Positions 1 to 64,000 of a stretch of DNA of 64,000 nt are shown piece by piece (the first letter of the stretch is position 1; the number at the start of each line of letters is the position of its first letter). A program made the position numbers and the translations under genes. This DNA comes from Cepaea nemoralis. Its lineage: Eukaryota > Mollusca > Gastropoda > Stylommatophora > Helicidae. The notes beneath the pieces are model-generated. The model searched no databases. It was not told the origin of the DNA and saw only the letters and a program-made list of their open reading frames with translations. Location: positions 1,290,001 to 1,354,000 of the forward strand of contig JACEFZ010017415.1 of assembly GCA_014155875.1 (NCBI GenBank), given 5' to 3'.

Positions 1-84
1 AGTCATTTATGAACTATGGTATCACCTGCTGACAATAATTATACGTTAATCAAAAATGGCCTTGAGTAGTAATCTTTCAAAATA

Positions 85-1395
85 CGAGAGCTATTCAACC
101 TCCGATTGGTTGGTAAAATTTTAATCAAATTGACAATAACATCTAAATACATACAAAAGTTACATACATCACTGTATTACTTTTCCACATAGTCATCACC
201 TATATTCAGGCACTTGTTGTACCGTGGCATGAGTTTTTGTATCCCCTCGTCAAGGAACAGCGCCGCAAGGGTACTTAGCCAGTTGTCTCATCCATGAGCT
301 CCTTGGTGGTGTCGAAGTGCTGGGTAGCCAGCCAGACCTTCATCTTGCTGAAGAGATGATAATCGCTTGGTGCCAAGTCCGGGCTGTAAGAGGGGTGGTT
401 GAAAATGTCCCACTTACACCGCTCAAGTAAAACCTTTGTGCGAGCAGCATAGGTGGTGGTGGTGGGCGTTGTCATGCAGGATAATGACGCCACTGGTGAG
501 CATTCTGCACCTTTCGTTTTGGATTGACTGACAAAGCTTCTGCAGTGTTTCACATTAAACTTCTGACGTTATTGTGGTCTCTAGTGTCATGAATTCCATC
601 AACAAGATACCCTTGCAGTCCCAGAACACTGTAACCATAATTTTTTGTTGTGAAAATGTTTGCTTGAATTTGTTGGGCTTGTTTGGAGAATGAGTATGTA
701 TCCACTGTTTTGACTGTTCCTTTGTCTCTGCATTCACGAAGTGAACCCATGTCTCATCCCCAATCACTATTCTGTCGAGAAATGAATCACCCACTTCCCA
801 GTAGCGCAGAAGGAATTTCAAAGCTGAGCCCATTCTTTGAGCTTTGTGAACATCAGTCAGTTCCTTTGGTGCCAACCGTGACCAGAATTTTTGGTAACCT
901 AACCTCTCTGTGATAATTTGAAACAGACCAGCCCTAGAAATTTGTGGAAATTCTGTAGAAAGATCTGAAATTGTCAAACTGTGCTTTCCCACTACAACTT
1001 GGTAGACTTTTTGAATGAGCTCATCTGTCACACATGAATGTCGTCCTTGTCCACCCTCATCATGCACATCTTTAAGCTCACCTCTAAATTTCCTACACCA
1101 ATCCCTCACAGAACTGTCACTCATAACGTTATCACTGTACACACGACATAATTGACAATGAATCTTCTGCTTGAAGAAAACAAATCACACCACGAATTTC
1201 ACAGCTGGGGGGAAAGACAATAACAGTGTCCATGTTTATTCATTCACGATTTGTGAACTGCTGAACAAATGTGACTGTGGGTTGATGTGTAGTGAGCTAA
1301 AAGACTACTGAATGATGCAAGCAATGAACAGTGTCACTATGGCAACCAGTTTATTTTTACCAGCCAATCAGAGGTTGATTTTGGAATAACCCTTG
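85..1395 (-). mobile_element. mariner-family DNA transposon, decayed
   Basis: This is a 1,311-bp element, the usual mariner length, flanked by TA on both sides (83-84 and 1396-1397), the canonical mariner target site. The ends are imperfect terminal inverted repeats. The left end reads CGAGAGCTATTC and the right end, reverse-complemented, reads CAAGGGTTATTC; both continue into an AACCTCYGATTGGYTGGTAAAA block. The transposase is on the minus strand and is broken. The TIR and TSD assignment was made by eye. Confidence 0.88.
275..1142 (-). pseudogene. mariner transposase, frameshifted
   Basis: The transposase cuts and pastes the element by a DDD/E RNase H-fold mechanism. The N-terminal part (1142 down to 555) shows the helix-turn-helix region and the first catalytic Asp in GDETWVHF, followed by TVFWDCKGI. 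The C-terminal part (553 down to 275) shows YSPDLAPSDYHLF, the last catalytic Asp region of D34D mariners. The middle HDNA motif is out of frame near 480-500, where a histidine-rich run is read as MTTPTTTT. The frame is also broken at about 553, so the gene cannot make a full protein. It is probably a dead copy. Confidence 0.88.
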
Positions 1396-1397
1396 TA

Positions 1398-1500
1398 TAT
1401 AGGAAATTAAGAGGGCGCCCCCCCCCCCCCCCCCCATGATCAGAGGGGCAAAAAAAAAAAATTACTCAGCAAGATAACTCTAACTTCAGATACGATAACC
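1398..1500. repeat. Homopolymer tracts
   Basis: A run of about 18 C (from about 1417) is followed by a run of about 11 A (from about 1450). It is low-complexity DNA between the mariner and a LINE remnant. I see no gene here. Confidence 0.8.
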
Positions 1501-1504
1501 ACAC

Positions 1505-1745
1505 AACACAATACTAGGAAAAGCATGCAGTATATTCCTGGTGTTTCTAACATATCTGGTAATGACTAGGCAGAAGGACTAGCAAAGAAGGGGTCTAGAC
1601 AAGAACATTCATGTACAGTAGCAAATCTCAAAATAGTCAAATTAATAAGAAATGTAAACAAAGTTACATGCTGGACACATGGACTACTGGAGACATTGAG
1701 AGGGATGTATACAAACATAAGACTTGTAACACAACAATTATTGCT
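1505..1745 (+). pseudogene. Jockey-type LINE RNase H tail remnant
   Basis: One plus-strand frame reads IPGVSNISGND, one stop, then AEGLAKKGSRQ. This is the typical end of the RNase H domain of I/Jockey-type LINE polyproteins (H-x-GI-x-GN-x-xAD-x-LAK-x-G). A further 50 or so codons of the C-terminal tail follow. Only the last part of the domain survives. It abuts the start of another LINE RNase H fragment at about 1748. Confidence 0.5.
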
Positions 1746-1747
1746 TA

Positions 1748-2895
1748 TTGAACATGGAAGGAAAATCATGTACAATAGGAAAAAGGAAGACTGCAATCTT
1801 AGATGATTCCAGAGTTAAGTGTGCCTTCTCCTGCATTATCACACTTGACAGACGGTGCAGAGAACAGAATCCTGTCACTGTCAATGCAGAGGTCAACGCG
1901 CTCATCAATGAACACGCAGACAACCCCCAAGTGCTTATCTATACAGATGGATCTGTTGTAAAGAAGCAGAGAAGTGAAAAGGCCATTTACAGCCCGTTCA
2001 GCGGGCCGAACCATCCAAGAATCCAGTGATGCCCACACTATGCCCATGAGCAGCATGGCGATGGAGGAGATGGCAGTAACACAGGCTTTCCTATGGCTAG
2101 AATCACAGCATTATACTAACGTGTGTGTACTAAGTGATTCAATTAGCATGATTCGGAAGGTCGAAGCTGAATCTGTATGTAGACAGTGGACTGAGTCGCT
2201 GAGGAAGTCTATTGTCCGTAAAGTCACCTTCATCTTTGTCCTGGGACATGCGGGAGTCAAGGGAAATGAACGAGCTGATAAACTGGCTGGCTATGCACCC
2301 CCTGCAGATGGCCAGCCCATGGATCGTGCTGATGTTATTAACGTCCTTAAAGACACGTCGAGAACAGAAGAGATAAACTGGCTGGCTATGCACTCCCCTG
2401 CAGATGGCCAGCCCATGGATCGTGCCGATGTTATTAACGTCCTTAAAGACGTGTCGAGAACAGAAGACTTTGACGTCAGTGAATCCACATCGCTGTCCAG
2501 GATGAAAGATTTGGGAGTAAGAATTGGCACAGCCAGACACGAGAGGTACATCGGGAAAATGAGGTGCCTCGTTAACCAACAGAGAACTGGCACTATTAGC
2601 CACCGAACGCTGATGCTTATGCTGGGGGGAGGATCTGAGCACCTATGGACCTGTCAAGAGTGCAATGAAGATACCCCAACTGGTAACTTATTTCAGAGTT
2701 TCTACTGATTAAATATCTTTACGAGATTGTTGAACATCACCTTATAGAGTGTCCAGCTCTTACTGGTATCAGGAAATTGTTACCTGCATCTGAACCAGAT
2801 AAAAGGAACACTTTATATAGAACAACACGACAGCTGATCAACAAAGAAAGGAAGGAAGCCCAGAAATCATTGGATCAATAACAATAACAACAACA
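1748..2895 (+). pseudogene. I-type LINE fragment: RNase H domain and 3' tail
   Basis: This is a 5'-truncated LINE, plus strand. The RNase H domain begins with IYTDGSVV (first catalytic Asp, near 1940), continues through ACVLSDS-like VCVLSDSISM (near 2125) and ends with GHAGVKGNERADKLAG (near 2250-2290). A C-terminal zinc-finger-like stretch, HLWTCQECNE, follows near 2640. A frameshift near 1975-2029 separates the first Asp motif from the rest. The 3' end is an AAC-rich microsatellite tail (2877-2907), where its relatives at 9.4, 46.5 and 52.9 kb use CTAA tails. RNase H downstream of RT is the mark of the I/R1/LOA/Ingi LINE group; the exact clade is not resolved. Confidence 0.8.
2277..2468 (+). 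repeat. 96-bp tandem duplication inside LINE RNase H
   Basis: A segment beginning GATAAACTGGCTGGCTATGC occurs at 2277 and again at 2372. The TGCAGATGGCC block sits at 2303 and 2399, a spacing of 96 bp. The duplication is nearly identical and keeps the reading frame (32 codons), so the translated domain contains the MDRADVINVLKD block twice. Confidence 0.85.
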
Positions 2896-3004
2896 ACAAC
2901 AACAACACCACCACCTGTTGAAGCCTTTACCACTTTTGAGACAATTGTAGTCCATCTGGGAACTGTTTTATATCCCATGTTATTGTGATACATATGTAAA
3001 TATA

Positions 3005-3740
3005 TTATTAATCATTATCATCAAGTGCCATGCAAACTGGCATAAACGTTCTTGACTCCCCACAGATCTCGGTCTTTGGTTTTCTGGATCAACTCTGCTG
3101 ATGATATTCCTCCATGCCACCGTCTCAATCCATCCAGCATAATTTCTCTTGGTCTGTCTCTGCCTCTGTTCCCCTCGATCTTTCCTATTGTCAAGATGTT
3201 CTCCAATGACTCTCTTCTCATCACATGACCAAGAAAGCTGTTTGTCCTTTTCTTATTGTTGTATGTTCCTTAGCCTCTTTCAGGCAATCAATGTTATTTA
3301 CATTGGCAGTCCAAGGAACTCACAACATACATCTCTGTTGCTTCCAAGTTCTTCCTAATTTGTTCATTTACATTTCAAGATTCACTTCCATACAATAAAA
3401 TAGGTTCTATATAGCACTTCCTTTCTTACATTCAATGATAGCGACGCATTGCATAAGATACTCTTCATTTTCTGAAATGCAGCTTTTGCTTGCCCTATTC
3501 TGCTCTTAACCTCTGTTGTGCATCTTCCACCTGATGTTATAAATGCCCCTAGGTATTTAAAATTATCCACTTGGTTAAGAATTTTCCCTTCTATTTCTAT
3601 TTCACTTTTTGGTGTCAAGATTATTAATGCCACAGATGATTTAAAGTTTAATATTTTTAATGTATTATATTTGATTGCACGATTTATTGCCTGGAATATT
3701 TCGCTGCATCTCGTCAGGTACATACTGAAGATCACACAAC
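3005..3740 (-). pseudogene. RTE-type LINE fragment (RT C-terminus)
   Basis: This is a minus-strand LINE piece. The block 3735-3382 reads FKYLGAFITSGGRCTTEVKSRI and KMKSILCN. The block 3224-3021 reads MMRRESLENILTIGKIEGNRGR and ends AELIQKTKDRD. These are the conserved C-terminal motifs of RTE/craTA-like RTs. They match the 56.9-60.1 kb RTE (YLGTVITTDGRCLEEIRTRI, GKIEGN) and, more closely, the fragment at 28.93-29.40 kb. The 3' end is an ATC-rich tail at about 3005-3025. Several frame breaks are present. Confidence 0.82.
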
Positions 3741-3756
3741 TTACGTGAATTACCTA

Positions 3757-5336
3757 GATAAATCCTTCATGTTGAAATATACACATATTCGCACAGTAAT
3801 GTCAATTATCTACCACGGTAATTTTAAGCTGACTAACATGTCTTCCTGTTTGCACAATTCTGGTTTGCGTTGATTGATCATAATTGCTTCTGCAAATTTT
3901 AACAAGCGAGTATTTTGTGTGTTAAACAACATGCGAAAGGCAGTGTCTCTGTCAACCACATGGCCGCTCTCGACAATGTGCCTACCAATTGAAGACGCCG
4001 GGAGCTTCCGGTGTGTCGGCCCCATGAGGCTAGCATCTCCTGTGTGTTGTATCTTGTTGACCCATTGAGGTATGTGTTCTGACACTCGTTTGTTAAGCTG
4101 TCTCTCTGTTCTACCAATGTAGAAGGCCTGGCATCTACATGTGAATTGGTAAATACAATTGTTTGTGGCGTACAGAGGAACAGGCTCTTTGACTGCTGGT
4201 GTAGGAATCGGTACGGTTTTATATCTAATGACTGGAGTTGCAGCACAGAATGTTTGGCCTACTGCTGTAGTAAGCCGGTCTTGTAGACGTTGCATTACGT
4301 CATCCCCTCGAAAGGTTAGCTGGATGAATACCTTGAGTTTAGGGACTGTAGTTAAGTCTGGTTTTGGTTTGGGCTGTTGGCAGTGGCGCTTTATAAATCC
4401 TGTGGAGTACCCATTCAGGTTTAAGACATTCTTCAGAGTTTCAAATTCCTCTGTCAGTGTGTCCTGGGTGCATATCTTTCTAGCACGGTCAAACAGGGTC
4501 CGTACTAAGCCCTGTTTGTACTGGACAGGTGTGAAGCTCTGAAAATTTAGGCATTGGCCAGTCCATGTTCCTTTGCAATACACCGATCTTTGAATTGTGC
4601 CGTCTGCTCTACGTCTCATTAGAATATCTAGGAACGGTAACGCTTCGTTGTGTTCGTGTTCCATAGATAGAGAGATGTTTTTATGCGTCTTGTTCATTGT
4701 GGCCTGGAACGATGTTGCTTGTAGCTTGTCTGTGGTGATAATTAGTATATTGTCCATATAACGATGGTAAAAGGCCAAGTTGTTGATGTCTGAGGATCTC
4801 TTTTCTTCTAAATGTGCCATGAAGATGTCCACTAGAATAGGACCAAGAGGACTCCCCATGGCCACTCCGTCAATTTGGCGGTATGACTTAGTTAGAAAAT
4901 TGAATTGTATGTTGGCGGTACATAGTAGTAGTAGCCTCTCCAGAATAGGTGTTGGTATGCCTAATTTTAGTTGTTTGTCTTCAATGCGTTCCCTTATTAT
5001 TTTCACTGTCTCATCTAATGGAACGTTAGTGAATAGGGAGGCTATATCCATGGATGCCATGTGTTTGTTATTTATGTCCATAGTATCCAATAATTCCACC
5101 AGTTGGAATGTATCTCTGAGTATTTTTGGATCGAAGGACTGTCGTACTGGCTTTAAAATTTCAGCTAGCCATCTCGCCATTCGGTGTTGTGCAGAGTTAA
5201 CCATGGACAGGATAGGTCTTAGCGGGATGCCGGGCTTGTGAAGTTTGGGTAGACCGTACATCTGAGGAGTGTGCGAGCCACGTGGTGTGAGCGTTTTTGC
5301 AGTGGCCTCACTGATGAGTCCTGCATTCACAAGTGA
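3757..5336 (-). mobile_element. Penelope-like element (PLE), 5'-truncated
   Basis: This is a minus-strand Penelope-like retroelement, identified by an RT followed by a GIY-YIG endonuclease. The 3' non-coding end (about 3757-3809) includes a segment, ATCTACCAYGGTAATTTT, that recurs at 56.9 kb, which helps place the element's 3' boundary. The 5' end is truncated and runs into a 37-bp direct repeat and then an inverted copy of its own 5' segment. Confidence 0.85.
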
Positions 5337-5354
5337 CTGGATCTCTTTCCTCAT
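3810..5354 (-). CDS. PLE reverse transcriptase / GIY-YIG endonuclease, N-terminally truncated
   Basis: The 514-codon open frame lacks the N-terminal part of a full PLE protein. It carries RT motifs in order: YGLPKLHKPGIPLRPI (about aa 33-48), MDIASLFTNVPLDE (RT motif A, about aa 100), DGVAMGSPLGPILVDIF (motif B, about aa 163) and YHRYMDNILI (motif C, about aa 195). Motif C has Asn in place of the second Asp of the usual Y-x-DD, which should cripple polymerisation unless it is a family trait. The C-terminus has the endonuclease-like IYQFTCRCQAFYIGRTERQLNKR... region with YIG (about aa 410-430), a downstream SIGRHI and the conserved FAEAIMI. The apparent start methionine lies in the junction repeat and is not a native start. 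Confidence 0.88.
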   Translation of the reverse strand: MRKEIQSLVNAGLISEATAKTLTPRGSHTPQMYGLPKLHKPGIPLRPILSMVNSAQHRMARWLAEILKPVRQSFDPKILRDTFQLVELLDTMDINNKHMASMDIASLFTNVPLDETVKIIRERIEDKQLKLGIPTPILERLLLLCTANIQFNFLTKSYRQIDGVAMGSPLGPILVDIFMAHLEEKRSSDINNLAFYHRYMDNILIITTDKLQATSFQATMNKTHKNISLSMEHEHNEALPFLDILMRRRADGTIQRSVYCKGTWTGQCLNFQSFTPVQYKQGLVRTLFDRARKICTQDTLTEEFETLKNVLNLNGYSTGFIKRHCQQPKPKPDLTTVPKLKVFIQLTFRGDDVMQRLQDRLTTAVGQTFCAATPVIRYKTVPIPTPAVKEPVPLYATNNCIYQFTCRCQAFYIGRTERQLNKRVSEHIPQWVNKIQHTGDASLMGPTHRKLPASSIGRHIVESGHVVDRDTAFRMLFNTQNTRLLKFAEAIMINQRKPELCKQEDMLVSLKLPW

Positions 5355-5410
5355 TATTGCATCCAGTCACTTGCTGGATCTCTTTCCTCATTATTGCATC
5401 CAGTCACTTG
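5337..5410. repeat. 37-bp direct repeat at PLE inversion junction
   Basis: The unit beginning CTGGATCTCTTTCCTC and ending CCAGTCACTTG occurs twice head to tail, at 5337-5373 and 5374-5410. It lies exactly between the minus-strand PLE and the plus-strand inverted copy. Confidence 0.9.
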
Positions 5411-5563
5411 TGAGAGCGGGACTCATCAGTGAGGCCACTGCAAAAACGCTCACACCACGTGGCTCGCACACTCCTCAGATGTATGGTCTACCCAAACTTC
5501 ACAAGCCCGGCATCCCGCTAAAACCTATCCTGTCTATGGTTAACTCTGCACAACACCGAATGG
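5411..5563 (+). repeat. Inverted copy of the PLE 5' segment
   Basis: This plus-strand stretch encodes the same peptide as the start of the minus-strand PLE (AGLISEATAKTLTPRGSH... YGLPKLHKPGIPL). It is almost identical in DNA to the complement of 5181-5336. The match stops abruptly at ACCGAATGG (about 5563). The two copies form a head-to-head inverted repeat of about 150 bp with a short spacer. Confidence 0.88.
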
Positions 5564-6056
5564 TGAGACAATATCTCTGTCAGACAATAGAGCTCTTTTG
5601 CGGTGTTTCAAATGCTTCCACTATCAATTAAACAAAGACATTATTGTAAGGATTTAAACTGATTTTTCTTGGCAAAATTTTGTAGTAGTTCAGTTCAGAT
5701 TATTATCATTACACGCCAGATAATCCATAGATGCTCCAATCTCCTACAAAGTAAATTCATCAGCGTACGGCAACAACCTGACCCTTCCAGTGTTGATTGA
5801 TGAGTTTCCTTGCAAACTTGATGTGCTGTTACTTTCTTGCCAGATTGATCTTTAATCCAGCACCTACATTCTGACTAATGATGCTGATTAATTCAGCTGA
5901 AAGTCTTTATTTTGGCTGGCCTCTCTAAGAGCATTCATGATGTTTGATCAAAGCACTGGTTGACCCTCTGATATAGTGGCAGTGCTGGTCAGCCTTTTAT
6001 CTTTTTCTCTGCCTAATGGGTATGTCATAAACTATTTAGACCAAGGGAGATGACAC
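5564..6056. other. No recognisable gene
   Basis: This is AT-rich intronic sequence. I see no long ORF, TE motif or RNA gene. Confidence 0.5.
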
Positions 6057-6196
6057 GTATTCAACATTCAGCATGACACCTGTAATATCAAGATTTACCT
6101 GGGATTCTAAGAGGGCAATGGCATACATATTCAACATTCAGCATGACACCTGTAACATCAAGATTTACCTGGGATTCTAAGAGGGCAATGGCATAT
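6057..6196. repeat. 70-bp tandem duplication
   Basis: The TTCAACATTCAGCATGACAC block occurs at about 6060 and again 70 bp later. The two units are nearly identical through GGGCAATGGCATA. Confidence 0.85.
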
Positions 6197-6550
6197 TAAC
6201 CACTGATGTAAACAATAAGTTCATGCATCTTGGCTCCCCACCCCTTAAATGAAGAAGATTAATGGATCATAACATCTACAAAATAGGTAAGCACTCACAC
6301 TGCTATGGCTCTCTGTGTAGACTTGCTGAGATAACTTAAGTCAGCTGTACATGTCCATTCATTATATATCCTTGGAAGTGAAAAGTTATGAGGGAATCAA
6401 TGTGCATTATTTGTTCAGTATACTTACCTCCCATCTATGAGCTGAGTGAGATCCACAGACTGCTGATTGTATACAAGTCCATAAAAACAACCGGTAAACC
6501 CTTCTGCATCATGGACTTCAGAAATTCTAGATGTAATTGTCATACAGAGT

Positions 6551-6835
6551 TTTGTAGGCAAAATGTGACAAAGTTATTTTACTAAACAAATGGATTATAA
6601 TGTGACAAGTGTCTTTGCTAGACAAAATAGATTAGTGTAACAAATTGATATTGCTAGACAAAAGAGATTGTAATGTGACAAAGTAATTTTACTAGACAAA
6701 ATGGATTACAATGAGAAAGTGCTTATGTTAGACAAAAGAGATTATAATGTGACAAAGTAATTTTACTAGACAAAATGGATTACAATGTGAGAAAGTGCTT
6801 ATGTTAGAAGAGATTGTAACGTGACAAAGTAAGCA
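6551..6835. repeat. Minisatellite, about 40-bp diverged units
   Basis: The array repeats AATGTGACAAAGTAATTT followed by ACTAGACAAAATGGATTA-type units about seven times. An 80-bp higher-order period (alternating TAATTTTACTA and TGCTTATGTTA forms) shows in the last units. Confidence 0.8.
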
Positions 6836-6966
6836 AGCAAAGGACCTTTTTACACGCCTCAAGGCACTCTCGGCATATGGTAACAGACCCATTTCAGCAT
6901 TTCATATGTGATGTAGTTAGTTTCACATCTATTGCCTTAACTTCTCAAGACATTTTCTGGTACCTA

Positions 6967-7800
6967 ATTTAGGGATGTGTAATGTCTCCAGATCTTTTGT
7001 CCCTGAATAGTAAAATTATTTTGAGAAATATACAAGATATGAACGGAATCATCATTGGAGAAAGAAACATCCCTAACATTAGATATGAAGATGATACAGT
7101 ATTGATTGCAGACAATAAACAGGATCTGCAACATTTCGTAGATGCGATTGTTGCACACAGTGAACAACTAATGTTGGAAGGAAGACACAAATTATGGTCA
7201 TCACTAGGGAGAACGAAATACAACAATGTAATATGCAAGTAAATGGAAATATTCTCAAACAAGTGAATCGGTACATTTATCTCAGAACAGTTATAACATC
7301 TGATGGGAGATGCCTTGAAGAGATTAGAACAAGAATTGCCATGGTGAAGGTAGCCTTTTGCAAGATGAAAAACATACTGACCAATAAAAAGATGTCAATT
7401 GCTACGAGAAAAAGAGTGTTGAGGTGCTATACAGAGTCTGTACTTTCGTATGGATGTGAAGCGTGGACAATGAGCAACCAAGCTGAAAAAATTTGATGGC
7501 TGTGAAAATGTGATTTCTGAGGAGAATGCAAATGCCAGGACAGACAGAAAAACCAATGAACAAGTCCTACAAGAAATGAATGAAAATCGTAAACTGATTA
7601 GAGAAATTAGATATAGACAGTCACAATTTTTTTGGGCATGCTATGAGAAGAAATAAACTGGAGAACTTGGTGACAACTGGCAAGATCGAGGGGAAGAGAA
7701 TACCTGGATGGCTTAGCCATGTGGCATGGTTGAGACAAGAACACTGAGCTTATCCACGACTCTGGTGATCGAGTGAGATGGCTTATCATCATGGCACATG
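6967..7800 (+). pseudogene. RTE LINE fragment, plus strand
   Basis: This is a 5'-truncated copy of the same RTE family as the 56.9-60.1 kb element. It starts inside the RT domain (VMSPDLLSLNSKI), continues through NIRYEDDTVLIADNKQDLQ (motif C degraded from YADD to YEDD) and then LEEIRTRIAMVKVAFCKMKNIL, and ends at the short 3' UTR (CATGGCACATGATGGATG, about 7791-7809). Frameshifts occur near 7190-7240 and 7490, so it is dead. Confidence 0.88.
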
Positions 7801-7984
7801 ATGGATGATATTTAGGCTGGACGATCTGTGAGCCCAGGTGAGTTTTAGAAAATACTCCCCAATAAATATCTGTGCCATGGCCACTGGGTCATCTCGTCAC
7901 TATGCCACTGTGCTCCGTAATTTAACAAAGTGCTAAACCATAAAGAAAGAATATCAAACTATTGTTGAGTGGATGATAATCAGC

Positions 7985-8062
7985 AATTTTAGCCATCTGA
8001 TATACAGTGAATACTTTAGCCATCTGATATACAGTGAATACTTTAGCCATCTGATATAGTAG
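7985..8062. repeat. 27-bp tandem repeat, about 2.8 copies
   Basis: The unit TTTAGCCATCTGATATACAG followed by TGAATAC repeats nearly three times. Confidence 0.85.
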
Positions 8063-9401
8063 TTTACAGAGACCAGCAATAGAAGGAATAGTTTCTGGAA
8101 GAAGAGGCAACAGTTAACCAGCGTAACTGTGAAAACAGGACACTACAGAAATCTTAGGCATGAAAATGCATGAGGCAGGAGCACTGGTGAAGAATGGAGA
8201 ACATTTCTGATGAGTCGCGATGATAGAGACATTCTGCATAATATAATACATACATATAATGATGTACAGTAATGGACAGAATGAGGACAAGAGATATGCT
8301 CATGTGCTAAATAACAATAATACTAGCAAACTTTTATGCAAACTTTGAGAGAAGGTTCACAGAGATGTACCTCCAAAGATGCAGTGACCAGAAACCACAA
8401 AGTGGAAGAGCCTCTGGAATTCATCTGCTGATTTCCAAAATCAGGGGCAAATTATATCCACCAAAATGTGTGTTCTGCTAATGAATGATTTGATTACAAT
8501 GTCTGCCAATTGCATGTCCTACTAGGTTTTTTCTATAAGAGAAGATTTTGTTGCATATGGAAGGTCTCAAAATTGGAGGAAGCCTCAAACATCTTTCAAA
8601 TTTGCTGCAGTGACTGAGCATGGCAAGGGACATTTCAATCGTTAAAAAACAGAAAGTTACTGCTATTACACTTTTCTGAGGTGGAATTCTACCCCAACAA
8701 AAGCACCTACAGTTTGCAAGGTATATGTCTAAGGGATGTCATCAGTCTCAATGAGTCTGCATACTGCATCCTGATGGTATTTAACAGCACAGCCAATGAA
8801 AAGCAGGAAAGTGATGCTAAAGAGTTATATGACAATTCCTTAATTGATCCTATAACCAGATTTGAACATCAAGTGTTAGGCCCTACATATCCAGAAGCCT
8901 CCTGAATGGTGGAGAATACCCATATGTAACCCTTGCCCAGTTTGAGGGTTACATGTCAGGCACGCAGCCTGTATAGTCTTTTTGTGGACAGAATGGACAC
9001 AGATGATACCACTACACCGAGAAAGATGATTATCCTACAAAGCAGCACTGGAAGGTACATGGAGACAAACACATACTACTAAGAAGTCATGTGTGCTTGC
9101 CAAAAACATAGCACATGTGCTGTAATCTGAAACAACAAAAATACCAACTATGAAAAATATCAATCGTAATATAGAATAAGTCAATTCAGATGATCTGTCT
9201 ACTGGGTACCATTTCTTAACATCACAAACAATTCTACATGTCTCATTTAGATGCTTTTAAATATGGTAATAGCCTATGTTTTATGATTTGCTTTAATTAA
9301 GTTTGTACGTTAGAATCTTCTCTTTGAAATGTTTCTTCTACATATTTTATAATCTTATTGTATGCATGGCAGTTTCGTTAAAAGTGGTCCTTGCTTTTCT
9401 A
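8063..9401. other. No recognisable gene
   Basis: This is AT-rich sequence. A 74-codon plus-strand ORF (8681-8905) shows no motif I recognise. It probably holds old repeat remnants. Confidence 0.4.
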
Positions 9402-9436
9402 TTTAGTTAGTTAGTAAGTTAGTCGACAGATCATCC

Positions 9437-10372
9437 TCATTGCACATTGAACCATTCAGTCCATAAGTGCTCGGATCCCCTCCTCAGCAAATCCTGCAGC
9501 GTGTAGCAGCTCACGACACCAGTTCTGTGTTGGTTTATTAATCTTTTTTGGCTTCCTGCGTAGTGTTCTTGTTTGGCCACACCTCTTTTAACTTGCTGTT
9601 CTCGCAGCCTGACCATGGTTGTAGACTCACAGTCATCGCTTGGTTCTCGTAAACGACTTACTTCTCGTAGAGCATTCAGAATGTCTGCCTGGTCCATGGC
9701 TCGTCCGCCTTCCACAGTAGCCCTACCTGCAAGCCTGTCAGCCTGCTCATTTCCTTGTACACCCGCATGCCCTGGCACGAAAATGAAACTAATCTTTGCC
9801 AACCGAGACCGCTCCAGAGACAGCAACCACTCTCTTCGGACCCACCCCATCTCTATCCTCCTGAGCATACTCATTGAGTCACTAAGGACACATGCCCGAT
9901 TGAATGTCTGTGTCTCGAGCCATGTTATTGCTTTACTTACTGCCATGACTTGCATAGTCAGGCTACTTGTGGTCAAAGCAAAAGCACCAGACTCTTCCTT
10001 CACAATTTTCCCTCCGGCCTGAGCCGTAAAGGCCCATGAACTTCTCACTCCTCGATTGACCAACCCATCCATGTAGATGACAGTATCATCCTCTAAAGAA
10101 TTCTTGAAGATCAGAGCCTGTACTTCCGCCTCCACAGCAGCTGGATTTTCTTGTCTGCATTTCCTGTCTAGTTGGATGCACACTGAAAAGGATGTACAGA
10201 ACTCTGTTGGCACTTGTACCCACTCTTTGCCAGGTTCTAAGTCCTCAAGTGAACACACCTGTTGAAGAATGTCTTCAGCTTGACCCATCCACGACTTTCT
10301 TCTTTTTAACCTGCTGCCCTTTACCTTCTTAATCTTGCTATGCAGTGTTTGCGTTGACTCTGAGGTAGGCAC
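9437..10372 (-). pseudogene. LINE RNase H domain with C-terminal tail
   Basis: The 311-codon open frame has VIYMDGLVNRG (first Asp motif, with DG retained), ACVLSDSMSMLRRIE (second and third acidic motifs) and FVPGHAGVQGNEQADRLAG (His and last Asp). RNase H would remove the RNA strand during reverse transcription. After the domain come ALREVSRLREPSDD, HRTGVVSCYTL and LLRRGSEHLWT, a tail shared with the copies at 1.7, 46 and 52 kb. The domain itself looks intact. Confidence 0.88.
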
Positions 10373-10413
10373 GTACTCGGCAAATTTGTATTCTGTCCTT
10401 CATGGTTGGAAAA

Positions 10414-11735
10414 TCAAGAAGGTAGCGCATCCCCCAGCTGTATCTTTTGTACATCCAAGAATAATACGAATAGCTTCGCTCTGTTCATTTCCATCTGCTT
10501 CTGGCTGAGAGTCAGGATTGCCATCAGATACTCCAAAACAGAAAGGACCAGACCCTTGTAAAGAAGACATAGATGGCGCTGCTCACACTTTGCCACCGCC
10601 ATCACCCGCATCGCAGCCAAACACCACTTGGCCTTTGTTATCACCAGGTCTACATGCTCAGTATAAGCTAGGCTTCGATCAAATCATATCCCCAGGTAAT
10701 TCATCGCCTGCGTTCTTTCCACAGTCTCTGAACCCAGATTTACAGTTGGTGTTGGAGTGTTGACAATATGGTTATTCAAAGAGAACCATGTCACTGTTGC
10801 TTTGTTGGGTTGACCATTGACCCAGCTTCAACACACCAAGTGCTTATGCGATTGAGTTTGGTTTGTAGTTCCACAGAAACCTGGTCTCTATCCTTATCCT
10901 GACGATACACTAAAACATTGTCTGCATACAACTTCCTCCCAGGTCCTATAATTTGCTCGCTGGTGATTCTCACAGTGTAGGCATTGAACAGCACCGGAGA
11001 TAATGGTGATCCCTGTGGTAGGCCAGGATATATTTTTGTTGGTTCCAAAGTCCATCTGCCACATCTACAAACTACTTTCCATTGGAAGAGGGCGGCAGCG
11101 ATCCAACTAAGGAGGAAAGAACTTATCTTGAGTTTAAGAAGCTAAAGCATTAAAAAATCAGACGGTACTCTGTTGTATGCGTCCTCAAGATCAATTGCTG
11201 CAGCAAATGTTTCAATGCCTGAGTGGAAACCTTCATAGACATCATGGGCAAAAACTGCTGCATTGGTCCAGGTTTCTCTTTTTAGATGGTATCCTCCCAG
11301 GGTAGGTGGGGAAAAAACCTTGCCCCTCTAGCTGACTTGATATTTTTCTGGCAATTAACTTCTCCAACAGCTTGCCTGTTGTATTCTGCATGGTTATTAT
11401 CTGATATCCCTGAATTTTTGGGTGGTCTTTGCCAGGCTTTGGCAAGAGAATCAGATAGCTGTGTAACCATTCCCCCTTGATGCTAGAACTCCCTATACTA
11501 TTGTTGTACATGTCTGCTAGTTCCTCTAGCTTGTTGTCGGTACACATATTGTCATACCTTATACCATTCGGCCCTTGAGCGCTGTTTTTTGATCGTCGAA
11601 GCACAGCCTTGATCTCTTTCACTGTCACTGTGTCTTCATCTGATATGTTCTTGGCCTTACAACTATCTGAGGTAACCTCCTTGGCAAGATTTCGGCCTCC
11701 CATGTCTGTCTGGTTGCTTTGCTCTAGATTGATTT
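10414..11735 (-). pseudogene. LINE reverse transcriptase, frameshifted
   Basis: Three minus-strand frames together cover an RT. 11703-11242 has NSAQGPNGIRYDNM, LILLPKPGKDHPKIQGY and NTTGKLLEKLIARKI (fingers). 11048-10791 has YPGLPQGSPLSPVLFNAY (motif B) and KLYADNVLVY (motif C, Y-x-DD changed to YADN). 10644-10414 is the thumb (MRVMAVAKCEQRHLCLLYKGLVLSVLEY). Motif A falls in the broken stretch around 11.1-11.2 kb. Confidence 0.82.
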
Positions 11736-11736
11736 A

Positions 11737-12475
11737 TTGATTGATTGATTTAGGAACTGACATCACAGCATTCGGGGCATTCCCATAAGCGCTCTGTCCC
11801 CATCCTCAGAAACCAGCGAAGAGTTCCAACACCAATAGTACCAGTAGCAATCTGATTATATGTGCGTCTTGCCTTTCCTCTAAGCGTCGAGCATCGGCCA
11901 GATCCCCTCGTCACTCCACGCTGTCGCATTCTTGCCAGACCATGGTGATCCATCTGCTCCTCCGACGTGTACACATCGCACTTGTGCTCCCACAAGGCCA
12001 CAACCACATCTGCCTTATCATGCATCAATACTCCACCAAGTTTTGCAGAGCCAGCCAATCTGTCTGCCTGTTCATTCCCCAGCACACCCCGGAGAAAAGA
12101 TCCAGACGATGCTTGCCACCCGTGACTTCCGAAGCGAAGCAAGCCACTCTGCACGAAGCTTGCCCGTCCTCACCCTACTCAGCATGCTTTCCGAGTCAAT
12201 TACAATCCCGATGTGTGTGTCTGTCGTATTCTCCATCCAGTGGAAAGCTGCACTGACTGCCTCCACCTCCATTCTTAAGCTAGATGTTGTGGTATCATAT
12301 GCCAGGCTCTCCTGCACCAAACCATCTGCTCTAGATAGCGTTGGAAGAGTCTTTGCCCTTGTTCTCGTCAATCCTCTGCCAGATGAGGTCAGCACCTTGG
12401 AAGTCAGGAACACTCTTATTCTTGACTACCCCATTCATGCTTTTATGCAGTCACCAGAACAATTTCAGTGACTTG
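11737..12475 (-). mobile_element. Second LINE 3' end (RNase H) nested in the first
   Basis: This is a 5'-truncated minus-strand LINE ending in a GATT/AATC-rich tail (about 11725-11750). The frames 12413-12072 and 12154-11750 carry DSESMLSRVRTGKLRAEWLAS, then a degraded GHAGxxGN (SPGCAGE in one frame, GVLGNEQADRLAG in the other), and RMGTERLWECPECCD. It belongs to a different subfamily from the host LINE; the 24-kb copy is its closest relative here. I found no clean target duplication, so the upper boundary is approximate. Confidence 0.72.
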
Positions 12476-12499
12476 TCTGTGCTTACTCTTCGACATAAC

Positions 12500-13113
12500 T
12501 CATTTTTCACTTTTAATCACCTTCACCAGTTTTTTTAAGTAGCTTACTTTTGTGTGCATCTCTCTTTCTAAGTGCACGCAAGGACTAGGATGGGCAAGTC
12601 TGTTCTTCTTGGCATGTTGCCATTTCCTAACAGCGCTACACTTATCAACCCAGGCCTTTTCCACCTCCAAATTCCACCAAGGTGGCTGCTCCCAGCTTTT
12701 TTTCCTGCCATGAAGCTTTCTGTGCTTGTCGTGCCTTATTTTATTCACAACATATTGCCCTGTACTGTCATACTGGAAAGTCTTGACCTTTGACTTGTGC
12801 TGCCTGGTTCTACCTTTCTCCACCAATATTCTGCAAGGGTGGTGGTCTCTGCCGTGGTACCCTAGGACACCCCATCTACACACTGTAGTGAGTGAAGGAG
12901 AAACCAGCGCCAAGTCAATAACACTGTCCTTATCACCTGGACGACTTGCTGTCCTGGTGACACAGCCACTGTTGATACAAACCAGGTCAAAGGTTTCAAG
13001 TGCAGCCTCGAACTCCTTCCCCTGTGTGTTGGAGGGAATGTTTCCCCTTGATCTGCCTTAAACGTTGAAATCACCACAGAAAATAACATTTCAATCGTGA
13101 CCCAGTATGTCAC
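12500..13113 (-). pseudogene. LINE endonuclease C-terminus and linker
   Basis: One frame, 13113-12862, contains VISTFKADQGETFPPTHRG, which in the neighbouring frame would give the GDFN-type endonuclease motif. A second frame, 12913-12500, carries WGVLGYHGRDHHPC, then SWEQPPWWNLEVEKAWVDKC, as in the basic linker before RT in I/Jockey LINEs. Frame breaks are present. The upper edge at about 13127 meets a SINE. Confidence 0.65.
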
Positions 13114-13127
13114 TTAAGCACTGCCAC

Positions 13128-13345
13128 TGCTACAGGACATTGCAGTCAACACCAGCATTTTTCAACTGCTGTTGATGTCTTGGCAAGTTTTACATTCAGT
13201 AGTTTGCCACTGCTTTCTGAACGACCGGCTCTCATACCTTTCCGTAAGAAAACAACATGATGTGATCCGCTGCCAAATCTCGTGCAGCTATGTTTCGTAC
13301 GTAGGTATATGGGATTACGAACAGCGTCCTTAATCCCTTCACCAA
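13128..13345 (-). repeat. tRNA-derived SINE, family E copy
   Basis: Read on the minus strand, a degraded box A region (CTTGGTGAAGGGATTA) is followed by the family body GAAAGCAGTGGCAAACTACT and the 3' end GACTGCAATGTCCTGTA. The same body and 3' end occur at 40.57-40.79 kb and 49.64-49.86 kb. Confidence 0.6.
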
Positions 13346-13870
13346 GGGGACTGACTTCAAGTATTTAGGAAGTATATCATCAAATGGCAAATCAGAAGAC
13401 GAGATAGAAAATAGATGCAATAAGGCAAACCAACTCATTGGATAAATGGCACCAAAACCAAAGAACAAACACGCATCAACAGATATTTTTTTTAAAAGCA
13501 CTTAACAACACAACAACCAACTCTTTGCTATCAATGCCAAACCTAAGAAAAGAAAAATTACAAGATAGGAAATGAGATTTCTGAGAAGAGTACTCAATGT
13601 ATCAAGAAGAGAGAAAATCAGAAATTAAGAAATCAGGACTAAAGTGTGGGTTATAACACCACTAGATTTAATCGAAGTTAAATGGTTTGGCCACATAACT
13701 AGGCTACCAACTAACTGTATATCACAACAAGCAATGATGTACAGACCAAACGAATAGGCCGGCCATGTAAATAATGGACAAATGGAATAACAGAGTCTAT
13801 GGGAATCGTGATATATGAAGCCCATAAACAGGCACTCTCTTGATATTTATGCTTCATCTCGAACTCGCAA
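13346..13870 (+). pseudogene. RTE-like LINE C-terminal remnant
   Basis: One plus-strand reading with several stops gives FKYLGSISSNGKSEDEIENRC, EMRFLRRVLNVSRREKIRN and WFGHITRLPTN. These are the tell-tale C-terminal motifs of RTE-like RTs (FKYLG, EMRFLRR, WFGHI-x-R). It is an old 5'-truncated copy. Confidence 0.65.
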
Positions 13871-14035
13871 GAGGAACAAGATGAGATGAAAAGTCCGGAA
13901 TCTTAATTTCAAAATATAACTTAAGTTATATCAGTACACCAATCTCTGCCATTAATTACAGTTTTATTGTATACTACTTAAAGGTTTGAATTTAATAATG
14001 ATGAGAATGTTATCATACAATATATGCAATATTAC

Positions 14036-14264
14036 TTGTTAGCAACTCCTCCGAGATACAAGATGCCGCTGAAATCTGCAATATTGTGCACATTGTTTGG
14101 TAGCTCTACCACTGCCTTTGTAGAATCTAGGCTAAATCTCACATTGTAGGGATCATGTTCAATGTTGATCATATGCCATTCCCCTTGGTCTATGCGGTTT
14201 ATGGCAATTAGAGTTTCTGCAATCTCATAACCTTCAATCTTGAGGTAAAATCTGACTTGATACT
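14036..14264 (-). CDS. CNTNAP-like: CNTNAP / neurexin-IV-like exon, laminin-G domain 3
   Basis: This is the last exon of the host gene that I can find in the window (lowest coordinates, minus strand). The acceptor is TTATGTGCAG and the donor is AACAA|GTAATA. It begins with two bases of a codon and ends with two. The frame reads [17 protein letters not shown], then [12 protein letters not shown] and [11 protein letters not shown]. This is the second half of a laminin-G sandwich, aligning with the WH-x-V-x-V-x-R and LFVGG region of CNTNAP domain LamG3. The next exon should carry the GF-x-GC end of this domain; I did not find it below 14,036, so it may lie outside the window. Exon length is 229 bp. 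Confidence 0.82.
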
Positions 14265-14790
14265 CTGCACATAAAATAAAGTCACACTAGAGAAAATAAC
14301 ATCAAAACAAAACTTATTTCAAAATAAATAATTACATAATTACAAATTTCATTTACATAAATATCATGAACTACTCTAATAATGTTTATACTGTTACAAT
14401 GTTGAAGCAATCTTTATTTATTCTTTAATGATAATAAAAAAATTGACTTCCTAGTATGAGAAAGTTCTGCATCAACATTACAAAGAAGGTGAAACTGAAA
14501 TGTCTCCAAAAGCCATTGGCAATATATGTAACAGATAATTTGTATTCAAGCAAAAATTATGCAACATTTTGATACTGAAGAACTTTCCCATGTCACATGA
14601 AATATACCAGGCAAATTTCATGCAATATTTCATCACGTATTGTTTGCCAGGTGTGAAGGATCATTCTCTCATGTGCATGGCTTTAATACTTTTGAAGAAC
14701 TGCCCAGGGGATATATTTCATGGAGACATCAGTTAGAATATTTCCATATTTAGTTCATGATTTTTCTCTTTTTTAATAATTTTCTTGTAG
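14265..14790. other. Intron, nothing recognised
   Basis: This is AT-rich intron sequence with no TE motif that I recognise. Confidence 0.4.
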
Positions 14791-15140
14791 TCACATCAGG
14801 CCTGTTGGTATAGGATATGCTTGCTTGTGTTCGCTGGCTGTGAACTCCAGCGCGAAGTCATGTATGTCGGATGAAGACATCCTGTTGTCCAACATCAGTG
14901 TGATGTCATACAGGACCTGAGGTTTGTGTGAGTATCCGTTATCCCATGTCTGGTTTATTGGTGTGCAGACTGGTGGTTCCTCGCCATGCAGGCAGACACT
15001 CTCCGACTTCGGAGGAATCAACGATCCTACTGACTTTAGCCAGGACCCAAAAGGGAACTGTTGCCCAGGACGCTCGGTGAGGACGCGTTGATAGGTCTTG
15101 GCCAGTATAGAACCCAGCCCTGGTGCCTTGGAAACACCTC
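14791..15140 (-). other. Unrecognised open frame, GC-richer than its surroundings
   Basis: A minus-strand frame stays open from about 15140 to the stop at 14791 (roughly 115 codons). It includes SKAPGLGSILAKTYQRVL, SWLKSVGSLIPPKSES, CTPINQTWDNGYSH and DIHDFALEFTASEHK. The composition looks like real coding sequence and is richer in GC than the flanking DNA. I do not recognise the family. It lies immediately before the duplicated target region of the LTR element, so a TE-derived fragment is the likeliest explanation. An exon of a nested gene is possible but unsupported. Confidence 0.4.
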
Positions 15141-15179
15141 TGCGTCCCCGTATAGGATATTGTACTATTCTAATTATAA

Positions 15180-15325
15180 ATGCCAGTAACAGGTATCATA
15201 AATGCTGCTAGGTTACAATATTATTAATAATGCATAGTTAAAGGTGGGAAGTGGGCACAACAGCTTTGACCATTAAAAAATATACTTGACACGTTTCTGT
15301 GCAGGCCGTTATCTCTACAGGTCTG
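15180..15325. repeat. Pre-existing tandem repeat, copy 1 (left of LTR element)
   Basis: This 146-bp unit, from ATGCCAGTAA to CTACAGGTCTG, is nearly identical to 22999-23147 on the far side of the LTR element. Joining the two at the AGGTC target site gives a simple head-to-tail duplication, so the element landed at the junction of an older tandem repeat. Confidence 0.85.
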
Positions 15326-15832
15326 TCAGAATCTCCCAGGCAGTTTCATCTCCCCCGCCTGGCAACAACCAGGTACGACCGTGAACTAGACTAACAGTTA
15401 CCATGCAGGCGATGGCCAGAGGTCAGCGTGGTGCACGCAGACCACGAGGCGGAAAGCTGGGCCTACGAGGGAATCACTGCGGGTAGCTCAGACAGCCTTG
15501 GACAGTGAAACCAGATGGACATGAAAGAGTGTTGCTGTGTATAAGTTGAGACTGATGGAAGAAAGCCTGTATGCTTTGTTTGAGTAGAGTGAAGATTGCG
15601 TGAGTGATATATTCATTTGTATTTATTATATTATTGATATCTTGCATTGTATGTTTCTGACAATGGCATTATCGCTAACTTTGAGCGATGCCTGATGTGA
15701 CTGCGTTTTGAGAGGTGCGATTAAAGTGTTTGAGTTATATCGCCGTGTGTTTGTACACTCATTATGTGTGTGTGAGTGTTTCACGCCTGTTAGTGAACAC
15801 GAGCCTTTGGTCATCTAATCAAGACCCTGACA
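15324..15832 (+). repeat. 5' LTR of Gmr1-type element
   Basis: The 509-bp LTR is bounded by TGTCAG and CTGACA. It is longer than the 3' LTR mainly because of a 29-bp stretch (TCATTATGTGTGTGTGAG and following bases) that the 3' copy lacks. The two are otherwise very similar with scattered substitutions. Confidence 0.92.
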
Positions 15833-16508
15833 GGAGTGAACGTGGGTGCATCGTCCGTGTTTTGGACCACATGTAAGATAGAAATAGGAGTGAACGTGGG
15901 TGTATCGTCCGTGTTTGAACCAAGAGTAAACGACAAGTGAACATGAGAAGCTTTCCGTGTTTGAACCAGTGTTTGTGTTAAAATTGAACGACTTTTGAAC
16001 AATAGATGGAAAATATGAGTGAACATGTAAGAACAGTTAAAAGGCAATGGAGTGAAATAGTTCTGTAAAGTGAATTAAAGTTGCAGAGAAGAAGTCATAC
16101 TGAATTGTAATTGGAATGTACGATGAGACGACTGTACAAACATACTTGACGTACATACAAACCTATAACACTTAGCTGACAATACATACACCACAAAAAC
16201 ATACACATACTAATATTTTCTCTCTCCAAAAGTAAACAGGTTTTTCATCCGAAATTGTAAAGTACCAAGGTCATTTTCCTGGCTGTAGAAGACCATTCAT
16301 CCCTTTCTCTGGTGAAATTGCCAACAGACTTCCAGAGTTTCAAAATTCCAGTGTCACTTAAGTATTTTTTTTTCTTATATACTTTTGTGCGGGATCAGGC
16401 CTTGACTGTGTAGTTATTTTGTCATTGTATATTAGATAATTACTGTATTTAGTAGCATATTACAACTATTTTGCATATAAACCTGTGTAACTATTTTGTA
16501 ATATCACC
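15833..16508 (+). other. Gmr1-type element leader
   Basis: This is the non-coding leader between the LTR and gag. It starts GGAGTGAACGTGG, the likely primer-binding region; I could not match the tRNA. AGGAGTGAACGTGGGTG is repeated at about 15833 and 15887, and TTTCCGTGTTTGAACCA-like segments also recur. Confidence 0.6.
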
Positions 16509-18311
16509 ATGTCTTCGTTACATGACTTTATTGAATCTGGATTAAAATTAAAGTTAACCGGAGAGGAATTAACAAAGTGGAGTGAGGCACAATATGCAGA
16601 GTATGTCCTATTACAGGAAAAAGCCAAAGAAAGGGAGGACAGAGCTGCCGAAAGGGAACTGAAAAAGGCAGAGTTAGAAGCTAGAAAGGCAGAAACAGAT
16701 GCTGATATTAGAAAGGCAGAGTTAGAGGCAAAAAGTAGACAGGCAGAAACAGACGCTGAGCTAAGAAAGGCTGAGATTACTGCACAGATCAAAAGAGAAG
16801 AACTTGATATGCAGTTAAAAATTAAACAGCTAGAGCTCAACACATCAGTTGATAGAGAATCTAGAAAGTTAGAAATGAAGGAAAAAGAAAATCAATACAA
16901 AAAGTACCAAGGGATCGTCAAAAATTTCGTTACTGGGGACTGTATCTCAGCATTTACCCAGAACTTTGAGACGATAATGGAACATTATCAGGTCCCAGTT
17001 ACAGATTGGAACATCATCTATATGAGGAGTCTGTCTGGGGAACCACTAAAAGTTATAGAGACTATCCCTAAAGAGTTAAGAAAGGACTATCATTATATGA
17101 AAGCTAAAATTATGGCTCATTTCCTATTAGATGAAGCTGGGTACAGAGAACAGTTTGCTAAGTTATCTCCAAAAGCAACACAAACGTTCTCTGACTACAC
17201 TTCAGTAGTACAGGATGTATTTAGTAAGTGGTTATCATCAGCTAAAATTGATAACAATTTTGATAAGTTGAAAGATCTCATATTAAGAGATAAAATCATC
17301 TCTTCTCTACCACCACCCTTTTCAAAATTTTTGCAAGAGTGCGAATGTGAGAGTGTACAGCAGATTGAAAAACGCGGTTCAGCATACTTCACAGCAAATA
17401 AAGATTGTTTTACAAATGTGCTGAAAGATACTGAATTCGTAGCTGCTGCTACCTATGAAAGATCAAAACCAAATACTTACAACAGACAGAAACCTTTCAG
17501 GCAAACTGCTGGTAACAATTATCGTTGTAAATATTGTAATTTTCAACACAATGAAAGTGAGATGTGTGACAAACAAGCTGGGTATTTGACATACTTACAG
17601 AACTATATAGACAAGCAAGACAGAGAGAGAAAGAACTACAAACGTTTATCCAAATGCTACCTTTGCAAAGCGTACGGCCACTGGCGTCATGCATGTAAAG
17701 AAAAGCAGATGACTAGAAAAGCCAACGCGGCAATATTTGATAGCTCTTCCTCTGATGAAGAACTATTAGAGATTCAACATCCAGCTAATGCAGCTGAAAC
17801 CATTGATGTTTTTCATCTGGGAAAGTGCTCAACCTGTAACCGCTTCCATGAAGATGGCGTTTTAACATGCGGCCACTCCATACCTATAGCAAATGAGGAA
17901 GCAAATCTTGTTATAGATTCGAAAGGCAAGCTGAATATCCATCAAGGTTATGTTAACGGCAAAGTAGCCAGTGTTTTACGTGATAGCGGAAGCACCCTCA
18001 TTGGTTTGAAGAAAGACTTTATCTTACCTGAAGATTACACAGGCAAACATGTGACATGCAGAACTTTCTCAGGAAATATTGAGAAATACCCACTTGCATG
18101 GGCATATATTCAAACACCATTCTTGACAGGCAAGGTTAAATGCGCTGCAGCATTATGTAACCCATGTTGTGATATCATTGTTGGTAACCTGCCAGAAGTG
18201 AATGATATGCCACATGATTTTGTACCATCTGGTTGTGAAAGTACTTTAGCAAATCCAGTAACTAGATCAGCTGCTGAACTACAATCTCAGACCGAGAAAC
18301 TGAGACCTTAG
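16509..18311 (+). CDS. gag-pr: Gag-protease polyprotein of Gmr1-type element
   Basis: This is a 600-codon ORF. The N-terminus (about aa 35-130) is highly charged and probably coiled coil. A capsid-like region follows (about aa 140-300), starting near GIVKNFVTGDCISAF. Two cysteine motifs follow: CKYCNFQHNESEMC (about aa 338) and CYLCKAYGHWRHAC (about aa 382), the latter a nucleocapsid zinc knuckle. The aspartic protease follows: SVLRDSGSTLIGL (about aa 488), with DSG in place of the usual DTG, and CDIIVGNL near aa 556. The frame ends at TAG (18309-18311), after which the same frame continues as the integrase linker, so the stop may be a decay mutation or a readthrough site. Confidence 0.9.
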   Translation: MSSLHDFIESGLKLKLTGEELTKWSEAQYAEYVLLQEKAKEREDRAAERELKKAELEARKAETDADIRKAELEAKSRQAETDAELRKAEITAQIKREELDMQLKIKQLELNTSVDRESRKLEMKEKENQYKKYQGIVKNFVTGDCISAFTQNFETIMEHYQVPVTDWNIIYMRSLSGEPLKVIETIPKELRKDYHYMKAKIMAHFLLDEAGYREQFAKLSPKATQTFSDYTSVVQDVFSKWLSSAKIDNNFDKLKDLILRDKIISSLPPPFSKFLQECECESVQQIEKRGSAYFTANKDCFTNVLKDTEFVAAATYERSKPNTYNRQKPFRQTAGNNYRCKYCNFQHNESEMCDKQAGYLTYLQNYIDKQDRERKNYKRLSKCYLCKAYGHWRHACKEKQMTRKANAAIFDSSSSDEELLEIQHPANAAETIDVFHLGKCSTCNRFHEDGVLTCGHSIPIANEEANLVIDSKGKLNIHQGYVNGKVASVLRDSGSTLIGLKKDFILPEDYTGKHVTCRTFSGNIEKYPLAWAYIQTPFLTGKVKCAAALCNPCCDIIVGNLPEVNDMPHDFVPSGCESTLANPVTRSAAELQSQTEKLRP

Positions 18312-19231
18312 AATTATTAAGTCCAAGTATAACACCTCTTAAGAACACGAGGGAAGAGTTTGTAAAGGCACAAAAGGCTGATGTATCATTAGAAAAATAT
18401 TTTAAACTTGTGGGCCAAAAGCCAAAACTAACAAAGAATGCTAGCTGGCACTTTGATTTGAAATGTGGTATCCTTACAAGGTACTACACACAAGATGCCA
18501 ATACCATTGCACAAACCAACTGAACACCGCAATAAAGATTGCAACTAGCACATGACATACCTTTTGCAGGGCATATGGCCTATGCCAAAACCAGAGCAAG
18601 AATTTTAACACAGTTCTACTGGCCTAAGTTCTGCAGTGATATCATGCAGTACTGTAGATCTTGTGACATCTCCCAGAAGCTTGTGAAAAAAGGGAAACAC
18701 CCTCAAGCAGAACTGCAAACAACAGATCTTGCAAGTAGGCCGTTTGAGAAAATCTCAGTTGATATCGTAGGTCCTTTAAACCATGTTACATCAAGAGGGA
18801 ATAAGTATATTCTAACTATAATTGATCTATGTACAAGATGGCCTGAGGCTATTCCGCTTAAGAATATTACTTCTAAGGATGTTATAGAAGTCTTTTTCCA
18901 CATCTTTGCGAGAATAGGTTTTCCTGATACAATTCTATCTGATAGAGGAAGTCAATTTATTTCTGCGGCGACTCAAGCCTTTAATAAAATGCTAGGCATA
19001 AAACAATGTTTCAACAGCCCATATCATCCTCATTCAACGGGTATCATAGAGAAGATGAATGGTGACTTGAAACATATGTTAGCGAAAGTCACCCAAGAAT
19101 GCCCAAATGACTGGGACACCTTTTTACCTGCCACACTTTTCGCTTACCGAGAAGTACCTCACTCTAGCACTGGTTTTTCACCTTTTGAGCTAGTATATGA
19201 TGCCAAACCATGCGGCCCATTATCTATTTAG
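18312..19231 (+). pseudogene. int: Integrase (zinc finger and catalytic core) of Gmr1-type element
   Basis: Directly after the gag-protease stop, the same frame reads EEFVKAQKADVSLEKYF, the linker that precedes integrase in gypsy-like elements. The frame then shifts near 18530. From 18539 the frame contains the HHCC zinc finger (HDIPFAGH and CRSCDIS) and the catalytic core: SVDIVGPL (first Asp), TILSDRGSQF (second Asp) and IIEKMNGDLK (Glu). It would insert the cDNA into host DNA. An in-frame TAG at 19229-19231 separates this part from the C-terminal domain and RT, which continue in the same frame. Confidence 0.88.
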
Positions 19232-19237
19232 CATACT

Positions 19238-20728
19238 TTGTTAACTGAACGTGAGAATGAACATAACATTGTGTCACCTTATGAACATGTAACAACATTA
19301 TGTGACAGGATTATGAAATCATGCCTATTGGCTAAAGAATCATTAAGACAATCTGGTGCCATCTACAGAGAATATGCCAACAGAGGAAATAGGACAATAA
19401 CACTGACACCAAGGCAGGATGTACTACTTCTATTGCCTAGTGACAAACACCTCTTAACAGACTCATGGCAAGGACCGTTCAAGATCTTACGACAAATCTC
19501 GACTGTAGACTACGAAGTTGCAATAAACAACAGAAACAAAATATTTCACATTAACATGTTGAAACCCTACTACAATAGAGACGGAGACCAAGACGAGACA
19601 GCAGCAAGCACAACTGTAGTGGACCACACAGACTCAGAAGATACAGACGAAATACCAGTTCCATCACTTGATACGACTGAAACACTACAAGACATTAAAC
19701 TATGTCCTGATCTTTCTCAGACTGAGACCGACAATTGCAGACAACTGTTACAAGACTATAGGACCATTTTCTCCAACTATCCAGGACAGACAGACTTAGT
19801 GCAACATCAAATCATACTGACGACTCACTTACCAATAAAATGCAGACCGTACTCAATACCCATACACTACAAGGACAAATTACATCAAGAAATTGTAGAA
19901 CTGGAGAAAAATCAAATCATTAGAAGATCGCAATCACATTATTGTTCTCCTATTGTGATTGTCAAAAAGAAGGACAACTCAATACGCCTATGCGTTGACT
20001 ATCGGAAACTGAACGCAATTACACAGTTAGATTTAGAGCCCATGGCTAACTGTGAGGACATACTGACAGAGATGACAGACGCCAAATACTTTACTAAACT
20101 TGACATGACGAAAGGGTACTGGCAAATACCCATGACCGAAGACTCCATACACTTGACAGCATTTGCCACACCCTGGGGACTATACGAATGGCTTAAACTA
20201 CCATTCGGGCTAGTCAATGCCCCAGCAACATTTGTAAGGATGACAAGACTGCTACTGGCAGACATACCAAACATACTTTCATACATGGACGACATTTGCA
20301 TACATACTAGGACAATGACAGAACACCTAACGACACTACGACAAACATTTGAACGCATCAGACACCACGGCCTAACAGTGAAACCATCAAAGGTAGAAAT
20401 TGCCTACCATGAAATTACTTTTTTAGGATATAAAATTTGTAATGGATTTGTTACAACTGATGACAATATTGTTTCGAAAATTCTAAAATTGTCACTTCCT
20501 ACAACCAAGAAGGAAGTAAGGAGCATGCTAGGTCTACTGAATTATTACAGACGATTCATACCTAATTTTTCTAGTTTGACAGAAAGTTTTACAAATTTAC
20601 TAACCAAAAACCAACCAAATAAAATTGTAAACAGGGAAGGCCTGAGACCAGCATTTACAAAAGTATTGTCGTATTTCTCATGTATCCCATCCTTAAATTG
20701 CCAAATTTGGAAATTCCTTTCAGATTGA
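19238..20728 (+). pseudogene. pol: Integrase C-terminal domain fused to reverse transcriptase (Gmr1-type pol)
   Basis: The frame is in phase with the upstream integrase. It first gives the integrase C-terminal domain (DSWQGPFKILRQIS, then FHINMLKPYY, about aa 80-110). After an acidic linker comes RT: KKKDNSIRLCVDYRKLN, FTKLDMTKGYWQIPM (motif A), LPFGLVNAPATF (motif B) and LSYMDDICIHT (motif C, YMDD intact). The connection region GLLNYYRRFIPNFS follows. Having RT after integrase in one frame is the direct evidence for the Gmr1-type order. A frameshift near 20.68-20.73 kb moves RNase H into another frame. Confidence 0.92.
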
Positions 20729-21129
20729 GAACTGACGCGAGTTCCATAGCGATTGGGGCTGTTTTGTTACAGACCTATGATGACATCCTACATCCAATCT
20801 GTTACGTAAGTCGCAAATTGACACTAAGAGAAAGGAGATGGTCGACTACAGAATTGGAAGCCCTGGCTTTAATTTATTCTGTTAAAAAATTGTCTACATT
20901 TTTGTTAGGTAAACATTTCATTGTGGAGACAGACAACAACCCCTTAACCATTATTACTACAGGTACACCGACAAACCATAGGATCGCAAGATGGTCTTTG
21001 TTACTCCAAAGTTACAGCTTTGAGATTAGGCATATCAGCGGCTCTGAAAATACGATTGCAGACTTACTTTCTAGATGTCCTCTCGAGATGTCCACTGGCA
21101 GGCTGACTACGCCTGAGCGCAAAGATTAA
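20680..21129 (+). pseudogene. RNase H of Gmr1-type element
   Basis: The 149-codon frame has LRTDASSIAIGAVLLQ (first Asp), ERRWSTTELEALALIY (Glu), FIVETDNNPL (second Asp) and HISGSENTIADLLSRC (His and last Asp), the full set of gypsy RNase H motifs. It is frameshifted relative to RT. The stop at 21127-21129 ends pol; no envelope frame follows. Confidence 0.92.
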
Positions 21130-22511
21130 GGCAGTGAACATGGCCTGTCTCATATAGCGCTCAGATACCTATCACAATCCAGCGAATTAATGTGGAAGTA
21201 ATCCAAAGAACGCTGTGACAAGTGATTTATTGTGATAAGGACATAGTCCTCCTATTTATTTAAATTATATTTTTAACAAGTGAATATGTGGAATAGATGA
21301 ACTGTTAGAATGATAAAGACAGTATTTTAAACATATAGTGATATTTATACGAACAGTGCTCAAGAACAGTACTACAGGTGGGTACAAATTTACCTGATGC
21401 CACCTTCTGGTAATATCCGTAGTACCGAAGCTTATGAATACTTGTGATATAAGCACAGCATAGTGGTCTAATATTTTAACGCTACAACTGTGTTATATAG
21501 ACAACAGTTAGAAAGTAAACACATCCAGAACAGTTTAATCCGTACTGCTATAGAACAGTGTTATCGGAACTGTGTTATCCGAACATATGAAATAACAGTG
21601 TGAAACTCCAACGTGTGAACACATCAAGTGTGTTATTCCAACGTGTGAACACATAAATTGTACACTTCCGCTTCCTTTTCGAACCATTTAGTTAAATTTA
21701 GCAAAAGTAGCAGACTATATAAATAATAGACACAAAGGAATGACACTTGAGAAAACTTTGTGACACCAAATTTACATAGATTTAGTTGTATGAAAGGATT
21801 TATATATTTGTTATCTAAGAATCATTGATTGATTAATTTTTTTCTCAATGGTGCCAACTATGTCACTATTGAAAATAAATATCAAACTATGACGCTTAGA
21901 ATAGAACTTACAAATGTACTTTATTTTTTTGAAAGAATGTGGAAATTATCTCCCATAACGTTTCACCATTACAGCAAGGGAAACAATTTGAAATATTGGG
22001 AAAATGTAAGCATGTATATAATGTCTTGTTCAGAATAGTCAGAACAACTACACTTCACCATGTGACATCAACTATGCGTGGAATATAACTACTAAAGTTG
22101 AGGACCAGAATTGGACTATCCGACGATGTCGGTTGGTGTCTAGTTCTGAAGTCATCTGAACAGTGATGACTTAAGGCCTGACATGTCTCTTTTTGTGATT
22201 TTTTTATTTTGTTGGGAGGTAGCGCGTTGCTTGAGAGATAGCGTTAGTCGCGGATAACTACCGGACTGGCTGAGTCCATTATCAACCTAAGTACAAATCC
22301 AACTAGGGGAAAGTACTTGATGAGAGTAGCCTTATGGCATTACTGAAGAAAGCATATATCATGCAACTACCCAGTAAACTTCAATGAATACCAAAGAGTC
22401 ATTTAATATGACAAACAGGTCGTCGATTCTGACGTTACATTATTAATGTAACCAAACTATAAACACCAGTAATGAAAGGGTATACCTTTCATAAGAGGGG
22501 GCGGCGGAGAA
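21130..22511 (+). other. Long 3' non-coding region and polypurine tract of LTR element
   Basis: About 1.36 kb lies between the pol stop and the 3' LTR with no ORF that I recognise. ACGTGTGAACACAT-type short repeats occur near 21.6 kb. The purine run AAGAGGGGGCGGCGGAGAA, immediately before the 3' LTR (about 22493-22511), is the plus-strand priming polypurine tract. Confidence 0.7.
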
Positions 22512-22991
22512 TGTCAGAATCTCCGAGGCGTCTTCATCTCCCCCGCCTGGCAACAACCAGGTACGACCGTGAACTAGACTAACAGTTACCATGCAGGCGA
22601 TGGCCAGAGGTCAGCGTGGTGCACGCAGACCACGAGGCGGAAAGCAGGGCCTACGAGGGAATCACTGCTGGTAGCTCAGACAGCCTTGGACAGCGAGACC
22701 GGACGGACATGAAAGAGTGTTGCTGTGTATGAGTCGAGACTGATGGAAGAAAGCCTGTATGCTTTGTTTGAGTACAGTGATGATTGCGTGAGTGATATAT
22801 TCATTTGTATTTATGATATTATTGATATCTTGCATTGTATGTTTCTGACAATGGCATTATCGCTAACTTTGAGCAATGCCTGATGTGACTGCGTTTTGAG
22901 AGGTGCGATTAAAGTGTTTGAGTTATATTGCCGTGTGTTTGTACACTGTTAGTGAACACGAGCCTTTGGTCATCTAATCAAGACCCTGACA
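22512..22991 (+). repeat. 3' LTR of Gmr1-type element
   Basis: The 480-bp LTR, TGTCAG to CTGACA, is preceded by the polypurine tract and followed by the AGGTC target duplication. Confidence 0.92.
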
Positions 22992-22998
22992 AGGTCTG

Positions 22999-23147
22999 AT
23001 GCCAGTAATGGGTACCATAAATGCTGCTAGGTCACAATATTATTAATAATGCATAGTTAAAGGTGGGAAGTGGGCACAACAACAAAAATTACCATTAAAA
23101 AATATACTTGACATGTTTCTGTGCAGGCCGTTATCTCTACAGGTCTG
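22999..23147. repeat. Pre-existing tandem repeat, copy 2 (right of LTR element)
   Basis: Matches 15180-15325 (ATGCCAGTAA to CTACAGGTCTG) with a few substitutions and small indels. Confidence 0.85.
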
Positions 23148-23329
23148 CATTTGTGTACAAGTTTACATGAGAAATTAATAAAAGACACCAGACAGCATAT
23201 ACCTACGCAAAAAACGGGCATTGAAAACCATTACAGCACTAGTAAAAAGTAAGATATTTATTAATATTATTATTTTAAATTTAGTATTATGACTTTTGGA
23301 GAAAGAAAAGACAATAATTATATACGAAC

Positions 23330-23539
23330 CAGATAAAATCTTGATGTAAAAAATGTTGCCTCTGTTCTTGGGATCTCTATTTGCAGCCTGTTCTTGTAGA
23401 TCACTGCTGTGATACAGAAGGACTGTATTTGTTTGGTGAGTTTTAAAATTAACTCGAAAATCTCCTTTTTTCCAGGATTGTAGTCTCATGAAGCTATTGC
23501 TGTTAGTGATGGTTACTGATTTCTCTTGTGACTGGGATT
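23330..23539 (-). CDS. CNTNAP-like: CNTNAP-like exon, laminin-G domain 3 (first half)
   Basis: The acceptor is GTGTATTTCCAG and the donor is TTATCTG|GTTCGT. The exon starts with two bases and ends with one, fitting its neighbours. The frame reads SQEKSVTITNSNSFMRL, then FRVNFKTHQTNTVLLYHSSD and NIFYIKILS. It is the first beta-sheet half of LamG3, aligning with the SYLHF, VSFFFKT and GVFLEN region of CNTNAP proteins. Length is 210 bp. Confidence 0.85.
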
Positions 23540-23589
23540 CTGGAAATACACAAAATGAAGTGTCAATTCATAGCCTTATGCAGTAAATG

Positions 23590-23990
23590 TTTTTCTAGGC
23601 TACCCAGTGACATCTGATGGAATATGTGACACAGAGGTTAAGAGAAGAATTACCAAATCCAGACTCGTTTACTAGAGTAAATAAATCCTGTTAATCAAAT
23701 ATTACGAGAAACACAAAATCCACTTATTAAAAAGTTGTGCGTAGCCTGTTCTTTTGTATGGATGCAAATGATGGACAATAAGTAATGAAATGGCGAGGAA
23801 GCTAATTGGAGTGGTGATGTGGTTTTTGAGAAGAATGTTGAAAATATTGCGGGCAGAAAAGAAAACAAATACTGAGGTATTAACAGCTGCAGGCATCACT
23901 ACATTGCTCTTCAAAACTGTAAGGAAAAGATAAATGAAATTTATAAGGAATATCATGAAATGGTTGCTTTTGTTTAAGGTATGTGGCAAA
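23590..23990 (+). pseudogene. RTE-like LINE C-terminal remnant
   Basis: Plus-strand reading with stops: FLGYPVTSDGICDTEVKRRI, PVLLYGCK, MWFLRRMLKILRAEKKTNTEV, LTAAGI. These are RTE-like RT C-terminal motifs. A related remnant, sharing GGTATTAACAGCTG, is at 53.1-53.4 kb. Confidence 0.65.
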
Positions 23991-23994
23991 TTAA

Positions 23995-24990
23995 GTTGAG
24001 TTAAGAACCGACATCACTGCACTCAGGATATTCCCATAAGCGCTCTGTCCCCTCGTTCAACAGCCAGCAAAGAGTCACACTACCAATCGTTCCCACCGGT
24101 ATCTGATTGAAAGTTCTCATCTTCCCTCTTAGTTTTGACATTCTTCCAGAACTCCTGCAATCTCATTCTTTCCACATACAGGTTGTCAATCTGCTCCCCC
24201 ACCTTCTCTGCCTGGTCCCACAGACACCCGACCACCTCTCCCTTGTCAATAGGTAATCTACCACCAAGCGGGGCATTCCCTGTCAGTATATTAACCTGTT
24301 CATTTTCCCACACTCCCGCATTGCCAGGGCAAAACATCCATGCAATTCTCACAATCTGTGACCTCTGAAGCGAGGTGAGCCATTCCACACAAAACATTCC
24401 TTTCTCCACCTTATTAAGCATACTCCTTGAGTCCGTAATGAATACAATTTGTGTTGCAATGGTCTCCTCTAACCAACGGAATGCCGCTGTGACTGCCTCC
24501 ACCTCCATTTTCAAGCTGGAGGTCGTAGCCTCATATGCAGACTCTACTTTTTCAAGAATCGTCCATTAGCCTTTGCAATGAAACCCCAACCACTATGTAT
24601 GTTTCTCACCACTGACCTATCGGTGTAGATGACTATGTCACCTTGATGTGTGTTACTCTGGATCAGTGGTTGCACCTCAAACTCTTGCGGCCCACTGCCC
24701 ATTCTCTGCACTCCCGACCCAGTGTTGCTATTACATTGTGCCAGTCCGTCATGTCTTCCAGTACTTTAACCCACTCTTTTTCACAACTGATGGTCTAGAT
24801 CACACACCTGACATATAGATATTTCTGCCTGTGTCATCCAGACCCACCCCATCTTAGTCTATGACCCTTGACCATATCCATGGCTTCATGCAGGGGGTGA
24901 TCCCTATCTGCAGCAGCTCTCAGGTTCCGTTTGGCCTGAAGGACCCTATGCCTATCTATCATTGTTGGTAACACCAGGATATGCTTCATG
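23995..24990 (-). pseudogene. I-type LINE RNase H fragment
   Basis: Minus-strand frames carry MKMEVEAVTAAFRWLEETIA, FITDSRSMLNKVEKGM and FCPGNAGVWENEQVNILTG, with GHAGxxGNExADxLAG degraded. The first Asp motif lies upstream at about 24.6 kb (VIYTDRSVV, where DG has become DR). It is closest to the nested copy at 11.7-12.5 kb. Confidence 0.72.
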
Positions 24991-25215
24991 CATATAATTG
25001 GTGTGTCCTTTGTGCACTTTGGACACAGAGCAAAAGAATTCTACACTGAATCAGTTAGCCAACTGGTGTTTTCAACATGGTCATGGTTTGTCAGCCAGCT
25101 AATTCTGTTTGTTTGTACTACAGGGTTACCTGTTTTATTTCTTTGTACTCATTCCAGTGTTGCCTGTTATATTTGTGACACTGAAATTATTTATGACTGA
25201 TAAGCACAGCTCCAA

Positions 25216-25350
<135 letters not shown>

Positions 25351-25407
25351 ACAAGAAAGACAACGTAATTATAATAATGCAAAGAAAATAATACTGAAAA
25401 TATGTAC

Positions 25408-25542
25408 CACTTCCCCAGCATCTCAAAGGTCCAAGTGTCATCTGTGCAGTGCCTTCATTGTTCTGAATAAATGAAAGTTCCATGAGAGGCAACTGGTTTA
25501 GCTGATGGTTAAAACCTTGATCAACTCTGGGTTCCACTGAAT
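25408..25542 (-). CDS. CNTNAP-like: CNTNAP-like exon between fibrinogen-like and LamG3 modules
   Basis: The acceptor is TTTTACTCTGCAG and the donor is GAAGTG|GTACAT. The exon starts with two bases and ends with one. The frame reads SVEPRVDQGFNHQLNQLPLM, then LSFIQNNEGTAQMT and LGPLRCWGS. It aligns with the stretch LLSYKEHLPV, then KLGPLLCQGD that follows the fibrinogen-like domain in vertebrate CNTNAPs. Length is 135 bp. The 3' splice site is only 19 nt downstream of a hammerhead-bearing SINE. Confidence 0.87.
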
Positions 25543-25561
25543 CTGCAGAGTAAAATAGATT

Positions 25562-25828
25562 TAAAGATTGAGCACAACCCCCTACTGGCAACGCTGATCA
25601 TATTCCGGCACAAACGTTAAGCCTTGTTCACGTCAGATTGGAAGCACCAAACTCAAGTTTCGCTCTTGTTTGAGCTCATCAGTAGTGCATATCCTTGACT
25701 GGACCTGGGATTGAACTTCAGATCACTGGCGTGTGAGACATGTGTGCAACCACTGACCACACAACTAACGCTGGACACGGCCAATTATCATACTAGAATA
25801 TCACGTCACCCATTGTAGGCTGTAGCTC
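25562..25828 (-). mobile_element. tRNA-headed SINE with hammerhead ribozyme (family A, copy 1)
   Basis: Read on the minus strand, the element starts GAGCTACAGCCTACAATGGG. It then has a tRNA-like head with box A (TGTGGTCAGTGGTTGC) and box B (AGTTCAATCCC, close to GGTTCGANTCC), the hammerhead motif, and a 3' part ending GGGTTGTGCTCAATCTTTA. It aligns along its whole length with 61797-62052. It lies in sense orientation at the very 3' end of the intron before exon 25408-25542 and may supply the branch-point region. No clear target duplication was seen for this copy. Confidence 0.85.
25640..25694 (-). ncRNA. Hammerhead ribozyme, type I, intact core
   Basis: The minus strand shows the complete conserved core in order. 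Stem I 5' strand is GCACUA (25688-25683), then CUGAUGA (25682-25676). Stem II is GCUC/GAGC with loop AAACAA (25675-25662), then GAAA (25661-25658). A short self-complementary stem III, ACUUGAGU, follows (25658-25651). Position 17 is U (25650), and the stem I 3' strand is UGGUGC (25649-25644) with one U-G wobble. Outer stem I adds GGA/UCC across a UAU bulge. Predicted cleavage is between 25650 and 25649. A two-nucleotide stem III loop is typical of minimal type I hammerheads, which often cleave best as dimers, so activity in cis may be weak. Confidence 0.82.
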
Positions 25829-26003
25829 AAAATTTGCCCAATCGCCGCGACTGACATCCGTTAATCGAAGTGGCCCCGAATGATCAGGTGATTAATAGAT
25901 TTGATAAATAATAAATAAAATAGATTTATATGTTAAAACTACAGAATAAAATTGAGATAAAATAACTGTAACAGTTACTATGAACCACAAGTCAATCATG
26001 TAA

Positions 26004-26400
26004 CAGTGAGGGGCTGCGTGGTCTCGAGGTATGGTGTCCGCCTCGAGTGCTGGAGGTCCCGGGTTCAAGCTCGTGATGACCGGGAGTTTTTCTCGTGGAC
26101 TTCTAGTAATAAAATTCCCCCTGGTCTCTGGGTAGTGAGATCGGACGCCCGTGTGTATTGTTGCGCACGTAAAAAATCCCTTGGCAGTTGGAAATAGAAA
26201 AAGAGTAGCCTAACGGCGCTGCCAGGGCAAAATTTCGAGTTAAAAATCTACCTAAAGTATTTCAGGTTCCTCGCCGGTGCTACGGAGTTCGTGCACTGAA
26301 CTGAGTTTCTCCAGACTCAGGTTAGGAGGAAAACGGAGCACTTTGGGTTGCACCCGTGTGCCGTGATATTGATCCATCGACTAAACTAAACTAAACTAAA
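26004..26400 (+). mobile_element. tRNA-derived SINE with (CTAAA)n tail (family B)
   Basis: This 397-bp SINE has box A in GCGTGGTCTCGAGGTATGG and box B in GGGTTCAAGCTCG, a body ending TGCCGTGATATTGATCCATC, and a tail of CTAAA repeats (about 26379-26400). Flanking target duplications CATGTAA lie at 25997-26003 and 26401-26407. The ORF across it is not coding. Confidence 0.88.
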
Positions 26401-26407
26401 CATGTAA

Positions 26408-27520
26408 TAGTTAGTAGCACATCTGAATTCACTCAACATAGTTCTCAGTGCTAATTTTTCCAACAAAATGTATCATTTGGAAAATGACTGCCAAAAACTT
26501 TATATATGGCAGAAACACCACAGAAAAAGAGAAAAAGAATGACTAACAGGCACAATACACATCTACTTTTTTAGTTATAATAAACCGTTTTTCAAGGACA
26601 ACATTCTTCATATTTCTCCTTTCCATTGTCCATGTGACACTTTTTAGTATCAGGCTAAGAAATTATGTGTAGGCAAGATCTCCGTGAGGCTGTGTACAAG
26701 GCAATGTTCTTATTTCTTATAATCCATCACTAGTGGGGTCCGTCCCTTGCCCTATTTCTTATCTAAATGTCAATCCAGTGTGACATTGACCATAACATCC
26801 ATCAAGTGCCCATTGCTCTAACCTTATGGGGCTAGTAACATACCTAATATGGCTAACGGCATGAAAATAGGTCCTACCATATCAGCTACCATATTGATTC
26901 CTACTGAATGTTACAGTTTGCCCAAAACTACTTTTAACATAAAAGCTCTCTTATTTTCCACACATCTCACAATTTATTAAATGCATCATCCATCCGTTGT
27001 GTGAATATCCACAATGAAGAGATGTGATATAATGTACTTTGGACACACTGGTAGATGTTTAGCAGACAGGTTTAGGAACATCTGAAAGATACCACACATA
27101 AAATTCGTGGAGGAATATTTTGCCTAATGAAAATGCAGTTTGTCCCATGAACATAAGCAGAAGATAAAAACATATACACACCTACATGTTGAAGGGAGGG
27201 AGATATGGAAGGAGGCAGAAAGACAGAGAGAGAAAAAGAGAGAGAGAGAAAGAGAAAGAGATGATGGTGATGATGACACAGTTATATAAAGTCAGCTGTA
27301 TCTACTTTAATCATGCTAGCACTGTTTAATACTGCAAGAACACTATTTTCCCCATGCTCACAAAATGTAAGTTTTGAATACCCAGCTCTTTCAGAGAAAG
27401 GTATGTACTGTCTTTCCTTACTTGTGATCATGATCATCCTCTAGCACCATTTAAAACGTGAGATTAAATAGAATGAGATGGTTACATAATGCTGAATGAA
27501 ATTTGCCATATGCTGAGAGA
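26408..27520. other. Intron, nothing recognised except a GA-rich tract
   Basis: This is AT-rich intron sequence. A GA-rich low-complexity stretch lies at about 27215-27260. No gene or TE motif was recognised. Confidence 0.4.
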
Positions 27521-27640
27521 ATATGAATAAAATTTGATGGAACTGCGGTAAAGCTGTGGAAATGTAAACAATATAAAATAGCACAAAGTAATGCAGCTTT
27601 ACAGAACAGAATTATGAAACATACAGGACATTGCAGTGAC

Positions 27641-28344
27641 TAGCCTTCATCAGCAAACAAATACATACACAAAACACAACATTTAGTCATGGAGAAGACC
27701 CTCCGGTGACTACATTAAGGTATAAGGATGGGATGAGAAGAATAAAAAGATGAAAAAATGAGAGCAATGAAGAAAAAATGAAAATATGAAAAAAAAATGT
27801 TGCTATTTTATCCTCTTTTATACATAGCCATGGGAGTCTGTGGGTCATGGGGACCGGAGTAGGGGATGATACCAGGGAAGTGGGTGGTAACGGTTCAGTG
27901 AAAGATTGTATGAACATCTACTGGGACTCCTTAGCTTTCACTCTCGGATAACTATCACATCTCCATTGCTTCCAGTTTCCCGCCTTACATCCCTGCCCCT
28001 TATTTTTATGCACCACTTCCACTCATTTACCTGTGACTTTCACTGAACCGTTACCATCCCGTACCCTGGTATCATACTCTACCCCGATCCCCATGACCCA
28101 CAGGCTCCCACGGCTATGTATAAAAGAGGATAAAGATGACATTCGTGGTAGTAGTACAGCCTGGACTCTGAGATAAGTAGCAACATTTTTTTTCTTCATA
28201 TTTACATGTTCTCTTCATTGCTCTCATGTTTTCATCTTTTTATTCTTCTCATCCTATCCTTATGCCTTAATGCAGCCACCAGAGGGTCTTCTCTGTGACT
28301 ATATGTTGTGTTTTGTGTATGTATTTGTTTGCTGATGAAGGCTA
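27641..28344. mobile_element. 704-bp palindromic (foldback-type) element
   Basis: The left arm (27641-27904, TAGCCTTCATCAGCAAAC to GGTTCAGTGAAAG) is the reverse complement of the right arm (28037-28344, CTTTCACTGAACC to GTTTGCTGATGAAGGCTA). A 132-bp unpaired spacer separates them. Arm identity is high with small indels. A single-arm relative lies at about 29867-30265. The right end abuts an RTE fragment. No transposase is encoded; it could be a non-autonomous foldback/MITE-like element or an inverted duplication. Confidence 0.82.
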
Positions 28345-28915
28345 TTCTGATGGGAGATGCCTTGAAGAGATTAGAACAAAAATCTCCATGGCAAAAGTAG
28401 CCTTTAGCAAGATGAAAAACATATTGACCAATAAAAAGATGTCAATTGAAACGAGAAAAAGAGTGTTGAGATGCTACATTGAACCTGTACTTTTAAATGG
28501 ATGTGAAGCGTGGACAATGAGCAGTCAGGCTGAAAAACATCTGATGGCTGTAGAGATGTGGTTTCTGAGGAAAATGCAAAGAATACCATGGACAGCCAGA
28601 AAGACCAATGAACAAGTCCTTCAAGAAACAAATGAAGATCGTAAATTGATTAGAGAAATTAGACGTAGACAGTCAAAAATTTTTGGGCATGTTATGAGAA
28701 GAAATGGATTGGAGAATTTGGTGACAACTGGTAAGATCGAGGGGAACAGACCAAGGGGAAGACCTAGAAGCAAGTACCTGGATGGCTTGGCCTTGTGGCA
28801 TGGTCGAGACAGAAACACGGAGCTGATCCACGACTCTGGTGATCGAGTGAGATGGCAGAACATGACCGCCCACGCTTACCGGCATGGCACATGATGGATG
28901 GATGGAAGGCTATTC
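28345..28915 (+). pseudogene. RTE LINE 3' fragment
   Basis: A long frame (in the 28295-28894 ORF) reads DGRCLEEIRTKISMAKVAF, then KKMSIETRKRVLRCYIEPVLL, EMWFLRKMQRIPWTARKTN, FGHVMRRNGLENLVTTGKIE and LALWHGRDRNTELIHDSGD. It ends at the RTE 3' UTR CGGCATGGCACATGATGGATGG. It is very similar to the 57-60 kb RTE. It is 5'-truncated exactly at the palindromic element. Confidence 0.9.
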
Positions 28916-28929
28916 GTCGCAACGTCCTA

Positions 28930-29397
28930 TCATCATCAAGTGCCCTGCCAGCTGGCGTAGGTGTTCATGGCTCTCCACAGATCACAGTCTTTGGTCTTCT
29001 GGATCAACTCTGCTGATGATATTCCTCCATGCAACCGCCTCAATCCACCCAGCATCATTTCTCATGGTCTGCCTCTGCCTCTCTTCCCCTCAATCTTTCC
29101 AGTTGTCACGATGTTCTTCAAAGCCTCTCTTCTCATCACATGACCAAAGAAAGTTGTTTGTCTCTTTCTTATTGTTGTATATAGTGTTCTAGTTTCATTA
29201 ACCTCTTTCAGGCAATTGTTGTTAGTTTCTCTTGCAGTCCAAGGAATTTGTAACATTCGTCTCAAAAACCACATCTTTGTTACTTCTAAGTTCTTCCTAA
29301 TTAGTTCATTTACATTCCAAGATTCGCTGTGATACAGCAAAACTGGTTCTATTTAGCATTTCAGCATTCTCTTTCTTACACTCATTGATAGTGAGTG
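28930..29397 (-). pseudogene. RTE LINE fragment (subfamily as at 3 kb)
   Basis: Minus-strand frame: LYHSESWNVNELIRKNLEV, KMWFLRRMLQIPWTARETN, FFGHVMRREALKNIVTTGK. The non-coding end has ATCATCAAGTGCCCTGCC (from about 28931), matching the tail of the 3-kb copy. Confidence 0.82.
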
Positions 29398-29866
29398 TCC
29401 CGTGTCTGATACAGCCATCTGAAGATCATCTGCCACACCCTGCACCCATCTTCTCTTTGGTCTTCCTCTTCCTCTCTTCCCAAGCATATACCCCTCCATT
29501 ACTGTTCTCTCCAAACTTTCATGACGTTTCAAGTGACCAAAATATTTCAATTTTCTGTATTTTATCGTCTTTAATAGCCAACCTTCTTCAATATTCAGAT
29601 CTTGAAGTATGGATGCATTTGTTCTTCTCTTTATCCAAGATATTCTTAGAACTCTATAAAATGTATATTCAAAGGCATTTATGCACTGCTCAGCTTGTTT
29701 AGTAAGTGTCCTGGTCTCACAGGCGTATGCAATGGGAAAGATGCATGCTCTTAAAAATCTAATATTTGCAGTTATATCTGTCCCACTCCACAATTTATTC
29801 AGTTGTTTTAGTCTTTGAAGAGCAATAGATATTCGTTTTATAATTTCTTTCACTGTGTCACTATTG
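29398..29866 (-). pseudogene. Third RTE-like LINE fragment
   Basis: Minus-strand frame within 29928-29353: VKEIIKRISIALQRLKQLN, LRACIFPIAYACETRTLTKQ, YTFYRVLRISWIKRRTNASI and FGHLKRHESLERTVMEG, from an RTE-like RT of a distinct subfamily. Its lower edge fuses in frame to the neighbouring RTE fragment. Confidence 0.78.
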
Positions 29867-30265
29867 TTGAATAAAATTTGGTGGAACTGCGGTAAAGCTG
29901 TGAAAATGTAAACAATATAAAATGACACAAAGTAGTGCAGCTTTAAATAACAGAATTATGACATATACAGGACATTGCGGCAATTAGCCTTCATCAGCAA
30001 ACAAACACATTCACAAAACACAACATAAAGTCAAGGAGATCTCCTGTGACTACATCAAAACGTGACGACAGAACGAGAAGAACAAAAAGATGAAAAAAAT
30101 GAAAGCAATGAAGAATAAAATGAAAATTGGAAAAAGTTTTCATACTTAACTCAAATTCCGAGCTGTGTATAATGCCGAATATCGCCGATGTATTCTTTTT
30201 ATACCCAACCGAGGGAGTGAGAAGTAGGATGATGACGGTGTGGTGGGTGTAACAGTTCGGTGAGC
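29867..30265. repeat. Single-arm copy of the palindromic element
   Basis: The stretch GAATAAAATTTGGTGGAACTGC ... TTAGCCTTCATCAGCAAACA ... AACAGTTCGGTGAG matches 27522-27907 over about 390 bp, including a short internal hairpin (TAAAGCTGTG / GCAGCTTTA). A poly-G run follows at about 30280. Confidence 0.75.
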
Positions 30266-30529
30266 ACATTTAAAGAAAGGGGGGGGGGGGGGGTTCAGAG
30301 GCAGGATGGTAGGATGGCAACCTGTGATAGTAGTCTGAGAATGGTACTGAGCAATCCCAGTGGATGTACTAACAAAGCATGAGTGGGTGCTAGTGAATGG
30401 GTTGGTCCTGGTGGACGAATATTGAAGAGCAATGGAGTGTGCACCCAAGTATGATGGTGATACTAACCAAACTCACATTATGCACTCCTTTATGTTATTG
30501 TGAGGCAAGTCCTCCAGACTTAGTGTTAT

Positions 30530-30925
30530 TTGATCTGCCTGGCCTGGGGGTCTCACCACAATATCTTTTTCTTATGATGTTTTCTTTCATGGTTGTTAGG
30601 GTTTCTTGGCAAGTTTTGCAGAAGGTAGTTTGCCATTGCTTTCCTTCTGGGCATTGACTGTACTAGTCGGTGGCCATAGCCATTGTCTCTAATGATAAGA
30701 TCATCTGTCTATCGCCGGAAAGTGCAGACCATATCCAATAACAATCTGTCAGCTGCTCTCACACTCCATCAACCACTTGCTTCCATGGCATCGCGTAACC
30801 CTGATAGGGAAGGGGGGCTAAACGGGTACTCCACCTTGCCCAGGGGTGCTCCGTAGACTAACGGAGGAAAGGAGGCATCTTACATCTCCTTTGATAGGGA
30901 ATACCCCTACCCTGCAAAAATAGGA
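30530..30925 (+). repeat. Dispersed repeat F, copy 1
   Basis: The segment AACAATCTGTCAGCTGCTCTCAC ... CGTAACCCTGATAGGG ... TAGACTAACGGAGGAAA ... CTCCTTTGATAGGG is shared with 41709-41934. The upstream TTTCTTGGCAAGTTTTG ... TTTGCCATTGCTTTC block resembles part of SINE family E. The repeat is unclassified. Confidence 0.65.
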
Positions 30926-31417
30926 AGGCAAATTTCACATGCCATACTTTCTGAAAAACAAGGTTCCATTATAACAGACCTAAAAGAAGTATAGCAGAGA
31001 AATATTTAAAAAAAAAAAAAAAAACAGGTGTGGAAAACACCAATAAGAAAAGTTAGAAAACAAAACATGATATTTCATTATTCTGTAAAAATGACACTGA
31101 CGTTAACTACTATGTTATCTAAGAGGAACATTCATATGACACAATATACCCCCTCTGGTGAGCCATGTTCTTGTAATTTACACTTGTAAACATTTGCACA
31201 ATAGACTTGCCTCATATTAATTTGTTTTAGGAGCTGTGTCCTTTTTTTCTCAAGTACATTTTCCATACTGCAATATTATATTCATCATTTGGATATATGG
31301 TCTTATAAAAAGACTATACAATAGTTTATTAAATGTACAGGTGGTTCTTTGTTGTGGATCTATTTTATATTTGCTCCTAATACTTTCAAATGCTGACTAT
31401 GATTTATATTTGCTTAC

Positions 31418-31548
31418 CAAGATCACAGAAGCAGTGTTCTCCATCACAGCCAGTATCTGCTGGACAGTCACAGAATCCTGACATATGGGAGGCTATGTAG
31501 TCGACAATTTCACCACTGGCAGACCTGAACCATGTCTTCTTGCTGAGG
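31418..31548 (-). CDS. CNTNAP-like: CNTNAP-like exon, fibrinogen-like module (second half)
   Basis: The frame reads [18 protein letters not shown], then [20 protein letters not shown] and DLG. It is the cysteine-rich end of the CNTNAP fibrinogen-like module, aligning with SWWVGRTNETQ, KCTCGLEGNC and YYCNCDA. The donor is CTTG|GTAAGC. Two in-frame acceptors 6 nt apart (exon starts 31548 or 31542, CCTCAG|CCTCAG|C) would give SLSKKT or SKKT. Both keep phase: one base in, one base out. Confidence 0.87.
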
Positions 31549-31767
31549 CTGAGGATTGATTTCAGAAGGTTGATAAACTTGGCGCAACAGTCAACAACAG
31601 AGGCAGAACCAAACATGAGGATCAACATAAACAAAGAAAGTAAATGTTCAGTATGAAGTGTGCTGCCAGATAGTTTTACAGAAATTGTCATTTTGCTCAA
31701 AGAATAATTTTGATATTGTAATAAAAAGCAAACAAACATAAATTTAATGATTTAGACATAATGACCA

Positions 31768-31860
31768 TATCATCATCATTATCATCATCATGTGCCTTGC
31801 CAATAGATGTTGGTGGTCATAGTTCACCATCTCACACAATGACCAGAGTCTTGGATTAGG
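31768..31860 (-). repeat. RTE 3'-end remnant with (ATC)n tail
   Basis: An ATC/TCA-rich tail, CATCATCATTATCATCATCATG, is followed by GTGCCTTGCC and decayed RTE 3' UTR/C-terminus, as at 3.0 and 28.9 kb. Confidence 0.5.
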
Positions 31861-31899
31861 CATGTGTGTTCTTGTCTCAACTATGGGTTCCCCAATTTA

Positions 31900-32340
31900 T
31901 ATATATGTATAATACGTGTACAATATTGGAACCGACCAATCATTTCTCATCTTTAAATGTTCGTTACTAAACTGTACACAGCATTACAGCTTGATGTGTT
32001 TGTTATGTGACCTATACTGCTGCAATATAAAATTCTGAGACCTGTGGTGCTATTTCAATGCTTGGATAAAAATTCTGTCCATATTCCATAGTTCATGTGG
32101 ATGACAGACCTGGCTAATGAAGACACCGTCTTTTTGGGTGTCTAGTTGGTCATGTGTCAAAGTACACTTGTTCCTGCAGCGAGGCGCTGTAGTCATTTGG
32201 AGGTGACAGGTTTGAATCCCGGTTGGTAACTATAGCTTTGAGGTTTTAATGTTGTTTTTAGAGCGTTGTCTAGTCTCTAATTCTTTCCCCTACTTCTATG
32301 AGTGCCAAACAATATGTGTATATTTATTTATGAACTGTGT
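31900..32340 (+). repeat. tRNA-like dispersed repeat, family D copy 1
   Basis: Similar to 62632-63060 over about 430 bp. A tRNA-like core lies at TCTAGTTGGTCATGTG (box A-like, about 32140), with GGTTTGAATCCCGG as box B (32209-32222). About 220 bp of family sequence precedes the tRNA-like core, unusual for a simple SINE. Confidence 0.68.
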
Positions 32341-32369
32341 GAGCCAAGCCACCCAAGTATTTATATCTT

Positions 32370-32960
32370 TGCTTTTCCCTTGCTCTTCTCCCATAAAGGT
32401 TACCAGTTGTCACTAAGTTGTCAAGTTTGCTTCACTTTATATCGTTCCCCAAAAAGTCTTGACCACCTGCATCTAATTTATCTAATTAACAGACAGTTTT
32501 CTTTGTTTCTCAGTAGTTTTTATGGTATTCTTTGCATTTGACTAGAAAACAATGTTTTTATTGCCATTAGATTTTTCTCAGCTTGTCTGCTTATTGCATA
32601 CAACAATATGGGTTTGACAAAGCACTCAAATCTTTTTCTCACAGCAATTGACAGCTTTTATTTGGTCATTATGTTTCCCACCTTGTAAAAGGCTAATTTT
32701 GCCAAAGACACTCTTGTTCCAATATCTACAAGGAATCTTTGTTCAGTTGCTATGGCTGTTCCAAGAAAGTTGTATTGATTAACCTATTTAAGAATTGTCC
32801 ATTTGCTTGGATGTTACATTGTGGTATTTCCTTCTTCTTTGAAGTGACCATAAATTCTGCTTTCTTACATTTTAATTCTTCTTCTTCTTCTTCTTCTGCA
32901 TTCATCCGGAGAGTTTTTTCAGATGTGATTGTGTTGTGCCTGTTTAGGCCATTAGGCAAT
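32370..32960 (-). pseudogene. RTE LINE fragment
   Basis: Minus-strand reading: ELKCKKAEFMVTSKKKEIPQ, CNIQANGQFLNRL, then IGTRVSLAKLAFYKVGN and LVTTG. These match ELNCKKTQVMV, EIPQCNIQVNG and GKIEG motifs of the full RTE. A GAA/TTC microsatellite (about 32876-32897) expands the glutamate run. Confidence 0.78.
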
Positions 32961-33635
32961 ACATCTGACGACTTCTGTGGGCATTTGTTGACCGGGTTAA
33001 CCTTCCCAGGGACATTTCAATTCTAACCTTATTGAACAAATAGACAATGAAAACTGCAAGTAGAAAATACAGGAGATAAAATTGATAAAGAGTACAATTA
33101 GAATCAAGACCCCTGCAAAGTATACACACATATGTCACACTAAGAATCTTGTGCCTTTCATCAGAAACACTGCTAAAAATGCTATCACTAGCTACAGCTA
33201 AAATGACAGTTCGTGTACTAGAATGAGTGCCTTGTTCTAAAACAGACTTATCTATGTCTATTTTCAATTTAGAAAGCTGAAAGAGAAATCAAATCTTCCC
33301 TTTCTCCTTCATCTATTGAATAAATAGGGTTTGATGGAATAAATATTTATATTTGTGTCAAATTTTAATTAGATAAGGGCACTTATGAACTGCATTACAT
33401 CAGAAAAGTTGTGCTTCGCGGAACTCCACCACCAGAAGTTGACTTAACTTATTACTCAACACAACTTAAAAACACATAACCTCACACCACCCAACACAAC
33501 ACTCAACACAACAACAACAGATAATGGGAAAGGAGTTATTATACAAAGAAGAAGAAGTTGGTTCATTGGGAAAACACAGAGAATCATTTAAACACACTAC
33601 AAACCCAATGGAGTGATAGAAATGTTATAAATGTA
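32961..33635. other. Intron, nothing recognised
   Basis: AT-rich sequence. An AACACAACACAACA-rich stretch lies near 33.45-33.52 kb. No gene motif seen. Confidence 0.4.
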
Positions 33636-34892
33636 TGTCATTTATTTACATGCATCTTGACACCTCCTCATTCTTGTCACTGTCTTATTGTACACGTCTC
33701 ACTGACCCCAGGTCCAATGAGAACTTACATACAGCAGGAACCAACTGAGACAAGGCGTACAGTGTGATAAACTCTGACCACCCCAACTTAACCCAACACT
33801 AGATTAGAGAAAAGAAGGGAGGGGGGTGGGGAACTAGTTCCTACTTCAGGAATTTAGGTTTCTTCTGACCTACTTTTAGAATATTGTATTGGTAGGATTG
33901 TATATGTTTATGTGAATTTTACAGTGAATTCTTGGTGGCAACCCATGGGCAACAAATGGGCATCCAACTGGCCAACAACCAAACCAGACCACAGAGAGAA
34001 AGAGATGAACCGCACTTGAGATGGAGGATGACTTGGCCATGAGCAGAGTATGGGGAGGCCTTCAGAGGAGCTACACTGGCAGACTTGAAGTGGATCTATC
34101 AGTCAATGGACCCAGGCCTATCCTAATCCTCCAAATCATAAAGTTATCTCTTCTCTTAGAAAGAAAACACACAACACTCAGATTCATCATCTTCACACTT
34201 GGCATGTACAACATTCAAATGTATACCATGTTTCCACTCTTATTGACATCTCATGTATTGATGCTTATTTGTTGATGGTCTGTGACATTGGTCCTATATG
34301 CATTTTTCTAATTTATCTTGTGCAAACCACAAGAGAAAGTGTATTTACCAGGCCAGAAGACACAGGCCCATTCAATAAATAATTAACTGTCACTGATCTT
34401 ATGTTGATTTATTAGTTCAACCTATCTGTGATTCACCATTTAATGTGTACATCATGTGGTCAAGATCTATTGTGATGGGTTAAGTGTTTAATTGTTTAAA
34501 AACAAATTTAATCAGGATGAAATACTAAAAATGGGGAGGAAAGACTAGGTCTATCAATTGCTCAATATCCATGCTTTCTTAACATAAATCTGGCTGAGAG
34601 AATTCTCCAGACTTTCCTCAGATTTGATAAACAAAAAAAAAAAGGGGGGGGGGGGGGCTCAAGAGCTATAAGAATCTTTGGAGAAGGGGCAGAATCCCAG
34701 TTGGTATTCATTATTCTCACCAGGGCCATAATCTATATCTCCTAGACTAAATTAAATAAGACGAGGCCTGCAGATAACTCGAGGGTCATATTCTGGGGTT
34801 ATTGAAGACAGAAGAGGATGGGGCCCAACTTCTTTGATTAGAAATGGGGCATGCACCACAGTGATTTCCCACCACCTTCAGAATATATGACA
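33636..34892 (+). repeat. 5' LTR of second element
   Basis: The 1,257-bp LTR is near-identical to 37757-38975, apart from scattered substitutions, an AC dinucleotide difference, and longer G and A/G runs in this copy (about 34634-34657). The small divergence suggests a fairly recent insertion. Confidence 0.85.
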
Positions 34893-35579
34893 TATTGGGA
34901 TAGCTACGTCCTGGATGGTTCCCATAAATAAATTAAACAATTAAATAATACATTGTGTGTAATTAAACGGTTACATAAAACATTGTGTAATTGAACAGTT
35001 GCATAAAACATTGTATTACATAAAACATTAACACAAATATCTTTAGATTTTGAACATTGTCCTTTTCTGATATGATATAACAGACACCATGTGGGGTATT
35101 GATTGACAGCCACATGATAAGAATGACATTTATAGATAAATAAGAGTAGGTGACTGATCATTTCTTCTGAATAAGGAGGGCATCTTTCAAATAGGTTTAT
35201 ACTTCAGAAAAAGGTGCTCCAGGAGAAATATAGAGTGTGAATCTACTATTCAAACCCTACTTCTCTTCTAGTGAAGGTGTTCTTTTCCTGAGAAGTCTGA
35301 TCTTACAGCATTTCATCAACCACCGGGAAATCTTATCAGGAGGGAAATCTCTGTCTAATTTCAGATTCTTTTCTTTTACTAGGGATTAATTCTGGTTACT
35401 TTAATGCCTGCTGCCTTTGGCTTTTCCAGCATTGACAGACAGACATAACATAAAGTGTTTAATATTGTGCATGCTCTGTTGTATACTTGCAGATCAGGGA
35501 CTGACAAGCTTATGCGGATCAGACCACACTCCATTTATATTTTTTTTAGGCAGGGCAAATAAAGCAATAAATTCTAGGC
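34893..35579 (+). other. Leader of second Gmr1-type element
   Basis: This is non-coding sequence between LTR and gag. It contains a short tandem array of ACATAAAACATTGTGTAATT-like units (about 34940-35030). The primer-binding site was not identified. Confidence 0.55.
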
Positions 35580-37756
35580 ATGGCGGAAACTGCTAAGTTT
35601 CGGGCCCAAATAACAGAAACAGGTAGGGAATGCGGGTTAGATGGCCCTGAGCTAGCTAACTATATTTCAGAGGCATTCAACAAAAGAGAAAGACTGCAAG
35701 CGGAATTGGCCCTCAAAGAAAAACAGCTTCAGGCTGAATTAGCGGAGAGGGAAAAACGACTTCAGGTAGAAATAGAGGAGAAAAAGAAACGATTTCAAGC
35801 AGAATTGGAGGAGAAAGAGAAACGACCACAGGCTGAAATGGAAGATAAGGAGAGAGAGCGTCAACACCAACTGGAGTTGAAAAGGATGGAGACTGAATTG
35901 GAGATCCGGAGACTAGAGAAAGGGAGTGGTCCTACACCCTCAACCTCATCAGGATTGCCAACGACAGAACCACATCCTCACGTCTCCCACCTTAATTCAG
36001 GAGCTATGTCATTTCCGCTGGAACCCTTCAATGAACAGACTGACCACATCGAAGGATTTTTATCACGCTTCGAGGCAATGACTGTCAGCTGTGGGCTTGA
36101 AGAAGGGAGATGGGCAACGAAGTTAGCGCAGGCTTTAAGATCTACCACGTATGACGTGTTCTTGAGGCTTACTCGTGAGGAACAACAGGAATACGAAACA
36201 CTCAAAAAGGCACTCTTGAGCCGATTCGAAGTGGACGGGGATTCTTACAAAGCTCGTTTCAAAACCTCAAGGAAAGAACCAGGTAAGAGTTATGCGCAAT
36301 AAGTTGAAAGACTGAAGTCATACATACAAAGATGGGCTTGCTTAGGAGGATTTGAGGAGAGTTTTGAGGGACTCCGTGAAATGATCATCATTGATCAGAT
36401 AAAGGGGAAGATGTTGAATGAAATGAAAGCATTCTTAACCCAAAACGGGGCTGACCGCCTAGAAACTATAATCATCCTGGCAGAGAGATTTGAAAAATCT
36501 CAGAAGGAGATGGGAGGAAAGGGACGTTCGAACAACACCCCCTCTCAAGATAAAACTCCAAAGCCAAAGGAGGGTGAAAACACTTTAGCCACCAAGAAAA
36601 ATGGGAAATCCAAGAAAAACACTCAAAACACAGCCCAAACAGCGCCGAAGGAGGAAAAACCATTCTGTACCCATTGCAAAATTAGAGGTCACACATTTCA
36701 GAATTGCAGGAAGAAGCCACCTCCACACACAGCGGCCTGTTTGGCCAACCAAAAAGAGAACAGAGTGAGCACTGGTGAAACGTCCAAACAGACACCTCAT
36801 CAAGACACATCATCTCGTCTTCCGGTTGTAGAATCCATCTTGCTAAATGGATTCAAAACGACCTGTCTATATGATACTGGATTATCGTATGACTGTGTTG
36901 TTTCATCATCCTTAGTTCACCCTGAACAGATGACAGAGGAAATAGTGGAATTACAGGGACCACTGAAGAGTTCAACAAATATGTCTCTTCCAGTGGCAAA
37001 AGTGAACATAGCCTCGCGGTATGTCACTGGGACAATCAAGGCAGCAGTCTTGGACGATCCAATATATCCTGTAATCCTCGGCTGTAGATTTATCGTTCTA
37101 GGAGAACCTGTCCAACCTGTGGCGATGGCGACCATGACCACTCGATCCCAGGCAAAAAAGACTCCAGAAACAACTACGCCAATCCCTCGAACGGAGGAAC
37201 TGAAGAGGGCACAAGAGGCTGACAGCACCTTGGAACCCTGCTTCAGAAAACTGCCAAAATCACATTTACCTCTACGTAAAGGTGATCTGTTCATGAAGTC
37301 AGCACTTCTTTACAGAAAAGCAGGACGAGCTGGACAAGAGTTTAATCAACTTGTTGTACCAACTCCATACAGGACTCAGATCTTGGAAATGGGTCATAGT
37401 CTACCATTCAGTGGGCATATGGGTATCAACGCTACTACACAGCGGATTACAACTCACTACTTTTGGCCAGGGATGAACTCAGACATACAACGGTTTGTAA
37501 AATCATGCCCACAGTGTCAGAAAGTATCACCAAAACACCGGACACCACCGGCAATGTTGGGTGAATCGCCAATCACTGGAATTCCATTTGAGAAAGTGGC
37601 TGTAGACATAGTCGGACCTCTCTCAGCAACGAAGAGGTGAAACCGATTCATATTAACGCTTGTGGACACAGCAACCATGTGGGCCAAAGCGGTTCCTATG
37701 CCCAGCTGTGACTCCAAACACGTCGCTGATGCATTATTAGGAATATTCACCCGTCT
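35580..37756 (+). pseudogene. Gag-protease-integrase of second Gmr1-type element, truncated
   Basis: This is one reading frame broken by in-frame stops at 36300-36302 (TAA) and 37638-37640 (TGA). The N-terminal helical coiled coil has repeated LQAELxEKEKR units (about aa 35-115). A capsid-like region follows (SFPLEPFNEQTDHIEGFLSR). The zinc knuckle is CTHCKIRGHTFQNC (about 36667) and the protease has CLYDTGLSYDCVV (about 36865) and YPVILGCRFI. Integrase follows immediately: the linker ELKRAQEADSTLEPCF, zinc finger (HSLPFSGHMG, CPQCQK) and VAVDIVGPL (first catalytic Asp). The frame stops at IFTRL, where it is fused to the 3' LTR. Confidence 0.88.
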
Positions 37757-38975
37757 ACACCTCCTCACTCTTGTCACTGTCTTACTGTACACGTCTCACT
37801 GACCCCAGATCCAATAAGAACTTACATACAGGAGGAACCAACTGAGACAAGGCGTACACAGTGTGATAAACTCTGACCACCCCAACTTAACCCAACACTA
37901 GATTAGAGAAAAGAAGGGAGAGGGGGAACTAGTTCCTACTTCAGGAATTTAGGTTTCTTCTGACCTACTTCTAGAATATTGTATTGGTAGGATTGTATAT
38001 GTTTATGTGAATTTTACACAGTGAATTCTTGGTGGCAATCCATGGGCAACAAATGGGCATCCAACTGGCCAACAACCAAACCAGACCACAGAGAGAAAGA
38101 GATGAACCGCACTTGAGATGGAGGATGACTTGGCCATGAGCAGAGTATGGGGAGGCCTTCAGAGGAGCTACACGGGCAGACTTGAAGTGGATCTATCAGT
38201 CAATGGACCCAGGCCTATCCTAATCCTCCAAATCATAAGGTTATCTCTCTCTTAGAAAGAAAACACACAACACTCAGATTCATCATCTTCACACTTGGCA
38301 TGTACAACATTCAAATGTATACCATGTTTCCACTCTTATTGACATCTCATGTATTGATGCTTATTTGTTGATTGTCTGTGACATTGGTCCTATATGCATT
38401 TTTCTAATTTATCTTGTGCAAACCACAAGAGAAAGTGTATTTACCAGGCCAGAAGACACAGGCCCATTCAATAAATAATTAACTGTCACTGATCTTATGT
38501 TGATTTATTAGTTCAACCTATCTGTGATTCACCATTTAATGTGTACATCATGTGGTCAAGATCTATTGTGATGGGTTAAGTGTTTAATTGTTTAAAAACA
38601 AATTTAATCAGGATGAAATACTAAAAATGGGGAGGAAAGACTAGGTCTATCAACTGCTCAATATCCATGCTTTCTTAACATAAATCAGGCTGAGAGAATT
38701 CTCCAGACTTTCCTCAGATTTGATAAACAAAAAGAGGGGGCTCAAGAGCTATAAGAATCTTTGGAGAAGGGGCAGAATCCCAGTTGGTATTCATTATTCT
38801 CACCAAGGCCATAATCTATATCTCCTAGACTAAATTAAATAAGACGAGGCCTGCAGATAACTCGAGGGTCATATTCTGGGGTTATTGAAGACAGAAGAGG
38901 ATGGGGTCCAACTTCTTTGATTAGAAATGGGGCATGCACCACAGTGATTTCCCACTCCCTTCAGAATATATGACA
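37757..38975 (+). repeat. 3' LTR of second element, 5'-trimmed
   Basis: Homology to the 5' LTR begins at ACACCTCCTCA and runs to ATGACA. The first 20-odd bases of the LTR were lost together with the 3' half of pol. Confidence 0.85.
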
Positions 38976-38977
38976 TG

Positions 38978-39165
38978 TACTGACTGAGAGGTCTGTGTAT
39001 GCGTGCACACACTGACTGAGAATTATATACATGTCTGTGTGTGTGAATTAGATATATAAACATGTGTGTCTCTGTGTGTATGTGTGCATGCACACATTTG
39101 CATGCATGCATACCTGTACTTATGCACAGACACACATGCATATGCATGTCAATATATTCATGTCT
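38978..39165. repeat. Alternating purine-pyrimidine low-complexity tract
   Basis: Rich in TGTG, CATG and TGCA steps (for example GTGTATGTGTGCATGCACAC). Such tracts are prone to Z-DNA. It lies just downstream, in sense, of exon 39197-39289. Confidence 0.7.
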
Positions 39166-39196
39166 AATAAGTGAACCTTGTGAATTCCAAATTTAC

Positions 39197-39289
39197 CTGA
39201 TTGGGGACTGAACACAGTTATACTGCAAATACTGCTCACATTTTTCTGAGATAGAAGTTAAACGTGTCAGCTGCTCTCTGGACATTTCT
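39197..39289 (-). CDS. CNTNAP-like: CNTNAP-like exon, fibrinogen-like module (middle)
   Basis: The acceptor is ATTATGTGCAG and the donor is CCAATCAG|GTAAAT. The exon starts with one base and ends with two. The frame reads [20 protein letters not shown] then [10 protein letters not shown]. It aligns closely with ASMEQL, RAEHCEQ and YYCKKSRL of the CNTNAP fibrinogen-like module. Length is 93 bp. Confidence 0.9.
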
Positions 39290-39654
39290 CTGCACATAAT
39301 TATAGAAATAAAATAAAATAAGAGGATAATGCAAAATGTGAATTTAGCAGTCAATAATAACATATTTGTACTTCTTAACAAAGGTACACAAAACTTGTGT
39401 AAATGCTTTTAGCACTAGATAATATTAAATTCTGCTAGCTAAAAAAGTTGATAACATCAGCAAACTGAAACAACGTAGGTGTAATATGTTACATGCCATT
39501 ATAGCACCTTGAGAATATGGTATGTCTCACAATCCACACTTGACCGCAATGCTGCTCATCCTGAGCAAGGCATATGTGTCACCCATGTCACTGAAATCAG
39601 CAGTGTTACCAAGATATTAATCACATTTATGATGTCTGATAGGTTCACTGATGG

Positions 39655-39965
39655 GCCCTCCATGATAGTTGCAAACTTGCCAAAGCATCTGCCTATTTAT
39701 TCCCTTTGACCCCAGGATGATCTGGCACAAAAACAAAAGCAATATCCCTAACTGTGAAGATCTCTTGATTCAAACCACTGCCTACAAATGTGACTGGAAC
39801 ATATTTTCTTCAGCATGTTTTTTGAGCCACTCAAAATGATCTCGTGTATAGTCCTGCACTTCCAACCAACACATCATCACAGCCAGCACCTCCATTGTAC
39901 GGCCACTGATAGTTTTTAAGAATGCACCACTGGACTCTTTTAACTATTTCTGGGTGGAAAAGAGA
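39655..39965 (-). pseudogene. I-type LINE RNase H remnant
   Basis: Minus-strand reading: VLAVMMCWLEVQDYTRDHF, HAEENMFQSHL, then FVPDHPGVKGNK, stop, ADALASLQL, a decayed GHxGVxGNExADxLA motif. There are several frame breaks. Confidence 0.6.
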
Positions 39966-40569
39966 GTAAATCAGTCTTCAGGAATCCCTGTGCAGTTGAA
40001 AGGCTATAAAACGCCATAGTCATCAATTTCTCAACACCTCATTAAACTATGACCATAGCGTGAACAAAGAAAAAGTGTTTGTATACTTATTCAACGAACA
40101 ATAAATGATTGCTCAAATATAATGAGGCGTCAGCAATTGGTCAGTTCCAGCTGATTTTATGCAAACAGAAATAGTCTGTGTTAAATTTGAAATTACCAAG
40201 GGAAAAACAGATGTTCCACATTCAAACAGAACATGTGACTATGTGTTATAGTTGTTTCAGCCGAAGTAATTTTCATTTACTCACTTCATGTGATGTATAA
40301 CTGATGAGATGCAGCAAAATATACCAGGCAATAAATCATGCAACAAATTGTTTGTGGCTTACGTGTTTAAATTCACTAAGGGAATACATTGTTTTGAATG
40401 AAATACTTGTATCTGTTACATTGTGCTGAGAAATAGCAAGCAACATTTGTGGTGAATAAGCATCTATAAATATCACTGCATATTCATCACTAGAGTATTC
40501 AGTCACCATGCATTCATTTTGTACATCTTCAAACTTGTCTTTTTACACCAGTAACTTTTTTTTTTTAAA
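39966..40569. other. Intron, nothing recognised
   Basis: AT-rich sequence with no motif that I recognise. Confidence 0.4.
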
Positions 40570-40792
40570 TTCGCATATCCTTTACAGGACATTGCTGTCA
40601 ACAGCAGCATCTTTCAGCTGTCTGTTGATTTCTTGGCAAGATTACGCTGCCATTGCTTTCTGAGCGGCCGGCTCAGTTATTCCGCAAGTCACCAGCGGGG
40701 GTTGAACCACCTCCAGCTCTCGCCCGCTACGAGACTGCGTGATTACGGAGAAAGTGTTGTAACCCCTTGGCCAAAGAGACCGGCACACCAGT
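40570..40792 (-). mobile_element. tRNA-derived SINE, family E (best copy)
   Basis: Read on the minus strand: box A in TCTTTGGCCAAGGGGTTAC (about 40786-40760), box B GGTTCAACCCC (40708-40698), body GAAAGCAATGGCAGCG, TCTTGCCAAGAAATCAACAG, and 3' end GACAGCAATGTCCTGTAAAGG followed by an A/T-rich end. Related copies lie at 13.1 and 49.6 kb. Confidence 0.82.
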
Positions 40793-41033
40793 AACTACTA
40801 TATGAAATATACAAATCTTAAAAAGAGCATAGCAACTAACTGGTCTTGACAATGTCTTAGTCGATCCTAAAACTATGGGGACAGATTAATGAATAAACAA
40901 TGAAACTATCACTGTTTGGCTTGGGCAGAAAATATTTTCACTCTTATCTACAGCTTTCCTATTACAGCTGTAGACAATTAAGACAAACATGTTGACACTT
41001 TGATGCATCATATTTCATGACTATAATTATTCA

Positions 41034-41700
41034 GTTAGCTAGTTGCGGTTCCAACTTCATGGCAACGGGTTGTCCCCATTATGCTCCGTTTCTGTGCCAG
41101 TGAATATCACACAAAATACTCCTCACTGCCCAGTGTGAAAAGTGGAACAGACAGGAGTCTCGGCAAGCCAAACAGCAGACACAGGACACTGTGCATAATG
41201 CCGCCGCCAGAATGCCAACACAAAAGTCCTCCACGAAAAATTCAGTTCATTGTCGATGGAATCGGCAGTCACCACAAAGACATCACTGACCCGGGTCTTA
41301 TCCCATTTGGCTGGGTCTCTTTACACAGTGCGACCCGCTAAAAGCACTGCACAAAGCATGAACTTCCTAGCTCCAGTGATGACTCCCAGGAGTCTCAGGA
41401 AAAATGCACTTGTGAACTGAAAAGGCAAACCAGTCAATTCAGAGACAGCTGGCCGCCATCATTCCGAACATGCAGTTCACGCTAAAAACAACCATGGACA
41501 GATGTAACAGCATCCCATGCAAAATTCACAGCTCACAGAGTCACACCATGCACTCACTCAGTAGCAGGGCGATGGAACCATGCACTACCAGTCTAACATG
41601 AGGAAAATGAGAATGCAAACCATAGCCACAAGCGTAAACACTTCAGAGACCTTTATGGTCCAAATGCCTATTCGCCATGTTGGGGACCAGAATTATTTAT
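41034..41700 (-). repeat. CTAA-tailed repeat, probable LINE or SINE 3' end
   Basis: The minus-strand 3' end reads GGAGCATAATGGGGACAACC ... GAAGTTGGAACCGCAACTAGCTAA. The same terminal sequence with a perfect (CTAA)n tail is found at 43563-43640 (plus strand). The upstream part to about 41700 is GC-richer than the surroundings but shows no protein motif. The upper boundary is uncertain. Confidence 0.55.
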
Positions 41701-41708
41701 TGCTACAC

Positions 41709-41934
41709 ACTTGTTAAGGTTTCTTGACAAATTTTGTGGAAGTTCAGACCACAACCAACAACAATCTGTCGGCTACTCTCACACTCCACCCACCACCTGC
41801 TTCCATTGCTTCACGTAACCCTGATGGGGAGGTTAAACGGATACTCCACCTTCCCCAAGGGTGTCCCATAGACTAACGGAGGAAAAGAGGCATCTTACCT
41901 CTCCTTTGATAGGGGATACCTTATCCCGCTAACT
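41709..41934 (+). repeat. Dispersed repeat F, copy 2
   Basis: Matches 30610-30925: CAATCTGTCGGCTACTCTCAC, CGTAACCCTGATGGGG, TAGACTAACGGAGGAAAAG, CTCCTTTGATAGGGGATACC. Confidence 0.7.
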
Positions 41935-41936
41935 GC

Positions 41937-42050
41937 TGATATAAATCAGCAGTTACAATAATGATATAAATCAGCAGTAACAATAATGATATAAATTAGC
42001 AGTTACAATAATAAAATAAATCAGTAGCAACAATAATGATATAATAATGA
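41937..42050. repeat. Tandem repeat, about 28-bp units
   Basis: About four units of ATGATATAAATCAGCAGTTA followed by CAATA, diverging at the end. Confidence 0.85.
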
Positions 42051-42109
42051 CAACAAAATCCAACCAACCATCACTAGGGAACCCCACAGAAAATCATTAA
42101 CTTAACCAG

Positions 42110-42420
42110 GGCAATGTATGAAGATATGAAATGTAGAGTTCTTCATGAGGGAAACCTGGCAGATACATTTGAAATAAAAAAAACAGGAGTATGTCAAGGA
42201 TGCCTTTTGTCACCATTATTATTCATACCAATTATAGACTGGAGTATGAAGACAACAACAACTACCGCCAAAAAATGGAATTAAATGGATTCTAAGAAAG
42301 CAACTTGATAATTTGATCTTTGCCGATCATGTCACACACTCATAATCAGATGCGGTATAAAACAATCACACTCGATGAAAGGTCATAACAATTAGGTCTA
42401 AAAATTCATAATTGTGAGAA
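42110..42420 (+). pseudogene. LINE reverse transcriptase remnant
   Basis: A plus-strand frame reads MYEDMKCRVLHEGNLADTFE then GVCQGCLLSPLLFIPIIDW, the RT motif B region (V-x-QGC-x-LSP-LLF). After a frameshift it gives ADHVTHS, a decayed ADD motif C. The typical context is RTE/CR1-like RT. Confidence 0.72.
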
Positions 42421-43150
42421 AGTCTATGAACTCCCATCATTGTTGTGGGAATCGGAACAGACTTACTCTAAAAACTTGATGTATTGTTTTTTATGCTTTA
42501 CATTCATATATATGCAACCTGTCTATATAATAAAGTATTCCTAATGGGTATTACTAATTTTATATGTATAGAGATAGTACAATATAACAGCGGTAAAGTT
42601 GCTATGTACAAGATCCTGCCCCCCGCTAAATCTATAGATTTGTCTGAGACATGTTTTGCATTTTGGTCTTAGAAAATCGTAGCAACCGGACTTCCGGGAC
42701 GGATTACTTTTGGTCTAGGAAACGGGTTGCTAAAATGGCCTTTTAAGATTTAGGCGTCGAGCAGTCGACTTCGTTAGTTAACTAGGATATCAGAAACTCA
42801 CAGTGTGATAGGTTGAATCCTAAGGCTTGTGTTAAGCCAAGCTGTTAGCAAACTAATAGTGAAGAATTCCTAGGGCGATAGTCACTCAACGTACTAGAAG
42901 AGGTCACAATGTTTGAAAGAGACCAGTGTAGTTATTTGCAGTGAGCTTCCCAAACGTCATTGTGATTTAAAGTCAGAGGGGTTGTTCAGAATAGAATTTT
43001 GATTATTTACAATAAGAGTAGTGTTGGACATACTAATCGAGGGTTTAGTTTAAGTAATACCAATTTAAGTTACCTATTGTGTATAATTCGAAGGAATTAG
43101 TGGTGATAGTGAATAAATATGCATACTAGTGAATTAATCATTTTTTTTTT
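42421..43150. other. Intron, nothing recognised
   Basis: AT-rich; no TE or coding motif recognised. Confidence 0.4.
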
Positions 43151-43377
43151 AGTCTCTGTGGTGAAATAGTCAAGCCTTTTGACTCGGACTCTGAAGGTTG
43201 TGGGTTCGATAATGGGCTGTGTCCTTCGGTTGTGAGTGAATTTTTTCGGACACTCCTGTGGGTCGTCGCTGGGGCTATGGAGTTCATGCTTTGTGCAACA
43301 CTTTCTGAGCTGCAGAAAGAGACCAAGCCATATGGGATAAAAACCTGGTGCAATAAAGTCGACCCTGTCAACTTTTA
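43151..43377 (+). mobile_element. tRNA-derived SINE, family C copy 1
   Basis: Box A lies in CTGTGGTGAAATAGTCAAGCC and box B in GGGTTCGATAATGG (about 43202). The body has GGGCTATGGAGTTCATG, GCAGAAAGAGACCAAGCCAT and ATGGGATAAAAACCTGGTGC. A related copy is at 51379-51615. Confidence 0.75.
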
Positions 43378-43466
43378 AGCGACTTTTTAATCCTTTTTCT
43401 TGTACAGTTATTTTATTAGCGTGTGGGTGAAGGTTAAATTACTAAATTAATTAAATAGGAAAAGCG

Positions 43467-43800
43467 ATTCATTCTTACTAACTCTCACTATTGATATTGC
43501 ATGTAACTATCTTACTCTTAAGTTTAACATTAGATTCTAGATTTTAAACAGAGAACTATTCACAGGAACGGAGCATAATGGGGACGACCCATTGCTGTGA
43601 AGTTGGAACCGTGACTAACTAACTAACTAACTAACTAACTATTCATTCTCACTAACTCTCACTATTGATATTGCATGTAACTATATTACTCTTAAGTTTA
43701 ACATTAGATTCTAGATTGTTAAACAGAGAACTATTCATTCTCACTAACTCTCACTATTGATCTTGCTTGTAATTACATTAACTTTAACGGTAACATTAAA
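43467..43800. repeat. Triplicated 80-90-bp segment with an inserted CTAA-tailed fragment
   Basis: The segment CTCACTATTGATATTGCATG ... TAACATTAGATTCTAGATT ... AACAGAGAACTATTCA occurs three times: about 43467, 43643 and 43740 (last copy partial). A short fragment ending GTGACTAACTAACTAACTAA (about 43560-43638) sits between copies 1 and 2, with AACTATTCA on both sides. Confidence 0.75.
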
Positions 43801-44819
43801 TTCTATATTGATAAGTAAATAGCTTGTATGCATCTTATCATATGTGGTACAAAGAATGACGATTAATATATGCTAGGAATATAATTCTTAATTTGTGAAA
43901 TTTAATGCTGGTACGTGTACACATATTGTATTCCATTATACGTATAAGATAAGATAATATAATGTTGTGTGCTGTTATTGATCATAGGATAGGGATTTAT
44001 ATGTACCAAGGGCAGATCTGTTTTTGGAAGTATGAGACATTCGAGGCCATCAAAAGCTAGTCCATGGCCAACTTTAGATGCGTTCACTTGACCCGGCAGA
44101 ACGTTCACCTTGTCTTGCTGAATATATTTCACAGATTCACCACCTTGAGCATCAAACTGTTGAAATACGTCTGGAGCTTTGGCTAAAAGTACTTCAACAT
44201 TCTCCGCAACCCAATCTATGACGTGTGTGGTTAAATACCACTTAAATCAAACAGAAACATTATCTGTACTGCAGTGCTGGTCTTATTAATTTGGACATTC
44301 GAATATTATATTTCTATTGTGGACTAATAAGTTCAAACTGAAAGATCTGGAATGCGAAAACTTAGGAAAGGAAATTCTGGAATGTTATTTCACCGGAGGA
44401 AAAGAAACTGAAGGGAGAACTGACGAACTGATTGCCAACCCAGAGGACAAGACTCTTCAGTTAAGTGGCCACGTTTTACCATTGGCAAACATAACACCAG
44501 TCTAACAACATTCCCAAAGATTTTAGGCCTGCGAAGTGGTGTCTGTGATTTAAAACATTACAAGTGAAGTAGAGGACAGTAGTCCAAAAACACTATATTC
44601 AGACTTAGAATTCTTAGAGGATTGTTTAGATTTGAAAAAGGGTAGCGTTCACCCCTGATGTGTGTACAGGGCTGCCTCCCATGGAATGCCCAAAATGTGA
44701 TAATATATTAAAACTTAATGTTGTGAGTTTCAAAATTTACAAAACTTAGTTTGTTACCTTATCAAGTAACCTTAGTATAATTAGAGTGTGAAAAGATACG
44801 AAAGGATAGTAACTTTATA
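43801..44819. other. Intron, nothing recognised
   Basis: AT-rich; a few short ORFs without motifs. Confidence 0.4.
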
Positions 44820-44985
44820 TACGAGGGCCAGTCAATAAGTAAGTCACACAGTTCTGTGGGATGGCAGGTAAATGTAGTTGGTGTTTTCTATAGGTGTCAT
44901 TAGGTGACAGCAACATCGAACGTTATATTTCCGTTCATTAGGTGGCACTAGGTGTCTCATGCGCATGCGCAGCGCATAAACAAAA

Positions 44986-45534
44986 TGGCGACTGTACTTA
45001 TGGAGTGTAAAACCAAAGAGAAACATGCTGTTGTGCTTTTTTTGTGGGCAAAATGACTGCCTGCAAAGGACATTCATAAGGAAATGCTTCCTACTTATGC
45101 TGACAAATGTTTGTCCCGTAAAGCGGTGCATAGCTGGGTCGAAAAATTTTCTCAAGGACTCTCTAAAATTGTTGATGAAATTCGATCTGGTCGTCCTATT
45201 GAGATTCCAACAGAAGCATCTGTGCAGCGGGTGGCGGAGACGATTAGATGTGACAGGCGAGTAACGATAGACTCAGTAGCATCTGCAATAGGGTGCTCAC
45301 ATGATTCAGCATACAGCATAATGCATGATAGAGTAAAATTTAAGAAAGTGTTCTCAAGGTGGGTACCCAGACAATTGAAGGAGGAACACAAAATGAACCG
45401 ATTTGGCCTGTCCTTGCATCATCTCTGTCGATACGAAGATGAAGGAGAAGACATGTTGAACAGGATTGTTACTTGGGACGAATCATGGGTGCATCACTAC
45501 TAGCCCGAATCAAAGCGTGCTTCAATGCAATGGA
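44986..45534 (+). pseudogene. mariner transposase, N-terminal part
   Basis: The frame starts near MATVLMECKTKEKHAVV (44986). After a frameshift near 45040-45085 it continues MLPTYADKCLSRKAVHSWVE (helix-turn-helix) through VTWDESWVHHY, the first catalytic Asp, then a stop and PESKRASMQWKHPSS. The LINE insertion interrupts it here. Confidence 0.85.
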
Positions 45535-45546
45535 AACATCCTTCTT

Positions 45547-46584
45547 CGCTATCTGTGCTACCTTCTTGTTTTCCAACCATTGAAGAGAGAATACAAGTTT
45601 GCAGAGCATGCGCCTACCTCAGAGTTAATGCAAACACACAACATCCACTGCATATTGAAATTATGAAGGTGAAGGGCCGCAGGTTAAAAAGAGGACAGTC
45701 GTGGATGGGTCAAGCCAAAGACACTCTTCAACAGGTGTGTTCACTTGAGGACTTAGAACCTGGCGAGGAGTGGGTACAAGTGCTAACAGATTTCTGCACA
45801 TCCTTTTCAGTTTGCATCCAACTAGATAGAAAATGCAGAAAAGAAAATCCAGCTGCTGTGGAGGCTGAAGTACAAGCGTTGATTTTCGAGAATTTGCTAG
45901 ACGGTGATGCTGTCATCTACACAGATGGGTCGGTCGTCCGACATGTGAGAAGCTCATGGGCCTTTACGGCTCGGGCCAGAGGGAGAATTGTGAAGGAGGT
46001 CTCTGGTGCTTTCACTGAAACCACAAGTAGCCTGACTAGGGAAGTCATGGCAGTAAGTAAAGCAATAACATGGCTCGAGACACAGACATTCACTAGGGCA
46101 TGTTTCCTTAGCGACTCAATAAACATGATCAAGAGGATAGAGGAGGGGTCAATCCGAAAAGAATGGTTGCTGCCTCTGGAGCGGTCTCGGCTGGCAAAGA
46201 TTAGTTTCATCTTCGTGCCAGGACATGCGGGAGTACAAGGAAATGAGCGGGCTGACAAGCTCGCAGGTGAAGCTACGGTGGAGGGCGGATGCGCCATGGA
46301 CCAGGCTGACATTCTGAATGCTCTACGAGAAGTATGACTTTTGCGTGAACCAAGTGATGACTGTGAATCTACAAACATGGCCAGACTGCAAGAACAGCAA
46401 ATTAAAAGAGGTGTGGCCAAACAAGAACACTACGCAGGAAGCCAAAGAAGATTGATAAACCAACACAGAACTGGTGTCGTTAGCTGCTACATGCTGCGGG
46501 ATTTGCTGAGGAGGGGATCCAAGCACTTATGGACTGAATGGTTCGATGTGCAATGAGAATGATCTTTCAACTAACTAACTAACT
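45547..46584 (+). mobile_element. 5'-truncated I-type LINE nested in mariner
   Basis: The 1,038-bp insert ends with a (CTAA)n tail (46571-46584). It is flanked by a 12-bp target duplication AACATCCTTCTT (45535-45546 and 46585-46596). It belongs to the family of the 9.4-13.1 kb LINE. Confidence 0.93.
45660..46556 (+). pseudogene. LINE RNase H domain (nested copy)
   Basis: The frame includes VIYTDGSVVRHVRSSW (first Asp), ACFLSDSINMIKRIEEG and FVPGHAGVQGNERADKLAG, an intact set of RNase H motifs. A single in-frame TGA (46335-46337) lies in the tail between ALREV and REPSDDCEST, which then ends RRGSKHLWTEWFDVQ. Confidence 0.9.
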
Positions 46585-46596
46585 AACATCCTTCTT

Positions 46597-47051
46597 TGCC
46601 TTGTGTCCAAATATTCAAGGTTACGCCATCAGCAGGGAAGGTTATGCTGACAGTGTTCTGGGATTGTCAAGGAGTGCTTTTAACCAATTTCAAGAAGAAA
46701 GGTGACAATGTGAATTCTGGATCATACTGTGAAGTTCTATCATTGCTTCATGATGCAAATCGAAGAAAACGTCCAGGACTGCTGACTCATGACAATGCCA
46801 GACCACATACGGCTTGATTAACTCAGGAGAAAATTAACCAACTAAGGTGGGACGTTTTGGAACATTTACCTTACAGCCCCGACTTAGCCCCTAGTGATTT
46901 CCACCTTTTTAGTCCACTGAAAACCCATCTTGGCAGGAGACATTTTGCGAATGACGCCAAAGTTGAATGTGAAGTGAGAACGTGGTTTAGAAAACAGAGC
47001 ACGCAGTTCTATGCAGCCAGTTTGGGAGGACTTATAAAACGATGTGCATAA
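46597..47051 (+). pseudogene. mariner transposase, C-terminal part
   Basis: It resumes after the LINE: PSAGKVMLTVFWDCQGVLL, LLTHDNARPHTA (second Asp motif), a stop, then LEHLPYSPDLAPSDFHLFSP (third Asp) and FVxxASLGGLIKRCA-type end. A stop at 46815-46817 and the nested LINE make it non-functional. Confidence 0.88.
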
Positions 47052-47176
47052 ATGTTGGTGGAAATTATGTTAAAAAATAAAGGGACAATGTATGACTAAA
47101 AATAAACTGGTTTCAAGTTATCATATTTAGTTATTTTTCTACAGCCATTTGTGACTTACTTATCGATTTCCCCTCG

Positions 47177-48305
47177 TGCATTAATCTGTCTTTCTCCGTG
47201 TCTGTGAGAGTGGATCAGATTTGGGGGGCTCAAACTTTTATATAGGCAAAGTAGCTGGAGAATCTTGGTATACGGTCTTATTCTAAGTACTGTTGGTCAC
47301 CATTCCTCTCCTTCCTGTCACTGTTAGAAGTCTTGACCAGTTCTGGGACCTTTTGAAATCATAAGTCTAGAATTGCAAGCCATTTAATCGCTTCTTCTGC
47401 AGTGGATAGATTTTCTACTCTTAGGAAGTCTATTCTGTATCTACTTTGATATATGCTCTATCATCACAGCATATGCTATGCTACAATAATTCTTAAATAT
47501 ATATAGTGCTTTTATTGTAAGGTCAGCAATTAACAGCAGTAATTTTCAATGAAAAGTTTACTTAAGATGAACATTTGTATTCTGAAAGCTGATTTTGGAC
47601 AGCTTTTTGAAGATGTGTTTGCTAGGGTGTCAAGAGGATGCCGAAGACAGGAAATGTCAGAGCAAGGAGAAAAGTTAAAAACTACAAATATGTCACAAGC
47701 TACAACATAAAAGATGTCAAGATGTGACAATGAAATATGTTACAATGTTAAACACTGTAGCACATAAAATAATAGTAGAAATATACTAACATTAGCAATG
47801 AAACAAATAACTAACAATACTGAAGTTATATGAGATGAAGGGTTAAACTAAAGAGATATTTTAACAACATCAAATATTTCACACACACTTCTTTCTTTGA
47901 AAGGTATTCTTTGTGAGCTTTTAAATCAACTCAAATATTAGATGCCACAGAGAATAACAAGCATACTCACCTAATAATCCAACAATGAAAGAAGAGATGA
48001 CTTTTTCTAACTTTTTAACACTTGCATGTTTTAATAACATTTAGCCATTGTAGCTGAAACATTATATTCAGGCAAAACCAGTAACTAACCCTAAGAGTAT
48101 ACTTAAGACATGAGATCAAATGCTCTTCTCTGTCTTCACTTTGAAATGTATTCTGTCTTTCAATGTGTAGATACTTTGTTTCATCATTGTCAAGCAGTAG
48201 AGCACATCTGAGATGGACATCATTGATCCATGATTTAGGGGTGGGCTGATGAGTGCCAGAGACACTCCCACTTCACAGTTATTGTCATCAGCTTGTTGTG
48301 CCAGA
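47177..48305. other. Intron, nothing recognised
   Basis: AT-rich with no recognisable motif. Confidence 0.4.
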
Positions 48306-48309
48306 ACTT

Positions 48310-48545
48310 TGCTCCCCATAACAGTCTTTCAAAGTGTCTCTGCCATACCCCAGGTGCCCTGCCTCTGTTTGCTGTCATGTATCAATTATCTGTCACATCT
48401 TGAATTCATCTACATAGTGGTCCTTCTCATCTCCACTTCCCCAGTTCACCTCCCTCCATTGTTATCAGTTCCAGACATCCAGGTCTTTTTACATTCCCAA
48501 AATACTTACATTTTCCTCAATTTAATTTCAACACCTACACCGTAT
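48310..48545 (-). pseudogene. Possible RTE-like LINE remnant
   Basis: The plus-strand text CCTCCCTCCATTGTTATCAG ... CCAAAATACTTACATTTTCC resembles the 29.4-29.6 kb RTE-like copy (CCCTCCATTACTGTTCTC ... CCAAAATATTTCAATTTTC). It is weak and decayed. Confidence 0.35.
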
Positions 48546-49171
48546 AGAACTAACATTTTGACTTCTCGTCCTTGACATGAGGACATAAATTACAAGTACT
48601 TCAGAAGTAGGATATGGTTCATCTGATAGCGAGGTTCACTGGTAATAAGGAAAACTAATGCACACACAAACATCAGTCCAATGTACACCGCTGTAGTATC
48701 AACTACTGGTAGTAGCAGCACATGTAAGGACATGCTTGAGTTCAGAGCAAGCAATTTTAATTTTAATATTGCAATTCACACTTTTATTACTTGTCTTTCT
48801 TTTGGTACCCATCATTCATCTATGACCCAATTACAGACTACACTTGTTTGATGGCCTGTTGGTCATGTCTTTGAATTCCCATTGATGCAGATTTTAAAAC
48901 CCACCTGGGTTCCCAGGTCAACCCGGCCTATAATGAGTATCAAACAATGTCCTGGGAAGTCAAGATGGCCACCATATTTACTGCATCACCCACTGAGTAC
49001 TGATTGGTCTGTTATCATATACCCAATACATCCAGGGCTTGTAAAATGGTCCTTTTCTGACTTACTTTTTGTACTATTCTTTTTTCTTTCACCTTAATGT
49101 TCTAACTCATTTACTCCTACAGCTGTTTAAACTGCTCTGCACATCATGAAGAAAGACAATGTACTCCTCCA

Positions 49172-49252
49172 CAATGTATAACATTAGAAGGCACAGAAGC
49201 TATCCTGTTAACCCAACATTAGAAGGCACAGAAGCCATCAAATTAACCTAAC
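49172..49252. repeat. Tandem duplication, about 38-bp units
   Basis: AACATTAGAAGGCACAGAAG is repeated with the following CYATC..TTAACCY.AACAT. Confidence 0.8.
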
Positions 49253-49329
49253 ATAAGCAAACAGGAGAATAGCATTAATTGTCAAGCAAATGACGATTTC
49301 TAGTGATATACTGCAATGATAATACACAC

Positions 49330-49555
49330 CTGTATTTAAGATGGTACTGGCTATTTGGCAACCATGGTGCTCTGACCGTGTGGTTCGGCTGAAAATTGTG
49401 CTCAACAACTGTAACCCCAGCGTCTGCGTCTTTATTCATTTCACAATACACATAAGTACTGTTAAGTGGGCCTGGTCCATCAACATCAATCAAATACACT
49501 CCATTAGCCAGATATCCCATGCGATGGTATTCCTCACATGTCGCTGCATACTTTG
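49330..49555 (-). CDS. CNTNAP-like: CNTNAP-like exon, fibrinogen-like module (start)
   Basis: The acceptor is CTTTATCATTAG and the donor is AAATACAG|GTGTGT. The exon starts with two bases and ends with two. The frame reads [40 protein letters not shown] and [15 protein letters not shown], ending HLKY. The C-x-x-Y, G-x-Y-x-ID-x-DG-x-GP and VYC-x-M signatures are diagnostic for the CNTNAP / Nrx-IV fibrinogen-like module, right after EGF1. This is the strongest single identification of the host gene. Length is 226 bp. Confidence 0.93.
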
Positions 49556-49639
49556 CTAATGATAAAGAGAACAGTGAAAACATACAAATACAATAGTAGC
49601 AATTAATTGTTTGTAATTTTCTTTTATATTTAACATGTC

Positions 49640-49862
49640 ACATTTCCTTTACAGGACATTGTGATCAACCCCAAGTTGATTTTCTATAAAATGTTACTGT
49701 CATTAGTTTGCCATTGCTGTCTGAATGAGAAATAAAAATTTAAGTCCAACTGACTGCTGTGTGGAATGAACTCACTACCGCACTGTCAACACACAGGAAG
49801 TTGTAAATGTGAGTGTTGTAAACCTCTTGGTCACATTGATCTCTCTGTGATATAGCCAGCAG
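49640..49862 (-). repeat. tRNA-derived SINE, family E copy
   Basis: On the minus strand: GTGACCAAGAGGTTTACAAC (box A), GAGTTCATTCC (decayed box B), GACAGCAATGGCAAACTAAT and the 3' end GATCACAATGTCCTGTAAAGG. Confidence 0.75.
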
Positions 49863-50390
49863 AATATTACTACACTTTCTTGCATTGTTTCATCCCATGG
49901 AATTTATCTTGTTATCAGCTGGGATCAGTTTTATAGCCCGTAACTATGCCTGATTTTCAGCTTTAAAAAAGTCTGGTTAAATTTAAGCTCTGTGTCTACA
50001 AATAACTTAGAATGAATAGTTAATGGGCAGTGCTGGCTCACCAGGTGGGGTAGGATCCAACTGGCTAAATTCTCCCCGAAACTGTGTCCGGCCTAGCCAT
50101 TTGGCAGTATATTACATATTATGCAAAAAATAAATAAGAGAATTCATGGGATTTATTCATTTAGTATACAACTTGGAATCATTACTGTCAGCTAGACCTG
50201 GATAAGCACATCTCTGGCAACAAACAGCACAGTTTAAGATATGTGCACCCGAGTGTTTTTTTTTTTACAGATCTCTATTCATATCCTGGCACCGTGATGC
50301 AAACAGAAATAGAAAAGAAGAGCAACCTTGAATTCATTCTTAAATATAACCACTTTTAGAATCTGTAGCCAAAAAAGTGAATATTCTTAC

Positions 50391-50518
50391 AAAAATGGCA
50401 AGCCCTTCCTTCATAATGTCCATGTGGACATAAACAGTAAACCCCATCCCAGTCAGATAAGCACCGTGATCCATGTTCACATATGTTCTTCTCAGCGCAA
50501 TGATCTGCCAACTGACAT
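50391..50518 (-). CDS. CNTNAP-like: CNTNAP-like exon, EGF module 1
   Basis: The acceptor is CTCCTATTGCAG and the donor is CCATTTTT|GTAAGA. The exon starts with one base and ends with one. The frame reads [19 protein letters not shown] then [21 protein letters not shown]. Its six-cysteine pattern C-x5-C-x5-C-x5-C-x8-C-x1-C-x8-C contains one extra leading Cys and is a compact EGF repeat, as found between LamG2 and the fibrinogen-like module of CNTNAPs. It joins in phase to both neighbours. Length is 128 bp. The true frame differs from the longest ORF across it. Confidence 0.9.
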
Positions 50519-50849
50519 CTGCAATAGGAGATGAAATCAGAACAATGTTAGATATGTTGATCTTCATCACAACTCCACTCTGAAACATGTGACTACTTTA
50601 TCATATATAATAAATAAAGACTACCTATAGGAGTCCAAGCTATAAGACACTATCAGGTAAAAGTAGTTCCATAGCACATTCTGTCTGTGTGTGTGAAGTG
50701 TTAGGCCTTCACACATTCTAGGCCACACCATATGAAGTAGAACACCCAGTTCCCTTTCTCATCACCTTATACCTAGACAATTCCCAGAACATTACGACAA
50801 TTGCCAGGTACCCATTTTAATAAGGCTGGATTGACCTCAGAGCCGTACT

Positions 50850-50965
50850 GATTGAAAAAACGAGAATTCTACCTGTGCTGGGAATTGAACCCATACCACT
50901 GTCTTGGCAGGCAAGCTCATTCATGATGTCATGAGTCTGAAATAAGCCTCCTGTATCACTTATTG
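50850..50965 (-). repeat. tRNA-like SINE fragment
   Basis: The minus strand reads GCTTGCCTGCCAAGACAGTG then GTATGGGTTCAATTCCCAGC, a good box B (GGTTCAATTCC). Family boundaries are not clear. Confidence 0.5.
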
Positions 50966-51378
50966 TATCATTTACCACATCAATGACTAGATTACAATGG
51001 CTCTTCATTGTTGCAAGCATTTTCTTGATCTTTGATGTGACATCAATATAATTAAATCAATTAAAAGGAGCATTTAATGGGCTGTAGTTATTCCAGATAA
51101 TGGAAAGCATGAGTGGTGATGAATGTATAATCATAAAAAAATGACGTAGAGGCCTGTACTTGGATAGTTTAAATAACTCGTTTATGCAGAGGCACAGAGG
51201 CAAAGAAAAGGCTGGAGAACAGTTTATTAGACAGCTCTACATAGGCTCAATAGAGAAGCTTGTGATGTACCACAAGTAAACATGTTGCAAGGAATGGATT
51301 CATTTCCAGTTAATATAAAACCAACCGACATGTGGACTCTCAGCTAGAAGCAAGTGTCACAAAGTATTCTGTATCTTC

Positions 51379-51615
51379 TATAGTGTGGCGGAGTGGGAGG
51401 CCACCTGCCCCATACAATGAAGGTCACTGGTTTGTTTTCAGACTCTGTCATTCAGTTCATCAGTGCAATTTATTTCAGAGAACCCTGAGGCTCATCACTG
51501 GAGCTCTGTACGACACTTTCAGCAGGACAATTTGCAGAAAGAAGACTGAGCCATATGGGATAGAACCCAGTGCAATGAAATGGATCCGCTTAACTTTAAC
51601 CCCTTTCTACAGTGT
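51379..51615 (+). repeat. tRNA-derived SINE, family C copy 2
   Basis: TAGTGTGGCGGAGTGGGAGG (box A) and GGTCACTGGTTTGTTTTC (decayed box B). The body GCAGAAAGAAGACTGAGCCA then TATGGGATAGAACCCAGTGC matches 43.15-43.38 kb. Confidence 0.72.
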
Positions 51616-51679
51616 GAAATGATATTCTTTTATAGGATGCAACAAATAAATCTGATCATGACTTAGAGTGTCTGGTATG

Positions 51680-52945
51680 TATTCTCTCTCACTGCAGATT
51701 TCTACACGTGTACCTTGAGCTTTCTGTGCATCATACTCATGTGCTTATAACAAACGCTCAAAAAGGTCTGTCAGCAATGAGGGTCATGGCAACCTCCAAT
51801 ATTGAGCAAAGACTGCTAGTATTTATGTTCCAAGGACTGGTACTTTCACCCATTGAGAATGCACTGGTCATCTTCACTCTCAGCCCTACACAGATTGAAA
51901 GACTTCAAAAGATACACAAAATAAACCATGCGCATAATTGTGGTCGGCACGAGAGACACCTGCTTGTCAGCTATGAGATACCTCCTTGACTTTTCGATCA
52001 TGAACCACAGGATCAAGACATAGAGGGCTCATGCATATTTGAAAATAATTGCAACTGAGCAGCACCCTCAGCATCAAGCTCTATTCTAAGAAGATGGTGA
52101 CAGGCTAAAGAGGGGCAAATCATGGGTTGGTCGGGTGAAAGATGTCAGGCAGGTTTGCAACCTTACGAATATCAACCCCAGCAAGGAATAGGTGCCTGTG
52201 CTTCCAGCACTTACTGCATCCTTCTCCTGCATTGTCATTCTTGACAAGAGGTGTAGAGAACAGAATCCTGTTGCTGTCAATGCAGAGGTCAACGCACTTA
52301 TCAGTAAAAATTCAGATGATTCCAATGTGCTCATCTATACACATGATCTGTTATATAGCAGCAAAAAAGTGTGTGGCATTCAAGAAACCAGTAGTGCACA
52401 CTGTATGACCATCGAAGTGATGGCAGTAACATGGGCTTTCATATGGCTGGAATCACAGAACTATACCAACATTTGTGTACTAGGTGATTAAATGAGTATG
52501 ATCCAAAAGATTGAGACAGGTTCTGTATGCAGACAGTGAATTGAATGGATGTGGAAGTTTATTGTATGTAGAGTCATCTTTATCTGTGTTCCAGGGGAGT
52601 TTAGGGAAATGAATGGGCTGATAAACTTGTTTTGTGCCAGTGTTATTAACACCCTTAGAAAGTGGAAGATTTTGAAGCCAGTGAATCCACTTTGTTGTCC
52701 AGAATGAGAGACTTGAAAGTTAGAATTGGCATGGCCAGACATGAAAGGCACATGAGGAGAATGAGGGGGGCCACATCAACCAACACAGAACTGGCACCAT
52801 TAGCTGCCGTACACTGATGCAGATGTTGGGGGGAGGATCTGAGCACCTATAGAGTAGTCTGGAGTGCAAGGATGATACTTCAACAGATTAACTAGCTAGC
52901 TAGCTAACTAACTAATGAACTAATGAACTAACTAACTAACTAACT
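51680..52945 (+). pseudogene. I-type LINE fragment: RT thumb and RNase H, CTAA tail
   Basis: Plus-strand frames: NAQKGLSAMRVMATSNIEQR (RT thumb, about 51750), then SFSCIVILDKRCREQNPVAV, VLIYTHDLLYSS (first Asp motif, DG changed to HD), VMAVTWAFIWLESQNYTNIC. The distal half is badly decayed. The tail is CTAG/CTAA-rich (about 52888-52945). It is the same subfamily as the 1.7-2.9 kb copy by protein similarity. Confidence 0.78.
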
Positions 52946-53089
52946 CTAAGTGTTGACGCTTGCTTGATAATACTCAGTAGACTGAGGTAGGTGAATATTG
53001 TGGGATCAACTGTGGTAGGGAACCTCACACATTTAGATATCTTTCTATCATGTGGGAGTCTGAGCGCATATGGGCATGTCCTGAGTGTC

Positions 53090-53420
53090 ATGATGCGGTG
53101 TTTATCTACATCGCAAAGACACATCAAGGACAGCGAATACAAACAAACATTAGGTATTAACAGCTGTAGGCATTATTAAATCACTCATTTAAAATCATTG
53201 AGACTATGGTTGACCTTTGTATATATTCATATTAACGTTTGAAGGTGAATGAAGAGGAAAAAACCTATGGGAAAAGACAAAATGAAATTTATGGTACTGT
53301 TCAAGATTAAATGGGAATTAGAGAAATTAGCCTTATAAGGGAAAATATCAAGCAACAGAAACACAGTAAGATGGAGAAAGATTTATCAGGAAAGCTTAAA
53401 CAGCTGAAGAGCAAATAATA
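53090..53420 (+). pseudogene. RTE-like LINE remnant
   Basis: GGTATTAACAGCTGTAGGCAT resembles the remnant at 23.87 kb, followed by WELEKLAL-type reading and GKISSNRNTVRWRKIY. Very decayed. Confidence 0.45.
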
Positions 53421-54176
53421 ATATGTGCAACATCACCTTCATCAACATAACAGACAACATAGAGGATTCGAGAGTTATGATTGTTAATATCTGTTCCAAA
53501 TACTAGACTTCTGAAGAAGGTATTTCACAGGAAAATACAAGCAAATTGGCACTGACAGAAATTTAGAATATTTATGAAATGACTTAAATCATGGAAACAC
53601 ACAGATAGCAAAAGACACTGATAAAGCTCAAGCAATCTTTTTGCAATATTGTAATCTGCATATTGTTTCATAATGAATCTGGACATAACACAGTAAGAGA
53701 TGTATTGTTGGTGCAACAAGGTAGAGACACAATTTGGAAACACAAGTCATGAATTAATGGTTATGTTAAACAGTCCAAGGACTGATGAAGTCATCTGATC
53801 ATGTTCCACCACTATCTCCTGCTCTCAGCAATTCTCTTCAGCTCAGCAAAAGTCTGTGCCTCAATGTCCTGGATGCTTTTCACCTGTATGTACCTACATA
53901 TTTTTTGCTTGCTATGAACACAACAGCAGACACGTATGATGTTTAAAAACTTGACTTAAAAAAGAACAAAATGACCAGTCATTGGCAATAGTCATCAGAT
54001 GTAAGGACAACACAGTCCAATAACAGTTTTATCCTGCTGAGAAAAGTGAATGTGCAAATAGTGTTGAGGTCTGGGCAATGCTTTCATTTGTAGTATCAAG
54101 TTCACTCTACATAAGTCCTTTTCGCTCCTCATAAAAAATCAAAACAGAAGTCTGAGATAGACAAAGGAAGAAGGAA
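53421..54176. other. Intron, nothing recognised
   Basis: AT-rich; no motif seen. Confidence 0.4.
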
Positions 54177-54184
54177 GAAGAAAG

Positions 54185-55412
54185 GGTACTTTTGCTTTCT
54201 TTCACCCCAAACAAAAGGGAATCCCAGGGTATGACGTCACATCCAGGGGTTCCCTGTGTTGCGCTGAACATCCAGGGGTTTCCGTGTGTTGCGCCGTAGC
54301 TCGGTGCGCAATTATATGCGGCGGTAGTGCGCTATTCTTGCGGTGGCCAGAATCCAATAATGTCCGCAAGAATGGTGTTGAACACATCTAGACCAGCACA
54401 TTTAGTCTGTCGGTGCCACATGAATTCGCACATGTAGGACTCTAGTAGATGCCTGCGTGTTCCATTCTGCCTCTTGTTTCTCTCCTTGGCCGTTCTCCAC
54501 ATGCGCTCGATACATTGAGTATGTGCACCGGTGGTAGGGTCCACAAAGTTGTAGGAGGGGTTGACTGTGAGATGCGTCAATTCGGGAATACTTCCAATTC
54601 CGTTGTACGCACGCCAGAGGTCGGAAACTACAGTTGTGATAGGCCGAATGTGTGTCCTGATCAGCAGCAGCAGAAGCGTTGACGCTGTTCTGTCTGGAAC
54701 ACAGAACCATGAAGCAGTCTGCTGTTTCACGACAGATGCCACCAAATACCCCCACTGTTGTGGCAACACTCGTCCGACATGATGTTTGCGCCTTGTAAAT
54801 AGGCTCTCATCTATCTCGACAGTGGTATTTGGTCCTCCGATTACTACCGGATTGACTAACAGTTTGTGGGCACAAACCTCTCGTAGGTAATTACTCCAGT
54901 CAACAGTTGCTCTCGGCGACATCCCCAACTGTAACTGGCAAAATGAAATGCTTGTCAACTCTTGAGACCAGCAGTATATGAAAAGAATGATCTGTCTGTA
55001 CGGGAGACACGAGCCTTGCAGCCAAGTGCCTTGTCTCAGCGGGATGTCCTGCCGACATGATGAATGTCGGCATCTCCATCTGTCCTGACGCTCAGTCAGC
55101 GATAGCACCATGACATGATTATGAGAACAGCGTCTTGCAGAATGTAAGATACCATGATGCTGCAGAAAAGCCACGCTAATCTGCTTGTCGTGGACAGCTG
55201 CTGCCAGTTCCAGAAAACTCATGATGAGACAGACACTCACATAGAAACGGTTGCCACAGCCAAAGAAACAACACTGTGGTGTGGGGCAATTGAAACGCAT
55301 TGACACACACTCCAGCCGAACACAGAGGAGATCACCGTCGGCGCTAAATATAGCTGGTGACTCTAAATATAGCTCGCAAAGTTTGTTTGGGGTGAAAGAA
55401 AGCAAAAGTACC
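54185..55412 (-). mobile_element. Merlin-type (ISXO2/IS1595-like) DNA transposon
   Basis: This is a 1,228-bp element with long TIRs. The left end reads GGTACTTTTGCTTTCTTTCA and continues CCCCAAACAAA; the right end is its exact reverse complement over about 31 bp (55382-55412). It has a perfect 8-bp target duplication, GAAGAAAG (54177-54184 and 55413-55420), as expected for Merlin. The ORF is uninterrupted and the ends match, so it is a young and possibly autonomous copy. Confidence 0.93.
54332..55300 (-). CDS. Merlin/ISXO2-like DDE transposase
   Basis: The open frame runs to the stop at 54332. The longest reading starts at 55459, outside the transposon, so the real start is inside: Met at 55300 (322 aa) or 55222 (296 aa, MSFLELAAAVHDKQISVAF), the latter giving a length closer to known Merlin proteins. 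A Cys/His zinc-ribbon-like region (CRHSSC, about aa 74-79 from the 55300 start) precedes the catalytic domain. That domain shows NTTVEIDESLFTRRKHHVGR (first Asp), PITTVVSDLWRAYNGI (second Asp) and SYNFVDPTTGAHTQCIERMW with K-x-RNKR (third catalytic residue region). These are the ISXO2-like signatures. No stop or frameshift was seen. Confidence 0.92.
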   Translation of the reverse strand: MRFNCPTPQCCFFGCGNRFYVSVCLIMSFLELAAAVHDKQISVAFLQHHGILHSARRCSHNHVMVLSLTERQDRWRCRHSSCRQDIPLRQGTWLQGSCLPYRQIILFIYCWSQELTSISFCQLQLGMSPRATVDWSNYLREVCAHKLLVNPVVIGGPNTTVEIDESLFTRRKHHVGRVLPQQWGYLVASVVKQQTASWFCVPDRTASTLLLLLIRTHIRPITTVVSDLWRAYNGIGSIPELTHLTVNPSYNFVDPTTGAHTQCIERMWRTAKERNKRQNGTRRHLLESYMCEFMWHRQTKCAGLDVFNTILADIIGFWPPQE

Positions 55413-55577
55413 GAAGAAAGTAAAAGGAAAAACAGGAAGACATGAGGAGAAATGCACAAATAAACACAGAAATATGCCAGACATTGATCAACATATTATT
55501 ACACACATTACAGAGTAGAACAAATTATCTGAATTTGTAAGTAGCATAACCTGAAAAAGAAGGATAAAATAACGTAC

Positions 55578-55686
55578 CCATCTAAAATAAGTCCGACTGC
55601 AGCATCTGATTCCATAATGGCTAAGGGATCCAGTTTTTGCTCCTGTATTTTGATTCCATGCATACAGCCTACAAACCCATACTGCT
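55578..55686 (-). CDS. CNTNAP-like: CNTNAP-like exon, end of laminin-G domain 2
   Basis: The acceptor is TTTAATTTTCAG and the donor is TAGATGG|GTACGT. The exon starts with two bases and ends with two. The frame reads [20 protein letters not shown] then [16 protein letters not shown]. The GF-x-GC-x-x-x-x-x-x-x-G end of a laminin-G domain is followed, in the next exon, by an EGF module with correct phase. It aligns with GFLGCIRSL in CNTNAPs. Length is 109 bp. Upstream exons must lie beyond 64,000. Confidence 0.87.
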
Positions 55687-55689
55687 CTG

Positions 55690-56630
55690 AAAATTAAAAA
55701 AAAGAATATTTCAACCTATGTTAATATATAACACTTATCAATTGTCATGGGAAGATAAGTGAGCACCCATTGCACCAAACGTACATACGAGCAGCGTGCA
55801 CATTTACACATAGAGGCAAGATACCATACTCACCCAATGAGTGTGCAAAAAGCTGGTAAAATACATTTGTGCATAATAAATTAATGCAGGTGCAGGCCGA
55901 GCTGAGAAGCTCATACACACATTCATGCACATGTGTGTGCGCACACACAGATTTACACAAATTCTGTAGGAGCAGTCAATTATATCAACAGTAATTCCAA
56001 AGTATATTGCAGTCATTACTTGGATAAATTGTTAAGTAAGTATAATTACTATCTTTGTGCAAGAATAAGTGGAGGAATTTTGAAACCCTCTTGGACTCAT
56101 ATGGCAGCCCAAAAAAGACATCTGTAACAAGTGGCAATGTATACACAGCCATATGAATAATAGTATAATATTACACCTTTTAATATTCCAGACTGTAAGA
56201 ATAATGCCTATACAAATTACTTAAGAGATTGCATGGGGAATGTTATAATTGACAGGAATCGGTAGACTTTCTAGTCTCAATAAGATACATTGAGGGGGAG
56301 GTTAAGGAACACATCACACCATGGTAAGTTAGAAAGGACAAAGCCTTATGGCCATGCTTTGCTCTCTTTCCAAGAACCCTGACAGTGGCAAACAACATTG
56401 TAGTGACAGCACTATCAACACACTCTGAAAGCCATACTCAGAGCTACAGCCATACCCAGATCATGAGCATAAGTGAACTGGAGAAACCTCAGAGGCACTC
56501 TAAAGCAGTTAATGCATATTACAAGCAGGAGGGAGTGTGCACCAAATGCTCTAACAACACTGTACATAGACAGATCTACAAAAGAGCCAAACCAAGTGAC
56601 AATATTATAATTTGAACAATGAAGATACAA
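55690..56630. other. Intron, nothing recognised
   Basis: AT-rich sequence with a CA/TG-rich stretch (about 55780-55960). No gene motif seen. Confidence 0.4.
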
Positions 56631-56634
56631 ACAA

Positions 56635-56800
56635 TAGAATGCAAAATTTATTGTTTGGCATATTTCGTTAAGGGAAAGGCAGAAAAGTAAATAACTGGAT
56701 GGCTCGGGTACATGGCATGGTCGAAACAAGAACATTGTTGATCAGAGTTGATCCATGACTGGTGACCGTATGAGATGATATTTCACTACATCTCACCATG
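56635..56800 (+). pseudogene. RTE 3'-end remnant
   Basis: GGATGGCTCGGGTACATGGC, ATGGTCGAAACAAGAACA and GATCCATGACTGGTGACCGT correspond to the RTE C-terminus (WHGRDRNTELIHDSGDRV). Confidence 0.7.
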
Positions 56801-56837
56801 TGCATACTGCAGAATTCACACATCATAAACTAAAGCA

Positions 56838-56925
56838 AAAAGATAAATCCTTCAAACTGAAATGTATAACACATATTCCCAAAGTAATTGTAATTGTCTA
56901 CCATGGTAATTTTTAACTGACTATA
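56838..56925 (+). repeat. PLE 3'-end remnant
   Basis: AGATAAATCCTTCAAACTGA ... TCTACCATGGTAATTTTTAACTGACTA matches the 3' non-coding end of the PLE at 3757-3840 in the opposite orientation. It abuts the 5' end of the RTE copy. Confidence 0.7.
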
Positions 56926-57269
56926 TGGCGACGAAGTGACGCGTTTATTCTTTGGGAGATGCTGTTTAGTGCTTTCCTGTGGATTATGTGGTGTTATTTC
57001 ATATTCGTTTACTGGAAGTGTTCAAAAGAAGCCATGTAAGGCAGGTGGTGGATGAAATTTTGAGGGCAGCCGACAGATATTTGTTGGCTATGGTCTCAAG
57101 TGTCGCGACGGCAGGCAGAGGATCTCTTTCGCGGGACAATGGCTGCGGTTACACGACCAGTACGGTCTCTGCCATAGAGGAAAGCAACGGCAAATACCTC
57201 TTTAAAAGTGCCTAGTACATTATGATTTGCCTAAAGACTGATCATCGCAAGACAAGGACAGAGACATTA

Positions 57270-58410
57270 AAATTAGCAACATAGAACGTTAGAACGTTAA
57301 AAGACGACGAAAATTAGAGAACATAAAACAAGAAATGGAAAGAGAAAAAAATTAATATTTTAGGGACGTGTGAAATGAGATGGACAGGAGCAGGCATCAA
57401 GATAGATGAAGATTTTAAGATGATTTATTCTGGAGGTGAAGATCGACAAAGGGGAGTGGCAATTATTTTGGACCGGAAAACATCAAAATCTGCTCAAGGA
57501 TATTGGGCCATCTCGGACAGAGTTCTACTAGTTAAATTAAGTGGCAGACCTTTTAGCATAAATATTATTCAAGTATATGCCCCAACAGGAGAATCCAGTG
57601 AAGATAGTGTAGAGGAATTTTATAATGACATAGAGTCTGCCTTAAAGAAATGTAAAAATTCAGAAATAAACATCATAATAGGGGACTTCAATGCAAAAGT
57701 AGGAAATCAAGGTGATAGATACACAGTAGGAAACTATGGTTTAGGAGAGAGAAATGAAAGAGGATACAGACTCGTAGAGTGGGCAAAAGAACAGGAAATG
57801 ATTGTAGGAAACACCTGGTTTAAGCAACACCCTAGAAGATTATGGACATCAGGAGTCCTGATAGCAGGATTAGAAACCAGATTGACTACATTCTGATTAG
57901 CAGAAGATTTAGAAACGCGCTAACAATAGCAAAAACAGTTCCCAGTGCTGATTGTTATAGTGACCACAGATTACTTACAGGAACATTGAGGATAAAGTTG
58001 AAGAAAGTCAAGTATATAACAGGAAACACTAAATATGATTTGTGTACATTGAGTAATGACAAGGAAATACAAAACAAATTCAACATAGAAGTACAGAACA
58101 GATTTGATATATTGTCTGATCTAGAGATCCTATTCCAGGATGTGGATGATCAATGGGAAATGTTGAAGAATTCAATCAGTTTGGCTGCAGAAACAACTAT
58201 TCCAAAATTAAAGAAGGTGGGTCGTAAGAAATGGATGACTGAAGAAATTTTACACCTAATGGAAACAAGAAGACTCAACAAAAATAATTCTGCCAAATAT
58301 GAAGAAATTCACAGACAAGTCAGAATATTATGTAAGGAGGCAAAAGAAGCATGGCTTGAGGAAAAGTGCTTAGAAATTGAAAACAACACAACAGTCAAAA
58401 TACCAAATTA
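57270..58410 (+). pseudogene. RTE apurinic-type endonuclease and linker, frameshifted
   Basis: The N-terminal block LATxNVRTLK (57275) is disrupted. 57375-57896 carries GTCEMRWTGAGI-type reading, DRVLLVKLSGRPFSINIIQV, YAPTGESSED (catalytic region) and NIIIGDFNAKVGNQGD (GDFNA). After a frameshift near 57845, 57842-58411 gives QIDYILISRRFRNAL and ADCYSDHRLLTGTLRIK, the SDH catalytic histidine. It nicks target DNA for target-primed reverse transcription. Proteins of this kind are often mis-annotated as craniofacial development protein 2. Confidence 0.88.
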
Positions 58411-60066
58411 GTGCACAAAAGAATTCAGGAACTTACTAATAAAAGAACAAGTACATCAACAGGCTGTCTAAAAACTAAAGATGGCAAAATCATAATAGAA
58501 ACAGATCAGATTCTACATGTATGGACAGATTATGTGAAAAACCTTTATGATGATAACAGAGAGGAACAGTATGATATTAGATTTAATAATGAAGGACCGC
58601 CAATTTTGAAGATGGAGGTTCGAAATGTTCTTAAGCATATGAAAGCTGGCAAGGCCCCCGGTGCAGATAACATCACAACAGAAATGATTAAAGCTTTAGA
58701 AGAATTTGGACTAGATCAAGTCACCAGACTGCTGAACACATTATATGATACTGGAGATATACCTTCTGAATTATGTAACTCTGTATTTATTGCAATCCCA
58801 AAGAAATCAGGAGCCTTGGAATGTGATCAACATAGAACAATTAGTATAATGAGTCACATCACAAAGATTTTGCTACGAATTATCATGCAAAGAGTGAGGA
58901 AGAAAATACAACCTGAAATAGGGGAAGAACAATGTGGGTTTGTAGAAGGAAAGGGTACAGTAAATGCTGGGTATATGCTGCGAATAGTTATTGAACGTGC
59001 TATAGAAGTAAACAAGGATATACATCTTTGCTTTATTGACTACACAAAGGCTTTTGATAGAGTTAGACATGTCAACATGGTGGATATGCTTGCAGATCTA
59101 CAAATTGATGGGAAAGACATTAGACTTATAAAAAACATATATTGGAAACAACAAGCTGCCATAAGGATTGATAATGAAGTGGGACAATATCAGCCTATTA
59201 AGAGAGGTGTTAGGCAGGGATGTGTAATGTCTCCAGATCTTTTTTCCCTATACAGTGAAAATATTTTCAGAAATGTAGAAGATATAAATGGAATCAGCAT
59301 TGGAGGACGAAACATCAATAACATTAGATATGCAGATGATACAGTATTGATTGCAGACAATGCACAGGATCTGCAACAATTAGTAGATGCGGTTGTTGTA
59401 CACAGTGAGCAACTGTGGTTAGAATTAAATTGTAAAAAGACACAGGTTATGGTCATCACTAGGAAGAACGAAATACCACAATGTAATATACAAGTAAATG
59501 GGAATATTCTTCAACAAGTGAATTGGTTCAATTATCTCGGAACAGTCATAACAACTGATGGGAGATGCCTTGAAGAGATTAGAACAAGAATCGCCATGGC
59601 AAAAGTAGCCTTTAGCAAGATGAAAAATATTCTGACCAATAAGAAGATGTCAATTGAAATTAGAAAAAGAATGTTGAGGGGATACATAGAGACTGTTCTT
59701 TTGTATGGATGTGAAACTTGGACAATGAGCAGTCAAGCTGAAAAACATCTCATGGCTGCAGAAATGTGGTTTCTGAGGAAAATGCAAAGAATACCATGGA
59801 CAGATAGAAAAACCAATGACCAAGTACTACAGGAGACAAATGAAAATCATAAATTGATTAGAGAAATTAGACGTAGACAGTCAAAATTTTGTGGACATGT
59901 TATGAGAAGGAATGGATTGGAGAACATAGTGACAACTGGCAAGATCGAAGGGAACAGATCAAGAGGAAGACTGAGAGGAAAATACCTGGATGGCTTGGCC
60001 ACATGGCATGGACGAGACAGGAACACTGAGCTGATCCACGACTCTGGTGATCGAGTGAAATGGTGA
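58411..60066 (+). pseudogene. RTE reverse transcriptase, long intact frame
   Basis: The 551-codon frame contains all RT motifs: MKAGKAPGADNITTEMIK, NSVFIAIPKKSG, CFIDYTKAFDRV (motif A), GVRQGCVMSPDLFSLYSE (motif B) and IRYADDTVLIAD (motif C, YADD intact). The C-terminal RTE tail follows: LGTVITTDGRCLEEIRTRI, EMWFLRKMQRIPW, GHVMRRNGLENIVTTGKIE. It ends at TGA (60064-60066). The frame itself is undamaged, but the first Met is inside the domain linker and the endonuclease upstream is in other frames, so the polyprotein cannot be made as one piece. Confidence 0.92.
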
Positions 60067-60342
60067 GTCATGACTGCCCACACTTTCCGGCATGGCACAT
60101 GATTGATTGATCATGTTCTATTATATAAATATTACAATTGCTAGCCTCAATCATATTGCTGACAACCTGTCTGTTTATGATTAGGAAATTCTGCCTAAAG
60201 TATAGTATTTCCCCTGAAACAACCACATGAATGACCTTAAATTTTGTTAACTGCAAAATACAAATCAAAGCATACTACATTGGCACCTTGCCATCTTGAC
60301 AGGCGATAGTTTGGTACATTGTGCTTCAAAAAGGCATAATAA

Positions 60343-61155
60343 CTACAACCCGTGGCGGTGGCGAATGTGGCTGATAAGGCCAATTCGCGCTGTAAATGTT
60401 CGTCCACAGTGGACGCATGTGAAAACATGGTCATTTCCACCATCATACACCATCTTACGTCTCTCACGCTCTGTGTGTGCTTTATCTGCAATCATTTTCT
60501 CCTTTGTCTTTATTCCATTTCTGATAGTTGCCCTCCGTGCAACACGTTCAGCAGCGACATGCTCCCAATGTACATTATCAATGCCCGTATCAATCATGTC
60601 CCACTTACACACATCTTTATATCGTAGTAGAGGCTGCCCCTGAGATCTCTTACCCACCTGTAATTCACCAAAAAAGATGTCCTTTGGTATTCTACCATCA
60701 TCCATCCTCCTAATGTGTCCTATCCATCTAAGTCTACGGAGACTGAGCATGGAACACACCGTCACACAACCTGATCTTTCCAATACTTCAGTATTTGTGA
60801 TTTTGTCTTGCCAGTTAATACCAAGTATTCTTCGCAGACACAGCATATAAAAGCTGTTTAAACGTTTCTCTTGGTGTGAGTAAGTTGACCAGGTTTCACT
60901 GCCATAAAGAAGAGTACTAAGGACACAGGTTTTGTAGACAAGGACTTTTGTTTTGGCAGAAAGCTTCGTGTTCTCCCAGACTCTTTTTGCTAACATGTTC
61001 ATTGTTGTTGCTGCCTTACTAATCCTGATGCTGGTTTCCTGATCTAGGGATAATTTGCTATTTACCTCTGATCCTAGATATATAAAATGGTCTACTATCT
61101 CCAGTTCGGCGTCGTCAATAAAGAATGATGGTACCCCATGTGCACCTTGTGACAT
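60343..61155 (-). pseudogene. LINE C-terminal region with C2H2-like zinc finger
   Basis: The 270-codon open frame: DAELEIVDHFIYLGSEVNSK, RISKAATTMNMLAKRVWEN, TCVLSTLLYGSETWSTYSHQ, HIRRMDDGRIPKDIFFGEL, and at the very end FTCVHCGRTFTARIGLISHI with HRH, a single C2H2 finger (C-x2-C-x12-H-x3/5-H). It follows the RT palm/thumb and probably binds nucleic acid. It is undamaged, but detached from RT by a stop near 61195. Confidence 0.85.
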
Positions 61156-61796
61156 AATCTGTGTCTTCTTTTTGTTATTTGTTAAACCAAATTAAGATCA
61201 AGCATTGGAGAATGTAGATAGTAGATGTAATTCTTCCTCTGAGTGGGTCATAATTGCAGCATCATCTGCAAAAAGCAACTCTCTGATCAGTACCCTCCTA
61301 ATTTTGGTCTTGGCCTTCAATCTCTGAGCATTATAGAGGCCGCCATCTGAGCGTGAGTGATTGTATACACTGGCATGCTGATCACGAAAGGCATATTTCA
61401 GTAGAAGTGAAAAGTATATTCCAAAGAGGGTTGGGGCTAGTATACAACCTTGCTTAACTCCACTCTTGATTTCAAACTCTTCTGAAGTTGCACCATCAAA
61501 ATTGATTGTACCCTTCATGCCTGTGTGGAACGATTCCACAATGGACAGAAGAGTTGGTGGGCAGCCAATCTTCTTTAGTGCCTTGAACAGACCCTCACGA
61601 CTGACCAAATCAAATGCCTTTGTGAGGTCGATGAAGGCAGTGGTTGATTTTGTTCCCGGCATTTTTCTTGCATTTGTCGAAATGAGAATATCATATCAAT
61701 GGTAGACTGGTTCTGTCGGAAGCCACACTGTGGTTCGGGGTAGACTTGATCTCCCAGGACTTGAAGTCTGCGAAGAACAATTCTGGCAAATACTTT

Positions 61797-62052
61797 GAGC
61801 ATAGCCTACGATGGGTAGCGTTGTGGTATTCCGGTGTGATAATTTGGCGTGTCCAGTGTGTGCTGCGTGGTTACACACCCGCTTCACACGCGTGATCCGG
61901 GGCTTGTTTCCGGATCCGGTCAGGGATATGCACTACTGACAAGCTCAAACGAGGGCGAAACTCGAGTATAGTGCTTCCATGACGTGGATAGGCCTTAGGT
62001 TCGTGCCGGAATGCGATCGGCGTTGCCGGTAGTGGGTTGTGCTCAATATTTA
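61797..62052 (+). mobile_element. tRNA-headed SINE with hammerhead motif (family A, copy 2)
   Basis: This 256-bp plus-strand insertion lies in the RT of a minus-strand LINE, with a 9-bp target duplication AAATACTTT (61788-61796 and 62053-62061). It starts GAGCATAGCCTACGATGGG, has a tRNA-like head (GCGTGGTTACACACCCGC as box A region; GGCTTGTTTCC as decayed box B), the hammerhead motif, and the 3' part GTGCCGGAATGCGATCGGCG ... GGGTTGTGCTCAATATTTA. It is collinear with 25828-25562 along its whole length. Confidence 0.9.
61923..61978 (+). ncRNA. Hammerhead ribozyme motif, type I, one core substitution
   Basis: Stem I 5' strand GCACUA (61930-61935) with outer GGGA (61923-61926); CUGACAA (61936-61942), where the consensus CUGANGA has G8 changed to A; stem II GCUC/GGGC (one U-G wobble) with loop AAACGA (61943-61956); GAAA (61957-61960); stem III ACUCGAGU (61960-61967); position 17 A (61968); stem I 3' strand UAGUGC (61969-61974), a perfect complement, then UUCC pairing GGGA. 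The G8 change should strongly reduce cleavage, as G8 is the general-acid nucleotide. Confidence 0.82.
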
Positions 62053-62061
62053 AAATACTTT
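62053..62061. repeat. SINE target-site duplication (right copy)
   Basis: AAATACTTT, identical to 61788-61796. Confidence 0.9.
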
Positions 62062-62517
62062 CCCAACAATACACAGAAGTGAGATACCCCTTTAGTTGTT
62101 ACAGTCGCTTTGATTGCCTTTGTTCTTGTACAGTGTTATGATACTTGCATCTTTGAAATCCTGTGGGACTTTTCCTTCTCGCCAGCATAGCTCTATTAGC
62201 TGGTGGATCTGTAGAGTGAGTGTGTCTTGTCCACTCCTGATAACCTCTATTGGAATCTCATCCTTATCTGGAGCATTGCCAGATGCAAGCTCATTTATAG
62301 CATACTTAAATTCTGTTTTGATGGAAGTGTGTCCAGGTGGTCAAGAGTTGGCAGGGCTTCTATGCGTTGAGGGCATCATCCGCTAGTTTGTTCTCACTTC
62401 AGTAAAGTTCTTAATAGTGCTCTACCCATCTATCCTCTGCAGTTTCTTATCAGTAATGATTTCTCCAGTCTCCTTTTGGTCTTGGGGTTTTCAGTGGTGC
62501 ACTTCTTTTGATTATTG

Positions 62518-63099
62518 TTTTTTTTTATTGTTGTTTTTATTGTTGTTTTATTATTTATGTAATTGTCTTAGTGGCCTCAACGGTGTGTGGGCCCCCCCCC
62601 CCCCCCCCCATTGATTTCTTGTGTTTACGTGTACAGCATTAGAACTGACCAATCATTTCTCTTCTTTAAATGTTTGTTCATATATACTCGACAACAGTAT
62701 TACGGTCTGATGTGTTTGTGTGTTTGTTATTTGAACTATGCTGGTTTAATATAAATTATGAGACCTATGGTGCTATCTCAATGGTTTGATACAAATTCTG
62801 TCCATATTCCATAGTTGTTAGGTTCATGTGTATGACAGACATGACCAATGAAGACACTTTTCTGGAGTGTCTAGTTGGTCGTGCATCGAAGTATTCTTGT
62901 TCCTGCAGTGAGGCGCCGTCGTCATTTAGTTGGAGGCGACAGGTTCGATACCAGTCGGTAACAATAGCTTTCAAATTTTATGTTGTCTGGTGCGTCTTCT
63001 AGTCTCTACTCCCTTCTTCTCCTCTGTGAGTGCCAAATAATACTATGTGTGTTTATTTATGTAATTGTCTTAGTGGCCTCAACGGTTCCCCCCAGTGAT
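62518..63099 (+). mobile_element. Family D tRNA-like repeat inserted in LINE
   Basis: This 582-bp insertion is flanked by a 15-bp target duplication TTCTTTTGATTATTG (62503-62517 and 63100-63114). The middle (62632-63060) matches family D at 31.9-32.3 kb, with tRNA-like TCTAGTTGGTCGTGC and box B GGTTCGATACC. TTATTTATGTAATTGTCTTA with GTGGCCTCAACGGT occurs at both ends (about 62550 and 63054), so the element carries terminal direct repeats. A poly-T rich start and a run of C (about 62593-62609) also occur. Confidence 0.78.
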
Positions 63100-63114
63100 T
63101 TCTTTTGATTATTG

Positions 63115-63960
63115 GACCACAGGCTTTCTTTATCCCTTCATACATGCTTCTGATGTTTCCCTTATCACTTGCGTTTTGAATGGACTCATATAACTTGATC
63201 GAATAGTCATTTGCACACTGCCTGGCAGCCTTTTGCACATCCTTCCTAGCTTCAGCTCAATGAGTGTTACGTGTTGTTCTTTCCTTGTTTCTTAAGAGAG
63301 CTATCTTCTTATTATCAATCAAGGGCTGCAGTGTCTGGCTGTTTGCCGCAAACCAGTCCTGCCTCTTATGATCCACAGTGCCGTAAACCCCTACCGCTGT
63401 TTTATAAAGAGTTTACTTAAGTTTACCCCATGTTTCACTTACTGTACAATTTTCTGATGTATCAGTGAAAGCGTCTTCAAGTTGCTGTCAAAACTCAAAG
63501 CACTTTTCAGGATCGTGAGTGTTAATAATATTAATCCTGGGGCTAGATTTGTGTTTAGCTGTGTAGATTCTCTTTGGTCTCAGTCTAACCCTTGCAACAA
63601 CCAAAGAATGACCAGTGTCACAGTCAGCACTGTGGTAACTTCGAGTTACTGATGTATGATTCAGATGTTGTCTCTGTGTGATGATGAAGTCCAACTGATG
63701 CCAATGGCTGGATCTTGGATGTTTCCATGTGACCTTATGCAGCTCTTTTGTTTTAAAAAAGGAGTTTGTAATACATAGGTCATTTCTGTGCAATGCTCCA
63801 ACAGCCTTTGCCCATTTTCATTCATGCGACCGATGTTGTATTTTCCAAGGCACACTGGCCATGAACTCGAGTCCTTGTCCACATGAGCACTGAAATGTAG
63901 TTGCATTTTGGAACTGCCTTGATCACAGAGTCAAACTCCTCATAGAACGAATTCTTCACA
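63115..63960 (-). pseudogene. LINE endonuclease C-terminus and linker
   Basis: Frames 63906-63661, 63793-63488 and 63238-63053: NIGRMNENGQRLLEHCTEMT, LHKVTWKHPRSSHWHQLDFI, then HTSVTRSYHSADCDTGHSLV (SADCxxxHxLV active-site His region), RPKRIYTAKHK, and QKAARQCANDYSIKLYESIQ. Typical of RTE/CR1-like LINE endonuclease and linker, in broken frames. Confidence 0.78.
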
Positions 63961-64000
63961 TCATCCGAGGAAGCGAGTGTCGGTGCATATGCAGGGATAA

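What the first reader, a model, noticed from the sequence alone, without database searches (positions are those of the whole stretch)
25640..25694. Hammerhead ribozyme with an intact core in a SINE, sense in a CNTNAP-like intron
The minus strand shows GCACUA, CUGAUGA, GCUC-AAACAA-GAGC, GAAA, ACUUGAGU, U, UGGUGC in perfect order for a type I hammerhead. Both core boxes match the consensus exactly and all three helices pair. It is part of a tRNA-headed SINE, so this is a mobile, RNA-polymerase-III-type repeat carrying its own ribozyme. Hammerheads in SINE-like repeats are known from schistosomes, and others occur in Penelope-like elements and retrozymes; I cannot tell whether this particular family has been described.
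Basis: partly seen in the sequence, partly recalled or inferred. Interest (0 to 1): 0.92.

Follow-up and report, generated by a model that had tools for sequence, protein, structure and literature searches.

The report
Ribozyme repeat with Penelope-type insertion scars
A roughly 400-base mobile repeat carries a hammerhead motif (a predicted self-cutting RNA) whose conserved core recurs at more than 15,000 places in this unnamed, probably animal, genome, and its insertions show the two alternative ends and mirror-image layout described for Penelope-like retrotransposons, which likely supply the enzyme that copies it and so may answer how such repeats spread.

Summary
The hammerhead at 25640-25694 (minus strand) is real: core and all three helices are present, cut predicted after U25650; cmscan 34.7 bits, E 3.5e-7 on 401 bases, below Rfam's gathering score. 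The core pattern occurs 15,218 times in the window's own genome against 31 for the reversed pattern. The repeat is a ~402-bp unit found alone, in tandem (41 units in one array) and head-to-head, with target duplications of mostly 9-14 bp. Inserts end mainly at one of two sites about 28 nt apart; of 32 head-to-head inserts, 21 have both outer ends at these sites and 20 of those 21 use one of each. This is the "tail" signature described as unique to Penelope-like elements (PLEs). A PLE family in the same genome has its own ends mainly at two sites 27-28 nt apart. The "SINE" part is half right: only the oldest subfamily's consensus has an A/B-box pair; younger ones lost it and kept the ribozyme. 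So: a retrozyme-type element with a decayed tRNA-like head, likely mobilised by PLE enzymes. Animal retrozymes are known; evidence for which enzyme moves one is the new part. Cleavage, circles and PLE mobilisation are inferred; nothing was tested at the bench.

The parts
25640..25694 (-). type I hammerhead ribozyme motif; cut predicted between 25650 and 25649
   Evidence: core pattern genome-wide
25563..25893 (-). repeat copy 1 (331 bp, single, 5'-truncated, ends at the inner 3' site), oldest subfamily
25894..25902 (-). upstream copy of the 9-bp target duplication AAATCTATT
25554..25562 (-). downstream copy of the 9-bp target duplication AAATCTATT
25745..25760 (-). A-box-like stretch of the tRNA-like head, with a 1-bp deletion
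   Evidence: box patterns recalled
25707..25718 (-). B-box-like stretch of the tRNA-like head
   Evidence: box patterns recalled
61785..62054 (+). repeat copy 2, young-type A-box deletion, core broken (CTGACAA)
3813..5366 (-). Penelope-like element, reverse transcriptase frame (518 aa), candidate relative of the enzyme source
3673..3812 (-). 3' repeat of that element, with hammerhead-like core CTGACGA at 3717-3711 just before an ATG; insertion ends at about 3673
5398..5592 (+). inverted piece of the same element, head-to-head with it

Best explanation
It is a non-coding, ~402-bp mobile repeat whose RNA is predicted to be cut to unit length by its own hammerhead and likely closed into circles, and which is likely copied into new sites by Penelope-like reverse transcriptase and endonuclease starting at two points about 28 nt apart in its tail. 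Shown by sequence: the ribozyme motif and the unit; tandem and head-to-head inserts; AT-rich target duplications of mostly 9-14 bp; inner (consensus position ~380) and outer (~405-408) 3' ends, one of each in 20 of the 21 head-to-head inserts that have both outer ends at these sites; a Penelope-like family in the same genome whose own 3' ends fall mainly at two sites 27-28 nt apart. Inferred: that the hammerhead cleaves in the cell, that the template is a circle or multimer, and that this Penelope family or a relative is the enzyme source. The tRNA-like head was probably a Pol III promoter in the oldest subfamily; it decayed in the younger ones while the ribozyme stayed.
For: 15,218 intact-core places against 31 control. 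Tandem units join at 405/408, ~11 nt, then 1; 41 units at 402 bp in one array. Of 82 insertions not cut by a stretch end, 32 head-to-head, 1 tail-to-tail, 49 one-way. One-of-each ends in 20 of 21 scorable head-to-head inserts, P 4e-7 from the one-way frequencies and 1e-5 at the most lenient 50%. Flank repeats of 9 bp or more in 31 of 81 insertions, 0.8 expected, 76% AT. Two internal start sites, both strands extended, AT-rich targets and a tail called unique to PLEs are described for a purified PLE (PMC11167929); tail on one of the inverted repeats, 8-10 bp duplications, mostly head-to-head (PMC3846280 passages). Own-genome PLE: 83 places scored of 38,516 candidates, ten listed with an 841-aa open frame without stop; of 23 distinct PLE 3' ends, 7 at +63-71 and 11 at +90-99 from the ATG. 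Copies reach upstream of the head (5' ends from position 1 on), as a circle or multimer template would allow.
Against: No significant overall homology between the repeat's tail and the PLE (256 of 1,000 shuffles score as high); anchored at the start sites it is 18 of 36, p 0.007, 0.027 with slack. 11 of 32 head-to-head inserts have an outer end elsewhere, and 5 of 23 PLE ends lie at other sites. No RNA data, so no evidence of cleavage or circles; only 1 of 49 one-way 5' ends lies within 3 nt of the cut, and core-chosen stretches are blind to starts beyond the core. Units of the C198 array share variants in blocks, so part of the tandem growth is probably DNA duplication. GC is 50-51%, above the low GC given for known animal retrozymes.
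Confidence: 0.68

Rival explanations
1. A tRNA-derived SINE: Pol III makes a monomer from the head, a LINE enzyme copies it from its 3' tail, and the hammerhead is a passenger.
For: A/B-box pair and a TTTT in the leader in the oldest consensus; target duplications; 5'-truncated single copies such as the window's.
Against: Younger subfamilies lack the box pair; inserts reach upstream of the head and run through unit junctions; two fixed internal ends and one-of-each head-to-head inserts; no poly-A or simple-repeat tail in the flanks printed.
Confidence: 0.12
2. A tandem satellite that spreads by DNA recombination; the hammerhead is incidental.
For: The C198 array of 41 units has variants shared by evenly spaced units such as 28, 31, 34, as block duplication would give.
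Against: Dispersed copies with target duplications and recurrent 3' ends; between old and young consensus the ribozyme changed at 2 of 54 positions, both compatible with the fold, the head at 21 of 81 (14 of the 54 were fixed by how copies were chosen).
Confidence: 0.06
3. A reduced Penelope element: the repeat is a deletion derivative of a hammerhead-bearing PLE and not an unrelated parasite of it.
For: Same end signature, hammerheads in both; a 2024 review proposes that retrozymes arose by reduction of PLEs (PMC11722881 passages).
Against: No significant sequence match to the one PLE family compared; canonical hammerhead with a strong stem II where the PLE has a minimal one; a tRNA-like head that is not seen in that PLE's 3' repeat.
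Confidence: 0.12

Closest known systems
Metazoan non-LTR retrozymes (Cervera and de la Pena 2020, PMC7229834)
   Same: Type I hammerhead in a tandem repeat of a few hundred bp, no coding sequence, thousands of copies, target duplications longer than 4 bp
   Different: tRNA-like head in the oldest subfamily; head-to-head inserts with paired ends, of which the text parts I read say nothing; GC 50-51%; circles not shown
Schistosome Sm-alpha / Sj-alpha SINE-like repeats (named in PMC8490949 and PMC4918200, passages)
   Same: SINE-like repeat with a type I hammerhead; a tRNA sequence in the schistosome repeat
   Different: Here no tRNA is recognised, the boxes decay in younger copies, and the insertion scars are described; sequence relation not tested
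Penelope-like elements (PMC11167929, PMC3846280)
   Same: Two adjacent start sites (a ~28-nt tail), one end with and one without tail in inverted pairs, tandems, mostly head-to-head inserts, AT-rich duplications, a hammerhead upstream of the start sites
   Different: No reverse transcriptase or endonuclease in the unit; canonical, not minimal, hammerhead; no significant sequence homology to the local PLE

Membership tests
Metazoan non-LTR retrozyme | Type I hammerhead with intact core | tested here: met
Metazoan non-LTR retrozyme | Repeat of 150-450 bp, from single copies and dimers to multimers, without coding sequence | tested here: met
   402-bp unit, arrays
Metazoan non-LTR retrozyme | Target duplications, where present, longer than 4 bp | tested here: met
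   31 of 81 with 9 bp or more
Metazoan non-LTR retrozyme | Low GC (<50%, or <45% in the figure legend) | tested here: not met
   50.0-51.4%; descriptive trait, borderline
Metazoan non-LTR retrozyme | Expressed as linear and circular RNA cut by the hammerhead | not testable with these tools
   no RNA data held
tRNA-derived SINE | Pol III A and B boxes in a tRNA-like head | tested here: inconclusive
   pair in the oldest consensus only; no tRNA called
tRNA-derived SINE | Monomers that begin at the Pol III start and end in a LINE-type tail | tested here: not met
   5' ends spread from position 1 to 355, two internal 3' ends
Penelope-type mobilisation | 3' ends at two adjacent sites (tail), head-to-head inserts, both strands primed | tested here: met
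   own-genome PLE for comparison
Penelope-type mobilisation | Recognition of the repeat's RNA by a PLE protein | not testable with these tools
   needs purified protein
Penelope-like element | Frame for reverse transcriptase with GIY-YIG endonuclease | tested here: not met
   the 402-bp unit is too short and adjoins itself in arrays
Sm-alpha / Sj-alpha | Sequence homology to the schistosome repeats | not tested
   no schistosome repeat sequence was at hand

The most novel reading that the evidence does not exclude
A Penelope-dependent ribozyme SINE: a tRNA-headed repeat gave up its Pol III promoter, lives as a hammerhead-made RNA circle, and is inserted by a Penelope enzyme pair that reads one RNA from two start sites, one for each cut strand of the target, which writes the one-of-each head-to-head scar.
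Probability: 0.35. Interest if true: 0.87.

Novelty: new variant of a known kind. Interest (0 to 1): 0.74.

Why it matters
Hammerheads have been known in animal repeats since 1987 (PMC7229834), and retrozymes are thought to spread by a borrowed reverse transcriptase, but a 2020 review says the repeats show no conserved motif from which the enzyme could be deduced (PMC7761336, passages) and a 2024 review still names LINEs or Penelope-like elements as options (PMC11722881, passages). Here the scars themselves point to Penelope-like enzymes, and the one-of-each rule is a test that can be run on any retrozyme genome (mussel, coral, axolotl). The three subfamilies also look like a path from a Pol III-type repeat to a ribozyme repeat without that promoter. 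I found no report of this in eight searches of the held open-access library (listings, with passages of a few), which misses most subscription papers.

Tried and rejected
Considered and rejected: chance motif (15,218 against 31 in control); pure satellite (dispersed copies with duplications); monomeric Pol III template (copies extend upstream of the head); cleaved linear RNA as main run-off template (1 of 49 one-way 5' ends near the cut; weak test, since most stretches were chosen for holding the core). CTGATGAG at window 5429 lies in PLE coding sequence and is not a hammerhead. Homology of the repeat's tail to the local PLE: not significant by local alignment, suggestive only when anchored at the start sites. 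Species: three protein searches gave no close named relative: the PLE's best named hits are flukes at roughly 40-53% identity among the 120 listed, the second query had none, and the named hits in the 120 listed rows of the third are two hemipteran insects and a nematode; organism unknown. A count by A-box pattern did not complete.

Biases and dropped rows: the 60 stretches L009-L068 were chosen for the CTGATGAG form (988 of the 15,218 cores); the 20 stretches L069-L088 for the tail word, isolated places among the first 100 listed of 12,206. L021 and L022 are near-identical and both counted; L022 was dropped. Of 89 insertions, 7 cut by stretch ends were left out. Of 32 head-to-head inserts, 11 with an outer end elsewhere were left out of the pairing test; 16 of the 21 scored come from core-chosen stretches (15 one-of-each) and 5 from tail-chosen ones (5), the latter bound to have an outer end. 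In one search, 18 of 155 aligned pieces were left unclassified and 45 of 103 young pieces used (L009, L010, L012, L014 left out). In one search, 25 PLE sequences were examined; L098, L103 and L109 share one flank and count once, and L107's end is uncertain because of internal repeats. BLAST ends are good to about 3 nt; in the young subfamily a 1-nt indel makes the outer end read 405 instead of 408. One search labelled all 13 copies broken through an index error of mine; one search is the corrected count.

Full report
Observation. Rfam's RF02275 model covers it end to end with 34.7 bits, E 3.5e-7 on the 401 bases searched, below the curated gathering score of 52; the whole window gives no match at gathering thresholds. 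The open helix is stem I, so it is type I. Stem III is three pairs with a two-base loop; in the family consensus it is the palindrome ACUCGAGU, which could also pair between two ribozymes (inference).

How many. CTGANGAG-N12-CGAAAC occurs 15,218 times (7,727 + 7,491) and 31 times when read backwards; the narrower CTGATGAG form occurs 988 times against 3. A 16-base tail word occurs 12,206 times, control 0. These are exact-match counts and miss decayed copies.

Anatomy. I fetched 60 stretches around CTGATGAG cores and 20 around isolated tail words and compared them with a 408-nt working consensus. The unit is leader (1-164), tRNA-like head (165-245), hammerhead (246-299, cut after 290) and tail (300-408), then about 11 nt to the next unit. 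One array holds 41 units at 402 bp. Of 89 insertions, 7 were cut by stretch ends; of the other 82, 49 point one way, 32 are head-to-head and 1 is tail-to-tail. Old, diverged copies show tandems and head-to-head pairs too (L020, L035, L038).

Ends. 3' ends pile up at 379-380 and at 405-408, with a scatter of others. Of 32 head-to-head inserts, 21 have both outer ends in these two classes; 20 have one of each and 1 has two outer-site ends; the other 11 have an end elsewhere. With the one-way frequencies (30 outer, 13 inner of 49) the chance of 20 or more in 21 is 4e-7; with the most lenient 50% it is 1e-5; for the core-chosen stretches alone, 15 of 16, it is 2e-5 and 3e-4. Flanking repeats of 9 bp or more occur in 31 of 81 insertions, 0.8 expected from mismatched flanks, 76% AT. 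The window copy has the 9-bp AAATCTATT.

What that means. Frangieh et al. 2024 (PMC11167929; parts 1 and 2 of 4 read and passages) purified a Penelope-like protein and found that it cuts and extends both strands and starts reverse transcription at two adjacent internal sites; [quoted passage not shown] They saw no difference in start site between the two strands in vitro, and hammerhead mutants did not affect insertion in vitro, so the one-of-each pairing and the need for cleavage are not explained by that work. Arkhipova et al. 2013 (PMC3846280, passages) describe a 31-bp tail at one of the inverted pLTRs, 8-10 bp duplications and mostly head-to-head inserts. The repeat shows these features. 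The step from scar to enzyme is inference.

A candidate partner. The window carries a PLE (3813-5366) whose 3' repeat has a minimal hammerhead-like core just before an ATG and an inverted piece at its 5' side. The genome search scored 83 of 38,516 candidates; the places other than the window's own are 94-97% identical, and ten listed ones have an 841-aa open frame without stop. The 3' ends of 25 PLE sequences (23 distinct) fall at +63-71 (7), +90-99 (11), +37-40 (3, the window's among them) and elsewhere (2) from the ATG: the two main sites are 27-28 nt apart, as in the repeat. But primary sequence is not significantly shared (256 of 1,000 shuffles); aligned at the start sites without gaps it is 18 of 36, p 0.007, or 0.027 with slack. 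So a Penelope-like enzyme is well supported; the exact partner is not.

The head. Consensuses of 19 old, 15 middle and 45 young pieces show the A-box/B-box pair and a leader TTTT only in the old one; the young one has lost eight bases of the A box. Between old and young the head changed at 21 of 81 positions (two deletions account for ten), the leader at 19 of 164, the tail at 9 of 109, the hammerhead at 2 of 54 (stem II A-to-G, which still pairs as G-U; H17 C-to-A, still allowed by the recalled NUH rule). Fourteen of those 54 were fixed by how copies were chosen, so the contrast is suggestive only. In 13 copies not chosen for the core, 12 keep it whole; the excess over the surroundings is not significant (p 0.13). 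No tRNA is recognised by ARAGORN or by Rfam in L018 and L026. The canonical box patterns are recalled.

Known or new. PMC7229834 (parts 1-4 of 6 read, and passages) defines animal retrozymes and names PLEs a strong candidate to move them, from shared tandems, hammerheads and coexistence. PMC7761336 (passages) says no motif reveals the enzyme. PMC4918200 (passages) notes a full tRNA in schistosome repeats and 15-bp duplications in an anemone; PMC8490949 (passages) names the SINE-like schistosome repeats. The giant squid genome paper (PMC6962438, passages) reports 235 hammerhead 1 matches and thousands of valine-tRNA-derived loci, with no such element in the passages seen. I therefore file this as a retrozyme-type element, new variant: decayed tRNA-like head and Penelope-type scars. 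One listed trait, GC under 50%, is narrowly not met (50-51%).

Host gene. The target duplication ends 11 nt before a putative exon start at 25542 (CTCTGCAG|ATTCAG), so it forms part of the acceptor tract; the ribozyme would be in sense there if that exon is real. The gene's identity is unproven.

Noticed in passing
window 3673-5592 and the places: A Penelope-like family with a minimal hammerhead-like core before its ATG, many 94-97% identical copies and at least ten listed 841-aa frames without a stop: probably a recently active autonomous family.
   Followed up: partly
window 61785-62054: Second copy of the repeat, young type, with G8 of the core changed to A (CTGACAA): predicted inactive.
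   Followed up: yes
window 25542-25562: The repeat's target duplication lies 11 nt before a putative 3' splice site, so the insertion may have replaced the intron's branch point region.
   Followed up: no
window 54335-55495 (-): Frame with an IS1595-type DDE transposase; best relatives (up to 73%) are unnamed metagenome proteins.
   Followed up: partly
window 25219-25314: Perfect (AT)48 run next to the putative exon.
   Followed up: no
L014 (G000:C2070:719500-724000): Array with a repeated larger period: a partial unit starting at consensus 170 recurs after three full units.
   Followed up: no
first 100 places listed: Most listed cores read CTGACGAG, so the CTGATGAG of the window may be CpG decay at the free position N7.
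   Followed up: partly
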